DNA of 64,000 nt from Solirubrobacteraceae bacterium (lineage in GTDB: Bacteria; Actinomycetota; Thermoleophilia; Solirubrobacterales; Solirubrobacteraceae), in the NCBI GenBank assembly GCA_017744415.1, contig JAGIBJ010000062.1:1-64000 (forward strand), written 5' to 3'. Below the pieces are notes generated by a model. That model searched no databases, had not been told where the DNA came from, and saw nothing but the letters and a program-made list of their open reading frames with translations. Positions 1 to 64,000 of this stretch are shown here, in pieces (within the stretch, counting starts at the first letter, position 1; every line of letters starts with the position of its first letter). A program made the translations under genes and the position numbers.

Positions 1-127
1 CACCACGACTATCGGTGCACCTTCATGACTCACCCATCTGATCAGCCCGTTCCGCATGAATCTCGGACATTGACAATTAGAATTCACCCGCCACGGTGAG
101 AATGATCCGACATGCAAGGATCGTCGA

Positions 128-787
128 ATGACCGCCACCGCCGTGCCAGCCGATCCCGATGCCGCAGGGAAGCTCGTATTTGTGGGGCGCGCGGCCGCAG
201 TGCCGGCCGGACTCCTCGGGTTCCTCGCTGTGGTCGTCCGCGAGGGTTGGGGATACGGCACGGTCTCACGGATCGTGGGCCTCGTCCTCGCCGTCGCGCT
301 GCTGGCGCTCGGCGTGGCGTCGCTCCTGAAGGCCGACCGGCGACTGGACCTCGCGATCGTCGCGATCGGCGCCGCGCTCTGGGGCGGCCTCGGCATGCAG
401 TCGACGTACGGCACCTCGATGACGCTGTTCGCGATCGCCGCGTGGCTGGTCACGCTCGGAGCGTGGACACTCACCGCGTCACAGTTCGTCCTCGCCGGTG
501 GCGACACGATCGCCAACGCCATCTCCGTGGCCGATGTCGCTCGAGCGACCGCCGCGCCGGCCTCCGGAACATCGTTCGCCGATCGCGCCGTTCATCAGCC
601 GCCGGCGCCTGCCTACGTGGGCCGAGCAGATGGTTGGTACGCCGACGAAAGCGATCCGTCGCTCGTCCGCTACTTCGTCAACGGCGCGTGGACCGACCAC
701 ACGCAGGCCAACCCGAACGCCGTCGCCGCGGATGCGCTTCCAGACAGCACACGCGTGAAGATCGCGTTCGACGACGATCCCGCGTAG
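128..787 (+). CDS. DUF2510 membrane protein
   Basis: Protein of 219 residues with about four hydrophobic segments in residues 17-125, then a linker and a short C-terminal module. That module carries the DUF2510 signature: GWYADES, a central aromatic patch, then WTDHTQ. DUF2510 is a small Trp-rich module common on actinobacterial membrane proteins, and its role is unknown. An AAGGA about 8 nt before the ATG could act as ribosome binding site. It converges with a second DUF2510 gene that ends 15 bp downstream, so the two are probably diverged relatives in tail-to-tail orientation. Function cannot be stated beyond membrane location. Confidence 0.8.
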   Translation: MTATAVPADPDAAGKLVFVGRAAAVPAGLLGFLAVVVREGWGYGTVSRIVGLVLAVALLALGVASLLKADRRLDLAIVAIGAALWGGLGMQSTYGTSMTLFAIAAWLVTLGAWTLTASQFVLAGGDTIANAISVADVARATAAPASGTSFADRAVHQPPAPAYVGRADGWYADESDPSLVRYFVNGAWTDHTQANPNAVAADALPDSTRVKIAFDDDPA

Positions 788-801
788 CGCCCGGTCGGCG
801 A

Positions 802-1371
802 TCAAGCCGGGCGCGTGTGCTCGGTCCAGCTCAGCCCGTCCCACCAGCGCAGCCCGCTGGGATCGGACGGATCTGAGTACCAGCCCTGTTCGCGCCGAGG
901 CTGGGCGGAGGGGGCCGGAGCGAGGTACGCCGGGGACGGGCGCGCGGCGGTTGGCCGCGCGGCGAGCAGGCCGACCGTCGCGACCATGGCGGCAACGAAG
1001 GCGAGCGCCGACGTCACCATCTGCACGATGCCGGCGGCATCGTCACCGGTGTAGTACCCGGCGGAGAGCGGCGCCGCCGCGAGTGCCGCGCCCGCGGCAA
1101 TACCGCCCAGCAGCACCGCACGGGCCGATGCCGATCGTGAGAACAAACGGAGTGAGCTGGCGAGCCACAGCAGACACAATGCGATGCTCACCGCGAACCC
1201 GATCGAGTAGAAGACCAGTGCCCGGCCGTCCCAATACTCGTGTTCACGGGCGGTCAGCACCACGTGCCACACCGTTGGGATGAGCAACATCACTGCACCG
1301 AACACTCCGAAGGCGGCGGCGATGGTCGCTGCCCCACGGCGCGGGACAGGTGGTACCTCATGAGTTGTCAT
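802..1371 (-). CDS. DUF2510 membrane protein
   Basis: Protein of 189 residues with four hydrophobic segments and a C-terminal DUF2510 module (GWYSDPSDPSG, then WWDGLSWTEHT). The ATG at 1371 is preferred over a TTG at 1386. A strong GGAGGG lies about 8 nt before the ATG, and the longer start would sit on top of that Shine-Dalgarno sequence. It shares topology and the C-terminal module with the convergent neighbour at 128-787. Role unknown; the module may mediate contacts at the cell envelope. Confidence 0.8.
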   Translation of the reverse strand: MTTHEVPPVPRRGAATIAAAFGVFGAVMLLIPTVWHVVLTAREHEYWDGRALVFYSIGFAVSIALCLLWLASSLRLFSRSASARAVLLGGIAAGAALAAAPLSAGYYTGDDAAGIVQMVTSALAFVAAMVATVGLLAARPTAARPSPAYLAPAPSAQPRREQGWYSDPSDPSGLRWWDGLSWTEHTRPA

Positions 1372-1446
1372 CGAAGGTCCCTCCAACGAGCAAACGTGCG
1401 CACAGACTAACCACGAGCGTTAGGGGCGCGAACGAATTCATATCGC

Positions 1447-2408
1447 TCAGCCGCATACCGGCTCGAGCGGTCGCAGCGCGACCACTTCGAAGTCGCGGCT
1501 CACCCGCCCGATCTCGTCCGGCACGGCCGCGAGTCGGACGTTGAGCGACATCGCCGTGTCGCTCTCGAGCGGGCGGAAGAAGTCGTCGAAGTGGCTCGCG
1601 ACGACGACGTGCGGCTCGAGGCGTCGCAGGATCCGCGACCAGTAGTCGCGGGTGAACATGCGGCCTGCAATGCCTGCGAGGAACACGTCGACGCCGCCCG
1701 TCGGCACCTCGTCGTCGATCAGGTCGGCGCTGCCCTGGTGGTAGAGCGTGAAGCCCGCGACCTCGATGTGCACGCCGTACACCTGGCCGCACTTGTAGGC
1801 CGACGGGCTGAGGCCATCCAGGTGATCGCAGGTGAGCTCGCCGTCGCTCGGCACCGCCAGTCCGAGAAGCAGCTTGGAGTGCACGCTGGGGAAGAAGCGC
1901 ACCGTGAACGGGCCGAGCTCATAGGGCCGACGCAGATCGACCTCGATCGCACGCGCCTCGTCGCCGTAGGCCCGCATCAGCTGCACCAGCGATGCCGAGC
2001 CGAGCGCGGGAGCGTCGTAGCGCGCGGCGATCAGGGGGATGTCGATCGCGTGGTCGAAATGCGTATGGCCGGCGATCACCCCGACGACATCGCCCGCGTT
2101 TGGATCAAGCACCCGCTCGTAGACGCCGACGTCGGGCACGGCTCGCCCCGACCGTACGAGCGCGCCGAGCGGCACGCGCGAAAGGTAGGGGTCGACGTAG
2201 AGCGTCTGTGCCCCTCGTAGGTGAGGCGGTACCCCGCCGTGCCGAGCCACTCGAGCTCGAGGCCGGGCGGGAGGCCGAGCCGCTGCGCGACCCCGTCTGA
2301 CAGGTCGTGCAGAGCAGCCCGGTCTTCAGCGTCGCGCGCAGCGCGGTGCCGCACGAATCGGCCGAGGCTGGTGACGTAGCGCGCCAGCTCGCGGGCAGAA
2401 GGGCTCAT
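1447..2408 (-). pseudogene. metallo-beta-lactamase-fold hydrolase, frameshifted
   Basis: Two overlapping reading frames together make one metallo-hydrolase. The upstream frame (start ATG 2408) supplies the N-terminal strand LEWLGTAGYRLTYEG. The downstream frame continues with AQTLYVDPYLSRVPLG and the metal-binding GHTHFDH. The join falls on a run of four C at 2211-2214 (G on the coding strand). One extra base there would give a continuous protein of about 320 residues. The gene follows ferritin by 30 bp and probably shares its transcript. It is either a recently broken gene or a homopolymer base-calling error. Substrate unknown; distal residues resemble lactonase-like or UlaG-like enzymes only generally. 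Confidence 0.75.
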
Positions 2409-2438
2409 GACCGGCGGGCCGGTGGCCCAGGCGGCCGG

Positions 2439-2975
2439 CTAGAGCGGGCCGCCGGCGGCGACCGGTGCGTCGGCCTCGGTGCCGTCGGCCTTGCCGAAGC
2501 TCTCGCGGGCGATGAACTCCTCCGCGAGGAGCGGGTTGTCCTTCGAGCGCTCGGCGACCTTCAGGAGATCGTTCATCTTGCTGATCTCCTCCACCTGCTC
2601 CTTGAGGAACCACTGCGTGAACTCCTCGGAGATGAAGTCGTTGTTCGCGCGGGCGACGCGGGTGAGCTCGGCGATCTGCTCGGCGACGCGCTCCTCCTGC
2701 GCGAGCGCGAGGGCGATCGGCTCGACGATGTCGGCGAACGACGTCTGCGGCGACGCGACACCCGGGACGATGGCCTTCTGGCCGCGATCCATCAGGAACT
2801 GCAGCATCATCATCGCGTGGTTTCGCTCCTCGAGCGCCTGCTGGTAGAAGACCGCCGCGAGCTGCGGCAGGGTCTCGTCGTCGAAGTAGATCGCGATGGC
2901 GATGTACTGCTGCTCGGCGGCGAACTCGTTCGCGACCTGGGCGTTGAGCTTCTCGACGAACTCCGAGGCGATCAT
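2439..2975 (-). CDS. Ferritin (iron storage)
   Basis: A 178-residue non-heme bacterial ferritin (FtnA/BfrB type). It oxidises Fe(II) and stores it as a ferric mineral inside a 24-subunit cage. The four-helix bundle carries the expected ferroxidase residues: NEFAAEQQY in helix A, ALEERNHAMM in helix B with the E-x-x-H pair, and later E and Q residues in ISEEFTQWFLKEQ. Length matches the family, with a short Ala/Gly/Pro tail. The ATG at 2975 lies 7 nt after a TAGCCT box, which suggests a leaderless mRNA. The metallo-hydrolase gene follows 30 bp downstream. Confidence 0.93.
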   Translation of the reverse strand: MIASEFVEKLNAQVANEFAAEQQYIAIAIYFDDETLPQLAAVFYQQALEERNHAMMMLQFLMDRGQKAIVPGVASPQTSFADIVEPIALALAQEERVAEQIAELTRVARANNDFISEEFTQWFLKEQVEEISKMNDLLKVAERSKDNPLLAEEFIARESFGKADGTEADAPVAAGGPL

Positions 2976-2982
2976 GGCGAGC

Positions 2983-2988
2983 AGGCTA
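2983..2988 (-). promoter_or_regulatory. -10 box of ferritin gene
   Basis: TAGCCT fits TANNNT and ends 7 nt before the ATG, so transcription should begin at or next to the start codon. Confidence 0.5.
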
Positions 2989-3149
2989 TCGCTCCTGCGG
3001 GCGACGGCGGTCAGCGCGACCCGGCCGGTGCGAGCGACACCGCAATCGGCTTTTGACGGACCGCAAACTCCCAGGCAAAATCAGGGCCTCAGCGCCCATT
3101 CACACCGAATGCCTACCGTCAGCATCGGGATTCCTGTACGGTTTCGATC

Positions 3150-3332
3150 GTGCCGTCATCGGTGACCACGAAGAAGCGCTGCTGCAAGAGCGGGCCTCGG
3201 TGCAAGAAGTGCCCGGTCGTGTGGAAGCGCCTCGAGAACGAAGGCCTCGCGGTCCGCAAGGACAAGCGGGAGTGGAAGCCCACCGACGGCAAGATTCCCA
3301 AGCGGGCGATGAAGGCCGCCCGCGCGCGCTGA
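3150..3332 (+). CDS. Small Cys-rich basic protein
   Basis: A 60-residue, strongly basic protein with a cysteine cluster near the N-terminus (KKRCCKSGPRCKKCP). The spacing could bind a metal. Similar short basic proteins with a CCK...CK.CP cluster are, from memory, conserved in actinobacteria, but no function is known to me. Codon positions show the high G+C third-base use of the neighbours. The stop codon overlaps the first arm of a perfect hairpin that separates this gene from the convergent hemQ. Confidence 0.65.
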   Translation: MPSSVTTKKRCCKSGPRCKKCPVVWKRLENEGLAVRKDKREWKPTDGKIPKRAMKAARAR

Positions 3333-3371
3333 GACTCCGGACGACTCACGGCACGAGAGCCGGAGTCTCAG
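3329..3371. terminator. Perfect hairpin between convergent genes
   Basis: CTGAGACTCCGG at 3329-3340 pairs perfectly with its complement at 3360-3371. There is no U-tract on either strand. Placed between two convergent genes, it most likely serves as a bidirectional stop or processing signal. Confidence 0.5.
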
Positions 3372-3468
3372 CGCGGGGTACTTCCTGCCCGGGGTGACAC
3401 GGACCAGGCAGGGGCTGGGCGCCCCGCACACTAGTGAAACGGCGCGCCGCGAGGCGCCGCTCGCGTGC

Positions 3469-4200
3469 TTACGGCAGGTCGGCGACGGCGTCGGCGAGCG
3501 GCTTGCGCAGGCCGGTGAGGAACGGCAGCTCCTCGCGGGTGTGGCGGCGGGCGCCGGCGCCGCGCAGGTGGCGCATGAGGTCGACGATCCGCTCGATCTC
3601 CTCGGCCTCGAAGGCCAACAGGAACTCGTAGTCGCCGAGCGCGAACCCGGAGACGGTGTTGGCGCGCACGTCGGGGAAGCCGACGGCCATCATGCCGTGC
3701 TCGCGCAGCAGCGCGGAGCGCTCCGCGGGATCGAGCAGGTACCACTCGAGGCTGCGCACGAACGGGTAGACGCAGAGGTATTTGAGCGGGTCCTCGCCGG
3801 CGAAGAACGCCGGCACGTGACCCTTGTTGAACTCGGCCTCGCGATGCACGCCGATGTTGGTCCACCAAGGCGTGAGCGAGCGGCCGAGGCGCGTGTGCTG
3901 GAGGTTGACGAGCGCCTGCTGCAGGCCATCGGCCGTCTCGGAGATCAGCCAGAACATCAGGTCGGCCTCGGCGCGGAAGCCGACCAGTGAGTAGGTGCCG
4001 CGGATGTGCACCCCGGGGACGCTCGCGATGGCCTCCTCGGCCTCGGCGGCGGCTGCCGCGCGCTCCATCGGATCCAGACGACGGTCGCCGCGCTCGCCCG
4101 AGTAGGCCGCGTAGGCGGTGAAGGTGAGGCCGACGGGCTCGTTGCCGGAGCTCTCGGGCTTCACGTAGGTCTTCGTGGGCGTTTCGGTCGGGGCTGACAC
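3469..4200 (-). CDS. hemQ: Coproheme decarboxylase HemQ
   Basis: A 243-residue chlorite-dismutase-family protein. In the coproporphyrin-dependent pathway HemQ performs the last step, the peroxide-driven decarboxylation of coproheme III to heme b. The family motif YPFVRSLEWYLL is present and contains the catalytic tyrosine. LLREHGMMAVGFPDVRANTV carries the probable proximal histidine. The chlorite-dismutase distal arginine is not evident, which fits HemQ rather than a true Cld. The start is GTG 4200 with AAGGAG 9 nt upstream. It follows cgoX by 61 bp on the same strand, as expected for consecutive pathway enzymes. Confidence 0.93.
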   Translation of the reverse strand: MSAPTETPTKTYVKPESSGNEPVGLTFTAYAAYSGERGDRRLDPMERAAAAAEAEEAIASVPGVHIRGTYSLVGFRAEADLMFWLISETADGLQQALVNLQHTRLGRSLTPWWTNIGVHREAEFNKGHVPAFFAGEDPLKYLCVYPFVRSLEWYLLDPAERSALLREHGMMAVGFPDVRANTVSGFALGDYEFLLAFEAEEIERIVDLMRHLRGAGARRHTREELPFLTGLRKPLADAVADLP

Positions 4201-4261
4201 GTTCAGGTGCTCCTTGGCAACGGTCTCGGGAATCGCCGGTTCATGAGCGGTCCCCCGGGAA

Positions 4262-5749
4262 TCATGATCGCGCGATCTCGTCGCGCGCGGCAGTCAGGCC
4301 GAGGCGGATGAGCTGGGCGTCGGCGGCCGCGCGCCCGTCGCGGATGCAGAGCGGCACGCTCGCGCCGCGGTAGGCGGCGCCGGCGAGACTGAGCGCGGGC
4401 AGGGCTTCGGCGACCTCGGTGGTCGCGGCCGCGATGCGCTCGGGGTGGCCCGGCGCGTACTGCGGCAGCCCACCGGAGACCCGCACCACACGGCTCGCGA
4501 TCGGCGGCGCCGTCAGGCCCAGGATCTCGGCCAGCTCGCGATGCAAGGCGTTGACGAGGTCCTCGTCGGTGAGGCGTTCGAAGCGGGCGTCGTCGATGCG
4601 GCCCGTCGAGCACTTGATCACCACGGCGTGCGCAAGGTCGTCCCCCGTGCCCTGCTCTTCGGCGACCGCCCGGCGCTGCGGCCACTTGCGATCGAGGAAC
4701 GTGCAGGCAGTCATGAGGCGGCGCTCGGGGCGCGGGACGAGGAAGCCGGTGCCGGCCGGCAGCTCGGCGGGGAGCGACGACGGGTCGTATGCGAGCGCGG
4801 TGTGCGCGACCGAGGCGTAGGCCAGCGCGCCGAGCGTGGATGCCGCCGTGACCGCATGCGGCGCGATGAGCCCAGCCGCGGTCGCGGCCGGCACCGCCAA
4901 GATCACGCCGTCGGCCTCGATCACGCCGCCGCTCGCCAGGCGGAGCGTCAGCGTCGCGTTGTCGCCGGGCTCGATGGCGTCGACCCGGGCGCCGGTGCGC
5001 ACCTTCACGCCTGCATCGCGGATCGCCCGGATGATCGCCTCGGCGAAGGGCTGCATGCCGCCGCGCGGCGCCATGAACACGGGGGCGCGTGGCGCTCCGG
5101 CGGCTGGGACCGGCGGGGCCGTCTTGCGGAGGCCGCGCAGCAGTGAGCGGTCGGCGCGAGCGGCGGCAGCAATCTGCGGCGCGGTCGCAGCAAGGCTCAG
5201 GTCGTCACAGCGGCCGGCGTGCACGCCGCCGAGGAGCGGATCGATCACGCGCTCGAGCGTCTGGCGGCCGAGCCGCCGGCGGATCAGGTGGCCGATCGAC
5301 TCGTCGCCGGCGGGCGCGTTGGCCGGAAGGATCAGGTCGAGCCCGGCGCGCAGCAGCCCGAGCGGGCCGAGGAGCCCGGAGCGCACGAATGGCAGGGGGC
5401 CGCCGGGCAGGCCCGCGAGAATGCCGGCCGGCAGCGGGCGCAGCTTGCCGCGCGAAAGCAGGAACGCCCCGCCCTCTCCGGGCGCGACCAGCTCGTCGTC
5501 CATGCCCACCTCGCGCGCGAGCTCGCGCGCCCACGGCATGCGCACCAGGAGCGAATCTGGGCCGAAGTCGACGGGCCGCCCGGCGAACGACTCGGTGCGG
5601 ATCCAGCCGCCCAAGCGCTCGCTGGCCTCGAGCAGCGTCACCTCCAGCGGGAGGTCGACAGCGGCTGCACGGCCGGCGAGCCGGTGCGCCGCGGCGAGGC
5701 CACTGATACCACCACCGATCACCACCACATGCCTGACGGGTTCCGTCAC
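4262..5749 (-). CDS. cgoX: Coproporphyrinogen III oxidase CgoX (HemG/HemY family)
   Basis: A 495-residue FAD-dependent oxidase of the HemY family. With HemQ as neighbour it most likely oxidises coproporphyrinogen III to coproporphyrin III, though the family also includes protoporphyrinogen oxidases. The N-terminus has the Rossmann dinucleotide motif VVVIGGGISGLAAAHRL, then LLEASERLGGWIRTE. The C-terminus has the FAD-contacting YAPGHPERI and GASVPLCIRDGRAAA. It starts at GTG 5749; CAGACT lies 7 nt upstream and may be its own -10 box. HemQ follows directly. Confidence 0.92.
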   Translation of the reverse strand: MTEPVRHVVVIGGGISGLAAAHRLAGRAAAVDLPLEVTLLEASERLGGWIRTESFAGRPVDFGPDSLLVRMPWARELAREVGMDDELVAPGEGGAFLLSRGKLRPLPAGILAGLPGGPLPFVRSGLLGPLGLLRAGLDLILPANAPAGDESIGHLIRRRLGRQTLERVIDPLLGGVHAGRCDDLSLAATAPQIAAAARADRSLLRGLRKTAPPVPAAGAPRAPVFMAPRGGMQPFAEAIIRAIRDAGVKVRTGARVDAIEPGDNATLTLRLASGGVIEADGVILAVPAATAAGLIAPHAVTAASTLGALAYASVAHTALAYDPSSLPAELPAGTGFLVPRPERRLMTACTFLDRKWPQRRAVAEEQGTGDDLAHAVVIKCSTGRIDDARFERLTDEDLVNALHRELAEILGLTAPPIASRVVRVSGGLPQYAPGHPERIAAATTEVAEALPALSLAGAAYRGASVPLCIRDGRAAADAQLIRLGLTAARDEIARS

Positions 5750-5846
5750 GACTGTCAGTCTGACGTGTCGCGCCCCGCCCCCGCTCGGTGATTCGCGCCC
5801 GATCTCCGCGGAGAAGTACGCGCTCGCCTCAGACGGTCGGTACGAC

Positions 5847-5864
5847 GAGCACCGGGTGGTGCTC
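5847..5864 (-). terminator. Short hairpin after the upstream paralog
   Basis: GAGCACC at 5847-5853 and GGTGCTC at 5858-5864 form a perfect 7-bp stem with a 4-nt loop just past the stop codon of the gene ending at 5867. It lacks a U-tract, so attenuation before cgoX is only possible. Confidence 0.35.
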
Positions 5865-5866
5865 CG

Positions 5867-6427
5867 TTAGCGGATGCCCGTCAGAGAGATCGAGAGCGAC
5901 GCCTCGCCGTCACGCCCGTTCTGCGCGTCGCGCTCGTACGAGATGAGCAAAGAGCCCGCACGGTCGGCGTTCTCGCTGACATCGCGCGCGCCAGGCCGGG
6001 CACTCCAGCTCACGGACTCGCCGAGCTTGCGCACGTCCCCGGAAACACCCGGCTCGGTCACGGTCCTCCACCCCACCCGTTCGGCGGCGGCGCGGGCCTT
6101 CCGGAATTCCAACTCGATCCGGTCGGACGGAATGCGAAACCGCCTGTGGATCGAGGCGGGCAACCGGCTCCCCTTGATGCTGTCGTGAGCGTTCTCCTTG
6201 AACTCGCTACTCGGCTTGATGCCCGCGGGCTCGTACGACGCCATCGGGTCGTGCTTCAGCTGGCGCAGGTCGGAGCCTGGGAGCGACGTGACGACGCTGA
6301 GCCCGACGAGCGCGACGATCACCAGCGCCCCCCAACGGGTCCTCGGCCCCTTGCGCTGGCTGGGCCCAACCTCGCGGTTCGCGAGGTCCGGAGCGACGTA
6401 CGGCTTGACCTCGAGCGGATCCCCCAT
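5867..6427 (-). CDS. Membrane-anchored protein, tandem paralog B
   Basis: A 186-residue protein with a cytoplasmic N-terminus of about 32 residues, one hydrophobic segment (WGALVIVALVGLSVV), and an extracytoplasmic domain. It is clearly paralogous to the next gene at 6503-7072. Both share DPMASY.P.GI after the membrane segment, a central R(I/V)P.DR...EF(R/K).ARAAA.R.GW block, and a final S(I/L)(S)(I)TL strand. Both coding sequences are preceded by the same CCGATACGTAGG sequence, so the duplication included the promoter. I do not recognise the family. The pair interrupts an otherwise typical heme operon. Confidence 0.75.
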   Translation of the reverse strand: MGDPLEVKPYVAPDLANREVGPSQRKGPRTRWGALVIVALVGLSVVTSLPGSDLRQLKHDPMASYEPAGIKPSSEFKENAHDSIKGSRLPASIHRRFRIPSDRIELEFRKARAAAERVGWRTVTEPGVSGDVRKLGESVSWSARPGARDVSENADRAGSLLISYERDAQNGRDGEASLSISLTGIR

Positions 6428-6502
6428 GCCCTACGTATCGGATCTCGCGGTGTCACCTGAACCTCGCGTCAGCTCCGATCGCGCGTGCGAGTGACCGAGC
6501 GC

Positions 6503-7072
6503 TCAGTTGCCGTCGAGCGTGATGCTGAGCACTGGGTCAGCGCCAGGTCCGTACCGCGGGTCCTTCGCCAGTCGGATCGACACGCTCGCGGCGCGCGGCC
6601 GGGTCCAGTCGGCCGGTTCCGGCCGACGCCCGCTCCAGCCGACCGACCCACCGAACGGGATGTCAAACTCCGCAGGCTTCGATTCATCGTCCGGCGTCCA
6701 CCCGGCGCGCACGGCGGCGGCACGCGCACGCTTGAACTCCGCCACAGCGCGGTCCTCGGGCACGCGGAACGCGCGCCAGATCCCGGCCCGGTGACGTTTG
6801 CCCATCGACGAGCCAGCGTCGTCCTGATCGTTGCGAAAGGCCGCGATCCCGACCGGCGCGTACGAGGCCATCGGGTCGCGCTGCAGCGCCCGCAGCTCCG
6901 GGCCGGACCGATCGACAAGCTTCCAGGCGGCCACGGCCTCGACAGCAAGAACGAGCGCCAGCACAGTCACACCGGCGCGCGCGCTCGCGGTGAGGCGCGC
7001 TGAGCGCCAGTCTCCCGCGCGCTCGGCCGTGGTCGGTGCGACGTGTGGCTGCGGCTCGCCCGGCTCCTCCAT
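6503..7072 (-). CDS. Membrane-anchored protein, tandem paralog A
   Basis: A 189-residue protein with one hydrophobic segment (VTVLALVLAVEAVAAW) and an extracytoplasmic domain homologous to its downstream copy. Shared features are RDPMASYAPVGI, FRVPEDRAVAEFKRARAAA, and a C-terminal ADPVLSITLDG. The ATG at 7072 is preferred to a GTG at 7135. The N-terminal MEEPGEPQPHVAP matches MGDPLEVKPYVAP of the paralog, whereas the extra upstream residues are relics of a ferrochelatase gene. CCGATACGTAGG before the start is repeated before the paralog and holds a TACGTA -10 candidate. Function unknown. Confidence 0.75.
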   Translation of the reverse strand: MEEPGEPQPHVAPTTAERAGDWRSARLTASARAGVTVLALVLAVEAVAAWKLVDRSGPELRALQRDPMASYAPVGIAAFRNDQDDAGSSMGKRHRAGIWRAFRVPEDRAVAEFKRARAAAVRAGWTPDDESKPAEFDIPFGGSVGWSGRRPEPADWTRPRAASVSIRLAKDPRYGPGADPVLSITLDGN

Positions 7073-7104
7073 GCTCCTACGTATCGGAGCAAGCCCCGCC
7101 AGCT

Positions 7105-7359
7105 GTAGGCGGCGCCGCTTCTGACCGACGCGCACGTCGGCGAGCTCGACGCCACGCGCGCGGCGAGCGCATCCACCTGCGCGTTTGTGATCTCGAGCAG
7201 CGGGGAGCGGCCGCCGGGCAGCTGGCGCTAGCGCTAGGCGAGCTCCGCGATCACCTCGTCGCTCGGGGCATGCCCGTGGCGGATGTGGGTGCAGTACTCG
7301 TTCACCTCGCTCGGATCCGAGCCCGTGCCGGAGCCCATCGCGAGCAGGCCGATCCGCGC
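7105..7359 (-). pseudogene. Ferrochelatase (CpfC/HemH) N-terminal relic
   Basis: Directly after hemE one frame reads ARIGLLAMGSGTGSDP, then EYCTHIRHGHAPSDEVIAELA, two amber stops separated by one Arg, then GGRSPLLEITNAQVDALAARV. This follows ferrochelatase order exactly. The known family has GLL.MAYGTP near the start, YYTHIRRG, RYRAIGG.SPL..IT..QA, then VRVYVG. One TAG stands where the family has the Tyr of RYR. After AAR a frame change gives LADVRVGQKRR, and the homology ends. The rest of the gene is missing and is replaced by the paralog pair. It cannot make an active enzyme, so coproporphyrin ferrochelatase must be encoded elsewhere. Confidence 0.8.
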
Positions 7360-7360
7360 G

Positions 7361-8416
7361 CTACGCCGTCGCCTTCGCCGAGGTGAGCTCGCGAACGAGC
7401 CGCACGACCTTGCCAGGCGTCTCAGCGTTGGTCTCCGGGAGCACGCCGTGGCCGAGGTTGAAGATGTGTCCGACGGGGGGCGCGCTCTCGACGATGCGGC
7501 GCACCTCGGCCTCGATCACCTCATCAGGCGCGAGGAGGACGGCGGGATCGAGGTTGCCTTGCAGCGCGCAGCGCTCGGGCACGAGCCGGCGGGCGTCCGC
7601 GAGATCGATGCGCCAGTCGACGCCGACGCAGTCGGCGCCCGTCTCGGCGAGGAGATCGAGCAGGTGGCCGGTGCCGACGCCGAAGATCGTGCGCGGTACG
7701 CCGAGCTCGGCCAGCTCGTCGAAGAGGTCGCGCATCACGGGCAGGATGTGGTCGCGGTACTGCGCGCGGCTGAGCGTGCCGATCCAAGAGTCGAACACCT
7801 GCACCGCCTCGGCGCCGGCGTCCACCTGCTCGCGCAAGCTCTGCGCGGCGATGCGCGCCAGACGCGTGAGGAGGTCGCGGAAGAGCTCCGGGTCGCTGAG
7901 CATCATCGCCTTGGTGAGCGACTGCTGCTTGCTGGGGCCGCCCTCGACGAGGTAGCTCGCGAGCGTGAACGGCGCGCCGCAGAAACCGATGAGCGGGATG
8001 CCCTGCGGGCCGAGCTCAGCGGTGATCAGCTTGATCGTCTCCGCGAGTGCGGGCATGTCTTCGGCGGGCGCGAAGTCGCGCAGGCGCGTGAGATCCGCGC
8101 GGCTGCGGAACGGCTGCGCGACGACGGGCCCGATGCCCGCCTTGATCTCGACGTCGACGCCGATCGCCTCGAGCGGGGTGACGATGTCGGAGAAGAGGAT
8201 CGCCGCGTCGACGCCGTGGCGGCGCACCGGCTGGAGCGTCACCTCGGCGGCAAGATCCGGGCGGTGGGTGATCTCCATCAGGCTGCCGAGCTTGCGCACC
8301 TCGAGGTACTCGGGGAGGCTCCGGCCCGCCTGGCGCATGAACCACACGGGCGTGCGCTCGACGGGCTCGCGCCGGAGCGCACGCACGAGCAAGGGATCGG
8401 CCGAAGGCGAGACCAT
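7361..8416 (-). CDS. hemE: Uroporphyrinogen decarboxylase
   Basis: A 351-residue enzyme that converts uroporphyrinogen III to coproporphyrinogen III by removing four carboxyl groups in the cytoplasm. Both family signatures are present: PVWFMRQAGR near the N-terminus and GFCGAPFTLASYLVEGG in the middle. The catalytic Asp is in AAILFSDIVTPLEAIG, and the C-terminus keeps FNLGHGVLPET. The length is standard. The start ATG 8416 lies 6 nt after TACCCT, so the transcript is probably leaderless. It heads the minus-strand heme gene set. Confidence 0.96.
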   Translation of the reverse strand: MVSPSADPLLVRALRREPVERTPVWFMRQAGRSLPEYLEVRKLGSLMEITHRPDLAAEVTLQPVRRHGVDAAILFSDIVTPLEAIGVDVEIKAGIGPVVAQPFRSRADLTRLRDFAPAEDMPALAETIKLITAELGPQGIPLIGFCGAPFTLASYLVEGGPSKQQSLTKAMMLSDPELFRDLLTRLARIAAQSLREQVDAGAEAVQVFDSWIGTLSRAQYRDHILPVMRDLFDELAELGVPRTIFGVGTGHLLDLLAETGADCVGVDWRIDLADARRLVPERCALQGNLDPAVLLAPDEVIEAEVRRIVESAPPVGHIFNLGHGVLPETNAETPGKVVRLVRELTSAKATA

Positions 8417-8422
8417 CAGGTC

Positions 8423-8428
8423 AGGGTA
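8423..8428 (-). promoter_or_regulatory. -10 box of hemE
   Basis: TACCCT fits TANNNT and ends 6 nt before the hemE ATG, the spacing expected for a leaderless transcript. Confidence 0.5.
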
Positions 8429-8439
8429 CGTGCTGGCGG

Positions 8440-8472
8440 GCGTCCGCGGATCGCCGGGATCCGCGGTGACGC
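8440..8472 (-). terminator. Hairpin between 8522 gene and hemE
   Basis: GCGTC-CGCGGATC at 8440-8452 pairs with GATCCGCGG-TGACGC at 8458-8472. It is the second of two consecutive hairpins downstream of the gene ending at 8522, and no U-tract follows. Confidence 0.4.
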
Positions 8473-8485
8473 CCGCGGCGTGGGT

Positions 8486-8515
8486 GCTGAGCGTGGGCGG
8501 ATCCCCACGCTCAGC
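8486..8515 (-). terminator. Strong hairpin after 8522 gene
   Basis: GCTGAGCGTGGG pairs with CCCACGCTCAGC around a short loop, starting 6 bp after the stop codon at 8522. It probably ends that transcript before the separate hemE promoter. Confidence 0.55.
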
Positions 8516-8521
8516 CGAGGC

Positions 8522-9277
8522 CTACGGGAGCAGGCTCGCGAGGTGCTCCCGGAACGACGTCGTCGCGCGGGGCTGCACCGACATCGCGCCTTCGTCGTCG
8601 GTCGACAGCACGACGAGGCCGGCGGGCCCGAGATCGGCCCACTGGTAGCGCGAGATGACGAGTTCGCCGTCGTCGACCCAGCGAAGCTCGATGCGGCGGA
8701 GCGAGTCGGCGGCGATGGCGTCGCCGATCGCCTGGGCCGTCGGCACCTCGACCGGCTTGCCGGCACTCAGCTGCTCGAACGCGGCCTCCAGCTCGTCGGT
8801 CGTGATCGGGCTGGGTACGCCGTCGGCACCGCGCGCGGCACCGTCGAGCCCGAGGAACTCGGCGACGCGAGCCTCGAAGCCGTCGTAGGCGACGCCGTTC
8901 AGACCGATCATCGGGTCCTCAGCCGCGACGCACTCGATCACGTGTTCCTCCGTGTGCTCGTCCGCCACCGCGAACCAGGTGCGGCGGGCCTCGTCGACGG
9001 TGGCCTCGAGCGCGAACTCGCAGCTCACGATGGGGGCCAGCAGCGGTGCGACGCTCTCGAGCAACGTGAGGTCGTTGCCGTCGCGGAGGAGCAGGCCGCG
9101 CTCGACGACGTGGTCGAGCACCTCGAACCAGGCCTCCTCCGGCTGCGCAGGAAGCTGCGGGAGCACGAGCGGGAGGCGCCCGTCGAGGTGCGCGAGCATT
9201 GCCAGCTCGGCGACGTTGAGGGCGAGTTCGGCGTCAGCGGGAGCGACGCCGGACGCAGGATCGGCAGGCTGGGACAT
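8522..9277 (-). CDS. Hypothetical acidic protein
   Basis: A 251-residue acidic cytoplasmic protein without signal peptide or membrane segment. I do not recognise the family. The arrangement of an N-terminal helical part (LALNVAELAMLAHLDGRL), a central beta-rich part and a C-terminal LISRYQWADLGPAG segment vaguely recalls EspG-type chaperones, but no diagnostic motif supports this. The start is set at ATG 9277 because TACCAT lies 8 nt upstream; a longer start at 9313 would place the promoter inside the coding region. Two strong hairpins follow the stop, so it is transcribed separately from hemE. Confidence 0.65.
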   Translation of the reverse strand: MSQPADPASGVAPADAELALNVAELAMLAHLDGRLPLVLPQLPAQPEEAWFEVLDHVVERGLLLRDGNDLTLLESVAPLLAPIVSCEFALEATVDEARRTWFAVADEHTEEHVIECVAAEDPMIGLNGVAYDGFEARVAEFLGLDGAARGADGVPSPITTDELEAAFEQLSAGKPVEVPTAQAIGDAIAADSLRRIELRWVDDGELVISRYQWADLGPAGLVVLSTDDEGAMSVQPRATTSFREHLASLLP

Positions 9278-9285
9278 GGCGAGCG

Positions 9286-9291
9286 ATGGTA
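9286..9291 (-). promoter_or_regulatory. -10 box of 8522-9277 gene
   Basis: TACCAT fits TANNNT and ends 8 nt before the ATG at 9277. Confidence 0.45.
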
Positions 9292-9354
9292 AGTGGCGAG
9301 GCGGCCGTGTCAAGACCGACCCGACCTTCCGTCGACGCGTGCGGAGCCCGCGAG

Positions 9355-10008
9355 TCAGTCGACCAAGCCGCGGCGGCCCGCCCAGACCGCCAGCTCGTGG
9401 CGGCTGGAGAGCTGGAGCTTGCGGAGCACCGCACTCACGTGGGTCTCGACGGTTCGCGGGCTGATCTCGAGCTTGAGCGCGGCCTGCTTGTAGGAGTAGC
9501 CACGGCCGATGAGGCGCAGCACCTCGCGTTCGCGCGGCGTGAGCTGCTCGACCTCGGGGTCGACCGCACCGATCGGCGCGCGGCCCGAGAACGCCTCGAG
9601 CACGAATCCTGCGAGGCGAGGCCCAAACACGGGCTCGCCGGCGCGCACCTGCTCGACGGCGGCGACGAGCTCATCGGTCGCGATCGACTTCTCGACGTAG
9701 CCGCGGGCGCCGGCGCGCACGACGGCGATCACATCCTCGGGCGCGTCGCTGACGGTGAGCGCAAGGAAGCGCTGGCTCGGGCGCTGCGCGAGCACCTGCT
9801 CGATCACGGCGACGCCGCCGCCATTCGGCATGTGGACGTCGAGCAGCACGACATCGGGGGCAGCCGCGACGACGATGCGCACGGCCTCCTCGACCGTCGC
9901 GGCCTCGCCAACCACGTGCACGCGCCCGGCGAGTTCCGCGCGCACCCCCGCGCGGAACAGCTGATGGTCATCGACCAGCACGACGGTGGGGAGCGTGTGG
10001 CCGGTCAC
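9355..10008 (-). CDS. NarL/LuxR-family response regulator
   Basis: A 217-residue two-domain regulator. The receiver domain starts with VVLVDDHQLFRAG and has the phospho-acceptor Asp57 in VVLLDVHMPNGG. The C-terminal LuxR-type helix-turn-helix is marked by LTPREREVLRLIGRGYSYKQAALKLEISPRTVETHVSAVLRKL-type spacing. GTG 10008 is chosen as start because GGGAG lies about 6 nt upstream and the receiver begins within ten residues. It is the last gene of a three-gene operon, 73 bp after the kinase that should phosphorylate it. Confidence 0.9.
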   Translation of the reverse strand: MTGHTLPTVVLVDDHQLFRAGVRAELAGRVHVVGEAATVEEAVRIVVAAAPDVVLLDVHMPNGGGVAVIEQVLAQRPSQRFLALTVSDAPEDVIAVVRAGARGYVEKSIATDELVAAVEQVRAGEPVFGPRLAGFVLEAFSGRAPIGAVDPEVEQLTPREREVLRLIGRGYSYKQAALKLEISPRTVETHVSAVLRKLQLSSRHELAVWAGRRGLVD

Positions 10009-10081
10009 CGGCAGCTCCCACCGCGCCGCGCGAGGGCCGAGCGCCGCTTCAGCGAGCGGCGGCGATTGCGGGATGAACACG

Positions 10082-11380
10082 TCACGCCACCCCACCTTCG
10101 CTGCGGGAGGCGTCGAACCGCAAGGCCACCTCGGTGCCACCGGTGGACGAGTCGATCGCTGCGGTGCCACCAATGTGTTCCATGCGGCCGATGATCGCGT
10201 CGCGAACGCCGCGCCGCTCCTCGGCGACCTGGGCAAGATCGAACCCGGCGCCGGTGTCGCGGACGAATACCTCGCGCACCGTGCCCTCCACCTCGATGAA
10301 CACGCGTACCGGCGATCCAGCGTGGCGGACGGCGTTGCGCATCGCCTCACGGGCGGCGCGCACCATCGCATCGGCCGCACGATCGAACGGCGCGTCGCCG
10401 ACGGCCACCACCTCGATCCGCGCGCCCGGCTCCTCGTCCTCCACCTCCTGGGCGGCGACGCGCACGGCGCCGGCGAGGGTGTCGGACGATGCCTCGTCGC
10501 GGCCCGCGAGCCAGGCCCGCAGGCTCCGCTCCTGCTGACGTGCGAGTTGCTGCACGCGCGCGGGATCCTCGGCGTTGCGGTTGATCAACGCGAGGGTCTG
10601 GAGCACCGAGTCGTGGAGGTGCGCGGCGATGGTCTGCTCATCGCGGGCCGGAAGGCGGGCGTCGGCCGCAGGACTCGTCCTGCCGGCCGCCGGCGCGCCT
10701 GAAGCGGCACGCCGCGAGGTGCGCACGCCCCAGTACCCAGCCGCCAACGCGGCGACGGCGAAGAGCACGAGCAGGAACATCCCGGCCAGCATCAGCAGCG
10801 CGAGCGAGCGGCCGTCGAAGATGTCGGAGATCGTCGAGAGACGATCGATGAACCAGCTCGCCCCGACCCACGCGCCGCCGAGGAAGACGACGGTGCCGCC
10901 GAGCAGCCCGGTGAGATCGACGAGCACGGCGCGCGCATCTTGCCCATCCGCGAGCGACTGCCACGGCGTACTGCCGCGAGCCGACCGCGTGCGGAGCCGC
11001 AGCAGGCTCGAGGCGCCGAGGAGCACGCCGATCACGCACGTCCACGTGGCGAAGGCGAGCTGGCCGCCCCCGAGGGTCGCGGTGATCGCCCAGAGCGCGC
11101 CGACGACCAGCATCGCGAGCACGCCGACGGCGACGACCAACGCCTCACCGGACCGAAGCGCCACCCAGCCGCGGCGGACGAGCGCCCCCGCGAGCAGCAG
11201 CACGGCGATCGCGGCGAATGCGCGGACGGGCACGGCCGAGGCGTTCGGCCCTGCGGCGAGCGACCAGGCGAGCGCCGCCGAGGCGGCGAGGCCGCCGGCG
11301 ACCGCCGATCGCTGAAGACGTGGCGCCGGGCGTGCCGCGGAAGCCGTGTCGGTGCCTTGGAGGGAGAACGGGGCACGCAT
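10082..11380 (-). CDS. Sensor histidine kinase (HisKA_3 type)
   Basis: A 432-residue membrane kinase. Six or so hydrophobic segments fill residues 25-220. These are followed by a HisKA_3 dimerisation region with HLHDSVLQTLALI (phospho-acceptor His near 256) and a HATPase domain with AMRNAVRHAG (N box) and VRDTGAGFDL (G1 box). HisKA_3 kinases pair with NarL-type regulators, as here. The ATG overlaps the stop codon of the upstream gene by one base (TGATG), a sign of translational coupling. The signal sensed is unknown, but the upstream partner may participate. Confidence 0.88.
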   Translation of the reverse strand: MRAPFSLQGTDTASAARPAPRLQRSAVAGGLAASAALAWSLAAGPNASAVPVRAFAAIAVLLLAGALVRRGWVALRSGEALVVAVGVLAMLVVGALWAITATLGGGQLAFATWTCVIGVLLGASSLLRLRTRSARGSTPWQSLADGQDARAVLVDLTGLLGGTVVFLGGAWVGASWFIDRLSTISDIFDGRSLALLMLAGMFLLVLFAVAALAAGYWGVRTSRRAASGAPAAGRTSPAADARLPARDEQTIAAHLHDSVLQTLALINRNAEDPARVQQLARQQERSLRAWLAGRDEASSDTLAGAVRVAAQEVEDEEPGARIEVVAVGDAPFDRAADAMVRAAREAMRNAVRHAGSPVRVFIEVEGTVREVFVRDTGAGFDLAQVAEERRGVRDAIIGRMEHIGGTAAIDSSTGGTEVALRFDASRSEGGVA

Positions 11381-12690
11381 CAGCGCACCTCCTTCGACGA
11401 CGGGGAGCTGACGACGGCGAGGTGGGCGAACGGGGGCGGGGGATCCCGATCGATCCGTGCCACTCCGTCGCTCCCGGCGCGATAGACGCGCACGGTGCCG
11501 TTGCCGTTGACGGAGAGGTGGTGGGTGACCTGGCTGCCGGGCTGGTTGACGTAGGCCGTCTGCCAGTAGCTGCGCTTGTCGAACGTGGTTGCGCAGGTGC
11601 CGGCGGCGAGCGCAGCCGAGTTCCGGGCGGCGACCACCCAGCGCTCCGCCCACTTGCGCCACACCCGGTACTGACGGGCGACGTGCGAGCCCGTGGGGCG
11701 CTCACGCCACTGGTCAGCGATGCCGACGTCGCCCGGCGAGGGCGGCAGCGCGATGTTCTCGGGCCAGCGCGCATCACCGACCTGCTCGGACCCGTTGATC
11801 GACACGGGCTGGCCGCCATCCCACGAGAGGTAGGCCGGGCCGATGTCTCGCGGGTAGTCGCGCACGAAGATCATCCCGGGAGCGCTGAGCGCGAGCCGCA
11901 GGCGCGGAGCCCGCGGATCGGTGACCGGGCGCATGTAGTTCCAGACCGGGCGACCGTCGCGGCCGACGTCGGAGTTCGCCGGCTCACGTACCGTGCGGCC
12001 GTACGCGTTCACGTTCGAGGGCGTGAAGCCGCCGTACTGCCAGTCGGGCGCCCGGAACGAGTTCGTCGAGTCGTAGTAGCTCGGGCCGTTTTCGATGGCG
12101 CCGAGGATGCGCGGCATCGCGAGCGCGAGCCCGCGCACGCCGCTCGTCGGGAGCTCCGGCTGCGACGCCGCGAGCTCCACGTGCACGCATTTGCCGACGG
12201 GCAGCGCGACGTAGATCCGGCCATCATCGGACGATGCCGCCACCGTGGTGGTCTGGCCCTCCACGAACGCCGTCCGGCGTAGATCGAGGAACACCGAGCC
12301 ATGGCCACGCGTGTACGGGCTGCCGGTCTCGAGCTCCTGCGTGGTGCGCGGCTCCACCCGCAGCAGACCGAAGCTGCGGTCGATCCGCGCGGGCTGCGTG
12401 GTGATCATCGCCGCCGTGAGTACGAGCGCGCCAGTGGCCAGCGCCAGCGGGAGCGCCGCCCGGCGCAAGAGCGTCGCGGCCAGCAGCATCGTGATGAGGC
12501 CCGCGACGAGCACGAGGCCGCCGAGCCCGAACAATGCGAGCGGCCCGCCGATCAGGCCGGCGGCGACGACCACCGCGCTCCAGAGCAGCAGGCGGAGGGT
12601 CCACCACCCGACTTCGGGGAGCACGGCACGCGTGATCGCGCGGTGCGGCGGCTGGCCCTCAGCAGGCGGGTCGGGCGGGGTAGTGGGCAT
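11380..12690 (-). CDS. Membrane protein with large external domain, two-component operon partner
   Basis: A protein of about 436 residues, first gene of the kinase/regulator operon. Residues 20-90 hold three hydrophobic segments. The segment SVFLDLRRTAFVEGQTTTV..SSDDGRIYVALPVGKCV resembles the beta-stacked YvqF/LiaF-like fold. The remaining extracytoplasmic part of about 270 residues, ending just before the coupled kinase start, is unfamiliar. The start may be ATG 12690 or ATG 12699; neither has a clear ribosome binding site. By analogy with LiaF it could modulate the kinase, but that is inference. Confidence 0.65.
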   Translation of the reverse strand: MPTTPPDPPAEGQPPHRAITRAVLPEVGWWTLRLLLWSAVVVAAGLIGGPLALFGLGGLVLVAGLITMLLAATLLRRAALPLALATGALVLTAAMITTQPARIDRSFGLLRVEPRTTQELETGSPYTRGHGSVFLDLRRTAFVEGQTTTVAASSDDGRIYVALPVGKCVHVELAASQPELPTSGVRGLALAMPRILGAIENGPSYYDSTNSFRAPDWQYGGFTPSNVNAYGRTVREPANSDVGRDGRPVWNYMRPVTDPRAPRLRLALSAPGMIFVRDYPRDIGPAYLSWDGGQPVSINGSEQVGDARWPENIALPPSPGDVGIADQWRERPTGSHVARQYRVWRKWAERWVVAARNSAALAAGTCATTFDKRSYWQTAYVNQPGSQVTHHLSVNGNGTVRVYRAGSDGVARIDRDPPPPFAHLAVVSSPSSKEVR

Positions 12691-12845
12691 GGAATGCATG
12701 GTCGGTGCAGGCGCGCCGCGCGAACACCCGGACCTGCACGTGGGAGTCTCCGGGATGTCCCGGAGCGCTGCGCGCCGCATCGGACGCCGCTGACGCACTC
12801 TCGGCGACCCGCCGAGGCCCTGAGCGCCCAGCAGCAGGCGTGCTC

Positions 12846-12851
12846 TACGAT
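12846..12851 (+). promoter_or_regulatory. -10 box of UDP-xylose synthase gene
   Basis: TACGAT, a good match to TANNNT, ends 8 nt before the ATG at 12860. Confidence 0.55.
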
Positions 12852-12859
12852 TCGGCCCT

Positions 12860-13801
12860 ATGCCGACGACTGTCGTGACCGGCGGAGCCGGCTTCCTTGG
12901 TTCCCATCTGTGCGAGACGCTGCTCGCGCGCGGCCACCGGGTGATCTGCGTCGACAACCTGGAGACGGGCTCGCTGCGGAACATCGACCACCTCCGCCAG
13001 CCGGAGTTCGAGTTTCGCCAGATCGACATCATCGAGCCCTACTTCGTCGACGAGCCGATCGATTTCGTCTACCACCTCGCCTCGCCGGCGAGCCCGATCG
13101 ATTACCTCCGCCTGCCGCTGCAGACGCTCAAGGTCGGCTCGCACGGCACGCACCACACGCTCGGCCTCGCGAAGAAGCACCGCGCGCGCTTCCTGATCGC
13201 CTCCACCTCCGAGGTGTACGGCGATCCGCAGGTGCACCCGCAGCCGGAGACCTACTGGGGTCACGTGAACTCGGTCGGCCCGCGGGGCGTGTACGACGAG
13301 GCCAAGCGCTACGCCGAAGCCCTCACGATGGCGTACCACAACCAGCAGGGCGTCGATACGGCGATCATGCGCATCTTCAACACGTACGGCCCGCGGATGC
13401 GCGCGCAGGACGGCCGCGCGATCCCGACCTTCATGCGTCAGGCGCTGCAGGACAAGCCGATCACCGTGTTCGGCGACGGCAGCCAGACCCGTTCGTTCTG
13501 TTACGTCGACGATCTGATCGCCGGCATGATCCTCCTCGCGGAGAGCGGTGTGCACGAGCCGGTGAACATCGGCAACCCGAACGAGTTCACCCTGCTCGAG
13601 CTCGCTGAGCAGGTGGTCGAGGTGACCGGCAGCAAGAGCGAGATCGTGTTCGAGGCGCTCCCGACCGACGACCCGAAGATCCGCCGCCCCGACATCACGC
13701 GCGCCAAGCAGCACCTCGGCTGGGAGCCGAAGGTCGAGCTGCACGACGGCCTCGTGAAGACGCTGGAGATCGCGGGCGTCGAGCAGCTCATCGGCCACTA
13801 G
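12860..13801 (+). CDS. UDP-glucuronate decarboxylase (UDP-xylose synthase)
   Basis: A 313-residue extended-SDR enzyme that converts UDP-glucuronate to UDP-xylose using bound NAD. The N-terminal [10 protein letters not shown] binds NAD, and [12 protein letters not shown] is typical of the UXS group. The catalytic triad sits in STSEVYGDP and Tyr145/Lys149 (YDEAKRY). [11 protein letters not shown] and [15 protein letters not shown] complete the signature. It opens the exopolysaccharide region and supplies a nucleotide sugar to the downstream glycosyltransferases. UDP-glucuronate 4-epimerase is a less likely alternative. Confidence 0.92.
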
Positions 13802-13824
13802 CCGGTGGCGCACATCAGCTGATC

Positions 13825-13850
13825 GAAGGGCGTCCCGCGGGGCGCCCTTC
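13825..13850 (+). terminator. Hairpin after UDP-xylose synthase gene
   Basis: GAAGGGCG pairs with CGCCCTTC around a 10-nt loop 24 bp past the stop, followed by GTCGTTC. It is a plausible intrinsic terminator with a weak tail. Confidence 0.55.
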
Positions 13851-13869
13851 GTCGTTCAGGGCGCGCCGA

Positions 13870-13926
13870 GATGGTGATTCCATGGCGCGCGTGCGGACGC
13901 AGCGCGGGGCTCTGGAATCAACCATC
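13870..13926. terminator. Inverted repeat between convergent genes
   Basis: GATGGT-GATTCCA near 13870 pairs with TGGAATCAACCATC ending at 13926, at the stop codon of the convergent secreted-protein gene. Another convergent-gene hairpin without a U-tract. Confidence 0.4.
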
Positions 13927-16052
13927 TAGCGCCGGATGACGATCGGCAGTGCCTTGCGGCCGCCGACGGTGCCGCCGACGCCCATGAACACGATCTTCAG
14001 CTTGTAGGCGCCGGCCGGGAGGCGCTTGCCGGCGAGGCAGCCGGTGAACGTGGTGCGGGTGGCGCCCGCGGCGACCGTGAAGGTGAGCGCAGGCTTGAGG
14101 TTGCGGGCCTTGCCGCCTTTCGGGGTGCTCGTGACGACGATCCGGATCTTGCCGGCCGTGTTGGTCGTGAACTGCAGCGGGAGGCCACCGGCGGCGGGCG
14201 ACACCGAGGCGCCGCAGTTGCCGGGGGCGAAGCGCTTGCGGGCAAGCGCGCGCACCCCGAGGAGCTTGGCGGCCACCGCCGACTCGGCGCGTTGGGTGGC
14301 CTCGGCACCGGTGCCCGAGACCGTCGCTGCCGGCGTCGCGGACGACGACGCCGTGGAGGGCGACTTGGCGGCGATCGTCGGCGCAGGCGTCGTGCCCGGC
14401 TTCGGGGTGACGAGCGGCTTGGGCGTCGAGGTGGGCGCCGGCGTGCTGCCCGGGGCGGGGGTCGCAGACGGCGCGGGGCTGCTCCCCGGGGCGGGGGTCG
14501 CGGTCGGCGCGGGGGTGCTGCCCGGGGCGGGGGTCGCGGTCGGCGCGGGGGTGCTGCCCGGGGCGGGCGTCGCAGTCGGGGCGGGCGTGCTGCCCGGGGC
14601 GGGGCTGGCGGTGGGCGTGGGGGTCGGCGTGGCGTTGCCAGCTCCGGGAGCCCCCGGCTGGATCGTCGACGCGATGAGCGACGCCATCGCCTGCGCGGCG
14701 GTGCCGCCTGCTTGCGTGCGGCGCTCCCAGAGGAGCAGGGCGTTGCCGTTCGCGTCGGCGCCCACCACGGGCGCGCTCGCGATCCCGGAGGCCGGGCGCA
14801 CGTCGGAGGAGGTCCAGAAATCGTTGGCGATCGGGGCGAACACCGCCGCCTGCACGCGGTCGGTGGTGGAGCCCGTGCCCGCCGCCCAGGCGACGATGCC
14901 AGTGCCGTCGGAGCCGACGGTCACGGTCGGCGGCCCGGCGGTGATGCCGGTGGCCGACACCTGCCGGTTCACCTCCCATGCGCTCGTGCCCGGCGTACGG
15001 CGGGCCGCGGCCACCGCGCCCGTGGCACTCGCGCACGTGTGATCGGCGGGCTCGATCCAGCTCACGACGGCGCCGCCCGCCTGGCTCGTGCCGATGGCCG
15101 GCTCGCAGCCGTTGGCCCCGGAGAGCCACTCAGCCGTCCAGCCCGTGGCGCCGAGCGCGCGGCTCGCGCCCCACACGCCCTGCGAGACCCCGGAGTCGAC
15201 GCTGATCAGCTCCCAGGCGAGCACACCGTTGCCGGCCTCGTCCATCTTCAGCTGGGGGTCCACGACCGACTGCGAACTCGCGTTGAACACCGTCTTCGTC
15301 GCCGTGAACGTGGCGGCCGTCTTCGCACGCGTCATCGCCTTCATGGCCACGGTGCCGATGTACGGCGGCGTGTAGGAGATCCCCGTCTCCACCCAGGCGA
15401 GGGCGGCGTTGCCGTTGGGATCGGCGGCGACGCGCGGGAGCGAGAGGTTGGCACTGGTCGACGAGACCGTCTGGATCGCGGCCGACGTGCCGGAGGTGGA
15501 GACCGAGGCGACGCGCACCTGAGTGTAGTCGGCGGTCACCTGGCGCCAGGCGACGAGCGCCGAGCCATCGGGCTCAAGGGCGATGCTCGGGGTGTTGGCG
15601 GAGTAGGCGGTGTCCGACACCGTCACGGGCGTGGACCAGGTCGCGGAGGTGGCCGGGCGGGTCGACACCTGGATGGTGCCGGTGGCGTTGGCCGAGATGC
15701 GGTCGGTCCAGGCGAGCGCCGCACGGCCGCGGGCATCGGTGACGAGGGTGATGTCGGTGACGTAGGCGGCCGAGCTGGCGGGGACGCTCACGCGCTGAGC
15801 CGTGGAGAGCGTCGTGGCGCCGCTCGGGCGGCGTGCGGCCCAGAGTTCGCTACCGGTGCCTGCAGGCTGCTGCCAGGCGACCGTCTGGCCGGCGCCGTCG
15901 GCGCCCGCGCGCTGCTGCGCCACGCCGCTCGCGGCCCCATCGGCCAACGCCGACCAGGTGGGGGACGCCTCGGCGACCGCGGGCAGCGACGTGAGCAGCA
16001 GCAGTGGAAAGAGCGCGGCGAGCACTCGCGCGATGTGGCTGGGACGAGCCAT
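13926..16052 (-). CDS. Large secreted beta-repeat protein with Pro-rich linker
   Basis: About 708 residues. A signal peptide (VLAALFPLLLLTSLPAVAEA) is followed by roughly 420 residues of repeating blade-like units, each with a D..G.A...W core (for example DARGRAALAW, DPNGNAALAW, DEAGNGVLAW, DANGNALLLW). This suggests a beta-propeller. Next come a Pro/Thr/Ala-rich linker of 12-residue repeats and a C-terminal domain of about 130 residues with two cysteines. Start 16052 is preferred: TACGTT lies 10 nt upstream and overlaps codons of the longer starts at 16058 and 16073. Probably a surface or matrix protein; ligand unknown. Confidence 0.75.
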   Translation of the reverse strand: MARPSHIARVLAALFPLLLLTSLPAVAEASPTWSALADGAASGVAQQRAGADGAGQTVAWQQPAGTGSELWAARRPSGATTLSTAQRVSVPASSAAYVTDITLVTDARGRAALAWTDRISANATGTIQVSTRPATSATWSTPVTVSDTAYSANTPSIALEPDGSALVAWRQVTADYTQVRVASVSTSGTSAAIQTVSSTSANLSLPRVAADPNGNAALAWVETGISYTPPYIGTVAMKAMTRAKTAATFTATKTVFNASSQSVVDPQLKMDEAGNGVLAWELISVDSGVSQGVWGASRALGATGWTAEWLSGANGCEPAIGTSQAGGAVVSWIEPADHTCASATGAVAAARRTPGTSAWEVNRQVSATGITAGPPTVTVGSDGTGIVAWAAGTGSTTDRVQAAVFAPIANDFWTSSDVRPASGIASAPVVGADANGNALLLWERRTQAGGTAAQAMASLIASTIQPGAPGAGNATPTPTPTASPAPGSTPAPTATPAPGSTPAPTATPAPGSTPAPTATPAPGSSPAPSATPAPGSTPAPTSTPKPLVTPKPGTTPAPTIAAKSPSTASSSATPAATVSGTGAEATQRAESAVAAKLLGVRALARKRFAPGNCGASVSPAAGGLPLQFTTNTAGKIRIVVTSTPKGGKARNLKPALTFTVAAGATRTTFTGCLAGKRLPAGAYKLKIVFMGVGGTVGGRKALPIVIRR
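14435..14625 (-). repeat. Coding tandem repeat, 36-bp unit
   Basis: About five 36-bp units encode PAPGSTPAPTAT with small changes. Near-identical nucleotide copies (GCCCGGGGCGGGGGTCGCGG on the plus strand) indicate recent expansion. Encodes the stiff linker of the secreted protein. Confidence 0.75.
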
Positions 16053-16346
16053 GGGCATCTCGAACGTACGCACGCGCGATCCCGCCTACCAGCGTTCGCC
16101 GGATCCTCATACGCGCTTCCTTTCGCCAACGCGCCGGGATCTGGACGGACGTCCACCCTGATCGTCATGCGGCCGTCGAGAGGGCCCCGTCGAGGCAGGC
16201 GTTCCGCTCCGCTCCGATTCGCCATCCGTGCGATGTGGCACGGGTTGCCCACGTGCCGGGGTGTGCGCCCCATAGACTGCGATAGCTCGCCCGGCGCAAC
16301 TTCGGGCCCGCGCGTGGGTTCACATCCTCGCGAGAGCTCCCAGCCG

Positions 16347-17852
16347 ATGGCCGTTCGTACACCTGATCCCGTCACTCCCCTGCGTCGCCCTGCCGCCGCC
16401 GTGACCGAGACCCGCGACGCCCGCAACACCCGGCCCCCCGCCCTCGCGTTCCTCCTGCGCGCGTCCACGTTCCGCGTGATCGGGCGCATCGCGTCGTTGC
16501 TCCTCGTCGATGCGTTCGCGATCTTCGCTGCCCTGTTCATCGCCCTGAGCGTGAAGGCCGTCGTCCGCGACGTCTGGCACCTCGATCCCGTGCTCGCGGC
16601 GACCAAGGACTACTTCTCCTTCACCTACCTGCTCACGGTGCTGCTCTTCTCGCGCTCGGATCTCTACGCCGAGCGTGCGGCCCGGCCCGGCTCGTCGAAG
16701 GTGGTCGCGGCGCTGTTCCAGGTGACGCTGGTGGCCGTCGTCTATGGCGTGATCAGCGGCCAGGAGTTCAACTCGTACTACATCTTCTACGGCACGCTCA
16801 CGTTCGCGATCGCGATCGTCGTGGCGACCCGCTGGGCCTACGAAGCAGTCACCGGCCTGCTGCTTCGCTCCGCCGGCTACCACCGCCGCGCGATCGTCGT
16901 GGGCGAGCAAGAGGATCTCGCTGCGCTGAGCCGCTCGCTCGAGAAGAGCCGCCACGAGCCCATGCAAGTGGTCGCCCGCGCCTCGATCACTGCCCGCGGC
17001 GATGAGATCACGCCGATCGCCGAGCTCGCCGCGATCGACGTACTGCTCGACCGCTACCCGGTCGACGAGGTGATCCTCGCCGAGCCGACGTACGCCGAGG
17101 GCGACGTGATCGACCTCGTCTCGAGCTGCCACGCCCGCGGCGTGCGCGTGCGGATCGCGCCGGCCACCACCGACGTCCTCATCCGCCGTGCCGAGTTCGT
17201 GCCGGGATCCGCGACGCCGCTCTTCGAGGTGCGCGCACCCGTCTTCGAGGGCTTCGACTTCTGGACCAAGCGCGCGTTCGATCTCGTCGTCGCGAGCCTG
17301 CTGATCGTCATCCTCGCGCCGTTCATGGCCGTGATCTTCACGCTCATCAAGCTCGACTCGCGCGGGCCGCTCTTCTACCGCTCCCGTCGCCCCGGGCTGG
17401 GCGGCGTGCCGTTCGACTGCCTGAAGCTGCGCACGATGGTCGTCGGCGCCGACCAGATGCAGTCGACGCTCGAGCAGGACAACGAGGCAGATGGCCCGCT
17501 GTTCAAGATCCGTAGCGATCCGCGCGTCACGCGCATCGGAGCGTTCCTCCGCCGCCTGTCGCTCGACGAGCTGCCCCAGCTCCTCAACGTGATCCGCGGC
17601 GAGATGAGCCTCGTCGGCCCGCGACCGCTCCCGGATCGCGACTTCGAGCAGCTCACCGATCGCCACCGTCGCCGCTACGAAGTGCTGCCCGGCATGACCG
17701 GCCTCTGGCAGATCTCCGGCCGCTCGGATCTCACCTTCGACGAGCTCGTCCGCCTCGACTTCCAGTACCTCGAGGCATGGTCGATTTCCCTGGATCTGGC
17801 CATCATGGCCAAGACCATCCCGGCGGTTCTCCGCAGCCGCGGCGCCTACTAG
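16347..17852 (+). CDS. Polyprenyl-phosphate sugar-phosphotransferase (WcaJ/WbaP type)
   Basis: A 501-residue membrane enzyme that transfers a hexose-1-phosphate to undecaprenyl phosphate, starting exopolysaccharide synthesis. Four or five N-terminal membrane segments precede a CoA-binding-like domain (RRAIVVGEQEDLAAL). One more membrane helix then leads into the bacterial sugar transferase domain: FDCLKLRTM, RVTRIGAFLRRLSLDELPQ, NVIRGEMSLVGPRPLP and MTGLWQISGRSDL. The frame stays open far upstream, but the ATG at 16347 begins the recognisable protein. TAGACT at 16272-16277 would give a leader of about 60 nt. Confidence 0.92.
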   Translation: MAVRTPDPVTPLRRPAAAVTETRDARNTRPPALAFLLRASTFRVIGRIASLLLVDAFAIFAALFIALSVKAVVRDVWHLDPVLAATKDYFSFTYLLTVLLFSRSDLYAERAARPGSSKVVAALFQVTLVAVVYGVISGQEFNSYYIFYGTLTFAIAIVVATRWAYEAVTGLLLRSAGYHRRAIVVGEQEDLAALSRSLEKSRHEPMQVVARASITARGDEITPIAELAAIDVLLDRYPVDEVILAEPTYAEGDVIDLVSSCHARGVRVRIAPATTDVLIRRAEFVPGSATPLFEVRAPVFEGFDFWTKRAFDLVVASLLIVILAPFMAVIFTLIKLDSRGPLFYRSRRPGLGGVPFDCLKLRTMVVGADQMQSTLEQDNEADGPLFKIRSDPRVTRIGAFLRRLSLDELPQLLNVIRGEMSLVGPRPLPDRDFEQLTDRHRRRYEVLPGMTGLWQISGRSDLTFDELVRLDFQYLEAWSISLDLAIMAKTIPAVLRSRGAY

Positions 17853-17936
17853 CTCGCGCACCCCGCCGCTCGTGACCGCCGTCACGGATCATCACGAGCG
17901 GGGCACCGGACGCCGTGATCCGGGAAACTGCTCCTG

Positions 17937-19016
17937 ATGCTCGCCCGCCGCCACTGGTTCACGCTCGCGAGCGCCGTGATCTCGATCGTCACGATCTACC
18001 TGCTGTACGGCTGGCTCAAGAGCCAGGGCGAGCTCAAGCTCCCGAGCGGCAAGGAGGCGATCGCGTGGATGGCGCTCGGCGTCGTCGTCTACCTCTGTTC
18101 GTTCATCGTCCGCGGCCTGCGGTGGAAGGTGCTGCTCAACGAAGTGGGGGTGAAGCCGCCGCTCCACGAGACCACCGGCCTACTCACCGTCGGCTACGCC
18201 GCCAACACGCTGCTGCCCGCCCGCGCCGGCGATGCGGTGCGCGTGTTCCTGATGGCGCAGCGCACCGAGGCGAGCGCCTCGCTGATGGTGTCGACGCTGA
18301 TCGCCGAGCGACTCCTCGATGTCGTCGTCCTCGGCGGCGCGTTCGTCATCACCAGCTTGGTCTTCGCAGGCGGTCTCCCCCAGGGCAACCGCGCGATCAT
18401 CGCGCTCGTCCTGCTCGGCGTCGGCGCCATCGGCCTCGCCGTCGTCACCTGGGCGATCCGCTCCGACCGCCTCCCTGCCGGCGTCCGCGGCATCCTGCGC
18501 GACGCCTCGCTCGCCGTCCGCCAGCTCCGCAGCAGCCGCCACCTCGCGGCCGTCGCCACGCTCACCCTCGGCGCCTGGTTCCTCGAGGCCTGCGTCTACC
18601 TCATCGCCAGCAAGGCGGCAGGCGTCGAGCTCCACCTCGGCAGCGCGCTCTACATCCTCTCCACGGCCGCGATGTTCACGATGATCCCGTCCGGCCCCGG
18701 CTTCGCCGGCACCATGGACGGCGCCATCGCCTTCACCCTCCACGTGCTCGACGAGCCCAAGCGCCTCGTCGGCACCTACATCTTCACCGTCCGCTTCATC
18801 ATCTTCATCCCGATCACCGTGCTCGGCGGCCTCCTGCTGGTGCTGCGCTACGGCGGTTTCGCGGCGCTCAAGGCCGCCCGCAAGGCGCAGTCCGCCGAGA
18901 ACGAAGAGGCGGAGGCCGCAGCGAAGGCGCACCTGCCGCTCGAGGATCTGCCGACCGGCGAGATCGCGGCTGTTCGCGCCGACGAGGTCGATACCGCCGA
19001 CGCCGCTTCGCGCTGA
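17937..19016 (+). CDS. LPG synthase/flippase-like integral membrane protein
   Basis: A 359-residue protein with eight or so membrane helices and the lysylphosphatidylglycerol-synthase transmembrane (PF03706) pattern, including FIVRGLRWKVLL, NTLLPARAGDAVRV and MIPSGPGFAGTMDGA. It lacks the cytoplasmic aminoacyltransferase domain of MprF, so it is more likely a flippase or lipid-linked sugar transporter. It lies 84 bp after the sugar phosphotransferase on the same strand, consistent with an envelope polysaccharide role. The C-terminal 50 residues are Ala/Glu-rich and charged. Confidence 0.85.
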   Translation: MLARRHWFTLASAVISIVTIYLLYGWLKSQGELKLPSGKEAIAWMALGVVVYLCSFIVRGLRWKVLLNEVGVKPPLHETTGLLTVGYAANTLLPARAGDAVRVFLMAQRTEASASLMVSTLIAERLLDVVVLGGAFVITSLVFAGGLPQGNRAIIALVLLGVGAIGLAVVTWAIRSDRLPAGVRGILRDASLAVRQLRSSRHLAAVATLTLGAWFLEACVYLIASKAAGVELHLGSALYILSTAAMFTMIPSGPGFAGTMDGAIAFTLHVLDEPKRLVGTYIFTVRFIIFIPITVLGGLLLVLRYGGFAALKAARKAQSAENEEAEAAAKAHLPLEDLPTGEIAAVRADEVDTADAASR

Positions 19017-19157
19017 CGCGCTGCGGCGGCGAGGGTATCCGCGGGGGCTTTCGCTTGCACGAGTTGGGTCGGCACCGAGGCTGCGTGGTGTCCGGGGTTG
19101 CGCTCGTGGGTGGGCCGCGCTCGCCTGGCGGCTCGCTTCGAGGGCGGCCGTTTTGGG

Positions 19158-19203
19158 TGAGCCGCTGATTTTCCAGAGTGGGGTCGGGGAAATCAGCGGT
19201 TCG
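19158..19203. repeat. Solitary copy of hairpin repeat (array family)
   Basis: TGAGCCGCTGATTTTCC and GGGGAAATCAGCGGTTC form a hairpin of about 14 bp around a GTGGGGTC-type loop. The same arms recur five times at 26471-26815, so this is a dispersed family member, here between the flippase-like gene and the Rdx-family gene. Confidence 0.8.
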
Positions 19204-19241
19204 GCGTCTCGTTGGCGTTGGCGTGGCGTCAGACTGTGGGC

Positions 19242-19544
19242 ATGACCGACGCCGTTCACCCCGCGACGCTGCCGCGGGTCGAGATCGCCTACTGCACGCA
19301 GTGCAACTGGCTGCTGCGGGCGCAGTGGATGGCGGCCGAGCTGCTGCAGACGTTCCCCACCGAGCTCGGTGAGGTGGCCTTGCTCCCGCGCACGGGCGGC
19401 ACGTTCACGGTGAGTGCTGCGGGCACCGTCGTCTGGGACCGCCGCACCGACGGCGGATTCCCGGATGCCGCGGAGCTCAAGCGGCGCGTGCGCGACGTGA
19501 TCGCCCCCGAGCGCAAGCTCGGCGGGCACGTCGACCGCCGCTAG
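19242..19544 (+). CDS. SelT/SelW/SelH (Rdx) family thioredoxin-like protein
   Basis: A 100-residue protein with the Rdx-family redox motif CTQC in VEIAYCTQCNWLLRA, followed by FP.ELGEVALLP and TVVWDRRTDGGFPDA. The family is a Cys homologue of selenoprotein W with a thioredoxin-like fold; its partner is unknown. The ATG at 19242 is preferred over an in-frame upstream codon at 19212. CAGACT lies 6 nt before it and resembles the box before cgoX, and the domain begins immediately. Confidence 0.85.
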   Translation: MTDAVHPATLPRVEIAYCTQCNWLLRAQWMAAELLQTFPTELGEVALLPRTGGTFTVSAAGTVVWDRRTDGGFPDAAELKRRVRDVIAPERKLGGHVDRR

Positions 19545-19559
19545 CCGCTGGGGGTGAAC

Positions 19560-19595
19560 GGGACATAACTGCCGCCACAGCAACAGTTATGTCCC
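19560..19595. terminator. Perfect hairpin between convergent genes
   Basis: GGGACATAACTG and CAGTTATGTCCC form a perfect 12-bp stem around a 12-nt loop, midway between convergent stop codons. No U-tract on either strand. Confidence 0.5.
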
Positions 19596-19614
19596 GCTCA
19601 CGGCTAGCCAGCGC

Positions 19615-21714
19615 CTAGGGCGCCACGCCGCCGTCGGCGGGAGCGGTGGTCGTCGAGGCCGCGTCGGTGGGCGCGGCATCAACGGCCGGCGCGGTGAGGG
19701 CCGACTCGATGGTCGCCTTGAGCGACGGCGAGAGCGGGTTGAGGTAGACGGCGGCCTTGTAGGCGGCCGCCGCGCGCTCGGCGTCGGCGGCCGGGCCCAG
19801 CTCGAAGTCGAGCAGCTGCTGCCAGCCGGCGGGATTCTCGGGCTGCATTGCGATGGCACCTTCAAGGGCGTCGCGCGCGGCCGCGATGTCGCCCCCGGCA
19901 GCCAGGGCCGTGGCCTTGGCCGAGGCGGCGTCGAGCGAAACGGGATCCTCGCTCACTGCGCGATCGCCGAGCTTGACGGCATCGTCGATCCGGCCCTCCG
20001 CCACCGCGGAGATCGCCGACTGGCCGGCGAGGAATGCCCGGTAGGGCTGCCAGATGCTCCAGACCGAGAGCAGCATGAACGCGGCGAGCTGCACCCGCGG
20101 CGTCCAGCGGCCAAGCCTGCCGACCCAGCCGTCCTCCTCCAGCGCGGGCACCACGTCGGGAAGCTGCTGCGGTTCGGCGATGGGCCCGCGCCCGACGAGC
20201 CAGCCGGCCGCGATGAGCGCGGGCAGCGTCGCGGCGGGGAACGACCACGTCCAGTCGAGGAACGAGTGCGCGCCGTAGGTGATGACGGCAGCGAACAGCG
20301 CCACGGCGCCGACGCGCTCCGGCGGCCAGGGCTGCCCGCGGGAGCCGAGCGTTCGACGCACGCCGATCCCCCAGGCGCCGAGCAGGAGCACCGTCATCAG
20401 CACCCCGACGACGCCGAGGTCGGCCAGCGTCTGCACCACGAAGCCGTGCGCGTGCACGACGTCGCCGGTGTCACTGCGCACCTTCAGGCGAGCGGTGCCG
20501 TATCCGTTGGCGCCGGCACCGATGGCGGGCCGCTCCTTCCACACGCGGAACGCATCACGCCAGTAGAGGCTGCGCGCGTTGCCAGCCTGGGTGAGACGGT
20601 TGGGACTGTTGGCGGGGGCGCTGCCCGCTTTGCTGTTCTCGTTGGGATCGGTGAGCTTCTTCCAGCCGCTCGAGATCGTGCCGCCGAGGCCCTGCTGGCT
20701 CTGGCTGAGCGCAGCGAGCCCGGCCACCGGAACGAGTAGCGCCGCACCGAGCAGCACCGCGCCGATGCGCCGCCGCCACGAGGCGTTGGGCCCGCGGGTG
20801 GCGGCAACGAACTGCACGAGGAAGGAGCAGAACGTCACCAGCAGCAGGACGGTGAACATCACGACGCCGAAGCGGTGCCCGGCCGTCTCGCGCAGCAGGA
20901 GATCGACGTCGTCGGTCGTCAGATCCGGCTGACCGAACGCCCACAGGATGATCACGGCCGCGCCGATCAGCGGGACGACCATCACCGCGACGCTCTTGAG
21001 CCGCGCGGGCGCGAGCAGCAGCCACACACCGATACCGATCGCGCCGGCGATGAGGGCGCCACGCGAATACGCGAGCAGCACCGTGACGAAGAGGATCGTG
21101 AGCGCGGGCGCGGCGAGGATGTCGAGCACGGGCTTCCCGTGGCGTCGCGTGCCGTAGTAGAGCCAGATCGGCACGCCGAACGCCCCGATCAGGCCGACGG
21201 CGTTCCAGTACTGCAGCGGCTCACGCAGCCGGGCGTAGCGCTCGCTCGGCGCGAAGAGTTCCGGCGACACCTTCGAGAGCATCGCGACGAGGCTCACCAG
21301 CACCGACGACACCGCGAGCGCCAGCAGCACGCTCCGCCAGCGCTGCGGGAACGCTCGCGCGACCACCACGGCGCCCGTGAACGCCGCGAGGTAGCTCAGC
21401 AGGCGGTTCACCTCCTCCCAGGTCGCCGCAGGATCGACCGACCAGGTGATCGAGAAGCCCGAAAAGGCGACGAACACGGCGAAGAGCGCGACCGACCACT
21501 GCCCGCGGAACGACTGGCGGCCGCCCTTCTCGCGGCAGAACAGCACGAGCGCGAGGCCGACGACCACGCCGATGGTGTTGACGATCGCGGCGCGGCTGGA
21601 GGCGAGGCCCGTGCCACCGACGACGGAGAGCGCGAGCAGCAGCAGGCCTAGGGCACCGCCCCAGCGAAGATCGCGGCCGTCCTCGGCCAGCTCCGTCGTC
21701 GTGGTCGTGCTCAA
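19615..21714 (-). CDS. O-antigen ligase family protein with C-terminal TPR
   Basis: A 699-residue polytopic membrane protein of the Wzy_C (PF04932) family, which joins or polymerises lipid-linked polysaccharide outside the membrane. About twelve hydrophobic segments are seen. The ligase region includes LLAYSRGALIAG, the long loop with RDAFRVWKERPAIGAGANGYG, and VVHAHGFVVQTLADLG with the expected catalytic His context. The last 130 residues form soluble tetratricopeptide-like helices (AAARDALEGAIAMQPENPAGWQQL). The start is TTG 21714, supported by TAGTCT 7 nt upstream. Confidence 0.88.
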   Translation of the reverse strand: MSTTTTTELAEDGRDLRWGGALGLLLLALSVVGGTGLASSRAAIVNTIGVVVGLALVLFCREKGGRQSFRGQWSVALFAVFVAFSGFSITWSVDPAATWEEVNRLLSYLAAFTGAVVVARAFPQRWRSVLLALAVSSVLVSLVAMLSKVSPELFAPSERYARLREPLQYWNAVGLIGAFGVPIWLYYGTRRHGKPVLDILAAPALTILFVTVLLAYSRGALIAGAIGIGVWLLLAPARLKSVAVMVVPLIGAAVIILWAFGQPDLTTDDVDLLLRETAGHRFGVVMFTVLLLVTFCSFLVQFVAATRGPNASWRRRIGAVLLGAALLVPVAGLAALSQSQQGLGGTISSGWKKLTDPNENSKAGSAPANSPNRLTQAGNARSLYWRDAFRVWKERPAIGAGANGYGTARLKVRSDTGDVVHAHGFVVQTLADLGVVGVLMTVLLLGAWGIGVRRTLGSRGQPWPPERVGAVALFAAVITYGAHSFLDWTWSFPAATLPALIAAGWLVGRGPIAEPQQLPDVVPALEEDGWVGRLGRWTPRVQLAAFMLLSVWSIWQPYRAFLAGQSAISAVAEGRIDDAVKLGDRAVSEDPVSLDAASAKATALAAGGDIAAARDALEGAIAMQPENPAGWQQLLDFELGPAADAERAAAAYKAAVYLNPLSPSLKATIESALTAPAVDAAPTDAASTTTAPADGGVAP

Positions 21715-21721
21715 GCGGGAG

Positions 21722-21727
21722 AGACTA
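21722..21727 (-). promoter_or_regulatory. -10 box of O-antigen ligase gene
   Basis: TAGTCT ends 7 nt before the TTG start at 21714 and supports that unusual start codon. Confidence 0.5.
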
Positions 21728-21755
21728 GATGAGGTGTTGCCGTGGCAACGCCCGT

Positions 21756-22391
21756 CTACGGCGTCGTGGAGGTCGTGCCCGTCGGCGTACCCCCGAAACG
21801 CGCAACGACGTACCGCGCGAGCGGCAGGCCGGCAGAGAGCAGCACCACGACCGCCGAGGCGGCCAGCGGGAGCGGCAGGCTCAGTGCCCCCGCGATCGAC
21901 GGCACGCGCTCGGAGGCGAGGTCGATCTGCTTGCCGTCCACGGTGACCGGAGCCGGCGCGGGCGCATCGGCCGGCGCGGGCGCGGCCGGATCGACGCCGC
22001 TGCTCTTGAGCGCGCTGCTGAGTTCGGCCGGCGCGACCGCGGCGCTGCCCTCGCCGGACGAGCTGGTGCCACCGCCCGAGTTCGAGCCCGTGCCGCCACC
22101 ACCGGTGCCGCCACCGCCGCCGGAGCCGGCGTTGGCGTCGCGAATCTGGGCCTGACGGATCAGGTCGAGACAGTTGGAGTATTCGGCGCCGTCGGCGGGC
22201 GGGTTCTTCAGCGCGTCGCTGTAGTCCGCCTGGCTGTGCTTGTGGTTGATGGCGCCGTCGGCATCACCGCAGTCGTTCCAGACGTCGGTGCCGCTCGCGA
22301 GGGCCGGCTGCGGGACGACGAGAACGGTGCCGAGGACGAGTGCGAGCAGGGCTCGGCGCACCCGCCGGAACCGATCCACAGGGAATCGCAT
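21756..22391 (-). CDS. Exported protein with Gly/Ser linker and C-terminal anchor
   Basis: A 211-residue protein with a signal peptide (RALLALVLGTVLVVPQPALA). A small domain with conserved cysteines and histidines follows (WNDCGDADGAINHKHSQADYSDALKN, NCLDLIRQAQ), then a Gly/Ser-rich linker and a C-terminal hydrophobic helix. It is probably exported and anchored. I do not know the domain. The start is ATG 22391 with TAGCGT 7 nt upstream; a longer frame to 22451 lies inside the preceding glycosyltransferase. Position suggests a role with the polysaccharide genes. Confidence 0.75.
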   Translation of the reverse strand: MRFPVDRFRRVRRALLALVLGTVLVVPQPALASGTDVWNDCGDADGAINHKHSQADYSDALKNPPADGAEYSNCLDLIRQAQIRDANAGSGGGGGTGGGGTGSNSGGGTSSSGEGSAAVAPAELSSALKSSGVDPAAPAPADAPAPAPVTVDGKQIDLASERVPSIAGALSLPLPLAASAVVVLLSAGLPLARYVVARFGGTPTGTTSTTP

Positions 22392-22396
22392 GCGCG

Positions 22397-23443
22397 TCAC
22401 GCTAGCGAACCCCCCAGCGCCCGCGCGACGGTAGCTGCCCAGGCATCCCACGAGAACAGCCGCGCGCGTTCGTGCCCGGCGCTGGCCAGCCGCCCGCGGA
22501 GCTGCGCGTCCTCCAGGCCCCGATGCAGGGCAGCGGCGAGCGCGGCAGGGTCCCCGGCGCGGAACACCAGGCCCGTTCGCTCGTCCTCCACGAGCCCTCC
22601 GGCAACGGCGCCCACCTGCGTGGATGCGGCGACGAGCCGTCTGGCGTGCATGGCCTCATTGACCACGAGACCCCACGGCTCGCGGAAAGTTGCGGTGCGC
22701 TCGGACGGCACCACCAAGAGCACCGAATCCCGAAGTTCTTGGCGTACCCGCTCAGGGCTGACCAGGCCGAGGGCGGTCACGCCGGCGGTCTCCGATGCCC
22801 GGCTCGCATCGGGACCGGCAAGCACGAGCTCAGCACCGGCGACGGCGAAACCGCCGCGCTCCCACGCCTCGAGCAGGGTGCCCACGCCCTTGCCGGGATC
22901 GTCGCGGCCCACGTAGAGGATCCGCGGTGGCGTGCCGGCGGGCGGGGGCTCATCGGCGAGCCCGCCCCAGAAGTCCTGGTCGACGGCCTGGGGCGCGACG
23001 ATCGGGTCGCGGGCGCCGTGGGCCTCGGCGAACCGCGACACGTGCTCGCCGTAGGTGACGACGGTCGAGGCGCGCCGGTAGAGGAGCCGCAGAAGCAGGG
23101 CACCCGGGGCGTGCGCCACCGAACGCGGGTGGGCCCAGAGGGCAGTCCACAGGACGAACGGGATCCGAGCACGCTCGGCACCGAGCCAGGCGGCGGGCAG
23201 GGCGGTGCGGCCCGCCGTGCCGGCGAGCACCGCGCGGTAGTCGCCGCTGGCGGCCAGGCCGTACACCTCGCGCTGGGTGACGATCCGCGCCGGAAGGCCG
23301 TGCACATCGGCCCCGACGCCGCCCGTGGCGTGCAGCCCGCCGCCGAAGAGCGCGAACTCGACCGGCGTGCGCGCGGCCAGCGCCTGGAAGGCGCCCACCC
23401 GGTCGGGCGGCACCTCCGTCGTCACGAAGAGCGCGGGCTTCAT
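22397..23443 (-). CDS. Glycosyltransferase family 4
   Basis: A 348-residue GT-B glycosyltransferase. The N-terminal half has LFVTTEVPPDRVGAFQ. The C-terminal nucleotide-sugar domain has ILYVGRDDPGKGVGTLLEAW, ELVLAGPDAS, and REPWGLVVNEAMHARR with the GT4 E-x7-E pattern. The ATG overlaps the stop of the upstream glycosyltransferase (ATGA), so the two are translationally coupled. The acceptor is presumably the lipid-linked polysaccharide of this region; the sugar cannot be told from sequence. Confidence 0.9.
   Translation of the reverse strand: MKPALFVTTEVPPDRVGAFQALAARTPVEFALFGGGLHATGGVGADVHGLPARIVTQREVYGLAASGDYRAVLAGTAGRTALPAAWLGAERARIPFVLWTALWAHPRSVAHAPGALLLRLLYRRASTVVTYGEHVSRFAEAHGARDPIVAPQAVDQDFWGGLADEPPPAGTPPRILYVGRDDPGKGVGTLLEAWERGGFAVAGAELVLAGPDASRASETAGVTALGLVSPERVRQELRDSVLLVVPSERTATFREPWGLVVNEAMHARRLVAASTQVGAVAGGLVEDERTGLVFRAGDPAALAAALHRGLEDAQLRGRLASAGHERARLFSWDAWAATVARALGGSLA
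22399..22404 (-). promoter_or_regulatory. -10 box overlapping a stop codon
   Basis: TAGCGT ends 7 nt before ATG 22391. It overlaps the last codons and TGA of the upstream glycosyltransferase, giving the exported-protein gene its own promoter at the end of an operon. Confidence 0.45.
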
Positions 23444-24660
23444 GCGGCGGATTCGAGCGCGGCCGGGCGGCGAGCGGCTTGCCCGGAAAGCACACGCTCG
23501 TAGGCCGCCACGGTCGCCTCGCCCGTCGCCTCCCACGAGCAGTTCGCGGCGATCACGCGGCGCCCGATCTTGCTGAGGCGCTGGCGCTCGCCCGGGCTCG
23601 CGAGGAGGCGGTCGATCACGCGCGAGAGGTGCTCCACGTCGCCGGGGGCCGCGAGCTGGATGCCGCTGCGCAGGTCGGCGAGGTCGAGCGGGCCGGGCTC
23701 GCCAAGGGCGCCGATCGTCGGTAGGCCGTGGGCCATCGATTCGACGTAGGCGACGCCGTAGGCCTCGTCGACCGACGGCATCACCGCGAGGCTCGCCTCG
23801 TCGAGCGCCGCCATCGCCTGCTCGTGCGGCAGCTGACCGCGGAAGTCGACGCGATCCGTGAGCTCGAGGCTGGCCGCCAGCTGCTCGAGCCGCGCCCGCT
23901 CGGGGCCGTCGCCGACGATCACGTAGCGCAGGCTCGGCCAGCGCGTGCGGAGCACCCACATCGCGCGGAGCACGTCGGCGTGGCGCTTGCGGGGCACGAG
24001 GTGCGCGAGCGTGATGAGCACCGGATCTTTCGGCGGGCGCGGCTCCTTCTCGGGCACGTCGGCGCCGAGCAGGATCACGTCGATCGGGCTGCTCGTGAGG
24101 CGCCGGCAGGCGGTGGCGATCCCGGAGGAGTTCGCGAGCACGAGGTCGCTCGCGTTGAGCGCGGCGCTGACGGTGCCGGCCCAGTCGGCGCGGAGCTGGG
24201 CGGTGTGGAACACGTCGCCGCCATGCACGCTCGTGATCAGGGGCACGCGTGGGCCGGTCCGCTGCACGGCGTCGGCGGGCGGCACGGCGTTGTGCGCGTG
24301 GATGAGGTCGTAGTCGAACCGGCGCCGCAGCCGGGCGAGCGCGACGCGCAGCGGCGGCGCGGCCCAGGTGCCCCAGGTGCCGTAGGTGTTCGTGCGCTCG
24401 GGCGAGACGAACGGCACGTAGGTGATCGAGACGCCGTCGAGCTCGGTGCGCCCCGGCTGCTTCAGCAGCGTGCGCATCTCGGTGAGCGCGGCGCGGGCCC
24501 CGGCGCGGAGCGTGCGCGCGGGCGGCACGAGGCGGTGGAGCACGAGCACCTCCACCTCGGCCCCGGCCTGCTGGGCGGCCATCGCCTGCCGGTGGGCCCA
24601 GACGCCGAGCACGGGATCATGCGCGCGGGGGTAGAACTCGGCGACGACGGCGACCTTCAT
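23440..24660 (-). CDS. Glycosyltransferase family 4
   Basis: A 406-residue GT-B glycosyltransferase. The donor domain shows VPRKRHADVLRAM, RYVIVGDGPERARLEQLA, RVDFRGQLPHEQAMAAL and VMPSVDEAYGVAYVESMAHGLP, the typical GT4 E-x7-E region. The N-terminal domain has FDYDLIHAHNAVPP and SVHGGDVFHT. Its ATG overlaps the upstream gene's stop as ATGA, and its own stop overlaps the next start. Cytoplasmic, acting on a lipid-linked acceptor. Confidence 0.92.
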   Translation of the reverse strand: MKVAVVAEFYPRAHDPVLGVWAHRQAMAAQQAGAEVEVLVLHRLVPPARTLRAGARAALTEMRTLLKQPGRTELDGVSITYVPFVSPERTNTYGTWGTWAAPPLRVALARLRRRFDYDLIHAHNAVPPADAVQRTGPRVPLITSVHGGDVFHTAQLRADWAGTVSAALNASDLVLANSSGIATACRRLTSSPIDVILLGADVPEKEPRPPKDPVLITLAHLVPRKRHADVLRAMWVLRTRWPSLRYVIVGDGPERARLEQLAASLELTDRVDFRGQLPHEQAMAALDEASLAVMPSVDEAYGVAYVESMAHGLPTIGALGEPGPLDLADLRSGIQLAAPGDVEHLSRVIDRLLASPGERQRLSKIGRRVIAANCSWEATGEATVAAYERVLSGQAARRPAALESAA

Positions 24661-26390
24661 CGTCCTGCCCGCCTCGCGGGGGCGGCGGGTTCCGACCAAG
24701 CCGCCTCGTCGCGGGTCACGTAGGGGCGTTCGGCGAGGAACGCGCGCGCCTGCTCGACGACCTCCTCGCGCCCGTAGCCGCCGGCGACGGGATGGCGGTG
24801 CAGGAGCGGCGTGCTGTCGACCACGCCGATCGGCCAGCCGGCCTCGCGCGCGAGCGCGCCCCAGTGCACGTCGAGTCCCCAGCCCATGCCGAGATCCTCG
24901 GGGAACGGGACGAGCTGCGCGAGCGCCGGCGCGCGCATCAGCGTGATCGGGCCGATCTCGACGAAGTGCGTGCGCCGCGCCGCGTGCGGGAGGCGGCGAC
25001 GGGTGACGGGCCACGCGGCGTGCGAGTGGCGGCGGTGCGCGGGCTGGGCGAGCACCAGGCCGGCGCGCTCGACGGCCCAGAGGAATCGGTCCATGAAGCC
25101 GGCTGGCAGGTCGACGTCGTCGTCGACGAGCAGCACGTGGTCGTAGCTCGCGAGGTCGTGCGCGGCGAGCATCGCGGTGAGGCGCTGGTATTTGCCGCGG
25201 GCGTCGAGCGGCTGCACGTCGAGCTCGACGTCGTGGTGCCCGGCGGTGAGGTGCGGGGCGATCGTCGCGGCGAAGTCGGCGGGGTCGCGGGCGATCGCCA
25301 CGGCCAGCACGCGCCGCTTCGGCAGCCGCCTCGCGCGGAGCTGCTCGATCGCCGTGATGGGTGCGCGGAGGGCGTCGAGCAGGGCGTCGGCGGCGCGCAG
25401 GAGCTGGCCGCGCTTGCCGGCCACGTGCCCGCTGCGGCCGCTGAGGAAGTCGGTGAGGCCCGGCCGGGCCGGCGGCGGCTTGGGGAGGAGCGTCTGCTCG
25501 AGGCGGCCGTAGCTGTGGGCCGCGAGGACGAGGCCCATCGGGCAGCGACGGAGCATCGCGTGGGCGAGGCTCCCGAAGAAGCGGCGGAGCTCCTCGGGAA
25601 GGCCGGGCGCGCGGCCCTGCTGGGCGTCGAAGAGGCGCAGGTTGCGGCCGCGGAAGCGCGCGGCGCGGGCGAGGCGGCGCAGCGAGGCGTCCTCACCGAT
25701 CCGCTCGTGGCGCACGCTGGCCGCGGGCAGGTAGCGCACGCGTCCCCCGGCCGCTCGGATGCGGGTCGTCCATTCCTCCTCGTCGCCGCCGATCGCGTGG
25801 GCCTCGTCGAACGTGCCGACTCGGTTCAGCCACGTGCGGCGCACGCCCATGTTCGCGCTCCAGCCGTTGTCGATGTCCTTCGGCTCGTCGCCGACGTCGA
25901 GCTCCGTCACCCAGCTGCCGTGTCGCCCGCAGGTGCGCGGGGCGTACGCCGGATCGAGCCACGGGATGATGCGGCCCGCGAGCACGGCCACGTCGTCGGG
26001 CTCGCTGGCGTGCGCGTCGAGCAGGGCATCGAGCCAGCCGTCGGCCGCGCGGATGTCGTCGTCGAGGAGGATCACCAGCTCGGCCTCGGTGGCCGCGAAC
26101 GCACGGTTGCGGGCGGCGTTGGGCCCGTAGTGCGCCGGTGCCGCCGGCGCTGGCACATCGCCGCCGCGGTCTCCCCGGGTGGTCTCCGAGGCGCGGACGG
26201 GTGGCCCGGCCAGCAGGTACGTGGCGCCGTGGCGGGCGGCCGCTTCACGGGTCGCGTCGCTTGGGCCGTCGTCGACGACGATGATCTCCACCCCGCGCGC
26301 GGCGGCCTGCGGGGCGATGGAGGCAAGGGCCGTGTCGAGCTGCCCGGGTCGACCTTGCGTCGGGATCGCGATGCATGCCGTGGGCGCCAC
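24657..26390 (-). CDS. Two-domain GT-A glycosyltransferase (GT2 type)
   Basis: A 577-residue protein with two GT-A-like halves. The first has VEIIVVDDGPSDATREAA, VILLDDDIRAADGWL (D-x-D metal site) and AIGGDEEEWTTRIRAAGG, the usual GT2 acceptor motif. The second half has YDHVLLVDDDVDLPAGFMDRF and GMGWGLDVHWGALAREAGW, a second putative active site. Such fusions can add two sugars in sequence. The start is GTG 26390 with GACAAT 6 nt upstream. First gene of a three-glycosyltransferase operon with ATGA overlaps. Confidence 0.88.
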   Translation of the reverse strand: MAPTACIAIPTQGRPGQLDTALASIAPQAAARGVEIIVVDDGPSDATREAAARHGATYLLAGPPVRASETTRGDRGGDVPAPAAPAHYGPNAARNRAFAATEAELVILLDDDIRAADGWLDALLDAHASEPDDVAVLAGRIIPWLDPAYAPRTCGRHGSWVTELDVGDEPKDIDNGWSANMGVRRTWLNRVGTFDEAHAIGGDEEEWTTRIRAAGGRVRYLPAASVRHERIGEDASLRRLARAARFRGRNLRLFDAQQGRAPGLPEELRRFFGSLAHAMLRRCPMGLVLAAHSYGRLEQTLLPKPPPARPGLTDFLSGRSGHVAGKRGQLLRAADALLDALRAPITAIEQLRARRLPKRRVLAVAIARDPADFAATIAPHLTAGHHDVELDVQPLDARGKYQRLTAMLAAHDLASYDHVLLVDDDVDLPAGFMDRFLWAVERAGLVLAQPAHRRHSHAAWPVTRRRLPHAARRTHFVEIGPITLMRAPALAQLVPFPEDLGMGWGLDVHWGALAREAGWPIGVVDSTPLLHRHPVAGGYGREEVVEQARAFLAERPYVTRDEAAWSEPAAPARRAGR

Positions 26391-26470
26391 CGCCGCATTG
26401 TCGCGCGCCAGCGGCCTGGGGTGTCACCTTCGCGTGCACAGGCGCACAGCCGGGGATGCGCGGCGGGGGT

Positions 26471-26815
26471 TGAGCCGCTGATTTGCCCGACCCCAACACG
26501 GGAAATCAGCGGTTCACCGAGTTGGCGGCGAGCCGGGCTGAGCTGAGCCGCTGATTTGCCGCGCTCCAGCAAGGGAAATCAGCGGTTCACCGAGTTGGCA
26601 GCCGGCCAGGGCGGGGCCGGCTGAGCCGCTGATTTGCCCGACCCCAACAAGGGAAATCAGCGGTTCACCGAGTTGGCAGCCGGCCAGGGCGGGGCTGAGC
26701 CGCTGATTTGCCGCGCTCCAACAAGGGAAATCAGCGGTTCACCGAGTTGGCGGCGAGCCGGGCTGGGCTGAGCCGCTGATTTGCCGCGCTCCAGCATGGG
26801 AAATCAGCGGCTCAG
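26471..26815. repeat. Tandem array of five hairpin repeats
   Basis: Five units start near 26471, 26544, 26622, 26696 and 26769 (period 73-78 bp). Each has arms TGAGCCGCTGATTT and AAATCAGCGGTTCA, the last with a perfect 14-bp CTCA ending. The loops alternate between a CCCGACCCCAACA type and a CCGCGCTCC(A)CA type. The linkers begin ACCGAGTTGGC and also come in two versions. It fills the gap between divergent genes at 26390 and 26840; no protein is seen in it. One more copy lies at 19158-19203. Confidence 0.88.
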
Positions 26816-26839
26816 CGTTGCAAGCGCGATGATGCGGCG

Positions 26840-27250
26840 ATGGGTTTCGGGCCGGAGGCGCTGACGGACGACGCGCTCGCGTTCCTCACCGAGCGGCACC
26901 TCGCGACATTCTCGAGCGTGCGCCGCTCGGGCTCCGTGCACGTGACGGCCTGCGGATTCACCTGGGACGTTGACGCCGGCGTCGCGCGGGTGATCACGAC
27001 CGGTGGCAACCAGAAGGCGACCAACGCGAGCGTCCCGGGTGGCGTGCCGGCGGCGCTCTGCCAGATCGACGGCCCGCGCTGGCTCACCCTCGAGGGCGTG
27101 GCCCGCACCGTGAGCGATCCGGCCTCCGTGGCCGATGCCGAGGCGCGCTACGCCGTGAGGTACAAGCCGCCGCGCGAGAACCCGCAGCGCGTGGTGATCG
27201 AGCTGACGGTCACGCGGGTGCTGGGGTCGCGGGCGATGCTCGCGCGCTGA
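26840..27250 (+). CDS. PPOX/FMN-binding split-barrel family protein
   Basis: A 136-residue protein of the pyridoxamine-phosphate-oxidase-like flavin (or F420) binding group. It begins with ALTDDALAFLTERHLATFSSVRRSGSVHVTAC, the family's first strands. It then has VARVITTGGNQKATNA, ALCQIDGPRWLTLEGVARTVSD and a C-terminal RYKPPRENPQRVVIELTV. Actinobacterial members often use F420; which cofactor applies here is unknown. GATGAT ends 6 nt before the ATG, again a leaderless arrangement. Confidence 0.85.
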   Translation: MGFGPEALTDDALAFLTERHLATFSSVRRSGSVHVTACGFTWDVDAGVARVITTGGNQKATNASVPGGVPAALCQIDGPRWLTLEGVARTVSDPASVADAEARYAVRYKPPRENPQRVVIELTVTRVLGSRAMLAR

Positions 27251-27324
27251 GGCTGGGCCGCCTGGGCGACTCGACGTGAGGCTCGCGGCTCAGGTGGCTC
27301 CGTTACGCTGCCGACGAACGGGCC

Positions 27325-27704
27325 ATGCGGGATCGCCTGCATTGGAAGGACCGGACCGCGCTGGCGATCGTCACGCCGCTGCTGACCGTCGCCGGGCTCT
27401 TCCTTGTGCTGTACGTCGTCCTCTTCGGCGGCATCCCCGTGGTGCCGAACCCGACCCGGGGTTCGGCGGCGACCCCTGCTGCGCCTGGCCCGACTCGTGG
27501 GCGGAGCAAGCCGAGTGGATGGCGATGTCGTGGGTCATCGGCGTGCCGGGGCTGTTCGCGCTGATGGGAGCCTGGATCACGGGTCGGTCGGCATTGACGG
27601 GAACCCTGCCTCGTCGGCTCCCACGACGGACGGTGCTCGCGGCGCTCGGCGTCCCGATCGGGCTGCAGCTCGGATGGTTCCTGTGGCTGTGGGCGACGAA
27701 CTAG
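27325..27704 (+). pseudogene. Small two-helix membrane protein, frameshifted
   Basis: The first frame gives MRDRLHWKDRTALAIVTP and a hydrophobic segment ending FGGIPVVPNP. A second frame continues DPGFGGDPCCAWPDSWAEQAEW, then a helix (VIGVPGLFALMGAWITG) and a final one ending FLWLWATN. One missing base at 27451-27460, in a CCCGACCCGGGG stretch, accounts for the break. Repaired, it would be about 126 residues with three membrane segments and a short Cys/Trp-rich external loop. TACGCT at about 27311 is a likely -10 box. Family unknown. Real decay or base-calling error cannot be separated here. Confidence 0.6.
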
Positions 27705-27925
27705 CGGAGTGCCAGCGCCCGCTCCGGGCGCGAGCCGTCGCTACGGGCTCTTGAGCAGGGGCGCCGCGGCCCGGGTGCCGCGCAAGTTCGAGTCGGTGAT
27801 CGTTTGCGGGTTAGGGCGGGTCTGGCCTGAGGGGGTGTTGGCGAGGTGTGCCAGGGCCGGCGGGCGGTCGGGGGTGTTGGCGAGGTGTGCCGGGCCGGGG
27901 CGGGGCGGCCGGTCCGGCGCGGCGG

Positions 27926-28064
27926 GTCGACAGATCCGCCAGTGGGGTGGCGGATGGTCGACACGGCAGGGCGGTGTCACACCTGCGGGGACACAAACCG
28001 CGCCAACGCCAGGTCACCCAACGCCTGGCACCCTCACAGAGGCCAGGCGTTGGGTGATGCCCCA
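27926..28064 (+). repeat. Dispersed composite repeat, copy 1
   Basis: It begins with a hairpin bounded by GTCGAC at 27926 and 27957 (AGATCCGCCA / TGGCGGAT). Next is GTCACACCTGCGGG...CACAAACCGCGCCAACGCC, then a perfect hairpin CCCAACGCCTGG / CCAGGCGTTGGG at 28017-28054. An inverted, diverged copy with the same order lies at 48064-48205. No gene is seen in it. Confidence 0.7.
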
Positions 28065-28089
28065 ACCAGCGTGCCCGAACCCCGGACCA

Positions 28090-28345
28090 AACCGCAGGCT
28101 GCTCCGACACGGAAACGTGACCTGATCCCGAAAACGTGTCCGCCCGCGGCACGCCCAGTCCCAACCAGCGCCCGCCGACACCACGCCAGCGCCGACGACG
28201 CCCGCCACGAGCACGCCCCCAAAAATCGACACCACCAACCCGCGACAGCTCCACCCCAAACCGCCCACCAACGCCAGCCACCCGCCAACTCAACCAGGCC
28301 ACCAACAACGTCACGCCCCCGCTACCCCGCGCCGACAGGCGCCCG
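28090..28345. other. Non-coding C/A-skewed stretch
   Basis: The plus strand here is conspicuously rich in C and A and poor in T (for example CCACCAACCCGCGACAGC). No supported gene occurs between 27705 and 28402. An open frame on the minus strand lacks codon-position bias or domains, so I treat the region as intergenic repeat-derived DNA. Confidence 0.4.
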
Positions 28346-28402
28346 AGGCGAAGGCGCGCTCGACCCGAATCGCAGGGCGCTGGCGTCAGATGCGCCTGCG
28401 TC

Positions 28403-28861
28403 TCAGCCCGCCGTCGGCGGTACGAGGAGCACGGGCCTCGTCGCGTGGCCGAGCACGCCGTGCGACGTGCTGCCGAGCACCATCGACTTCACGCGGCCGT
28501 GGCCGCGGGTGCCGACGACGATCGCGTCGACCTCGAGCTCGTCGGCGATCTCGATGATGAGCGGCGCGGGGGAGGTGGCGTTGGTCTCCGCGGTGCGTGC
28601 GGTGGCGTGGAGCCCGGCGGCGGCGGCGAGTTCGGCGCCCTCCGCAGCGACCCGCTCGGCGGTCGCGCGAGCCTGCTCGTCGAGATCCGGGAATGCGACG
28701 CCGGCCATCCCGGAGACGCCGCCGGCCCCGGCCCGCGCGAGCGTGCCCGAGTAGGGCTCCCAGGTGGTGAGCACCGTCGCCACGGCGCCCGGTGCGACCT
28801 TGGCGGCCGCGTCGATCGCGGCCTTCGCGTTGTCTGACCCGTCGTACGCGATGAGGAGCAT
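28403..28861 (-). CDS. Universal stress protein (UspA family), copy 1
   Basis: A 152-residue single Usp domain. It begins MLLIAYDGSDNAKAAIDAAA and ends with the ATP-binding signature VGTRGHGRVKSMVLGSTSHGVLGHATRPVLLVP, the G-x2-G-x9-GS pattern of nucleotide-binding Usps. It is one of three tandem paralogs on the same strand, each with its own promoter. TACGTT lies 6 nt before the ATG. The role is stress survival, inferred from the family. Confidence 0.93.
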   Translation of the reverse strand: MLLIAYDGSDNAKAAIDAAAKVAPGAVATVLTTWEPYSGTLARAGAGGVSGMAGVAFPDLDEQARATAERVAAEGAELAAAAGLHATARTAETNATSPAPLIIEIADELEVDAIVVGTRGHGRVKSMVLGSTSHGVLGHATRPVLLVPPTAG

Positions 28862-28867
28862 GGATCT

Positions 28868-28873
28868 AACGTA
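28868..28873 (-). promoter_or_regulatory. -10 box of usp copy 1
   Basis: TACGTT ends 6 nt before ATG 28861. Confidence 0.5.
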
Positions 28874-28996
28874 CGCGCGCGGGTGCGCCAGTTCGTCGGT
28901 GATTCGCCGACGCTGCGCGTGGCCGATCCGCAGGACCCGCCACCGGTCTACGGCCTCGCCAGCCGGGTAGAACGACCGGGCCCCCGAGCGATGCGG

Positions 28997-29455
28997 TCAG
29001 TCGTCGGCTGGGCCGGGCACGACGAGCACGGGCCGCGCCGCGTGGTGGAGCACCTGGTTCGAGGTGCTGCCGAGGAGGAGCGCGGAGATGCGGCCATGCC
29101 CGCGGCTGCCGAGGACGATCGCGTCGGCTCCGAGGTGGTCCGCCACGTTCAGGATGGTCGCGGCCGGCGCGCCCGGGCCCGCCTCGGTGCGCGGCGTCGC
29201 CTTGAGGCCGCGCGCGTTGGCAGCAGCCGCGCCCTCGCTCGCCATGCGCTGCGCGTGGGCCTCGAAGTGCTTGTCGAAGTCGGCGCCGGCGTCGTCCGCG
29301 ATGCCTCCGATCCCCACCGCGCCGGCGCGCGCGAGGCCGTCGATGTAGCGCTCCCATACGGTCACCACCACCGCGTCGGCGCCGGGCATCAGCTTGGCCG
29401 CAGCCTCGATTGCCGCCTTGGCGTGGTCTGAGCCGTCGTACGCGATGAGGAGCAT
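28997..29455 (-). CDS. Universal stress protein (UspA family), copy 2
   Basis: A 152-residue Usp domain with MLLIAYDGSDHAKAAIEAAA at the start and LGSRGHGRISALLLGSTSNQVLHHAARPVLVVP at the end, retaining the ATP-binding glycines. It matches its neighbours closely in length and order, so the three genes arose by tandem duplication and then diverged in the middle. TACCGT ends 7 nt before the ATG. Confidence 0.93.
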   Translation of the reverse strand: MLLIAYDGSDHAKAAIEAAAKLMPGADAVVVTVWERYIDGLARAGAVGIGGIADDAGADFDKHFEAHAQRMASEGAAAANARGLKATPRTEAGPGAPAATILNVADHLGADAIVLGSRGHGRISALLLGSTSNQVLHHAARPVLVVPGPADD

Positions 29456-29462
29456 AGAGCCG

Positions 29463-29468
29463 ACGGTA
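29463..29468 (-). promoter_or_regulatory. -10 box of usp copy 2
   Basis: TACCGT ends 7 nt before ATG 29455. Confidence 0.45.
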
Positions 29469-29554
29469 CGCGCGAGGGGCCGGTGCGTTCGTCGGTGGTT
29501 CGCCGAGATGTCGCGCGGAGGAGCCGCAGGGAGCGCCGGGGGCTCGGGAGATGC

Positions 29555-30085
29555 CTAGGCGGCTCGGGCGGGCGTCGGAGGCGTGGCTCGGCTCGTGTCG
29601 CCAGCACGGGCGGCCTTCTCGCCCGCCACGCAGTCGCTCGGCACCACGATCACCGGCCGGTGCGCGTGGTGGAGCACGTGGTGCGAGGTGCTGCCGAGCA
29701 GGAGCGACGCGACCCGCCCGTGGCCGCGGCTGCCGAGCACGATCGCCTCGGCCTCGATCTCGTCGGCGACCTCGAGGATGGTGGTGGCCGGTGAGCCGGT
29801 GGTGGGCTCAGCTCGCGGTGCGGCCCGCAGGCCCACGGCGGTCGCGAGCTCCGCGCCTTCGGTGGCGGTCTCGAGCGCGTGCCTGCTGACCTGCTCGTCG
29901 AGGTCGGCGGTCGGCATGGAGGCGGCGCCGCCGAGGGTCGCGGCGCCACTCCGCGTGAGGGTGTCTTGGTAGGGCTCCCAGGTGGTGAGGACCAGCGCGT
30001 CGGTGCCGGTCCGGCCGAGGAGCGTCCCGGCCTGATCGATCGCCGCCCGCGCGGACTGAGAGCCGTCGTACGCGATGAGCAACAT
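29555..30085 (-). CDS. Universal stress protein (UspA family), copy 3
   Basis: A 176-residue Usp. It starts MLLIAYDGSQSARAAIDQAG and carries LGSRGHGRVASLLLGSTSHHVLHHAHRPVIVVP. It has an extra C-terminal tail of about 25 residues (Ala/Arg/Thr-rich) that the two downstream copies lack. TAACGT ends 6 nt before the ATG. As the most upstream of the three it may be the ancestral copy, but order alone does not prove that. Confidence 0.93.
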   Translation of the reverse strand: MLLIAYDGSQSARAAIDQAGTLLGRTGTDALVLTTWEPYQDTLTRSGAATLGGAASMPTADLDEQVSRHALETATEGAELATAVGLRAAPRAEPTTGSPATTILEVADEIEAEAIVLGSRGHGRVASLLLGSTSHHVLHHAHRPVIVVPSDCVAGEKAARAGDTSRATPPTPARAA

Positions 30086-30091
30086 GCCTCT

Positions 30092-30097
30092 ACGTTA
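30092..30097 (-). promoter_or_regulatory. -10 box of usp copy 3
   Basis: TAACGT ends 6 nt before ATG 30085. Confidence 0.5.
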
Positions 30098-30271
30098 CGC
30101 CCGCAAATCCGCAGGTTTCGCGTAGTGTGACCGGGCGGTCGCGCTGCCGCTCGCGATGCTCCGGCCCAGGCCGGTCGGCGCGCCCGGCCGCTCGGTTTGG
30201 TGCCGCGATGGCCGGACATCCGCGGGGCGCGATCGACGCTGGCGAGCCTCCGGTTTCGGGGCGCGTGGAGT

Positions 30272-30299
30272 GGGGCCGCGGCGCACCCGCCGCGGCCCC
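30272..30299 (-). terminator. GC-rich hairpin after monooxygenase gene
   Basis: GGGGCCGCGGCG and CGCCGCGGCCCC form a perfect 12-bp stem with a 4-nt loop, about 60 bp past the stop codon at 30358. Very stable; no U-tract. Confidence 0.5.
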
Positions 30300-30357
30300 A
30301 CCTCGCGCGATGCGTCGTCCCGCTGGGCCGTGCGCCGACCCTGCGGAGCCGGCGCGT

Positions 30358-31703
30358 CTACGCCGCGGCGACGGCGGCGCGCGACTGGACCGGGTCGAGC
30401 CCGAGGTGGTCGCGGAGCGTGTTGCCCGCGTAGTCCTCGCGGAAGATGCCGCGGCGCTGGAGCTCCGGGACGACCTGGTCGACGAACTCGTCGAAGGCTC
30501 CGGGGCCGAACGACGACGAGATCATGAACCCGTCGGCTTCGCCGCCCGCCCTCGCGGCCTCGAGCTGGTCGGCGACGTCGCTCGCGGTGCCGACGAACTG
30601 CGGCAGGAGCACGCCCTGGGCGTAGAGCTTGCCGATGTCGCGGAGGGTGAGCGAGTCGCGGGCGCTGAGGCGGCGGCGACGTCGAAGAGGCCTTGGGTGC
30701 CGGGCACCTGGAGGTCTTCGACGGGCGCGTCGAGGTCGTGCTGGGAGAAGTCGTGGTCGGTGTGCGTGCTCAGCGTGATGAGCCCGCTGATCGGGTCGGC
30801 AAGCTCGTTGTGAAACGCCTGCTTCTCGCGCGCGATCGACTCCGTCTCGCCGATGAACGGCAGCACCGCCGGCAGGATCTTCACCTGCTCGGGATCCCGG
30901 CCGAAGTTGCTGACGCGGCTCTTCACGTCGTCGTAGTACGCCCGCCGGCCCTCGGGCGTCGGGTCGATCTCGAAGATCGCCTCGGCCCACTTCGCCGCGA
31001 AGTCCTTCCCCTTGTTCGAGGAGCCGGCCTGGATCAGCACGGGCCGGCCCTGCGGCGAGCGCGGCACGTTCAGCGGCCCGCGCACGTTGAAGAACTCGCC
31101 CTGGTGGTGCGCCGCCCGCACCTTGCCCGGGTCGATGTACACGCCGCTCGCCTTGTCGGCGACGATCGCGTCGGCGTCCCAGCCGTCCCAGAGCTGCTCC
31201 GTCACCCGCAGGAACTCGTCGGCCCGGTCGTAACGCAGGTCGTGCTCCAGGTGGCCGTCGGCGCCGAAGTTCTGCGCCTCCGCCTCGTTCAGCGAGGTCA
31301 CTACGTTCCACCCGGCGCGGCCGCTCGTGATGTGGTCGAGCGTGCCATAGCTGCGGGCGATCTCGTACGGGTGGAAGTACGTCGTCGACTTCGTCACCGC
31401 GACGCCCAGCTTCTGCGTCACCGCCGCGATCGACGTGGCCACCAGCGTCGGATCCAGCGTCGCCGTCGCCTGCGTCCCCCGCCGCAGCCCCTCCGCGATG
31501 CCCCCGCCATACCGGCTCGGACCCGCCAGCAGGTCCGCGAAGAACACGAAGTCGAACTTGCCCCGCTCGAGCGTCCGACCCAACCGGTGGTAGTAGCCCG
31601 GATCGAAGTAGTTCCCGGTGCTCCCCGGATGCCGCCAAGCAGCATTGCTGTGCGTCACCTGCGACGCAATCTGGAACCCACCAAGGTGGAGCTGGCGAGA
31701 CAT
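30358..31703 (-). pseudogene. NtaA/DszA-type FMN monooxygenase, frameshifted
   Basis: A luciferase-like flavin monooxygenase of the NtaA/SnaA/DszA group, about 447 residues if repaired. The first frame carries MSRQLHLGGFQI, FDFVFFADLLAGPSRYGG, GRAGWNVVTSLNEAEAQNFG and LIQAGSSNKGKDFAAKWAE. After GLFDVAA the continuing protein (LSARDSLTLRDIGKLYAQG, then GTASDVADQLEAARAGGEADGFM) is in another frame. One missing base in the GCC repeat at 30669-30680 explains this. Such enzymes use FMNH2 from a partner reductase to cleave C-N or C-S bonds; none is adjacent. GGAAGG precedes ATG 31703 with 6-7 nt spacing. Confidence 0.8.
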
Positions 31704-31989
31704 GAGGGACCTTCCCGGACGGGTCGCAAAACGAAGTCCCTACGCTTTCTATACCAATTCAGTCCTCTTTAGGCCGGTACGGCCCCGGATGGTGCCGGGG
31801 GCAGCCAGTGCCGCCCGCACACACGTGACCTCGGGTAGGCGCACGAAATCGCCCTATGCCCGTAAGCTACGAGGTAGTAACGTTGCCGAAACTAGCGCGG
31901 TCGACCTCAAGCTCCGCGGCTCGATCGTCGACTACGGGTGTGGCAACTCGCCTCTTGGAGATCCCATGGACCTGAATCCTGATACCGGC

Positions 31990-32571
31990 CTAGCGCTGGA
32001 ATACCAGGCCCATTACGGGGGCGCCCGCGGGCAGCTGGACATCGCGGACCTCGTGAATGATGCCAGCGGCAAGGGCCGCGTCCGCGTCCTTGGTCTGCTG
32101 CCGCTCGAACAGCTGCACGACGTCGGCTTCGGTCAGGTTGGTCCGCTCGCCGAATACCGCGCCGATTCGCCGCTCATCCGCCACCAGTGAATCCATCCGC
32201 TCGGTGAGGAAGCGGCGGTCCATCGTGGTCTGAGCCGGCACCGTCATCGAAACGCCGTGGAACATGAAGGTCGCGTTGGTGCTCGCGTAGCGCTCCTCGC
32301 CAGCCAAGAAGACGGCGTTCCCGATCGAATCGACGTTGCCCACGTTGTACGTGATCAGCTTGAACGGCATGGCGCGCAGCGCGTTGTAGATCGTGATGCC
32401 GCTCATCACGACGCCCCCTGGCGTCGACAGCATGAGATGCACCTCAGGGACGCGCTGGGTCGCCAGGTTGCCCATCAGCCCGATCAGGCCCTCCGCGGTC
32501 GAAGGGTTGATCTCGGCCGTAAACGAGACGTAATGCGGGGGCGGAGTCGCCCCAGGCACGATGGGCTGCAC
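31990..32571 (-). CDS. Orphan ClpP-like serine protease
   Basis: A 193-residue protein of the ClpP/crotonase superfamily. It has STPGGVVMSGITIYNALR (the oxyanion-loop region), a candidate nucleophile Ser82 in NVDSIGNAVFLAGEERYA, and His105 in FMFHGVS. A third acidic residue probably lies in the E/D-rich helix near LTEADVVQLFERQQ. It lacks the N-terminal ClpX-docking loops of housekeeping ClpP and is not beside clpX, so it may act independently. Start GTG 32571; a TATACA box lies about 18 nt upstream. Lower G+C than the surroundings suggests acquisition. Confidence 0.75.
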   Translation of the reverse strand: MQPIVPGATPPPHYVSFTAEINPSTAEGLIGLMGNLATQRVPEVHLMLSTPGGVVMSGITIYNALRAMPFKLITYNVGNVDSIGNAVFLAGEERYASTNATFMFHGVSMTVPAQTTMDRRFLTERMDSLVADERRIGAVFGERTNLTEADVVQLFERQQTKDADAALAAGIIHEVRDVQLPAGAPVMGLVFQR

Positions 32572-32863
32572 TGCGATTCACCAGGATCGATGTATAGGGA
32601 AGCGACGTCCGGTCCGCGGTCACGGATGTATCGAACGTTACGAGCAGCTTTTCAGGCGCTCCGGACGTCATCTCGCCTCGGATCCGTCCGGGATCCCTGC
32701 GACGATCGGGAAGCCTCACCAGGGCCGCTTCATCCACTCGGGGAAGACGTCGCGACCTCGGGCGGTCACCCGAGGTCCGCATTGCGTGCCCCGCTTCCAA
32801 CCGACTGGGAGCGGGGCACACCCTTTCCTGCTCCTGTTGCTCATCGCGCGAAACTCCGTCCGG

Positions 32864-32911
32864 AACGCAGAAAGCCACCGCAGGGCGGGGCTTTCTCCCC
32901 TGCTTGCAAAG
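32864..32911. repeat. Partial tRNA-Ala/terminator duplicate, putative attachment-site remnant
   Basis: The 30 bases around GCAGAAAGCC-CCGCAGGGCGGGGCTTTCTC match the terminator of the tRNA-Ala gene at 37 kb except for one extra base. They are followed by CCCCTGCTTGCAAAG, identical to the anticodon arm of that tRNA. The 33 bp between these parts in the intact locus are absent here. Same orientation as the intact copy. It lies in the 492-bp gap 32572-33063, where no gene was seen. Confidence 0.65.
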
Positions 32912-33063
32912 TCGACGGCGGGTACTGCGGAGTGCTGCAGGACGGTGCGATGTACCGCGGCCATGCTCGCCAACAGTTCATTTCAGCGGACCGCCTGTGG
33001 CGCTCTCCTGTGCCACTCCGTGCTTCCACGGCGCTTCCAGCGGGCGGCAGCGACTGCCAACTC

Positions 33064-34047
33064 TTAGCAGCCGCCCGCAATGTTGCCAGGGTCCAGAGCC
33101 TTGACCGCCTCTGGCATGAAGTCTGCCGTGCGACGCCGAGGATCGGGGCGGTACCGGACTCGTTCGTAACAGCTCAAGAGGATCGGCCGATGCCGATTGA
33201 CATCCAGCCTGAAGGCTTCGATTTGATGCAAGCCGCTATCGGCATGGTCTGCGGCACGCAGCAGATAAGAGGTCACGAGCAGCGGTTTCGTGTCTCCCCG
33301 AGAGACTAGCTGATACTGCTCGGTGTGATACCCCGAAATCCGTAGATGCGGGTTGTATGCGTCCTTCAGAACGACGCGCGTTCGGAGACGGTTGATGGCG
33401 CCGCGTTCGTACAGTCTAGGCCGATCGGGAACAGCGATATCCGGCCTCTGCCTCACCAGCGGCTGGAGCTTGTAGACACTCGCGCCGTCGTCGAACCGGA
33501 GCACCACTGGGATCGGGTCAAATGCTCCCATGGCAACCGGGGCGTATGAGCCGATCAGCTCATCGGCTCCCGATCCGTCCAGGTCGTCCAGCGAGTCCAC
33601 CCTGAAGACCAAGTGAGTGCCATAGAGCTCTTTCGGGCGAAAGCGAAAGCGCAGCTGGAGCCGTCCGCGATGCACGTCGTATACGCGGAGTTCGTCGGAG
33701 GCGGGCGTGTTCTTCCACCACGTTCCCGGCGCTGGCGTTTCTGGCTTCAAGACCACCAGGTAGCTCGTGTCGTCGGCGCCGCGAGCGTCGAAGTTGCGTG
33801 TCTCCGCCGACAGCCCGTCGGCGGCAGCACGGGCACGAACCTCGCGGAATTGCTCGGACAGCGGAGGGGCCGCGAACATCGTCGGGATTCCCCAAGTCAG
33901 AGCCATCCCGATGGCACTGCCGATGAACGCACCTCCGGCTGTGCTCCCGACCCATTTCCCGAAGGTTCTAGCCTTGCCAGCCCACCTGCCGCGCGACCTC
34001 CCTTGTGAGGGATTGCTCTCGCTTGAGTGAGGGTCTGCCTCCTGCAC
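33064..34047 (-). CDS. Membrane-anchored hypothetical protein
   Basis: A 327-residue protein. A basic N-terminus of 30 residues precedes one hydrophobic segment (STAGGAFIGSAIGMALTWGIP) and a large extracytoplasmic beta-rich domain. The domain contains VDSLDDLDGSGADELIG, an aspartate-rich calcium-binding-like loop as in FG-GAP repeats. I do not recognise a full family. GTG 34047 follows TAGCTT by 6 nt, a leaderless arrangement like the chromosomal genes. Less extreme G+C at third positions than the flanks suggests it belongs to the acquired island. Confidence 0.65.
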   Translation of the reverse strand: MQEADPHSSESNPSQGRSRGRWAGKARTFGKWVGSTAGGAFIGSAIGMALTWGIPTMFAAPPLSEQFREVRARAAADGLSAETRNFDARGADDTSYLVVLKPETPAPGTWWKNTPASDELRVYDVHRGRLQLRFRFRPKELYGTHLVFRVDSLDDLDGSGADELIGSYAPVAMGAFDPIPVVLRFDDGASVYKLQPLVRQRPDIAVPDRPRLYERGAINRLRTRVVLKDAYNPHLRISGYHTEQYQLVSRGDTKPLLVTSYLLRAADHADSGLHQIEAFRLDVNRHRPILLSCYERVRYRPDPRRRTADFMPEAVKALDPGNIAGGC

Positions 34048-34053
34048 GCACCA

Positions 34054-34059
34054 AAGCTA
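34054..34059 (-). promoter_or_regulatory. -10 box of 33064-34047 gene
   Basis: TAGCTT ends 6 nt before GTG 34047. Confidence 0.45.
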
Positions 34060-34081
34060 TACCGATGCTGAGATCTGTGGC

Positions 34082-35086
34082 TTACTCGTCTGGTTTCAGA
34101 GTAGTGATCCACTGGACAGTGTCCGGAGCGTGGTACTCAGCGCCCCACAGGTCTTCGAGCGCGCGAACGTTCAGCGGCTCCGCGAGCGCCGGTGGGAGCG
34201 ATCGCCCGTGGGGGGTGTGGAGCAAGGCCACCGGACGTGCAGGGTCGAGGTCCCATTTAAAGGTCAGCCCTCCGATGACGAACGGATTTGAACCGCCGTC
34301 TTCGCCAAGCGAACGTTTCAAGAACTGGAGGTGTGAGACCAGGAGTACCGCGTCGACGTTAGGAAACCGAACAGGCTGCCCGTGCCCGTCGGTCCAGAAG
34401 GAATTCGGGGTCAGCAGTCCGGACGACTTGTGAGTCAGCGACGTCACGGGTTCGTAAATGAAGTCGTCCCAGACGATCGCCAACACCCCGTAGAAGTCCG
34501 GATCGTTTTGACGAAACGCCGCGAACTTCTCATCGGCGCTCACCAAGAAATCCTTCACCGGATTGTCGCGTGGCAACGTAAGCTTGTCCTTGCCGCCAGC
34601 CATCTCAACGAGCTTCTCCGGGGAGTGGATTCGACCGCCCGCCTGCAACGGCCTCGTGCTCCGCTTAGCCTCGTGGTCTAGCAGCGCGGGGGCCTTGACC
34701 TCGATGCCTAGCCGGGCCGAGGGCGTGCTGACAACCATCTCGGGATTCTTCTGGCTGCCGGGGGCCGTCGGCTCGTCCGAGAAAGTCGTGCCCGCGGGCC
34801 AATCAGCTCGAACCATTTCCAGCGCCACGTGGACCTCTGCGAGCCGTTGGAGCAACTGCTCGTAGTCTGGCCGATGTTTCTCCCGACCGGAAACTGCTCC
34901 GACCGCTTCGATCGTCCGTTGGGCGTACCCGGGCATCACCCCGTCGATCTCGACGATGGCGCTCGCAAACGCCAACGCGAACGGGATTGGCCGCCCTATC
35001 GCCGTGGAGCCAAAGTGATAGTGCCACCAGTGCCATTTACCAGACGTTGCCTTGTCCAGCTGCCTTAGAGCGGTTGAAACGTCCAC
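34082..35086 (-). CDS. Hypothetical protein with nuclease-like E-x-K motif
   Basis: A 334-residue soluble protein of unknown family. An N-terminal helical part (DVSTALRQLDKATSGKWHWWHYHFG) is followed by NPEMVVSTPSARLGIEVKAPALLDHE. A P-E, an 11-residue spacer, then E-V-K matches the core spacing of PD-(D/E)XK endonucleases. Later regions (DFYGVLAIVWDDFIYEP and VDAVLLVSHLQFLKR) look like core strands of such a fold. This could be a restriction-like or defence nuclease; catalysis is not proven. GTG 35086 is preceded by TAGTTT at 9 nt. It lies inside the tRNA-bounded island, head to head with another nuclease-like gene. Confidence 0.6.
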   Translation of the reverse strand: MDVSTALRQLDKATSGKWHWWHYHFGSTAIGRPIPFALAFASAIVEIDGVMPGYAQRTIEAVGAVSGREKHRPDYEQLLQRLAEVHVALEMVRADWPAGTTFSDEPTAPGSQKNPEMVVSTPSARLGIEVKAPALLDHEAKRSTRPLQAGGRIHSPEKLVEMAGGKDKLTLPRDNPVKDFLVSADEKFAAFRQNDPDFYGVLAIVWDDFIYEPVTSLTHKSSGLLTPNSFWTDGHGQPVRFPNVDAVLLVSHLQFLKRSLGEDGGSNPFVIGGLTFKWDLDPARPVALLHTPHGRSLPPALAEPLNVRALEDLWGAEYHAPDTVQWITTLKPDE

Positions 35087-35270
35087 AATCGCCGCAAACT
35101 ACCGCAATCGCCAGGGTAGTCCGGGTGGTCAACGAGCATGCGATCCAGCCGGTTCAGAGTCACAGACCGGCGCTCGTCCCGAAACTTGTCGTCGGGGCCC
35201 ACAATCGCGTTCACCGCATCGGACGCGGCACGAGGAACCATTGGCTAGGTTTCACGCGGTCCAGGCGCAG

Positions 35271-35844
35271 ATGCGCGCGAAGGATCGGCAACCGACGCGG
35301 CCGACCGCGGAGCGCCCGGCGCCCGCCTCCGGACACCCGACGGTAGGCACCGAGTATCGGCCAGCGAATCCGAGAGCCAAGACCGCCCGACGCGAGCCAT
35401 TCACCGTTGACCCCGACCTGGTCGATCGGGCGTTGGGAGCGCACGCGCTAACGCAAGACGCACTGGCCGCCGCGGTACGGGCAACGGGAATGGTGCCGCG
35501 ATCGCTGAGCCCCGGCGAGCCAGCATTCGGCCTCGCCTGGAACGACGGCCCGGAAGTATGTGTTGCCGAGGTCAAGAGCCTCAGCGGTTCGAACGATGAG
35601 AAACAGCTCCGACTCGCCCTCGGCCAAGTGCTCCGACGCGCACCTCCTGGGAGCGAAAGGACGGCCCGTACGATGCGTGATCGCTGTGGAACGCAAGCCC
35701 GCCGACCCGAGCTGGGCCAAGCTTTGTTCGGACCTGGAGGTCTCCCTGCTCTGGCCGGAGATCTTTGACGCGCAGCTCTCAGCGGAATCGTCCCCGCGGC
35801 GCCGCGGCGTCCGGGATCAACGATTAGACCCCCGACTCGGGTAG
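35271..35844 (+). pseudogene. PD-(D/E)XK-like nuclease gene, frameshifted
   Basis: The first frame has FTVDPDLVDRALGAHALTQ and then FGLAWNDGPEVCVAEVKSL, followed by NDEKQLRLALGQVLR. This is a nuclease-like core: D/E, then E-V-K, then Q-L-R. The expected continuation AHLLGAKGRPVRCVIAVERK with DPSWAKLCSDLEVSLLW lies in a second frame. The break is at 35636/35637. Restoring two bases would give LRYAHLL, which fits the family pattern I recall. As given, the protein is truncated after the catalytic core. TAGGTT at 35246-35251 would leave a leader of about 12 nt before ATG 35271. Confidence 0.6.
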
Positions 35845-35878
35845 CGAAGATGCTCGTCCGGCTGGTGGCCGCCGCCGT

Positions 35879-35884
35879 TAGGCT
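35879..35884 (+). promoter_or_regulatory. -10 box of YaaC-like gene
   Basis: TAGGCT ends 6 nt before ATG 35891 and supports that start over a later in-frame ATG. Confidence 0.5.
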
Positions 35885-35890
35885 CCAGCG

Positions 35891-36946
35891 ATGCAGGGCA
35901 AGCCCGTGCCAATGTTTCGGCTACGCGCGAGCCGCGCCGCGCCGCCGGGCCGCGCCTCGATGCCGGAGCGCGCAGACACGTTCGACGCTGCGATGGCGCA
36001 GTTCGAAGAGCTTCTCAAGGCAGCAAACGTCGCTGGGCCAGCAGCTTCACCGCTTCCCTTGTTTTACGCGCTGTCGCAGGCCGGTCGTGCGATCTCTGCT
36101 GCTGCTGCGTCGGATGGCGCCAGCTGGCGCCTCGCGGGCCACGGCCTCCAGGCGCGGGCGCTGGATGGCGAGCTCCTCGATGTGCGGGTCAAACCGAAGG
36201 AATCGCGCAACGTACAAGCGAGAACAATCTCGTCGTTTCAAGGCGTAAGCGAGCTCTTTGGAGGCGAGCCGATCCAACGGTCGGTCACCATCGGCGACGT
36301 ATGGGCGGCCCTCCCAGAGATCAACGACCTTCTTGGTCGCGACGGCAAGCGACGTCGCCCGTTGTGGGTTGTGCCTGACGACCCGGCGAGCAGCAGCTCC
36401 AAGCTCTTCCCCTGGGGACGCGTATTCGTGACGGTCGTGGGGCTAACGGTGCCCGACGACGTTCGAGGCCAAGCGCGTGCGCAGGCCGTCGCGGACGAAC
36501 TCGGCAACTACGCCGTCGGCGTAGAGGCCCGGTGGGCGCCGTGGGTCCCGGTCGGAATGAGCGACCCAGTCGTCAGCGAGACTTCACACGGGTACGGGTT
36601 TCGCTTGTCGCTGGAAGCGACGCAACCAACCTTCGCCGGGCACATCGCCGCGCTGCGACAGGTCTCTCGCGAGGCGCACGGATTCGAGAGCTTCGCCTTG
36701 CTGCCAGCTCTCGGCGACGCGCGTGGCAGCCGCCTAAGTCTTTGGTGGCTCGTCTTGTTCGGCTTGTCGATGGTTGCGCGATACGAGCCAGCCGGTTGGG
36801 CAAGAGCGTTGGACCCGCGCACATCGGTGATCGCAGCGCCCGTCGAGGAGCTCCTGCGGCGTGCTCTGGAGGTGCTGCCGGAGATCATCTGGCAGCAGCT
36901 CGAATGGGCGCGCATCGAGGCGATCGGCAACGATTTGCCCGACTAA
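35891..36946 (+). CDS. YaaC-like protein
   Basis: A 351-residue protein resembling the YaaC family (PF14175). It has SPLPLFYALSQAGRAI near the start (the family's P.FYglsq.ak motif), then WRLAGHGLQARAL. Near the C-terminus LSLWWLVLFGLSMVARYEPAGWA is followed by a helical end (ELLRRALEVLPEIIW). The function of YaaC is unknown; members turn up in accessory loci. It is the last gene before the tRNA-Ala that bounds the island and follows the broken nuclease gene in the same direction, but with its own promoter. Confidence 0.75.
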   Translation: MQGKPVPMFRLRASRAAPPGRASMPERADTFDAAMAQFEELLKAANVAGPAASPLPLFYALSQAGRAISAAAASDGASWRLAGHGLQARALDGELLDVRVKPKESRNVQARTISSFQGVSELFGGEPIQRSVTIGDVWAALPEINDLLGRDGKRRRPLWVVPDDPASSSSKLFPWGRVFVTVVGLTVPDDVRGQARAQAVADELGNYAVGVEARWAPWVPVGMSDPVVSETSHGYGFRLSLEATQPTFAGHIAALRQVSREAHGFESFALLPALGDARGSRLSLWWLVLFGLSMVARYEPAGWARALDPRTSVIAAPVEELLRRALEVLPEIIWQQLEWARIEAIGNDLPD

Positions 36947-37007
36947 CGCTTCCATTAGCGCCCCCACGACATCGCCGCGTCGCCCTGCCGGAGCTACCCA
37001 GAAACGC

Positions 37008-37034
37008 AGAAAGCCCCGCAGGGCGGGGCTTTCT
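37008..37034 (-). terminator. tRNA-Ala terminator
   Basis: AGAAAGCCCCGC and GCGGGGCTTTCT form a perfect 12-bp stem with a 3-nt loop just past the tRNA 3' end, followed on the minus strand by GCGTTTCT. Duplicated imperfectly near 32870. Confidence 0.8.
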
Positions 37035-37041
37035 CACGGAG

Positions 37042-37114
37042 TGGAGCCTGTCGGGATCGAACCGACGACCCCCTGCTTGCAAAGCAGGTGCTCTCCCAGC
37101 TGAGCTAAGGCCCC
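37042..37114 (-). tRNA. tRNA-Ala (anticodon TGC)
   Basis: 73 nt, full cloverleaf. Acceptor GGGGCCT/AGGCTCC, D-arm GCTCAGCTGGGAGAGC, anticodon stem CCTGC/GCAGG with loop TTTGCAA (anticodon TGC), T-arm GTCGG-TTCGATC-CCGAC, discriminator A. CCA is not encoded. It forms the right edge of a putative integrated island; a fragment of its anticodon arm and terminator recurs at 32864-32911. Confidence 0.95.
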
Positions 37115-37179
37115 GTGCTCGCACATCGTAGACGGCTCGGGGCGCGCGTGCGCGCCGCCGCTTGCAGGGGGCGTTGGGC

Positions 37180-38166
37180 TCAGCGGGCGCTGGCCGCGAA
37201 GGCGTCGACTCCGGTGACCTCGGCGCTCCAGGCCCAGAGGCGGGCGGCGTCGTCGGGGTCGAGGGCGTGGGGGCGCACGCCGCGTGGGGCGTCGGAGTCG
37301 GTGGGGACGATCTCGGCGACGTCGACGTCTTCGAGGTAGAGGCCACCCAGGCCGTCGAGCTGGGGGGAGGTGGCGGCCCAGGTGGCAGTGGCGGCGCCCT
37401 GCTCGGGCGACTTGAAGGCGTCGTTGGGCTTCGGGGACCCGTCCTCGTTGCGCCAGCCGAGGGCGACCTGCTCCTCGATCGGGATGTGGCGCTGGAGGGG
37501 CGTGAGGATGCCGCCCGGATGGAGAGCGAAGGCGCGGACGCCTGAGTCGGCACCGAGCTTGTCGAGCTGGACGGCGAAGAGCACGTTGGCCGTCTTGGCC
37601 TGGCCGTAGGCGACCCATTTGTCGTAGCCGGTGGTGAAGTCGGGGTCGTCCCAGCGGATCGGAGAGCGGCGGTGGCCGAGGGAGCTGACGGACACGACGC
37701 GTGCACCCCCGTCGGCGGCGAGCGCAGTCCAGAGGCGGTTGGCGAGGGCGTAGTGGCCGAAGTGGTTGGTCGCGAGCTGGAGCTCGACCGAGGCGCCGTT
37801 GACGTCGACGTGCCGCTCCGGCGACGCCATCACGCCGGCGTTGCCGATGAGCATGTCGATCGAGCGGCCCGAGGCGAGGAACTGCTCGGCGAAGGCCGCG
37901 ATGCTCACCTGGTCGGCGAGATCGAGCTCGGCGACCTCGACGGAACCCATGTCGTCGACCATCTCGTGGGCCGTCGCCGGACGCCGGGCCGGGACGACGA
38001 CGTGGGCGCCGGCGCCCGTGAGCGCCCGGGTGATCTCGAGGCCGAGGCCCGAATAGCCGCCCGTGACGATCGCGAGCTTGCCGCCGAGATCGATGCCGTG
38101 GAGGACCTCGGCGGCGGTGCTCTTCGCGCCGAAGCCGCTGCCGATGGGATGCTGCGCCGAAGTCAT
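37180..38166 (-). CDS. Short-chain dehydrogenase/reductase
   Basis: A 328-residue oxidoreductase of the classical SDR group, similar in layout to retinol-dehydrogenase/WW-domain-oxidoreductase-like proteins. TGGYSGLGLEITRAL is the cofactor motif, MLIGNAGVM the central strand, and VSVSSLGHR with YGQAKTANVLFA supplies the Ser-Tyr-Lys triad. The substrate is unknown. The ATG at 38166 is preferred over longer in-frame starts because TAGCGT ends 7 nt upstream of it. Confidence 0.88.
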   Translation of the reverse strand: MTSAQHPIGSGFGAKSTAAEVLHGIDLGGKLAIVTGGYSGLGLEITRALTGAGAHVVVPARRPATAHEMVDDMGSVEVAELDLADQVSIAAFAEQFLASGRSIDMLIGNAGVMASPERHVDVNGASVELQLATNHFGHYALANRLWTALAADGGARVVSVSSLGHRRSPIRWDDPDFTTGYDKWVAYGQAKTANVLFAVQLDKLGADSGVRAFALHPGGILTPLQRHIPIEEQVALGWRNEDGSPKPNDAFKSPEQGAATATWAATSPQLDGLGGLYLEDVDVAEIVPTDSDAPRGVRPHALDPDDAARLWAWSAEVTGVDAFAASAR

Positions 38167-38173
38167 AGGGCTC

Positions 38174-38179
38174 ACGCTA
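38174..38179 (-). promoter_or_regulatory. -10 box of SDR gene
   Basis: TAGCGT ends 7 nt before ATG 38166. Confidence 0.5.
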
Positions 38180-38251
38180 GGCGCTGCAGCGCGCTCGAAG
38201 TCAAAGGCAGCGGCGCGGTGGGACCGCCAGGCGGGGACAGACCCGGTCGAC

Positions 38252-38380
38252 GGCGCTGAGCTGTGGACGGATCCCGCAGCCGGCGACCGATCTGTCCACA
38301 CGTCAGGCGACGGCGGCCCGCGGGCGCTGAGCTGTCGACAGATCTGCCAGCGGGCGGCGGATCCGCGGACACGTCACGCG
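38252..38380. repeat. Two direct copies of a GTCGAC-type hairpin repeat
   Basis: Two units of about 58 bp begin GCGCTGAGCTGT and end CACGTCA. The first folds as GTGGACGGATC / GATCTGTCCAC (38263-38299). The second starts GTCGACAGATCTGCC (38334). The same GTCGACAGATC half occurs at 27926 and, diverged, at 48161-48201. They fill most of the gap between the SDR gene and the DUF protein's stop codon. Confidence 0.6.
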
Positions 38381-38381
38381 G

Positions 38382-39806
38382 CTACTTGTCGTCGGCGGGC
38401 GGCTGCTGGCCCGGCGGCTGCTCGGGGCCCGGCTCGGTGGGGGCGTCGTCGGTCGGCGGCTGCTCGCCCTGGGGCTGCTGCTGCCAACCGCCCTCGGGCG
38501 TCTGCTGCCAGCCGGCCGGCGGCTGGCCCTGCTGCCACCCGGCGGGCTGGCGGCCCGGGCGGTGGAAGATCGGGCCGGTGCCCGGGGGCGGGCTCGGCGG
38601 CACGCCAAAGGGTCCGCTGCCCGGAGGCGGGCTCGGCGGGACGCCGAACGGTCCGGCGGACTGGCCGCCCTGGCCCCCACTCCAGGTGCCGCCCGGCTGA
38701 CCGCTGCTCGACGAGCCCCAGCCTCCCTGGTAGCCGCCGCCCTGCTGACCCTGGGCTGGCGCACCGGGCTGGTCCGGCTGCTGCCCGGGCCCCGGCTGAC
38801 CCTGGCCCCACTGCTGACCGGCACCCGGCTGACCCTGACCCCACTGCTGACCAGCGCCCGGCTGGCCCTGGCCCCACTGGCCACTCGGAGCCACACCACT
38901 CGGGCCCGGCAGATCGATCGGGGCGGAACCCGGCGGCGGCACGTAGGACTCGCCGATGCGGGCCTTGTGCGAGAAGAAGAGGAGCGTGAGGGCGAGGGCG
39001 ACCCACGAGAGGAAGGCGGCCTGGATGAAGCCCTCGACGACGGCGCCGCCGACCTTGACGGCGTCGGCCGTGCCGTCGGCGCCGATCAACGCGTCGATCA
39101 CGGCGACCGGGATGAGCGCCATCACGTAGCCGACGAGCGTGATCACCACGACGGCGCCGAACGTGCGCCACCAGCCGACGGCCCGCACCACGCGCAGGCT
39201 CTCGCGGATCGCACCAAAGCCGCTGGCGACCGAGAGCGCGACGACCGTCGTCGCGAACACCGCCCCGACCGAGATCCACAGGCCGGGGATGAAGAAGAAG
39301 ACGAACCCGATGATCATCAGGACGCCGTAGATCAGGATCACCCACACGGCCGCGGCGAACACCTGCAGCCCGCGGCGCAGCGCCTCGCGGCCCCCGATGT
39401 CGTCGCCCTGGGCGAGGGCCGTAACCGCACGCGCGTGCGTGGCGGTGACGAGCGCCGGCACGAGCAGGCCGGTAACGAGCAGCTCGATACCGGTCGCGAT
39501 GAGCGGCCACTGGGCATCGCTCCACGAGATCCCGGGGAGCCAGTCGCTCGGGATCGACTCCGTGTTGCGGGTCGACTGATCGAGCGCGTTGGTCACGTCG
39601 GTCATGAAGTCGTCGACCACGAAGACGGTGAGGATGCGGCTCAGCGCGATGGGGATCACCGCGACGGCGAGGGCCGTGAGCAGGAACACCGTCGGCCGTG
39701 CCCGCCAGATCCGCCACGACGACGTGAGCAGCGCGCCGATGTCTTTCGGCTGCGCGAGGTCGAGCGGGCGAAGCGGGCCCGAGGCAGGCGGCGGGACGAA
39801 CGTCAT
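38382..39806 (-). CDS. Integral membrane protein with Gln/Gly/Pro-rich tail
   Basis: A 474-residue protein. The first 290 residues hold about six hydrophobic segments and resemble glycerophosphoryl-diester-type or DUF975-like actinobacterial membrane proteins only in overall layout. The last 170 residues are low-complexity: QWGQGQPGAGQ repeated, PFGVPPSPPPG repeated, and a terminal EQPPG..PPADDK. This tail is likely disordered and cytoplasmic. ATG 39806 is preferred because TACCGT ends 8 nt upstream; the frame extends to 40064 without support. Function unknown. Confidence 0.75.
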   Translation of the reverse strand: MTFVPPPASGPLRPLDLAQPKDIGALLTSSWRIWRARPTVFLLTALAVAVIPIALSRILTVFVVDDFMTDVTNALDQSTRNTESIPSDWLPGISWSDAQWPLIATGIELLVTGLLVPALVTATHARAVTALAQGDDIGGREALRRGLQVFAAAVWVILIYGVLMIIGFVFFFIPGLWISVGAVFATTVVALSVASGFGAIRESLRVVRAVGWWRTFGAVVVITLVGYVMALIPVAVIDALIGADGTADAVKVGGAVVEGFIQAAFLSWVALALTLLFFSHKARIGESYVPPPGSAPIDLPGPSGVAPSGQWGQGQPGAGQQWGQGQPGAGQQWGQGQPGPGQQPDQPGAPAQGQQGGGYQGGWGSSSSGQPGGTWSGGQGGQSAGPFGVPPSPPPGSGPFGVPPSPPPGTGPIFHRPGRQPAGWQQGQPPAGWQQTPEGGWQQQPQGEQPPTDDAPTEPGPEQPPGQQPPADDK

Positions 39807-39814
39807 CGCGGCCG

Positions 39815-39820
39815 ACGGTA
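39815..39820 (-). promoter_or_regulatory. -10 box of 38382-39806 gene
   Basis: TACCGT ends 8 nt before ATG 39806. Confidence 0.45.
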
Positions 39821-39916
39821 TCCGCAACGGCGGCGTTGCGCAGCCGGTCTCGTCACACGATCCCTGTCCACGGTGCCCGGCATGAGCGGGCGCCCCCGAG
39901 CCATCGACAAGCATCG

Positions 39917-39977
39917 GGCATGCGAACCCCAACGGCGAGCCACCGTGGAGGGGGTTCTCCGTTGGGGTTCCCATGCC
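39917..39977. repeat. Long imperfect hairpin between divergent genes
   Basis: GGCATG.GAACCCCAACGG at 39917 pairs with CCGTTGGGGTT.CCATGCC ending 39977, with further inner pairing (CCACC/GG). It lies between divergent promoters, so it is not a terminator. The CCCCAACGG arm recalls the GTTGGG hairpins at 28017 and 48069. Confidence 0.6.
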
Positions 39978-40075
39978 CAGACCCGTTCCGCCCCGGGCCC
40001 GTCGCCCGACCCCGCCGTGCCGACTCATCGTCCAGCCAGGCCCGTCAGCGCAACGGCGACGCAACGAGCGGCGGC

Positions 40076-40081
40076 TACGTT
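40076..40081 (+). promoter_or_regulatory. -10 box of fdhD
   Basis: TACGTT ends 6 nt before ATG 40088; the intervening GGAGCC is too close to serve as a normal ribosome binding site. Confidence 0.5.
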
Positions 40082-40087
40082 GGAGCC

Positions 40088-41418
40088 ATGACGCACGTCG
40101 CCAGCTCGACGACCCGCACGCGCGTCGCGCGAACGCCCGCGGTGGTGGTCGACGCGAGCGGTGCCCGGCAGCGCACGCGGGAGCGGGTCGCCGGGGAGGA
40201 GCCGCTCGAGATCCGGATCGCGCTCGGCGGCGGGGTGCTCACCACCACGTCGACGATGCGCACGCCGGGCTCTGACTTCGCCCTGGCGGCCGGTCTGCTG
40301 CACGCCGAGGGCGTGATCGCCACCCGCGACGACATCGAGCGGATCCGCTACTGCGCCGACGTCCGGACCGGCCCCTTCGACAGCCCGTCCGGCGCGTCGC
40401 ACACGGGCGCCTCGTCCTCCTGTGATGCCCGCGACCAGCCCAGCACCGGCCCCTCCTCCACGAGCGCCAGCGCCAGCGCCAGCGTCGAGCACGGCCCCGG
40501 CGCTTCCGCCACGGGCGCCGACGCCAGCACAGAGCCGAGAACCGGCCGCCGCGCCACCGGCCCAAACCCCGACCAGCAGTTCAACGTCGTCACCGTCGAT
40601 CTTGCCCGGCGGCCGCGGCACCCGCTTGGCCAGCGCACGCTGATGGCCACCGCCAGCTGCGGCGTCTGTGGCAGCGCCGAGATCGACGAGCTGTGCGAGC
40701 GGATCGCGCCGATCGACAGCGACCTCGAGCTCGACGCGGGCGTGCTCACCACGCTCCCGGACTTCCTCCAGGTGGCCCAGCGCGTGTTTGCGGAAACGGG
40801 CGGCCTGCACGCGGCCGGGCTCTTCGACGCTGGCGGCCGGCTGCTCGCGCTGCACGAAGACATCGGCCGCCACAACGCGCTCGACAAGCTCATCGGCGAG
40901 CAGCTCCTCGCGGGCGCACTGCCCGCGCGCGAGCGGGTGATCGTGCTCTCCGGGCGGATCTCGTTCGAGCTGGTGCAGAAGGCCGCGGCCGCGGGGGCGC
41001 CGGTGCTGGCAGCGGTCGGTGCGCCGTCGAACCTTGCCGTCGCCACCGCTGAGCGTCTCGGTCTCACCCTCGCGGGCTGGGTGCGCGACGGCCGCGCCAC
41101 GCTCTACACCCACCCGGATCGCATCGTGCAGCCGGGGCGGATCACCCCGCGGGCGACGCATGCCACCGCCGGCGCGGATTCCTCGGTCTCGAACGGCAGA
41201 GCCGTCGATGGCTCCGGCCAGGCAACCGGCTCCCCCGGTCATCCCTTCGGCGCCGACCCGGCGGCCGGGCCCGCCAGCAGCCCCTTTGCCGCCAGCGCCG
41301 ATACCCGCACCACCGCCGACGCGCGCACCACCCGCGCCAGCACCACCGCCGACGCGCGCACCACCCGCGCCAGCACCACCACCGACGCCCGCCCCGCCGC
41401 CGCGACCCGCTCGTCCCG

Positions 41419-41422
<4 letters not shown>
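40088..41422 (+). CDS. fdhD: FdhD sulfurtransferase with low-complexity insert and tail
   Basis: A 444-residue FdhD, about 150 longer than usual. FdhD moves sulfur from IscS to the Mo/W-bis-MGD cofactor of formate dehydrogenase-type enzymes. The core is intact: GEEPLEIRI, STMRTPGSDFALAAGLLHAEG, the Cys loop TASCGVCGSAEIDEL, TGGLHAAGLFD, EDIGRHNALDKLIG and LSGRISFELVQKAA. Residues from about 97 to 160 are a Ser/Ala/Thr-rich insert just before QQFNVVTVDL. The last 90 residues form a tail with ARTTRASTTAD repeats. It overlaps the molybdoenzyme gene by ATGA. Confidence 0.93.
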
Positions 41423-43974
<2,552 letters not shown>

Positions 43975-43986
43975 CTCGGCGTCCTC

Positions 43987-44024
43987 ACTACGTTCGTCGT
44001 CGAGGGGGTGCCGGCGAACGTAGT
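43987..44024. terminator. Hairpin between convergent genes
   Basis: ACTACGTTCG and CGAACGTAGT pair perfectly between the stops of the molybdoenzyme and cardiolipin synthase genes. No U-tract. Confidence 0.5.
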
Positions 44025-44043
44025 TAGGTTGCCGGCCGAAGGG

Positions 44044-45519
44044 TTACTGGAGGGCCGAGGTGAGGCGCGCGATGTTGTCGACCACGCGGCCCGGGAGCGG
44101 GCGGGCGAGGTGCTCGGTGAGGGTGAGCTCGGCGCTGATGGCGCGGTAGCCGTCCTCGATGGCGCGGAGCTCGTCGACGAAGTCGGAGCCGTGGACGAGC
44201 AGCGTGGATTCGAGGTTGAGCTCGAAGCTGCGCATGTCGAGGTTGCTGGAGCCGATCACGCCGACGGCATCGTCGACGGTCATGTGCTTCGCGTGGAGGA
44301 TGTAGGGCGCCGGGTAGCGGTAGATGCGCACGCCGGCGCGCAGCAGCACCTCGTAGTAGCTGCGCTGGGCGTGGTAGACCATCCACTGGTCGCCGACGGC
44401 GCTGACGAAGAGCTCCACGTCGACGCCCCGCTCGGCGGCGGTGCAGACGGCGGTGAGCAGCGATGCGTCCGGGACGAAGTAAGGGCTCGTGATGCTCACG
44501 CGCTCCGTCGCGGCATACATGAGCGAGTTGAAAAGCTTGAGGTTGTTCTCGCCGTCGAAGCCCGGGCCGCTCGGCACCACCTGGCACTCGAGCGAGCTGG
44601 TGGCGAGGTGCGCGTCGCCGCGCTCGATCTCACCGGCGAGGATCTCGTCGGTCTCGCTGAACCAGTCGGTGACGAACAATGCGTTCACCCCACCGACGAC
44701 CGGCCCCTCGACGCGCGCCACGAGCTCCTGCCACTTGAGCCCGCGACGGCGGTTCTTGCGCTTGCCGTAGGTGCGGTCGATGACGTTCTGCGAACCGACG
44801 TAGGCGACGTGCCCGTCGACCACGATCAGCTTGCGATGGTTGCGCAGGTCGGGACGCTGGAACTGACGACGCAACGGCAGCACCGGGAGCATCAGGTGCG
44901 ACTCCACCCCGACGCCCGCAAGGCGCGTCAGCTCGCGGCGCGTGCCGCGGTAGGCCGGCACGCCGCGCGAGCCGATGTGGTCCCAGAGCACGCGCACCTT
45001 CACGCCACGCTGCGCCGCCCGCTCGAGCGCGGCGAAGAACGGGCGAGTCACGTCGTCGAAGGCGAGGATGTAGACCTCGACGTGCACGTATTCGGTGGCC
45101 GTGTCGATCGCGTCGGCCATCTCGTGGATCGCGGCGTCGTAGTCGTCGATCAGCCGCACGTGGTTGCCGGTGACGAGCGGCATGGCCCCGAGGTTGCGGT
45201 TGAGGCGCGCCACCGAGGCGAGCCACGGCGGGCCGGGGTCGTCGTCGGGCACGTGGTCCATGCCGGCGGTGAGCTCGAGGATCCGGGCATTCGCGCGCCG
45301 CTGCTTCTCGCGCCGCACCTTCGGCAGCTTGGGGTCGCCGATGAGCAGGTAGAGCGCGCCGCCGAGGTAAGGCGCGAGGAAGATCAACATCAGCCACGCC
45401 GTCGCACTGCCGGGACGGCGGTTGACGGGCACAGCCATGAGCGCCGCGATGCGCACTGCCCAGCCGAAGATGCTCAGGCCGAGCAGGAGCTCGATCACCC
45501 ACTGCGCCCCGCCCGTCAC
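44044..45519 (-). CDS. cls: Cardiolipin synthase (phospholipase D family)
   Basis: A 491-residue membrane enzyme that joins two phosphatidylglycerols into cardiolipin. Two N-terminal membrane helices (IELLLGLSIFGWAVRIAALM and WLMLIFLAPYLGGALYLLIG) precede two PLD domains with HKD motifs NHRKLIVVDGHVAYVGSQN and LHAKHMTVDDAVGVIGSSN. The GTG at 45519 is chosen because TACGGT ends 6 nt upstream and translation then runs straight into the first helix. The frame extends 18 codons further without support. Confidence 0.92.
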   Translation of the reverse strand: MTGGAQWVIELLLGLSIFGWAVRIAALMAVPVNRRPGSATAWLMLIFLAPYLGGALYLLIGDPKLPKVRREKQRRANARILELTAGMDHVPDDDPGPPWLASVARLNRNLGAMPLVTGNHVRLIDDYDAAIHEMADAIDTATEYVHVEVYILAFDDVTRPFFAALERAAQRGVKVRVLWDHIGSRGVPAYRGTRRELTRLAGVGVESHLMLPVLPLRRQFQRPDLRNHRKLIVVDGHVAYVGSQNVIDRTYGKRKNRRRGLKWQELVARVEGPVVGGVNALFVTDWFSETDEILAGEIERGDAHLATSSLECQVVPSGPGFDGENNLKLFNSLMYAATERVSITSPYFVPDASLLTAVCTAAERGVDVELFVSAVGDQWMVYHAQRSYYEVLLRAGVRIYRYPAPYILHAKHMTVDDAVGVIGSSNLDMRSFELNLESTLLVHGSDFVDELRAIEDGYRAISAELTLTEHLARPLPGRVVDNIARLTSALQ

Positions 45520-45525
45520 GCCGCA

Positions 45526-45531
45526 ACCGTA
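45526..45531 (-). promoter_or_regulatory. -10 box of cls
   Basis: TACGGT ends 6 nt before GTG 45519. Confidence 0.5.
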
Positions 45532-45656
45532 TCGCCGGTGCGGGGCGCCGCCGGAGCGGGCGTCTCCGCCCACGCCGATATTCGGGCTGCCCTACGCGTG
45601 GGCTTCGTCGTCCTCACCAAGGGACGAGCGCCCTCAGTCGCCGGGGCGGCGGCCCG

Positions 45657-46244
45657 CTAGTCGCGCGGGGCTGCGGCGCGCAGCGCCTTGGCCATCGCCC
45701 GCTTCGGGCCGGCCGGGATGGCGACCTGGTGCTCGCCGTCGTCAACCGTCAGCAGCTCGGGTGAGCCGCCGAGGTGCACGGTGGCGCCCGTCGTCGACGT
45801 CGGCCGGATGCCGGGGCGCGTGCCCTTGCCGTCGAGCGCGTTCGTCAACCGGTGCAGCTGGCCGGAGCTCAGCGGGCACGCCACCGACCACTCGCCGTGC
45901 TCGACGACGAGCGTCCCCGCGATCGAGGCGTCGCCGCCGGGCACGAGCAGCGCGATGCGGCCCGGCGCCGGTGCGTCCTCGGGATCGCCAACCGGGAGCA
46001 GCGCGCCGTCGGCGTCGAAGACGCGCGGCACGAACGTGCTCCCCAGGCCCGCGCCCAGCGGCAGCGGCGCGGCGTCGGTCGCCAGCTCGGCGACGAGATC
46101 GGTGTACGGCAGCTCGTAGATCGGCGGAGCGTACGCGAGCGGTGGCCCGCGGTGCTCAGTCGCGTGGGTCGTCGGCCGGCGCGAGGAAGCCCGCTTCGAT
46201 GCGGGCGTCGCGGTAGGCCTGGCGCCGGGCGGCGCGGCGCGCAT
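45657..46244 (-). CDS. Hypothetical protein, start uncertain
   Basis: A protein of up to 195 residues with no membrane segment. The folded part probably begins at IYELPYTDLVAELATDA and ends with HQVAIPAGPKRAMAKALRAA. It has several beta-type segments (GTLVVEHGEWSVACPLSSGQ). Family not recognised. ATG 46244 is the only canonical in-frame start, but it would overlap the upstream gene by 89 bp. A TACGCT box 6 nt before an ATC codon at 46121 hints at a shorter, non-canonically started product. Codon bias supports coding from about 46121 onward. Confidence 0.55.
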   Translation of the reverse strand: MRAAPPGARPTATPASKRASSRRPTTHATEHRGPPLAYAPPIYELPYTDLVAELATDAAPLPLGAGLGSTFVPRVFDADGALLPVGDPEDAPAPGRIALLVPGGDASIAGTLVVEHGEWSVACPLSSGQLHRLTNALDGKGTRPGIRPTSTTGATVHLGGSPELLTVDDGEHQVAIPAGPKRAMAKALRAAAPRD

Positions 46245-46530
46245 CGTAGGCGCGGTCGCCGGGGCGCTCGAGGGCCTCGAGCAGCGCGAACTGCGCGACG
46301 AGGAAGAGCGTGCCGTACACGAGCAGGTCGGTTCGGACCATCACCGCGGCCATGGCGATCGAGAACACGATCCCGAAAGCGAGGAACTGCCGGCGATCCT
46401 TCCGGCGCTGCCGCCGGTCTCCCATCACGTAGGTCCAGCGAAGGGCGATGATCGTCAACAGGAGCCCTCGGCCGACGCGGCACGACAGCGCGCGGCCATC
46501 GTCGAAGCGCGTACCGGGAACGCTGGTCAT
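46156..46530 (-). CDS. Small two-helix membrane protein
   Basis: Up to 124 residues. A basic stretch (GDRRQRRKDRRQF) precedes two membrane segments (AFGIVFSIAMAAVMV and LLVYGTLFLVAQFALLEAL), then a charged C-terminal tail of about 35 residues. ATG 46530 is used here. ATG 46425, directly before the basic stretch, is an equally possible start that would remove 35 residues. Family unknown. The gene ends just ahead of the preceding hypothetical gene on the same strand. Confidence 0.55.
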   Translation of the reverse strand: MTSVPGTRFDDGRALSCRVGRGLLLTIIALRWTYVMGDRRQRRKDRRQFLAFGIVFSIAMAAVMVRTDLLVYGTLFLVAQFALLEALERPGDRAYDARRAARRQAYRDARIEAGFLAPADDPRD

Positions 46531-46808
46531 GCCCACTGCATCGGCGCGGCGGGCGATACAGCAGAGCAACTTGGACGCATCGCACGCTCGCGCCCACGCC
46601 GGCCGCGCCCGCCGGGCTGTGCGCAGGGCGATCCCGGCGCTACCCGCTACACGATTCCCGCGGGACCCCGGCCGACGCCAGGCCCAGGCGTGCGGCACTC
46701 TTCGCGGGTACGCCGCGGTTCCCGGCCGCGGCGGCCTCGACGCGCGCCACCATCGGCTCGCGGCCCACCGCCCGCCTCGGCGAGCCACCCGAACCTCAGG
46801 AGCCACCC

Positions 46809-47996
46809 ATGACCGGTGTCGTCATCACCTCCGGCGCGCGCACGCCGATCGGCAGCTACGGCAAGAGCCTCAAGGACGTGCCCGCCGCCGAGCTCGGGGT
46901 CACGGCCGCCAAAGCGGCGCTCGAGCGCAGCGGCATCGAGGGCGACGCGATCGAGCACGTCGTGATGGGCAACGTGATCCACACGAGCACGCGCGACATG
47001 TACATGGGCCGTGTCGTGAGCATCGGCGCCGGCATCCCCCAGTCGACGCCGGCCTTCACGATCAACCGCCTGTGCGGCTCGGGCGTGCAGGCGATCATCA
47101 CGGCCACCATGCACCTGCAGACGGGCGATGCCGACACCGCCCTCGCCGGCGGCGCCGAGAGCATGAGTCAGGCGCCGTACTGGAACCCGGCCGGCCGCTG
47201 GGGTGCGCGCATGGGCGATACGACGCAGATCGACCCGGTCGTCGGCGCGCTCACCGATCCGTTCCACACGATCCACATGGGCGTCACCGCTGAGAACCTC
47301 TCCACGCGCGACACCATCAGCCGCGAGGATCAGGATCTCTTCGCCTTCAATTCCCACCAGAAGGCCGCCGCCGCTCGCGCCGAGGGCCGCTTCGCCGAGC
47401 AGATCGCGCCCGTGACGCTGAAGAGCCGCAAGGGTGACGTGCTCTTCGACGCCGACGAGCACATCCGGGCCGACATCTCGCTCGAGTCGCTCGCCGGCCT
47501 CAAGCCCGCGTTCAAGCGCGAAGACGGCACCGTGACCGCCGGCAACGCCTCCGGCCTCAACGACGCCGGCGCCGCCGTGGTACTCATGACCGAGGCCAAG
47601 GCCCAGCAGCTTGGCTCCACGCCGATCGCCAGGGTCGCCGGGTACGCCATCACGGGCGTCGACCCGAAGATCATGGGCATCGGTCCCGTCACCGCGATCC
47701 AGAAGGTGCTCGCCCGCACCGGGGTCGCCCTGGACGACATCGGCGTGATCGAGCTCAATGAGGCATTCGCCGCGCAGTCGCTCGCCGTGCTCCGCGAGCT
47801 CGGCATGGCCGACGACGATCCGCGCGTCAACCCGAACGGCGGCGCCATCGCCCTCGGTCACCCGATCGGCGCCTCCGGCACCGCCATCACCGTGAAGGCG
47901 CTCTACGAGATGCAGCGCGTCGACGCCCGGTACGGCCTCATCAGCCTCTGCATCGGCGGCGGCCAGGGCATCGCGCTCCTGCTCGAGCGCCCCTGA
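46809..47996 (+). CDS. Acetyl-CoA acetyltransferase (thiolase)
   Basis: A 395-residue biosynthetic-type thiolase that condenses two acetyl-CoA, or reverses this in fatty acid breakdown. It has the acylated Cys89 in INRLCGSGVQAI, ELNEAFAAQSLAVL, the catalytic His in NPNGGAIALGHPIGASGT and the second Cys in ISLCIGGGQGIALLLE. Length is standard. AGGAG lies 7 nt before the ATG, so unlike many neighbours it has a normal leader. It stands alone, without an adjacent reductase or PHA gene. Confidence 0.94.
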   Translation: MTGVVITSGARTPIGSYGKSLKDVPAAELGVTAAKAALERSGIEGDAIEHVVMGNVIHTSTRDMYMGRVVSIGAGIPQSTPAFTINRLCGSGVQAIITATMHLQTGDADTALAGGAESMSQAPYWNPAGRWGARMGDTTQIDPVVGALTDPFHTIHMGVTAENLSTRDTISREDQDLFAFNSHQKAAAARAEGRFAEQIAPVTLKSRKGDVLFDADEHIRADISLESLAGLKPAFKREDGTVTAGNASGLNDAGAAVVLMTEAKAQQLGSTPIARVAGYAITGVDPKIMGIGPVTAIQKVLARTGVALDDIGVIELNEAFAAQSLAVLRELGMADDDPRVNPNGGAIALGHPIGASGTAITVKALYEMQRVDARYGLISLCIGGGQGIALLLERP

Positions 47997-48063
47997 GCGG
48001 CCAGGCGCGAGCGCCATTCCGCGGGCGAGAGGCGCCCGATAGCCCTGCTGTCGCAGGCCGGAC

Positions 48064-48205
48064 GGGTCCCCCAACGCCTGGCACCCCATGGGGGTGCTGG
48101 CCGTTGGGGTATCGGGCGTTGGCGCGGTTTGTGCACCCGCAGGTGTGACAGCGCCGAGCCGTGTAGACCGATCGTGCACCCAGCGCACGATTTGTCGACA
48201 CGGCA
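48064..48205 (-). repeat. Dispersed composite repeat, copy 2 (inverted)
   Basis: Read on the minus strand it matches 27926-28064 in order: GTGTCGAC hairpin (GCACGAT arms, 48161-48201), GTCACACCTGCGGG, CACAAACCGCGCCAACGCC, then a CCAACG/CGTTGG hairpin. The hairpin arms have changed in a compensated way in places, which suggests the folds are kept. Occupies the 515-bp gap after thiolase; no gene seen. Confidence 0.7.
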
Positions 48206-48432
48206 TGCGCTCCGACGAAGCTCGGCGGCGAACGAACGGTTCTTCGCAACCCAACCGGCCGCCGACACACGCACGCCTCGCCAACACACGCGGACCCGCC
48301 TCCGCCGTAGCCCGCAGAACGACCACCGGCTGCAACTCCCGCATCGCCTGAGCCGTGGAACGCGCGCCGACCCCTCGCGATTGGCCAGCGCCAGCGCTCG
48401 TCCCGCGACGGCGGCTTGCCCCGTAGAACGGC

Positions 48433-48469
48433 GAAGGCGCCGGCGCGGACGAACCGCGCCGACGCCTTC
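48433..48469 (-). terminator. Strong hairpin after peptidase gene
   Basis: GAAGGCG.CGGCGCGG and CCGCGCCG.CGCCTTC form a long GC-rich stem with a 5-nt loop about 40 bp past the stop at 48512, followed on the minus strand by TACGGGG rather than a U-tract. Confidence 0.55.
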
Positions 48470-48511
48470 TCGCGTCGGGCCCGAGCCCCACGGCATCGGG
48501 CCTGGTCGCGA

Positions 48512-50233
48512 CTAGTGGCGGATGAACCCGCGGCCGTAGCCGAGGTCGGCGCCGTCCGTGCTCTCCTCCTCGGAGATCGGGTCGAACGGGCCGAAGTCGG
48601 TGCTGCACGAGGCGCCATTGGCGGGCAGCACGGCCGGATTGATCAGGTAGTTGTCGACGTAGTTGTCGACGCACGAGCTCGCGAGGTTGTACGAGGTGTG
48701 GCCGTACATGTCGACGCTGAGCAGGCGGGCCTTGGCGAGGGTGGTCGAGGCGAGCTGCGCGTTGCTGTACTTCACCGACGGATCACCGCCCCGGTTGCCG
48801 AGCACGAGGATCGTGTTGGTCGTGGAGGTGTTCCAGGGGCCGCGGTAGACGTCGGCGTCCTGCACCGGGAACGAGGCGCACGCGGCGGTCGTCCAGATCC
48901 AGAACGGGCCGAAGCCGGGCACCTGGCTGTCGCTCGTGCGGCCGTACGTGATGTAGGGGCTGGTGGTCGTCGGGCCGACGGTGTCGTTGCAGACGAACGT
49001 CGAAAACGCGTCCTGGAAGTTGTCGTACGGCTCCTGCGACGGGCCGCCCGGGCCCTCGAACCAGCGGTGCAGCGTGTCGAGCAGCGCATGGAGGTCGTTC
49101 GAAGGGATCCGGCCGTTCTGGGCCTTGCTGGCGGCGTCGATGGCGTCGAGCGTGCCGGCGAGATCCTGAGAGGTGAAGATGCCGACGTTGAGCTCGCCGT
49201 AGATCATCCCGATCAGGTCCTGGTAGGCGATCGTCTCGGGGCCGTCACCGAAGTCGACGACCACGCCGTTGTTCGCCTTCACCCGAGCGAGCAGAGCGTT
49301 GAACTTCGTGCGCAGCTGCGCGGCGGTGGTAGCACCGGGGCCCACGAAGGCGCAGGTGCCGGGGGCGGCGGCGCAGGCCTTGAGGAAGCCGGTGACGGCC
49401 TCGTCGGTGCCCACGTAGCTCTTCAGGCGCTCGTCGAGCGGCTGGCCTGCCTCCGTGGTGCTGCGGCCCGCGGTGAAGCGGAGCGGGTCGATCGTGCCGT
49501 CGAGCGCGAGCGCGCGGGTGGTCGACGGGAAGATGTTGGCGTAGGTCTCGCCGATCAGCGTGCCCGACGAGAAGCCGAGGAAGCTGAGCTTTGCATCGCC
49601 CACGGCGCGGCGCAGGAGATCGAGGTCGCGGGCGACGTTCGCCGTCGACATGTGCGAGGCGATCGTCGCCGAGCGGTTGCAGCCGGTGGCACCCTGCGCG
49701 GCCTTGTTGGCAGCCGTGATCTCTTGGGTGGCGTTGATCGGGAACACGGGGTTGAGCAGGCTCGCGGCCTCTTCCGACGTCGCGGCGCAGCGCACCGGCG
49801 ACGAGCTGGCGCCCGTGCCGCGCGGATCGAAGCCGACGATGTCGAAGCGCTCACGCAGCTTGGCGGTCGCGAAGGTGGGCGAGTCGACGCCCGGGGCGCC
49901 CGGGCCGCCCGGGTTGACGAATACCGTGCCGACCTTTTGATGAGCCGGGCCGGTGGCCGGGAGCTTGGAGACGGCGAGCTGGATCTTCGTGCCGGTGGGC
50001 TTCTTGTAGTCGAGCGGCACCGTGGCCGTAGCGCAGACGAAGTCGGGGTTGGCGTCGAGCAGCGCGGGATCGCACGACGCGGCACTCCAGCTGAGCACGG
50101 GCGCGGCCGCACCGTTGGTGCCGAGCACGGCGGCCTGGGACGGGGCCGCGCCGGCGCCGGCCGCCACGACGGCGAGGGCGGCACCCGCGGCCAGGCGGGC
50201 GAGCGAGATGGATGGGGTCAGCGCGAGGCGCAT
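48512..50233 (-). CDS. Secreted alpha/beta-hydrolase, TAP-like tripeptidyl aminopeptidase
   Basis: A 573-residue exported peptidase. A signal peptide (LARLAAGAALAVVAAGAGAAPSQA) leads into VPLDYKKPTGTKIQLAV and VFVNPGGPGAPGVDSP (oxyanion hole region). DIVGFDPRGTGAS follows, then the nucleophile Ser222 in FLGFSSGTLIGETYA. The C-terminal TAP-like region (PF08386) contains a run of cysteines and DMYGHTSYNLASSCVDNYVDNYL with the likely catalytic His. It probably trims peptides outside the cell. Start ATG 50233 has AGGAG 5 nt upstream. Confidence 0.9.
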   Translation of the reverse strand: MRLALTPSISLARLAAGAALAVVAAGAGAAPSQAAVLGTNGAAAPVLSWSAASCDPALLDANPDFVCATATVPLDYKKPTGTKIQLAVSKLPATGPAHQKVGTVFVNPGGPGAPGVDSPTFATAKLRERFDIVGFDPRGTGASSSPVRCAATSEEAASLLNPVFPINATQEITAANKAAQGATGCNRSATIASHMSTANVARDLDLLRRAVGDAKLSFLGFSSGTLIGETYANIFPSTTRALALDGTIDPLRFTAGRSTTEAGQPLDERLKSYVGTDEAVTGFLKACAAAPGTCAFVGPGATTAAQLRTKFNALLARVKANNGVVVDFGDGPETIAYQDLIGMIYGELNVGIFTSQDLAGTLDAIDAASKAQNGRIPSNDLHALLDTLHRWFEGPGGPSQEPYDNFQDAFSTFVCNDTVGPTTTSPYITYGRTSDSQVPGFGPFWIWTTAACASFPVQDADVYRGPWNTSTTNTILVLGNRGGDPSVKYSNAQLASTTLAKARLLSVDMYGHTSYNLASSCVDNYVDNYLINPAVLPANGASCSTDFGPFDPISEEESTDGADLGYGRGFIRH

Positions 50234-50459
50234 GCGTCTCCTAGGAAGGGCAGGGTTCGGGACGGTGGAAGGTGGCCGCGCGACTCAGGTGGGCGCGCCG
50301 GGCGACGGGGTGCAGCCCCACTCACCAATGCGCGGCGCATCGTTGCATGTCGACCTCGCCGGGGCCAAGCGAATCCGAATCCACCTCCATTCTCATGCCG
50401 CGCTGTTGCGCAGACGCTCAGCTCGGCGTTCGTGCCGGGTTGGCGACGCGTGGGCGGCG

Positions 50460-50465
50460 TATGAT
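50460..50465 (+). promoter_or_regulatory. -10 box of glycosyltransferase gene
   Basis: TATGAT, close to the ideal -10 sequence, would start transcription about 16 nt before ATG 50488. Confidence 0.45.
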
Positions 50466-50487
50466 CCGAGGCCCGGCGCCCACACGG

Positions 50488-51903
50488 ATGCCGGGCAATC
50501 TCCTGCTCCGCGTGACCCACTCCGTCCTCGCACTGCACCACGGCTACCGGGTGCCCGGCGGCGAGGAGCGCGCAGCCGAGCAGCTCGCGGATCTGGCGGA
50601 GGCCGAGCTCGGTGAGCGCGTGGCGTGGCTGCGCCGCGACTCCACCGCCCTGACGGCCAGCGACGCTGCACGCGGCCTGCTCGCAGGCGGGCTCGGCGGC
50701 CGCCAGGTGACCGACGCCATCGAGCGCACCGGCGCGAACCTCGTCCACGCCCACAACCTGTTCCCCACCTTCGGCCCCACGGCCCTGCGGGCGGCGCGCA
50801 AGGCGGGCGCGGCCGTCGTAGTGCACCTCCACAACACGCGGCTCGTGTGCGCCGTGGCAACGAACGTGCGCAACGGCGCCGACTGCACCCAGTGCCACGG
50901 CAACTGGGCGATCCCCGGCATCGTGCACCGCTGCCGCGGCAGCCTGCCGGAATCGGTCGCTTATGGCGTCTCGCTTCCGCGCTGGCGCCGCGAGGTGGTG
51001 GGCCTCGCCGACGCCGTGATCGTCCCCAGCATCGCCGCGCGCGGCCGCATGCTGCAGCTCGGGCTCGGACTCACGGCCGACGCTCTGCACGTCGTCGGCG
51101 GCGTCGCACCCGAGATCGCCGAGGCGTCGCCGGCCTCCGGCGGGCGGTTCGCGCTGCTCGTCGGCCGCCTCGCACCCGAGAAGGATGTCGAGACGGCGAT
51201 CGCCGCGTGCGGCCTCGCCGGGATCCCGCTCGTGATCGCGGGCGATGGCCCGGAGATGGCCCGGCTTCAGGACCACTCGGGCACCGAGCGCCGGCGCATG
51301 CCGCGACATGCCGATTCGCGTCGCCTTTGGGTGCGCACCGAGCCCTACCCGGGCAAGACCTCCGACCCGGCCGCGAGCGCCGATGCCATCACGACGACCG
51401 GCGCCACGGGCGAGCCGACGGCCTCCGCGCCCGCGCCCCTGCGCCGCGGGTCGTTGCCGACCGCCGTCGAGATCCTCGGCGAGGAGCTGCTGCTCGAGCT
51501 GCCGAATCCGCCCGTGGTGCGTGGATCGACGGTGTTCGTCGGGCGCGTCGATGCATCCGTGCTCGCGAAGCTGCGCGCGCATGCCCGGGTGGCGCTCACG
51601 CCGTCGCTCGCGCATGAGACGTTCGGCCTCGCCGCGCTCGAGTCGATGGCGGCCGCGCTCCCGACGATCGGGTCGAACGTCGGCGGGCTGCCGGAGCTGC
51701 TCGGCGCCGACGCCGTGGTGCCGCCCTCCAACGTGCCGGCGATGGCCGCGGCGATCCGCCGGCTCGAGGGCGACGACGAGGCCGGCCTCGCTGCCGCGGC
51801 GCGCGCCGAGGAACTCGCGAGCCCGAAGGTCGTGGCCGACCGGCTGCGGCGCGCCTACGACATCGCGCGCGAGCGGCCGGCGATCAACCGCCACTACCGC
51901 TGA
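50488..51903 (+). CDS. Glycosyltransferase family 4 with low-complexity insert
   Basis: A 471-residue GT-B glycosyltransferase. The N-terminal half has VLALHHGYRVPGGEERAAEQL, GANLVHAHNLFPTFGP and VHLHNTRLVCAVATN with a Cys pair (CTQC) typical of this subgroup. The donor domain has GGRFALLVGRLAPEKDVETAIAA, PLVIAGDGPEMARL and TPSLAHETFGLAALESMAAALPTI. Between DGPEMARLQ and VFVGRVD lies an insert of roughly 80 residues rich in Ser/Thr/Ala/Pro, absent from usual GT4 enzymes. GTG 50512 is an alternative start. Confidence 0.88.
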   Translation: MPGNLLLRVTHSVLALHHGYRVPGGEERAAEQLADLAEAELGERVAWLRRDSTALTASDAARGLLAGGLGGRQVTDAIERTGANLVHAHNLFPTFGPTALRAARKAGAAVVVHLHNTRLVCAVATNVRNGADCTQCHGNWAIPGIVHRCRGSLPESVAYGVSLPRWRREVVGLADAVIVPSIAARGRMLQLGLGLTADALHVVGGVAPEIAEASPASGGRFALLVGRLAPEKDVETAIAACGLAGIPLVIAGDGPEMARLQDHSGTERRRMPRHADSRRLWVRTEPYPGKTSDPAASADAITTTGATGEPTASAPAPLRRGSLPTAVEILGEELLLELPNPPVVRGSTVFVGRVDASVLAKLRAHARVALTPSLAHETFGLAALESMAAALPTIGSNVGGLPELLGADAVVPPSNVPAMAAAIRRLEGDDEAGLAAAARAEELASPKVVADRLRRAYDIARERPAINRHYR

Positions 51904-51929
51904 TCCGGGGCGTACGAACCCGAAAAGCA

Positions 51930-51957
51930 GAGAGGGCGACCTTGCGGCCGCCCTCTC
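51930..51957 (+). terminator. Hairpin after glycosyltransferase gene
   Basis: GAGAGGGCG and CGCCCTCTC pair around a 10-nt loop 27 bp past the stop codon; no U-tract. Confidence 0.5.
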
Positions 51958-52167
51958 GCGTCCTTGCCCTCCGAGGCAAGAGCTGTGGTGCTTCCCGGTG
52001 GTGAGTCGGGAATCCCTGTCCGGTCTCGTGATCGTCCCATGCACGCACCGACTAAAGGCGCATTGGACGTCCGTCCGACTGCGGGTACCTCGATCGGCAT
52101 GGGTCGACGCGACCGAAGGCGTCCGCCAGCGCCCGCACCGCGAGCCATCAGGCAAGCAAGCGCGTCC

Positions 52168-52173
52168 TACGCT
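52168..52173 (+). promoter_or_regulatory. -10 box of small membrane protein gene
   Basis: TACGCT ends 7 nt before GTG 52181, defining the start of a short gene that would otherwise be hidden in a longer frame. Confidence 0.5.
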
Positions 52174-52180
52174 CTGGGGC

Positions 52181-52456
52181 GTGTTCGAGGCGGCGAAGCG
52201 CTCGCAGCGCGCGATCGACGACGCCCAGGCGGAGTACGCCCGGTACGACCGCGCGCGCCGGAACCTGTCACCGGACGCGCCTGTCGAGGACCCCAACCGT
52301 CGGCTCGCGATCGTCGCGTCGTTCCAGGTGCCGGTTTTCGCCTTCGGCGCCTTCGCCTACGACGACCCGTGGGCCCGAGGCTTCGCCGCGCTGGCATGCC
52401 TCCTCTGGCTCGTCACCGGCGTGCGCGCCACACGCGCCTGGCGTTCCAACACCTAG
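52181..52456 (+). CDS. Small two-helix membrane protein
   Basis: A 91-residue protein. A charged helix (AAKRSQRAIDDAQAEYARYDRARRN) is followed by a Pro/Asp linker and two hydrophobic helices (IVASFQVPVFAFGAFAY and FAALACLLWLVTGVRA). GTG 52181 is chosen because a TACGCT box sits 7 nt upstream. The frame is open much further upstream but lacks sensible protein there. Family unknown. Confidence 0.6.
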   Translation: MFEAAKRSQRAIDDAQAEYARYDRARRNLSPDAPVEDPNRRLAIVASFQVPVFAFGAFAYDDPWARGFAALACLLWLVTGVRATRAWRSNT

Positions 52457-52629
52457 GGTCCCGACCGCCACGCAACCGCTGGGCGACCCCAGAAGAGGTC
52501 CGCCCCTCGAAGAGCACCGCGCCGCAAGCGGTTCGAGCAGCGTCCTCCGCGCCCACCGGCGCTGACGACCTTGCAGATCCCAGAAGACGCCCGCAGTAGG
52601 CGCCGGCGCCCAACGACCACGCCACGTAG

Positions 52630-52736
52630 CGCGGGGGTGGTGGTGATCCTAAGGCGGACAGTGCCCTACCGGAGGCCGCGCGAGCTTGCGAGCCCGGGCG
52701 TGAGGGTGTCCGCCGTGGGTCACCACCACCCCCGCG
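52630..52736. repeat. Long inverted repeat, non-coding
   Basis: CGCGGGGGTGGTGGTGA at 52630-52646 pairs perfectly with its complement at 52720-52736. Inside, GGCGGACA and TGTCCGCC pair again, leaving a central loop of about 40 nt. The 107-bp unit lies in the 325-bp gap 52457-52781 where I see no gene. It could be a structured RNA, a protein-binding palindrome or a degenerate miniature element. Confidence 0.65.
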
Positions 52737-52781
52737 CGGACCGAGCCACCGACGAAGTCGCCCGTGACCGTAAGCGGCGGC

Positions 52782-53699
52782 CTAGCCGAAGTCGAAGTCG
52801 CGCGGAGGACGCTGCTCGAACCACATGCGGTCGTGCTCGGGCGTCTCTTGGAGGAACTCGGGCGTCTCGTCGAGCACGTCGTGCTCGCCCTCGGCCTCGG
52901 AGACGGGCTCCGGGGCGGGCTCGGGCGAGAAGGCGCTCGCGGCGTCGCCGGCGTCGAAGAAGTCGACGGGGACGCCCGGTGCCGCCTCATCGGCGGCGGG
53001 CGGAGGCGACTGCGCGGCGCCGGCGGCCGGGGTGGCCGGGGCCGGCGGCGCGGTGTTGCCGCTCCAGTAGGCCGGCGGGGCGTCGGCATCGGATGCGGGC
53101 GGCGTGGGCCGGGCCGGCGCGGGGCTGGCGGCGCTGGCCGGATCGGAGGCGGCGGCACCTGCGGCGGCGACGGGGCGCCCGGCGGCGAGGCGGTCGGCAC
53201 GCTCGCTGAGGCGCTTGCGCCAGGCGGCGAGCTCCTCATCGGAGAGGCGGCGGGCACCGGTGCGCTCGGCGGCGGCGCTGGCGGATTCTGCGGCGGGCGC
53301 CGGAGCCGGGGCGGCCGGGGGCTCGGTCGACTGGGCGGATTCGGCGGCGGCAGCCATGAGCTCGCCCGTGCCGGGGAAGATCTCGCTCGGCGCGCGGCCG
53401 GCGGGATCGGCCGGGGCCTCGGAGTCGGTGAGCGGGGAGCCGGCGAGCGGCGGCTCGGGCACGACCTCGTCGTAGGCGGGGTCGGCGTAACCGATGCCCT
53501 CGGCGTCCTCGGCGTACGCCGGGTCGGTCGCGGCGATCGGATCCTCGTAGAGGTCGGCCGCCGGGGCGTCGTAGGAGCCCTCCGGTGCGCCGTCGGAGCC
53601 GAGAATCTCGCGTTCCTGTCGCGAGACTTCAGCGCCGTCTGCGCCGCGCCGGCGCTTGAGCTCGAGGTGCTCGCGGATCGCGTCGTCGAGGAGACCCAT
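52782..53699 (-). CDS. Hypothetical protein with conserved ends and disordered middle
   Basis: A 305-residue acidic, Ala/Pro-rich protein without signal peptide or membrane helix. The first 35 residues (MGLLDDAIREHLELKRRRGA) and last 30 (EFLQETPEHDRMWFEQRPPRDFDFG) look ordered and, from memory, recur in Solirubrobacterales proteins. The centre is low-complexity apart from a helix LSDEELAAWRKRLSERADRL. Function unknown. TACGCT ends 7 nt before ATG 53699. Confidence 0.7.
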   Translation of the reverse strand: MGLLDDAIREHLELKRRRGADGAEVSRQEREILGSDGAPEGSYDAPAADLYEDPIAATDPAYAEDAEGIGYADPAYDEVVPEPPLAGSPLTDSEAPADPAGRAPSEIFPGTGELMAAAAESAQSTEPPAAPAPAPAAESASAAAERTGARRLSDEELAAWRKRLSERADRLAAGRPVAAAGAAASDPASAASPAPARPTPPASDADAPPAYWSGNTAPPAPATPAAGAAQSPPPAADEAAPGVPVDFFDAGDAASAFSPEPAPEPVSEAEGEHDVLDETPEFLQETPEHDRMWFEQRPPRDFDFG

Positions 53700-53704
53700 A
53701 GCGG

Positions 53705-55600
53705 TCAGCGTACCTCGCCTGCAGGGCCTTTGGCAGGGCTGGCAGATTCCACCCGGTTCCGCCCACCACGCTTGGCGCGGTAGAGGGCTTCGTCGGCGGC
53801 GCGTACGAGGTCGCCGACGTCGTCGCCGTCCGATGGGAGCGATGCCACGCCGAGGCTGGCCGTCACGGGAACTGCGCCGGTGGTGTCGTCGCCGAGCTCA
53901 AGAGCTTCGATCGCGAGCCGCAGGCGCTCGGCGAAGTGGCGGGCCGCCTCGGTATCGCCGGTGGCGAGCACCACGGCTAGCTCCTCACCGCCGTAGCGGG
54001 CGGGGAGGTCGCGGTCGCGGGCCGTCTCGCGCACCACGCGCGCGACGGCCTTCAGCACCTTGTCGCCGAACGGGTGACCGTGGGTGTCGTTGATGACCTT
54101 GAAGCGATCGAGGTCGAGCATGACGAGCGCGATCGGGTCTTCGTTGGTGGCGCGGGCCGCGGCATGAGCGAGCACGTCGTCGAAGCGCCGGCGGTTCGCG
54201 AGGCCGGTGAGCTCGTCGGTGATCGACTCGCGCGCGACGTCTTCGTGCCGGCCCACGTTTCTGAGCGACACCGCGGCCTGCTCGGTGAGGTAGGCGAGCA
54301 GCTCGCGCTCGCCCGGATCGAACGGCCGCATGCGGGCGACGGAGATCACGCCGAGCGGGCCGTCGCCGCGCTCCACCTGCATCGGCTCGGCGATGGCGTG
54401 CAGCTCGCCGACCTCGGCCGTCGCGGAGGTACCGGTCGCCAGCGCGCGGCGCTCCACCTCGCCGAGGGCATCCCACGAGTCGAGCACGGCACCGAAGGAG
54501 CCGCGCGTCTCGGGCGTGCCGCCAGGACCTGACGGCATGAGCGCGCGGCCGGCATCGGCGGTGAGGCCGTCGACGGCGGATTCGACGACGAGCTCGACGA
54601 GCGTGTCGCGGTCGAGGTTGGCGGCGAACGCCTTGCCGAGGCGCAGCAGTGAGCTTTGGACGCGCTCACGCTCACGCTCGAGCTGATCGACGCGCTGATC
54701 GAGCTGGCGGGCCATCCCGATGAACGCGCGCCCGAGCTTCGCGAACTCGTCGTGGCCGGCCGCCGGGATCTGGGCGGCGGCGGAGAAGTCGCCTCGACCG
54801 AGCTTCTCTGCGGCGCCGAGGAACGTCTCGATCCGCCAGCGCAGCGCCCGCACGAGCACGAAGCCGAGGGTGATGCCGACGATGATGAACGCGGCCAGCA
54901 CGCCGAGCACGAGGCGCGAGGCCAGCGGTGAGGTGCCGCCGGACGGGTTGAGCGCGAACACCACCTCGGCGTTCGAGGCCGTGCCGAGCGTGGAGATCGG
55001 CTGCTCTGCGCTGCGCCAGCGACCGAGCGGCTGCGGCGGCATGACCTTGAGGTTGATCGCGTCGTCGCCGGGGAAGGTGGAACTCTTGGCGAGCACGCGG
55101 CCGTCCTCGCCGACGAGCGCGACCGGCACGCCGCCCGTCTCGGCGACCTCGTTCACGTAAGCGGGGGCGCTCTGGAACGCGAACGTGAAGAGGACCTCGC
55201 CCTTCCCGGTCGGGCCCAGCGGGGCCTTCACGTTGGCGATGCCGACGGCCGGGGTGACGCCGACCGTTTCGGTGCGGCCGCTCGGGAACTTCGCGATCAC
55301 GCCGACGAGCCCGGCGCGCTTGACGGCGGCGGGGAGCGCCTCGAGGATCACGCTCGGACGGCCGGTGTTGATGGCACGGCGCAGCGCGCGGTCTTCTTGC
55401 AGCGTCTCCGCGCGCGCGGCCGAGCGCCGGTTGGCGGTGCTCTCGATCACGCCACTCACGCGCGAGGCGGCCTGTAGGCGCGCATCTGCCTTCGCATTCT
55501 CGTTCGCCGTGACCACGCGGCCGATCGCCAGCGCAGCGATCACCGCAGGGACAACCACCAGCACCGCGAGGGAGAGGAAGAGCTGTCTGCGGAAACTCAT
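53705..55600 (-). CDS. Membrane diguanylate cyclase (dCache-HAMP-GAF-GGDEF)
   Basis: A 631-residue sensor enzyme that makes c-di-GMP from GTP. In order it has an N-terminal helix (QLFLSLAVLVVVPAVIAALAI), an extracytoplasmic Cache-like region (about 30-240), a second helix, a HAMP linker (AAEKLGRGDFSAAAQIPAAG), a GAF-like domain and GGDEF. The catalytic signature is intact as RYGGEELAVVLA, preceded by DELTGLANRRRFDD and LDLDRFKVINDTHGHPFGD. No RxxD inhibitory site is obvious. ATG 55600 is used because TACGTA ends 6 nt upstream; a longer frame to 55669 would include that box. Confidence 0.92.
   Translation of the reverse strand: MSFRRQLFLSLAVLVVVPAVIAALAIGRVVTANENAKADARLQAASRVSGVIESTANRRSAARAETLQEDRALRRAINTGRPSVILEALPAAVKRAGLVGVIAKFPSGRTETVGVTPAVGIANVKAPLGPTGKGEVLFTFAFQSAPAYVNEVAETGGVPVALVGEDGRVLAKSSTFPGDDAINLKVMPPQPLGRWRSAEQPISTLGTASNAEVVFALNPSGGTSPLASRLVLGVLAAFIIVGITLGFVLVRALRWRIETFLGAAEKLGRGDFSAAAQIPAAGHDEFAKLGRAFIGMARQLDQRVDQLERERERVQSSLLRLGKAFAANLDRDTLVELVVESAVDGLTADAGRALMPSGPGGTPETRGSFGAVLDSWDALGEVERRALATGTSATAEVGELHAIAEPMQVERGDGPLGVISVARMRPFDPGERELLAYLTEQAAVSLRNVGRHEDVARESITDELTGLANRRRFDDVLAHAAARATNEDPIALVMLDLDRFKVINDTHGHPFGDKVLKAVARVVRETARDRDLPARYGGEELAVVLATGDTEAARHFAERLRLAIEALELGDDTTGAVPVTASLGVASLPSDGDDVGDLVRAADEALYRAKRGGRNRVESASPAKGPAGEVR
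53707..53712 (-). promoter_or_regulatory. -10 box of 52782-53699 gene
   Basis: TACGCT ends 7 nt before ATG 53699; it overlaps the last codons of the upstream cyclase gene. Confidence 0.45.
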
Positions 55601-55606
55601 CGTGCG

Positions 55607-55612
55607 TACGTA
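55607..55612 (-). promoter_or_regulatory. -10 box of diguanylate cyclase gene
   Basis: TACGTA (one mismatch to TANNNT) ends 6 nt before ATG 55600; the same hexamer precedes the heme-cluster paralogs. Confidence 0.4.
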
Positions 55613-55704
55613 CGCGAGGCCCGGGGCGGGGCCTTCACAGGCGTCCGCTTCGGCGTGGGGGCGCCGCACCCTTCCCCGTTCAACCGGTAGACTACGCGCC
55701 GTCT

Positions 55705-55777
55705 GGGGCTATAGCTCAGTTGGTAGAGTGCCTGGATCGCACCCAGGAGGTCGCCGGTTCGAATCCGGCTAGCTCCA
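55705..55777 (+). tRNA. tRNA-Ala (anticodon CGC)
   Basis: 73 nt, full cloverleaf. Acceptor GGGGCTA/TAGCTCC, D-arm GCTCAGTTGGTAGAGT, anticodon stem CCTGG/CCAGG with loop ATCGCAC (anticodon CGC), T-arm GCCGG-TTCGAAT-CCGGC, discriminator A; CCA not encoded. An intrinsic terminator follows. Confidence 0.94.
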
Positions 55778-55784
55778 CTCCCAG

Positions 55785-55810
55785 AACCCTCGGATTTCCG
55801 GGGGTTTTTT
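55785..55810 (+). terminator. Intrinsic terminator of tRNA-Ala
   Basis: AACCCTCGGA and TCCGGGGGTT pair with a bulge around a short loop, followed by a run of six T. The only hairpin in the window with a clear U-tract. Confidence 0.85.
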
Positions 55811-55967
55811 GTTGCCCGAGCGTCCGGCGAATGGCCGTCGGTTCCGCCCTGCGACACCTGTCCAGTGGGTCCCGAACGCCCGGCTCCCGCGCACCCTGTT
55901 CGGGTCGGTTGGCTGGCACGAGTGCACGCTCGATTGCAGTGCACCGGGGCCGATCCGGCGAACGGCG

Positions 55968-58091
55968 TCAGGGCGTCGTCGCCGCGGAGCCGGAAACGGG
56001 CGGCAGCGGTTCGCGGTTGAGTTCGTCCGCGGCTCCGACGACGTCGCCTCGCTCGGGGAAGTCGATCGCCAGGAGCGTCGGCGCGCGATCGCGGAGGCGC
56101 ATGCAGCGCCGGGCCCGCTCGACGAGGAGCGCTTTCTGGTTGACCACGTCGGCGTTGCGGGGATTCGGCGGGTAGGTCTCGATCCAGTGGTTGACGAGCA
56201 TCATCGGCGCGTCGGCCTTGCCGCGGTTGTCGCGGCAGGAGGCGTCGGTGCGCAGCTCGGCCGCGCTGTCGAACTTGAAGGGCGTGTCCTGGACGAGGTC
56301 GAATCCGGCGGGATACCAGGGCGCGCCAGCGCGGTTCTCGGCGAGGAGCACGACGCGCCGGCCGCTCGCGATCAGCTGGGCGAGGGTCGGCTGCGGGCCC
56401 GACGCGGGGAGCGTCGCGGCGAAGTCGGCGAGCCCCGAGTCTTTGAGCGCCTTGGTGATCATCGCGGCGGGGGCCTCGTCCTGGATGAAGATCATCAGCA
56501 CCTGGCGGGGGTGTGTGCGCACCCAGTCGGCGATCTGCTCGAACTGCGTGACGGCATCGCTCGCGCCGAGCTCGCAGAGCACGTGGCAGAGGTAGAGGCG
56601 CGTGTCGCCGGCGATCGGCCCGAACGCGACGCTGCCTGCGAGTCGCTGGGCCGCCGCGAGGCCGCCCTTGCCGATCTGCCCGACCACCTGGTCCTCGGTG
56701 GCGCCGCGCAGATCCGTGCGGACGACGCCGTCGGCGTTGCGCTGGCCGGCGAGCGCGTCGATCAGCAACCCGCGGATGCCCATGTTCAGCTGGGTGGGGA
56801 TGTTCGGGCCGTTGTTGGCGTTGAGGTAGCCGTCGGCCGCATTGGAGTTCGCGTTGTGGACGGTCGGGAAGACGAGCTGGTCGAGGCGGCGGCTGCAGAG
56901 CGCAGTGGTCCCGTTGCAGCCGCGATCCGCCGTCGCCGGCTTGGCCTGGCCCGAGTCGGCGGAGGCGGCGATCAGGATCGCGACGGTCGTCGGGACGAGG
57001 AAGGCGGCGGCCGTCGCGGCGGCCACCGAGACGCGGCGCAGGGGCGGCGCCGTGCCCGCGTCCGGCGGCGGGCCGACGAGCAGGCCGAGGAGCCCCGTGA
57101 GGCCGAGCAGCGCGATCCACCCGCCGACGAGGCTCGCACCGAGGGTGAGCGCGCCCTGCGGGCTGCCGAGGATCAGCAGGCCGGCAGCCAGGAGCGCCGC
57201 CGCGCGGAGCACGCGGCCGCGGGTGTGCATGGGCGCGCGGGTAGCGGCCGCCCACGCGTGCCTCGGCAGATCGGTGAGGTCGATCGGCTGCAGCAGGCTG
57301 GCCGCCGCCGCGGCCAGGAGTGCCCCGGCGCCGCCAAGGCAGAGCGCCCAGCGGCCGAGATCGCCGAGGAACGCGCCGAAGATCGCGTCGGCAATCTCGG
57401 GCGAGGCGGCCGGGAGGAGGTGGCGCTGGAGCGTCGCCTGGAGCACCACCTGGAGGGTGAGCACGAGCGCACCGACGGCGAGCAGCGCGAGCCCGGCGTC
57501 GCGCAGGCCGCGGCGGCGATCACCGGCGGCGGCGATCCCGCCGCCGAGCGCGAGCAGCGCCACGATCGGCGCGACGAACGCGATCCAGGCGATCTTGCCG
57601 GCGATGTGCGCCACCTGCGTGCCGACGGTGCGGTCGGAGATCGTGGTCACCACCTGCGACGGCGTGCCGTCGAGGCGGGCGGCCTGCTCGCTGGCGCCGG
57701 TCGAGCGGAGATAGGCCTGCACCACGACGGTGAGGTCGGCGAGGTTGACGACGAGACTGCGCTGGTCGGCGGTGAGCAGCCCGCGGTGCACATCGGCCGC
57801 CGCGCGGGCGATCACGCCGGCCGCAGCGCGCCCGCCGAGCGCCGCCTCCGCTCCGCTGATGAGGATCGGCCGGGCCGAGATCAGCTGCGGCTCCTGCGCG
57901 ATGAGCTGGTCGGCGAAGGCCGTGGCGATCGCCTCGCGCACCGGCTCGGCCCGCACCGCCTCAGCCGCGTGCTGGCCGAAGCGGTCGCTGTCGACGAGGG
58001 TGGCGCGGGCGTAGCCGGCGACGGCCGCGACGAACGCGGCGAAGGCCCCCAGCACGAGCAGCCACCGCGAAAGCTCGGGGCGACGGGTCAC
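55968..58091 (-). CDS. Multi-spanning membrane protein with PI-PLC-like C-terminal domain
   Basis: A 707-residue protein. An N-terminal helix, an external region of about 130 residues, then five or more helices (160-370) anchor a C-terminal domain of about 310 residues. It resembles phosphatidylinositol-specific phospholipase C X domains: LDQLVFPTVHNANSNAADGY, then MGIRGLLIDALAG, YLCHVLCELG and HPRQVLMIFIQDE. The family's catalytic His residues have counterparts at VHNAN and CHVLC. It may cleave a phosphodiester lipid or be catalytically altered. GTG 58091 follows TAGGAT by 6 nt. Confidence 0.8.
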   Translation of the reverse strand: MTRRPELSRWLLVLGAFAAFVAAVAGYARATLVDSDRFGQHAAEAVRAEPVREAIATAFADQLIAQEPQLISARPILISGAEAALGGRAAAGVIARAAADVHRGLLTADQRSLVVNLADLTVVVQAYLRSTGASEQAARLDGTPSQVVTTISDRTVGTQVAHIAGKIAWIAFVAPIVALLALGGGIAAAGDRRRGLRDAGLALLAVGALVLTLQVVLQATLQRHLLPAASPEIADAIFGAFLGDLGRWALCLGGAGALLAAAAASLLQPIDLTDLPRHAWAAATRAPMHTRGRVLRAAALLAAGLLILGSPQGALTLGASLVGGWIALLGLTGLLGLLVGPPPDAGTAPPLRRVSVAAATAAAFLVPTTVAILIAASADSGQAKPATADRGCNGTTALCSRRLDQLVFPTVHNANSNAADGYLNANNGPNIPTQLNMGIRGLLIDALAGQRNADGVVRTDLRGATEDQVVGQIGKGGLAAAQRLAGSVAFGPIAGDTRLYLCHVLCELGASDAVTQFEQIADWVRTHPRQVLMIFIQDEAPAAMITKALKDSGLADFAATLPASGPQPTLAQLIASGRRVVLLAENRAGAPWYPAGFDLVQDTPFKFDSAAELRTDASCRDNRGKADAPMMLVNHWIETYPPNPRNADVVNQKALLVERARRCMRLRDRAPTLLAIDFPERGDVVGAADELNREPLPPVSGSAATTP

Positions 58092-58097
58092 GCGCGC

Positions 58098-58103
58098 ATC
58101 CTA
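58098..58103 (-). promoter_or_regulatory. -10 box of PI-PLC-like gene
   Basis: TAGGAT ends 6 nt before GTG 58091. Confidence 0.5.
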
Positions 58104-58117
58104 CGCGCGCGCCAGGA

Positions 58118-58906
58118 TCAGGTGGTGGCGACCAGCCGGCGGGCGCCCACGTAGTGCGAGGCCCAGTAGCCGCTCGCGATGGTGTGCTCCATCACGCCCT
58201 TGGTGGTCGCGGAGATCACCTTCGTCGGGCCGGTGGCGACGCCCACGTGCGAGGCGCCGGCTCCGGCGGAGTCGAAGAAGACGAGGTCGCCGGCCTGGAT
58301 CTGGCTCTTGGTGATCGCGACGCCCTCGCGGTATTGCTGGAAGCTCGTGCGGGGGAGGTCGATGCCGGCCTCGCCGAACGCCCACACCATCAGGCCGGAG
58401 CAGTCGAAGCCACCGGGCTTGGTGCCGCCGGAGCGGTAAGGGTCACCGACCCGCGAGCGGGCTGCCTCGATCGCACCGGCGACGCCGGCGAGGGCGGTCG
58501 GCGGGATCGTGGCCGCATCGGTCGTCGCCGTGGAGGCCTGGGCCGCGAGGCGCGCCGCGTAACGCTCGGCCACCTTGAGCCCCAGCGCGCGGAGGGTCTC
58601 CACGTTCGGGCGGCCGGTGACGGTGAGCTCCTGCTTGCGCTGGTAGCGCCTGAGCGACGCCTTGGTCTTCGAACCGAGCACGCCGTCGGCGCGCAGACGC
58701 AGGCGGCGCTGCACGCTGCGCAACTGGGTGCGGGTGAGCGTGATCGGGGTGCTCTCGAGGGCCGTGCCGGTGCCGGTCGTTGCGGGGGCGGCAGCGGGAG
58801 TGGGTGTCACCGTGGCGCCCCCGCCGCTCGCCGCGCTCGCGGTCGTCGGGATCAGCAGCATTCCGGTGGCGGCCAGCCGTAGGGCGGCGCGGGCAATAGG
58901 TCGCAA
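58118..58906 (-). CDS. NlpC/P60 peptidoglycan hydrolase with PG-binding domain
   Basis: A 262-residue exported endopeptidase. A signal peptide (ALRLAATGMLLIPTTASAAS) is followed by a PG_binding_1-like domain (SVQRRLRLRADGVLGSKTKASLRRYQ) and a linker. The NlpC/P60 domain has catalytic Cys169 (GGFDCSGLMVWAF) and His220 (GASHVGVATG). It should cut stem peptides in the wall. The start is TTG 58906, downstream of a c-di-AMP riboswitch, which ties wall cleavage to osmotic/c-di-AMP status as in other actinobacterial P60 or Rpf genes. Confidence 0.93.
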   Translation of the reverse strand: MRPIARAALRLAATGMLLIPTTASAASGGGATVTPTPAAAPATTGTGTALESTPITLTRTQLRSVQRRLRLRADGVLGSKTKASLRRYQRKQELTVTGRPNVETLRALGLKVAERYAARLAAQASTATTDAATIPPTALAGVAGAIEAARSRVGDPYRSGGTKPGGFDCSGLMVWAFGEAGIDLPRTSFQQYREGVAITKSQIQAGDLVFFDSAGAGASHVGVATGPTKVISATTKGVMEHTIASGYWASHYVGARRLVATT

Positions 58907-58916
58907 GGAGAAGAAC

Positions 58917-59085
58917 TCTTTCGTCGGCCTACGGGGTTAGCTGACGGGCTGGCGCAGAAAGAGCAGCGCCCCCACACGCTCGGGTGTGGGTTAGCCCCAG
59001 TGGGGAGGGTTTGGGTCCCCCGCTCGCCAGGCATTCCCTGGCGACTCGGCTTCGCGGCAGCCTAGCAACCGGTTACACCAGAAAG
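58917..59085 (-). ncRNA. c-di-AMP riboswitch (ydaO/yuaA class)
   Basis: The minus-strand leader before the NlpC/P60 gene holds the class hallmarks in order. GCTAGGCTGCCGCGAAGCC comes first, then a CGCCAGG/CCTGGCG stem. The invariant GGGGGACCCAA follows at 59011-59021, then GGGGCTAACCC. Near the 3' end is GTCAGCTAACCCCGTAGGC at 58927-58945. CTTTC at 59081-59085 and GAAAG at the other end may close the outer stem. Riboswitches of this class usually lower expression of wall hydrolases and transporters when c-di-AMP is abundant. Exact edges are approximate. Confidence 0.88.
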
Positions 59086-59235
59086 CGCCAGCCTGGCGTG
59101 GTCACACCCGGCACCGGCAGCTGGGCGGACGCTTACGGAGGTCTGACAACCCGACCGGCAGGATGCACATCAAGCTCGGTGGTCTGGCCGCCGGCCGCAC
59201 CACCGCACCGACCTCTCACCGCACCAGCAGTCTCT

Positions 59236-60474
<1,239 letters not shown>

Positions 60475-60504
60475 GCCTCACCGCCCCGCACTGATCGCAG
60501 CATC

Positions 60505-61497
60505 GTGAGCTTCCTCTCCCCTCTGGTCCTGTTCGGGCTCCTGCTCGTGCCGCTCGCCGCCTGGTGGTACCTGGCGAGCGACCGCCGCCGCCGTGCCGGT
60601 GCCGCCGCGTTCGCCAGCGCCCCGGTCTCCCCCTCGGTGGCGCCGCGGCGAACGGGCTGGCGCCGGCACGTGGGGCCGGGCGCCTACCTCCTCGCCCTGG
60701 TCGCGCTGCTGCTTGCTGCAGCCCGTCCCGAGGCGAAGGTGTCGGTGAAGGTGCAGAAGGCGTCCGTGATGCTCGTGACCGACCGCTCCGGTTCGATGGC
60801 CGCCGACGACGTGGCAGGCGGGCGGATCTCGGCGGTGAAGAACGCGGCCGGGCTCTTCCTCGACCGCGTGCCGGACGACGTGCGCACGGGCCTGATCGCG
60901 TTCAACCAGGACGTACAGGTGCTGCAGAGCCCGACGACCGACAAGGCCGCGGTGCGCGCGCAGGTGCAGACCCTCGAGCCGGGCGGCTCAACGGCCACGG
61001 GCGACGCCCTCGCCCGTGCGGTGAGCCTGCTCAGCCCGAAGAGCCAGCAGCCGGCGCAGGGCACCGACGGCACTCAGGGCACGACGCCGAAGGGGCCGCC
61101 CGCCGCCATCATCCTGCTCTCCGACGGCAAGTCGGTGCGTGGCCAGGATCCCGTCGCGGCGGCGGAGGAGGCCAAGAAGGCCGGTATCCGCATCTACACC
61201 ATTGCCCTCGGCACCGATCAGGGCGTGCTGCGCGGCAGGCGCAAGGACGGCACCGAGCGCGTGCAGAACGTGCCGCCGGACCGCGCGACGATGGCGAAGA
61301 TCGCCGAAACCTCCGGCGGGGAGGCGTTCGACGCCCCCACCGCCGAGGCGCTCGACCAGGTGTACGAGCAGCTCGGCCGCCAGGTGGCGACCCGTAAGGA
61401 GCCGCGCGAGGTGACGGTCGCGTTCGCCGGTGGAGCCCTCGCCCTGCTGCTCGTCGGCGCGGGCGCCTCGCTGGCGCTCGTCGGCCGCCCGCTCTAG
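60505..61497 (+). CDS. BatA-like von Willebrand factor A membrane protein
   Basis: A 330-residue protein with two N-terminal membrane helices (LVLFGLLLVPLAAWWYLA and GAYLLALVALLLAAA), a vWA domain and a C-terminal helix (AFAGGALALLLVGAGASLALV). The metal-ion-dependent adhesion site is complete at DRSGSM (residue 93 on), with GGSTATGDAL and LLSDGKS further on. It resembles aerotolerance BatA/BatB proteins, which work with a MoxR ATPase; none is in view. GTG start, 30 bp after htrA, so probably co-transcribed. Confidence 0.88.
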   Translation: MSFLSPLVLFGLLLVPLAAWWYLASDRRRRAGAAAFASAPVSPSVAPRRTGWRRHVGPGAYLLALVALLLAAARPEAKVSVKVQKASVMLVTDRSGSMAADDVAGGRISAVKNAAGLFLDRVPDDVRTGLIAFNQDVQVLQSPTTDKAAVRAQVQTLEPGGSTATGDALARAVSLLSPKSQQPAQGTDGTQGTTPKGPPAAIILLSDGKSVRGQDPVAAAEEAKKAGIRIYTIALGTDQGVLRGRRKDGTERVQNVPPDRATMAKIAETSGGEAFDAPTAEALDQVYEQLGRQVATRKEPREVTVAFAGGALALLLVGAGASLALVGRPL

Positions 61498-61509
61498 CGC
61501 GGCGGCAAC

Positions 61510-61521
61510 GGGGGGGGGGGG
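61510..61521. repeat. Homopolymer of 12 G
   Basis: Twelve consecutive G between the vWA gene stop (61497) and the lipoprotein gene start (61598). By far the longest single-base run noticed in the window; its length is prone to change by slippage or misreading. Confidence 0.9.
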
Positions 61522-61597
61522 ACCTGCCTCCCGAACCATCGCGTATGCAGGCGTAACACGACTGCAGAGTGGGCCGCGTTCTGCCGACAAGGTGCAG

Positions 61598-63109
61598 ATG
61601 CCCCGCTCTGGCAGCCCTCGCCGACGCGTCGTCGGCGCCATCGCCGTCGCCCTCTCCGCCGCCCTGCTCTCGGGCTGCGTGAAGATCAAGTCGCTCGAAA
61701 CCACCCAGCGTGACGGGGTCGGAGACGTGCGGGTCACGCTCGACCTGTGCCAGAGCACCTCGTTCACCTCGGGCGCGATCGAGCCGTTCGACGAGGACGG
61801 CTGCGCGATCCACGAGATCGGTGCGGCGGGCCTGCCGGTGCAGGTGTTCGTCACGTACGTGGTGCCGGACGGGGTCGGGCTTCCCCAGGAGCTCTCCGTG
61901 GTCGGCGGGACGGCGGGCGATGCCCTCGTGGCCGATGACGACGACACCGACGCTCTCCTCAGCGGCGCGACGGCCCCCGCCGGGTACCGATTCGCCACCT
62001 ACCGCTCGCCCGTCACCCCCGCTCTCGCCAATGGCGCAGGCGTGGCTCGCGCCGACTCGGTGGTCGCCGACTTCGACGTCTCGGCGCTCACGGGCGACTT
62101 CACCTACGCCGCGACGGTGAGCTGGCGGTTCGCCTCGACCGATCCGCTCGACACGGCATTCGACCCCGCGCGGGCGGTGCTGTGCGGCTCGACCGGCGGC
62201 CCGGGCTCGTCCAGCGCCGTGCCGCTGCCGGGCGCGTCGTGCCGCACCGCGACCGAGCCCGCTGCTCCCGGCGCCGGCACGATCACCGCCGGCAGCTGGA
62301 CGCTCTTCACGGTGCCGACGAACCGCCTCGAACTGCACGCGCCCACGGACGCGACGCTCGGCGCGGGCGGCACGGACACCGTGGAGTTCCCCGCGACGAG
62401 CCACCTCGCCAGCGCTCCGGTGCAGGTGCCGCTCCAGGCGACGACCACCATCCCTGGCGCCACGGCGAGCGCCCCCGGCCACCTCGCGCTCGGCGGCTCG
62501 GCGGACGTGCCGGTCGAGGTGACCGTGCCGCCGGGCACGCCCACCGGCACCTACCTCGTGACGCTCACGGCGGGCTCGGGGTCGGGCATCCGGACGGCCC
62601 AGACCGCGGCGATCGTCGTCGAGGGCGACCCCGGCCCGCCAGCGGCAACCGCGACGCCGGCGATCACCGCGACACCGGTAGCGACCGTCGCCCCGACCAC
62701 CACGGCAGGGTCGGCGACCTCCTCGGTCCCGGCGCCGACGACACCGCCGGCGGATCCGCAGCGCGCGGTCGAGGCCTCCGCCAGCGACGTCGTCACGATC
62801 GTGCAGGGCAAGAAGAAGACGGGTCAGCTGCGCAAGGGCGCGGCGACCGTGCCGGTGAGCGTGAGCGGGCCGGGCACGGTGCGCCTCACGATCCACGGCC
62901 GCTCGAGCCGCGGGAAGAAGTTCCCCGTCTGGGCGGTAGGCGAGACCTACGCCAGAGCGGCGGGCAGCGTCGACGTCACGATCAAGCCGACGAAACTCGG
63001 CCGGGCGCTCCTGAAGGGCGATGAGCCCGTGAAGGCAACGCTCGTGGTGCGGTTCTTCGGGGCCGGCAGCAAGTACGTCGCGCCGGGCCAGCCGATCACC
63101 CTCGGCTGA
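61598..63109 (+). CDS. Lipoprotein, secreted beta-rich
   Basis: A 503-residue lipoprotein. A basic n-region and hydrophobic core lead to the lipobox LLSGC with Cys27 as lipid site. The N-terminal 200 residues recall the LppM-like layout of actinobacterial surface proteins (VKIKSLETTQRDGVGDVRVTLDLCQ). A Thr/Pro/Ala linker and a final beta domain (GKKKTGQLRKGAATVPVSVSG) follow. ATG 61598 is used because it gives the signal sequence directly. The binding partner is unknown. Confidence 0.8.
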   Translation: MPRSGSPRRRVVGAIAVALSAALLSGCVKIKSLETTQRDGVGDVRVTLDLCQSTSFTSGAIEPFDEDGCAIHEIGAAGLPVQVFVTYVVPDGVGLPQELSVVGGTAGDALVADDDDTDALLSGATAPAGYRFATYRSPVTPALANGAGVARADSVVADFDVSALTGDFTYAATVSWRFASTDPLDTAFDPARAVLCGSTGGPGSSSAVPLPGASCRTATEPAAPGAGTITAGSWTLFTVPTNRLELHAPTDATLGAGGTDTVEFPATSHLASAPVQVPLQATTTIPGATASAPGHLALGGSADVPVEVTVPPGTPTGTYLVTLTAGSGSGIRTAQTAAIVVEGDPGPPAATATPAITATPVATVAPTTTAGSATSSVPAPTTPPADPQRAVEASASDVVTIVQGKKKTGQLRKGAATVPVSVSGPGTVRLTIHGRSSRGKKFPVWAVGETYARAAGSVDVTIKPTKLGRALLKGDEPVKATLVVRFFGAGSKYVAPGQPITLG

Positions 63110-63159
63110 GTTCGGCGCTGAGTCGGCCGGCCCCGGTGGAGCCGGCCGGCGCGCGCTGG

Positions 63160-63561
63160 CTACGGGGCGGTCTGGCCCGAGCCGGCGGTGTAGGCCTTCA
63201 CGAAGGCCTTCTTGAACTGCTCGACCGACTCGTCGCCGCTGAGCGCGGTGATGGCCTTGGCGGCGGTGATCGACGCCTCGGCGAGTTCCTCGGGGTGATT
63301 CTCGGCGGTCTCGAGGTGGTCCTCGAGCTTCTCGTCGATCTCGCGGAGCTGCGTGATCGTCTCGTCCGGGAGCTTGCCCTCGGCACCGTCGATGGCCGCG
63401 CGGATACCTTCAAGGCGTTCGTTGGCGATCTTCTTGGCGGTGGTCGCCTGGAGCGCGCCGACGCCGTAGCCGATGTCCTTGCCGGCCGTCTCCTCGGAGC
63501 CGCAGCCGGCCACGCCGATGGCTGCCGCAGCGAGCGTCGCGATCATGAACTGGCGCTTCAC
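63160..63561 (-). CDS. Small helical lipoprotein
   Basis: A 133-residue lipoprotein. A signal sequence (KRQFMIATLAAAAIGVAGC) is followed by lipidated Cys20 and a mostly helical, acidic domain (LREIDEKLEDHLETAENHPEELAEASI). GTG 63561 has AGAGGA 7 nt upstream, so the longer frame to 63654 is rejected. Family not recognised. It is convergent with the larger lipoprotein gene. Confidence 0.8.
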   Translation of the reverse strand: MKRQFMIATLAAAAIGVAGCGSEETAGKDIGYGVGALQATTAKKIANERLEGIRAAIDGAEGKLPDETITQLREIDEKLEDHLETAENHPEELAEASITAAKAITALSGDESVEQFKKAFVKAYTAGSGQTAP

Positions 63562-63707
63562 GTGGGTTCCTCTGGGTGTGGGTCGTGCGCCGCGCGGTGG
63601 TCGATCGGGCGCCTGATCGTGCAAGAGACCGGGCGCCATGGCGCCGCGCGTCACGCCTCGGCAGGCTACCGATGGGCGTGACGCGCGGGCGGGCCGACTG
63701 GTGAGGG

Positions 63708-64000
63708 CTACACCAGCATGGCCTGCGTGGTCGCTCCTGGAGCGACCATCGGGAGCACCTCGGCGGCCTCCGGGATGGGCACGTGGAGCAGCGCCGGGCC
63801 GTCAGTTGCGAGCAGCTCCTCGACGGTCGTGGCGACCTGGATCCCGCAGGCGCGCGCGAGCAACGCCCAGTCGGGGCCGTCGCCCAGATCGGCAGCGAAC
63901 GCGCCGCCGAGGAAGCGATCCTGCTGCGCGCGCACCATGCCGAGGCAGGCGTTGTCGAGCAGGACGACCTTGATCGGCAGCCGCTCGGCACGGGCGGTGA
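63708..64000 (-). CDS. Acetolactate synthase large subunit (C-terminal part)
   Basis: The last 97 codons of a thiamine-diphosphate enzyme; the 5' part lies beyond the window. The sequence RAERLPIKVVLLDNACLGMVRAQQDRFLGG matches the ThDP-domain C-terminus of IlvB. DWALLARACGIQVATTVEEL, LLHVPIPEAAEVLPMVAPGA and a short end follow. IlvB makes acetolactate or acetohydroxybutyrate for branched-chain amino acids. A related ThDP enzyme cannot be fully excluded from this fragment. Confidence 0.85.
   Translation of the reverse strand, partial: TARAERLPIKVVLLDNACLGMVRAQQDRFLGGAFAADLGDGPDWALLARACGIQVATTVEELLATDGPALLHVPIPEAAEVLPMVAPGATTQAMLV

What the first reader, a model, noticed from the sequence alone, without database searches (positions are those of the whole stretch)
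7073..7360. Ferrochelatase gene reduced to a stop-interrupted relic inside the heme operon
One frame directly after hemE reads GLLAMGSGTGS, YCTHIRHGHAPSDE, two TAG codons, then GGRSPLLEIT and AQVDALAARV, in exact ferrochelatase order. The rest is missing. hemE, cgoX and hemQ are intact, so the one step between CgoX and HemQ has been lost from this locus.
Basis: partly seen in the sequence, partly recalled or inferred. Interest (0 to 1): 0.7.

Follow-up and report, generated by a model that had tools for sequence, protein, structure and literature searches.

The report
Dead ferrochelatase gene, replaced by import
This actinobacterium carries the broken stub of its original iron-inserting heme gene inside the heme gene cluster, but elsewhere in its genome it has an intact iron-inserting gene that was acquired from a distant, mycobacteria-like relative.

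Summary
Window 7117-7356 (minus strand), directly after hemE, is the N-terminal quarter of a coproporphyrin ferrochelatase gene (cpfC/hemH). It lost its start codon, gained two in-frame TAGs and a ~10-base deletion, and lacks the remaining ~three quarters, catalytic His and Glu included. It aligns at 75% over ~250 bases (E=3e-42) with an intact cpfC in the same place in a sister species (Patulibacter sp. A85_bin25_2). A second sister has hemE followed directly by cgoX, cpfC gone. The implied hole in the heme pathway is not supported: the same genome has an intact ferrochelatase on another contig (C123:5643-6770, Pfam E=9e-83), shared with the second sister and under purifying selection. That copy is not the operon gene moved. 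It nests inside a mycolate-type Mycobacteriales family (fabG1-inhA-cpfC context), own-class origin is rejected (AU p=1e-6), and it lies beside a DEAD-box helicase of the same foreign affinity. Best reading: xenologous gene displacement. A horizontally acquired, unlinked cpfC made the operon copy redundant; it decayed here and was deleted in a sister. This is a known kind of event, caught with the relic still legible. Limits: draft genomes, unnamed donor, order of events inferred.

The parts
7361..8416 (-). hemE, uroporphyrinogen decarboxylase, intact (351 aa)
   Evidence: TIGR01464 hemE 393 bits, cut-off 303; PF01208 E=1e-122
7117..7356 (-). cpfC (ferrochelatase) relic: N-terminal ~90 codons only; start codon lost, two in-frame TAGs, ~10-base deletion with frameshift, 3' three quarters missing
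   Evidence: Translation; PF00762 E=5.3e-4; 75% DNA identity to the syntenic intact cpfC of L013, E=3e-42; groups with it 100/100 in the tree
7230..7238 (-). the two in-frame TAG stop codons (TAG CGC TAG)
   Evidence: Sequence and translation; the sister gene has GGGCGCTAC here
6503..7072 (-). gene of unknown function (189 aa; predicted N-terminal transmembrane helix plus small alpha/beta domain) now lying between relic and cgoX
   Evidence: No Pfam match; 38% identical to the next gene; AlphaFold model mean pLDDT 72; no significant structural match; not found in sister genomes
5867..6427 (-). paralogue of the previous gene (186 aa)
   Evidence: 38% identity
4262..5749 (-). cgoX, coproporphyrinogen III oxidase (hemY/hemG-type flavoenzyme), intact (495 aa)
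   Evidence: TIGR00562 227.7 bits, cut-off 97.9; PF01593 E=3e-47
3469..4200 (-). hemQ/chdC, coproheme decarboxylase, intact (243 aa)
   Evidence: NF042928 HemQ_actino 289 bits, cut-off 235

Best explanation
Xenologous gene displacement in the heme operon. The ancestral order was hemE-cpfC with cgoX (and hemQ) in the same cluster. An ancestor of this species and of sister G003 acquired by horizontal transfer a second, unlinked cpfC (with a DEAD-box helicase gene) from a mycolate-type Mycobacteriales donor. The newcomer supplies the iron-insertion step between CgoX and HemQ, so the operon copy was no longer needed: here it decayed to a 240-base stub, in G003 it was removed cleanly, in G002 it is still intact. 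Shown: the relic, its orthology, the intact second copy, its foreign phylogenetic placement, and purifying selection on it. Inferred: that the imported enzyme does the work, that acquisition came before loss, and the donor's exact identity.
For: Relic orthologous to the intact in-operon cpfC of G002/L013 (DNA 75%, E=3e-42; 100/100 with it inside a Solirubrobacterales-type clade). G003 has hemE followed within ~45 bases by cgoX, no cpfC between. The only other ferrochelatase in the window genome is intact: C123:5643-6770, PF00762 E=8.7e-83, NF000689 466 bits over cut-off 408, catalytic FTAHSIP and SDHLE motifs and a C-terminal cysteine cluster present. G003 has its counterpart (C932) with the same helicase neighbour. 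C123 and C932 group 99/98 with two genomes of family f35 inside a 100/100 clade holding all f35 members and Tsukamurella; forcing them into their own class costs 109 log units, p-AU 1.2e-6. f35 genomes carry fabG1-inhA-cpfC, a mycolic-acid gene context. The neighbouring helicase is also f35-like: 63-67% over most of its length, against domain-only matches in its own family. Codon positions of C123 versus C932 differ 7.0, 5.7 and 33.5%, i.e. strong purifying selection. C123 is not a stray contig: its other genes have 76-83% DNA matches in sister genomes and its tetranucleotide profile fits the window genome (r 0.87 vs 0.80 to f35).
Against: All genus members are fragmented drafts (85-93% complete), so the absence of the imported gene from G002 and of everything from G001 is weak. 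Apart from the ~2.9-kb cassette the flanks of C123 and C932 differ, so the insertion site is not shared and two separate placements are possible. The helicase and cpfC are not neighbours in the sampled f35 genomes. Activity of the imported enzyme was not tested.
Confidence: 0.85

Rival explanations
1. Loss first, rescue later: the operon copy died in a heme-scavenging ancestor, which later regained heme synthesis by importing the mycobacterial-type cpfC.
For: Most relatives in the family and order lack hemE and ferrochelatase altogether although hemB and hemC are near-universal, so living without own heme synthesis seems common around this genus.
Against: hemE, cgoX and hemQ are intact, which would be unexpected after a long period without the middle step; the relic is still 72% identical in protein over 65 codons to the sister gene, so decay seems recent compared with the 88.9% protein divergence level of C123/C932, which share the import.
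Confidence: 0.1
2. The pathway is really broken here: C123 is a contaminating contig and the organism is a heme auxotroph that retains dead-end genes.
For: The genome is a draft of 139 contigs and the C123 ferrochelatase looks foreign.
Against: Sister G003 carries the same helicase-cpfC cassette; other C123 genes match sister genomes at 76-83% DNA identity; composition fits; contamination estimate 1.4%.
Confidence: 0.03
3. Sequencing or assembly artefact: an intact cpfC lies here in reality.
For: Two TAGs and one frameshift close together could in principle be base-calling errors.
Against: About three quarters of the gene are absent, replaced by two intact genes; the start codon is absent as well; G003 independently lacks cpfC at the same place.
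Confidence: 0.02

Closest known systems
[quoted passage not shown]
   Same: A foreign version of the same gene is present, the ancestral version is dead or gone, and the rest of the pathway is native.
   Different: Usually seen only as an odd branch in a tree; here the decayed native copy is still readable in its operon and three stages (intact, relic, clean deletion) occur within one genus.
Dysfunctional duplicate ferrochelatases beside a functional one (PMC8529089: 11 such copies lacking the catalytic His)
   Same: One dead and one apparently functional ferrochelatase in one genome.
   Different: Here the two copies are of different origin and the dead one is a stub in the heme operon.
Actinobacterial C-terminal cysteine-motif ferrochelatases (NF000689; M. 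tuberculosis type in PMC8529089)
   Same: The C123 copy has the family score, the catalytic motifs and a C-x6-C-x3-CC C-terminal cluster.
   Different: It sits in a Thermoleophilia genome beside a DEAD-box helicase instead of beside inhA.
Operonic CpfC of Bacillota and Thermoleophilia (PRK12435 type), hemE-cpfC-cgoX
   Same: The relic and the G002, G004 and G027 genes are of this type and in this order.
   Different: In the window only the first quarter survives.

Membership tests
Ferrochelatase pseudogene (cpfC relic) | Significant similarity to ferrochelatase | tested here: met
   PF00762 E=5.3e-4 for a 79-codon stub; DNA match to the intact orthologue E=3e-42
Ferrochelatase pseudogene (cpfC relic) | Inactivating lesions | tested here: met
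   No in-frame start between hemE and 7338, two TAGs, ~10-base deletion, three quarters missing
Ferrochelatase pseudogene (cpfC relic) | Syntenic with intact gene in relatives | tested here: met
   Intact cpfC directly after hemE in G002/L013, G004, G027
Xenologous gene displacement | Second copy of same function intact in the genome | tested here: met
   C123:5643-6770
Xenologous gene displacement | Second copy phylogenetically foreign | tested here: met
   Inside f35/Mycobacteriales clade; own class rejected, p-AU 1.2e-6
Xenologous gene displacement | Ancestral copy present in close relatives lacking the import | tested here: inconclusive
   G002 has only the operon copy, but it is an 85% complete draft
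Xenologous gene displacement | Imported gene performs the lost function | not testable with these tools
   Catalytic motifs and purifying selection only
[2Fe-2S] ferrochelatase (the imported copy) | Cysteine motif CX(1,11)CX(1,11)C in the C-terminal tail (PMC8529089) | tested here: met
   C346, C353, C357, C358; cluster binding itself not tested

The most novel reading that the evidence does not exclude
The lower heme branch (hemE onward) has been lost across most of this order while the upper branch stayed, and this genus is one of few lineages that keep heme synthesis, partly by replacing a failing native ferrochelatase with a mycobacterial-type cysteine-motif enzyme whose properties or regulation were selected for, not merely tolerated.
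Probability: 0.15. Interest if true: 0.5.

Novelty: new member of a known kind. Interest (0 to 1): 0.35.

Why it matters
It shows a single-enzyme swap in an essential pathway caught part way: native operon copy intact in one species, a legible relic in a second, clean removal in a third, with a foreign unlinked replacement in the last two. It is a worked warning against inferring a pathway gap from a broken operon gene, and a warning for synteny-based annotation. It also points to a patchy distribution of late heme genes in the order.

Tried and rejected
Reading TAG as sense was considered and dropped: start loss, frameshift and truncation remain. The two inserted genes were examined as the possible cause or replacement of cpfC: no Pfam, no sister homologue, a middling AlphaFold model and no structural match better than E=0.04; no link to heme found, so function is left open. 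Codon-position counts for the relic (15, 20, 34%) against hemE (18, 15, 36%) hint at relaxed constraint but 65 codons are too few to conclude. Composition of the 2.9-kb cassette alone does not discriminate donor from host (r 0.645 vs 0.634). Literature searches for heme auxotrophy in Solirubrobacter/Thermoleophilia, and for ferrochelatase transfer there, found nothing.

Full report
What was claimed.

The observation. All genes here are on the minus strand. hemE (7361-8416), cgoX (4262-5749) and hemQ (3469-4200) are intact by curated profiles. The frame that starts one codon after the hemE stop reads ARIGLLAMGSGTGSDPSEVNEYCTHIRHGHAPSDEVIAELA*R*RQLPGGRSPLLEITNAQVDALAARV. Pfam's ferrochelatase model finds it in the raw genome at 7117-7353 with E=5.3e-4 and two TAGs. 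The weak E-value reflects its length; the decisive test is synteny. In sister genome G002 (identical to contig L013, titled Patulibacter sp. isolate A85_bin25_2) hemE is followed by an intact 348-residue cpfC. The window aligns to it at DNA level at 75% over 252 bases, E=3e-42, a score of 178 against at most 40 for 390 random window segments. In a protein tree the relic pairs with that gene at 100/100, with the reservation that it fills only 18% of the columns.

The lesions. Compared with G002: the start region is missing (no usable in-frame start between hemE and 7338); two codons read TAG where the sister has sense codons; ~10 bases are deleted, so that the last homologous stretch (GVELADVRVGQK) is in another frame; and homology stops at about 7117, after about 90 of ~348 codons. 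The catalytic His (FTAHSLP, residue 180 onward in G002) and Glu (SDHLE, 259 onward) lie in the missing part. Downstream, two paralogous genes of unknown function (6503-7072, 5867-6427; 38% identity) precede cgoX; they have no counterpart in the sister genomes.

Is the step missing from the organism? No. The same whole-genome search finds an intact ferrochelatase on contig C123 (5643-6770, 375 residues, PF00762 E=8.7e-83; NF000689 466 bits over a 408-bit cut-off), with both catalytic motifs and four C-terminal cysteines that meet the motif published for cluster-bearing ferrochelatases (PMC8529089). Upper-pathway genes hemB and hemC are present too.

Where the second copy comes from. It is only distantly related to the operon type (relic DNA against it scores 48 versus 178). 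Its best relatives among 397 genomes of the phylum are members of one family, f35, at up to 65% identity; the best in its own class reaches 50%. In trees, C123 and its sister copy C932 of G003 nest inside f35; holding them with their own class is rejected (lnL difference 109, p-AU 1.2e-6). The DEAD-box helicase immediately upstream has the same affinity: 63-67% to f35 over most of its length, but only ~115-residue domain matches in its own family.

Contamination or resident? The helicase-cpfC cassette is shared with G003 at 84-89% DNA identity. Other genes on C123 match sister genomes at 76-83% and the contig's tetranucleotide profile fits the window genome better than f35. Differences between the two cassette cpfC genes are 7.0, 5.7 and 33.5% at codon positions 1, 2 and 3, the mark of a working gene.

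Synthesis. Within one genus there are three states: operon cpfC intact and no import found (G002), operon cpfC a relic plus import (window), operon cpfC cleanly absent plus import (G003, hemE stop ~25-30 bases before the cgoX start). The simplest history is import in the ancestor of the window species and G003, then redundancy and decay of the operon copy. This is xenologous gene displacement as defined in PMC1274311; dysfunctional duplicate ferrochelatases beside functional ones are also on record (PMC8529089). The order of events, the activity of the import and the exact donor remain inferred; G002's lack of the import rests on an 85% complete draft, and the cassette's flanks differ between the two carriers.

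Verdict. Observation confirmed; interpretation right about the locus, not about a pathway gap. A tidy example of a known process; interest moderate.

Noticed in passing
61 relatives of the window genome: hemB and hemC are each found in 59 of 61 genomes of the family and order, but a true hemE and a ferrochelatase in only 5 each, single-contig genomes among those without. Most of this order seems to lack the lower heme branch or to use something unrecognised; no paper on this was found in the library searched.
   Followed up: partly
L094 9636-10835 (genome G027), next to hemE-cpfC-cgoX: A TIGR04053 radical SAM/SPASM protein (451.7 bits over cut-off 395; next best the AhbD heme b synthase model) lies beside the heme genes, and no HemQ was noticed in the stretch read; it may replace HemQ as coproheme decarboxylase.
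   Followed up: partly
window 5867-6427 and 6503-7072: Tandem paralogous genes (predicted one-helix membrane anchor plus small alpha/beta domain) inserted in the heme cluster, without Pfam match and without homologue in the sister genomes.
   Followed up: partly
L095 (G000 C123) 3900-6800 and L096 (G003 C932) 3770-6870: A DEAD-box helicase and cpfC, both of Mycobacteriales affinity, travel as a ~2.9-kb pair with different flanks in the two genomes, although the two genes are not neighbours in the sampled donor-family genomes.
   Followed up: partly
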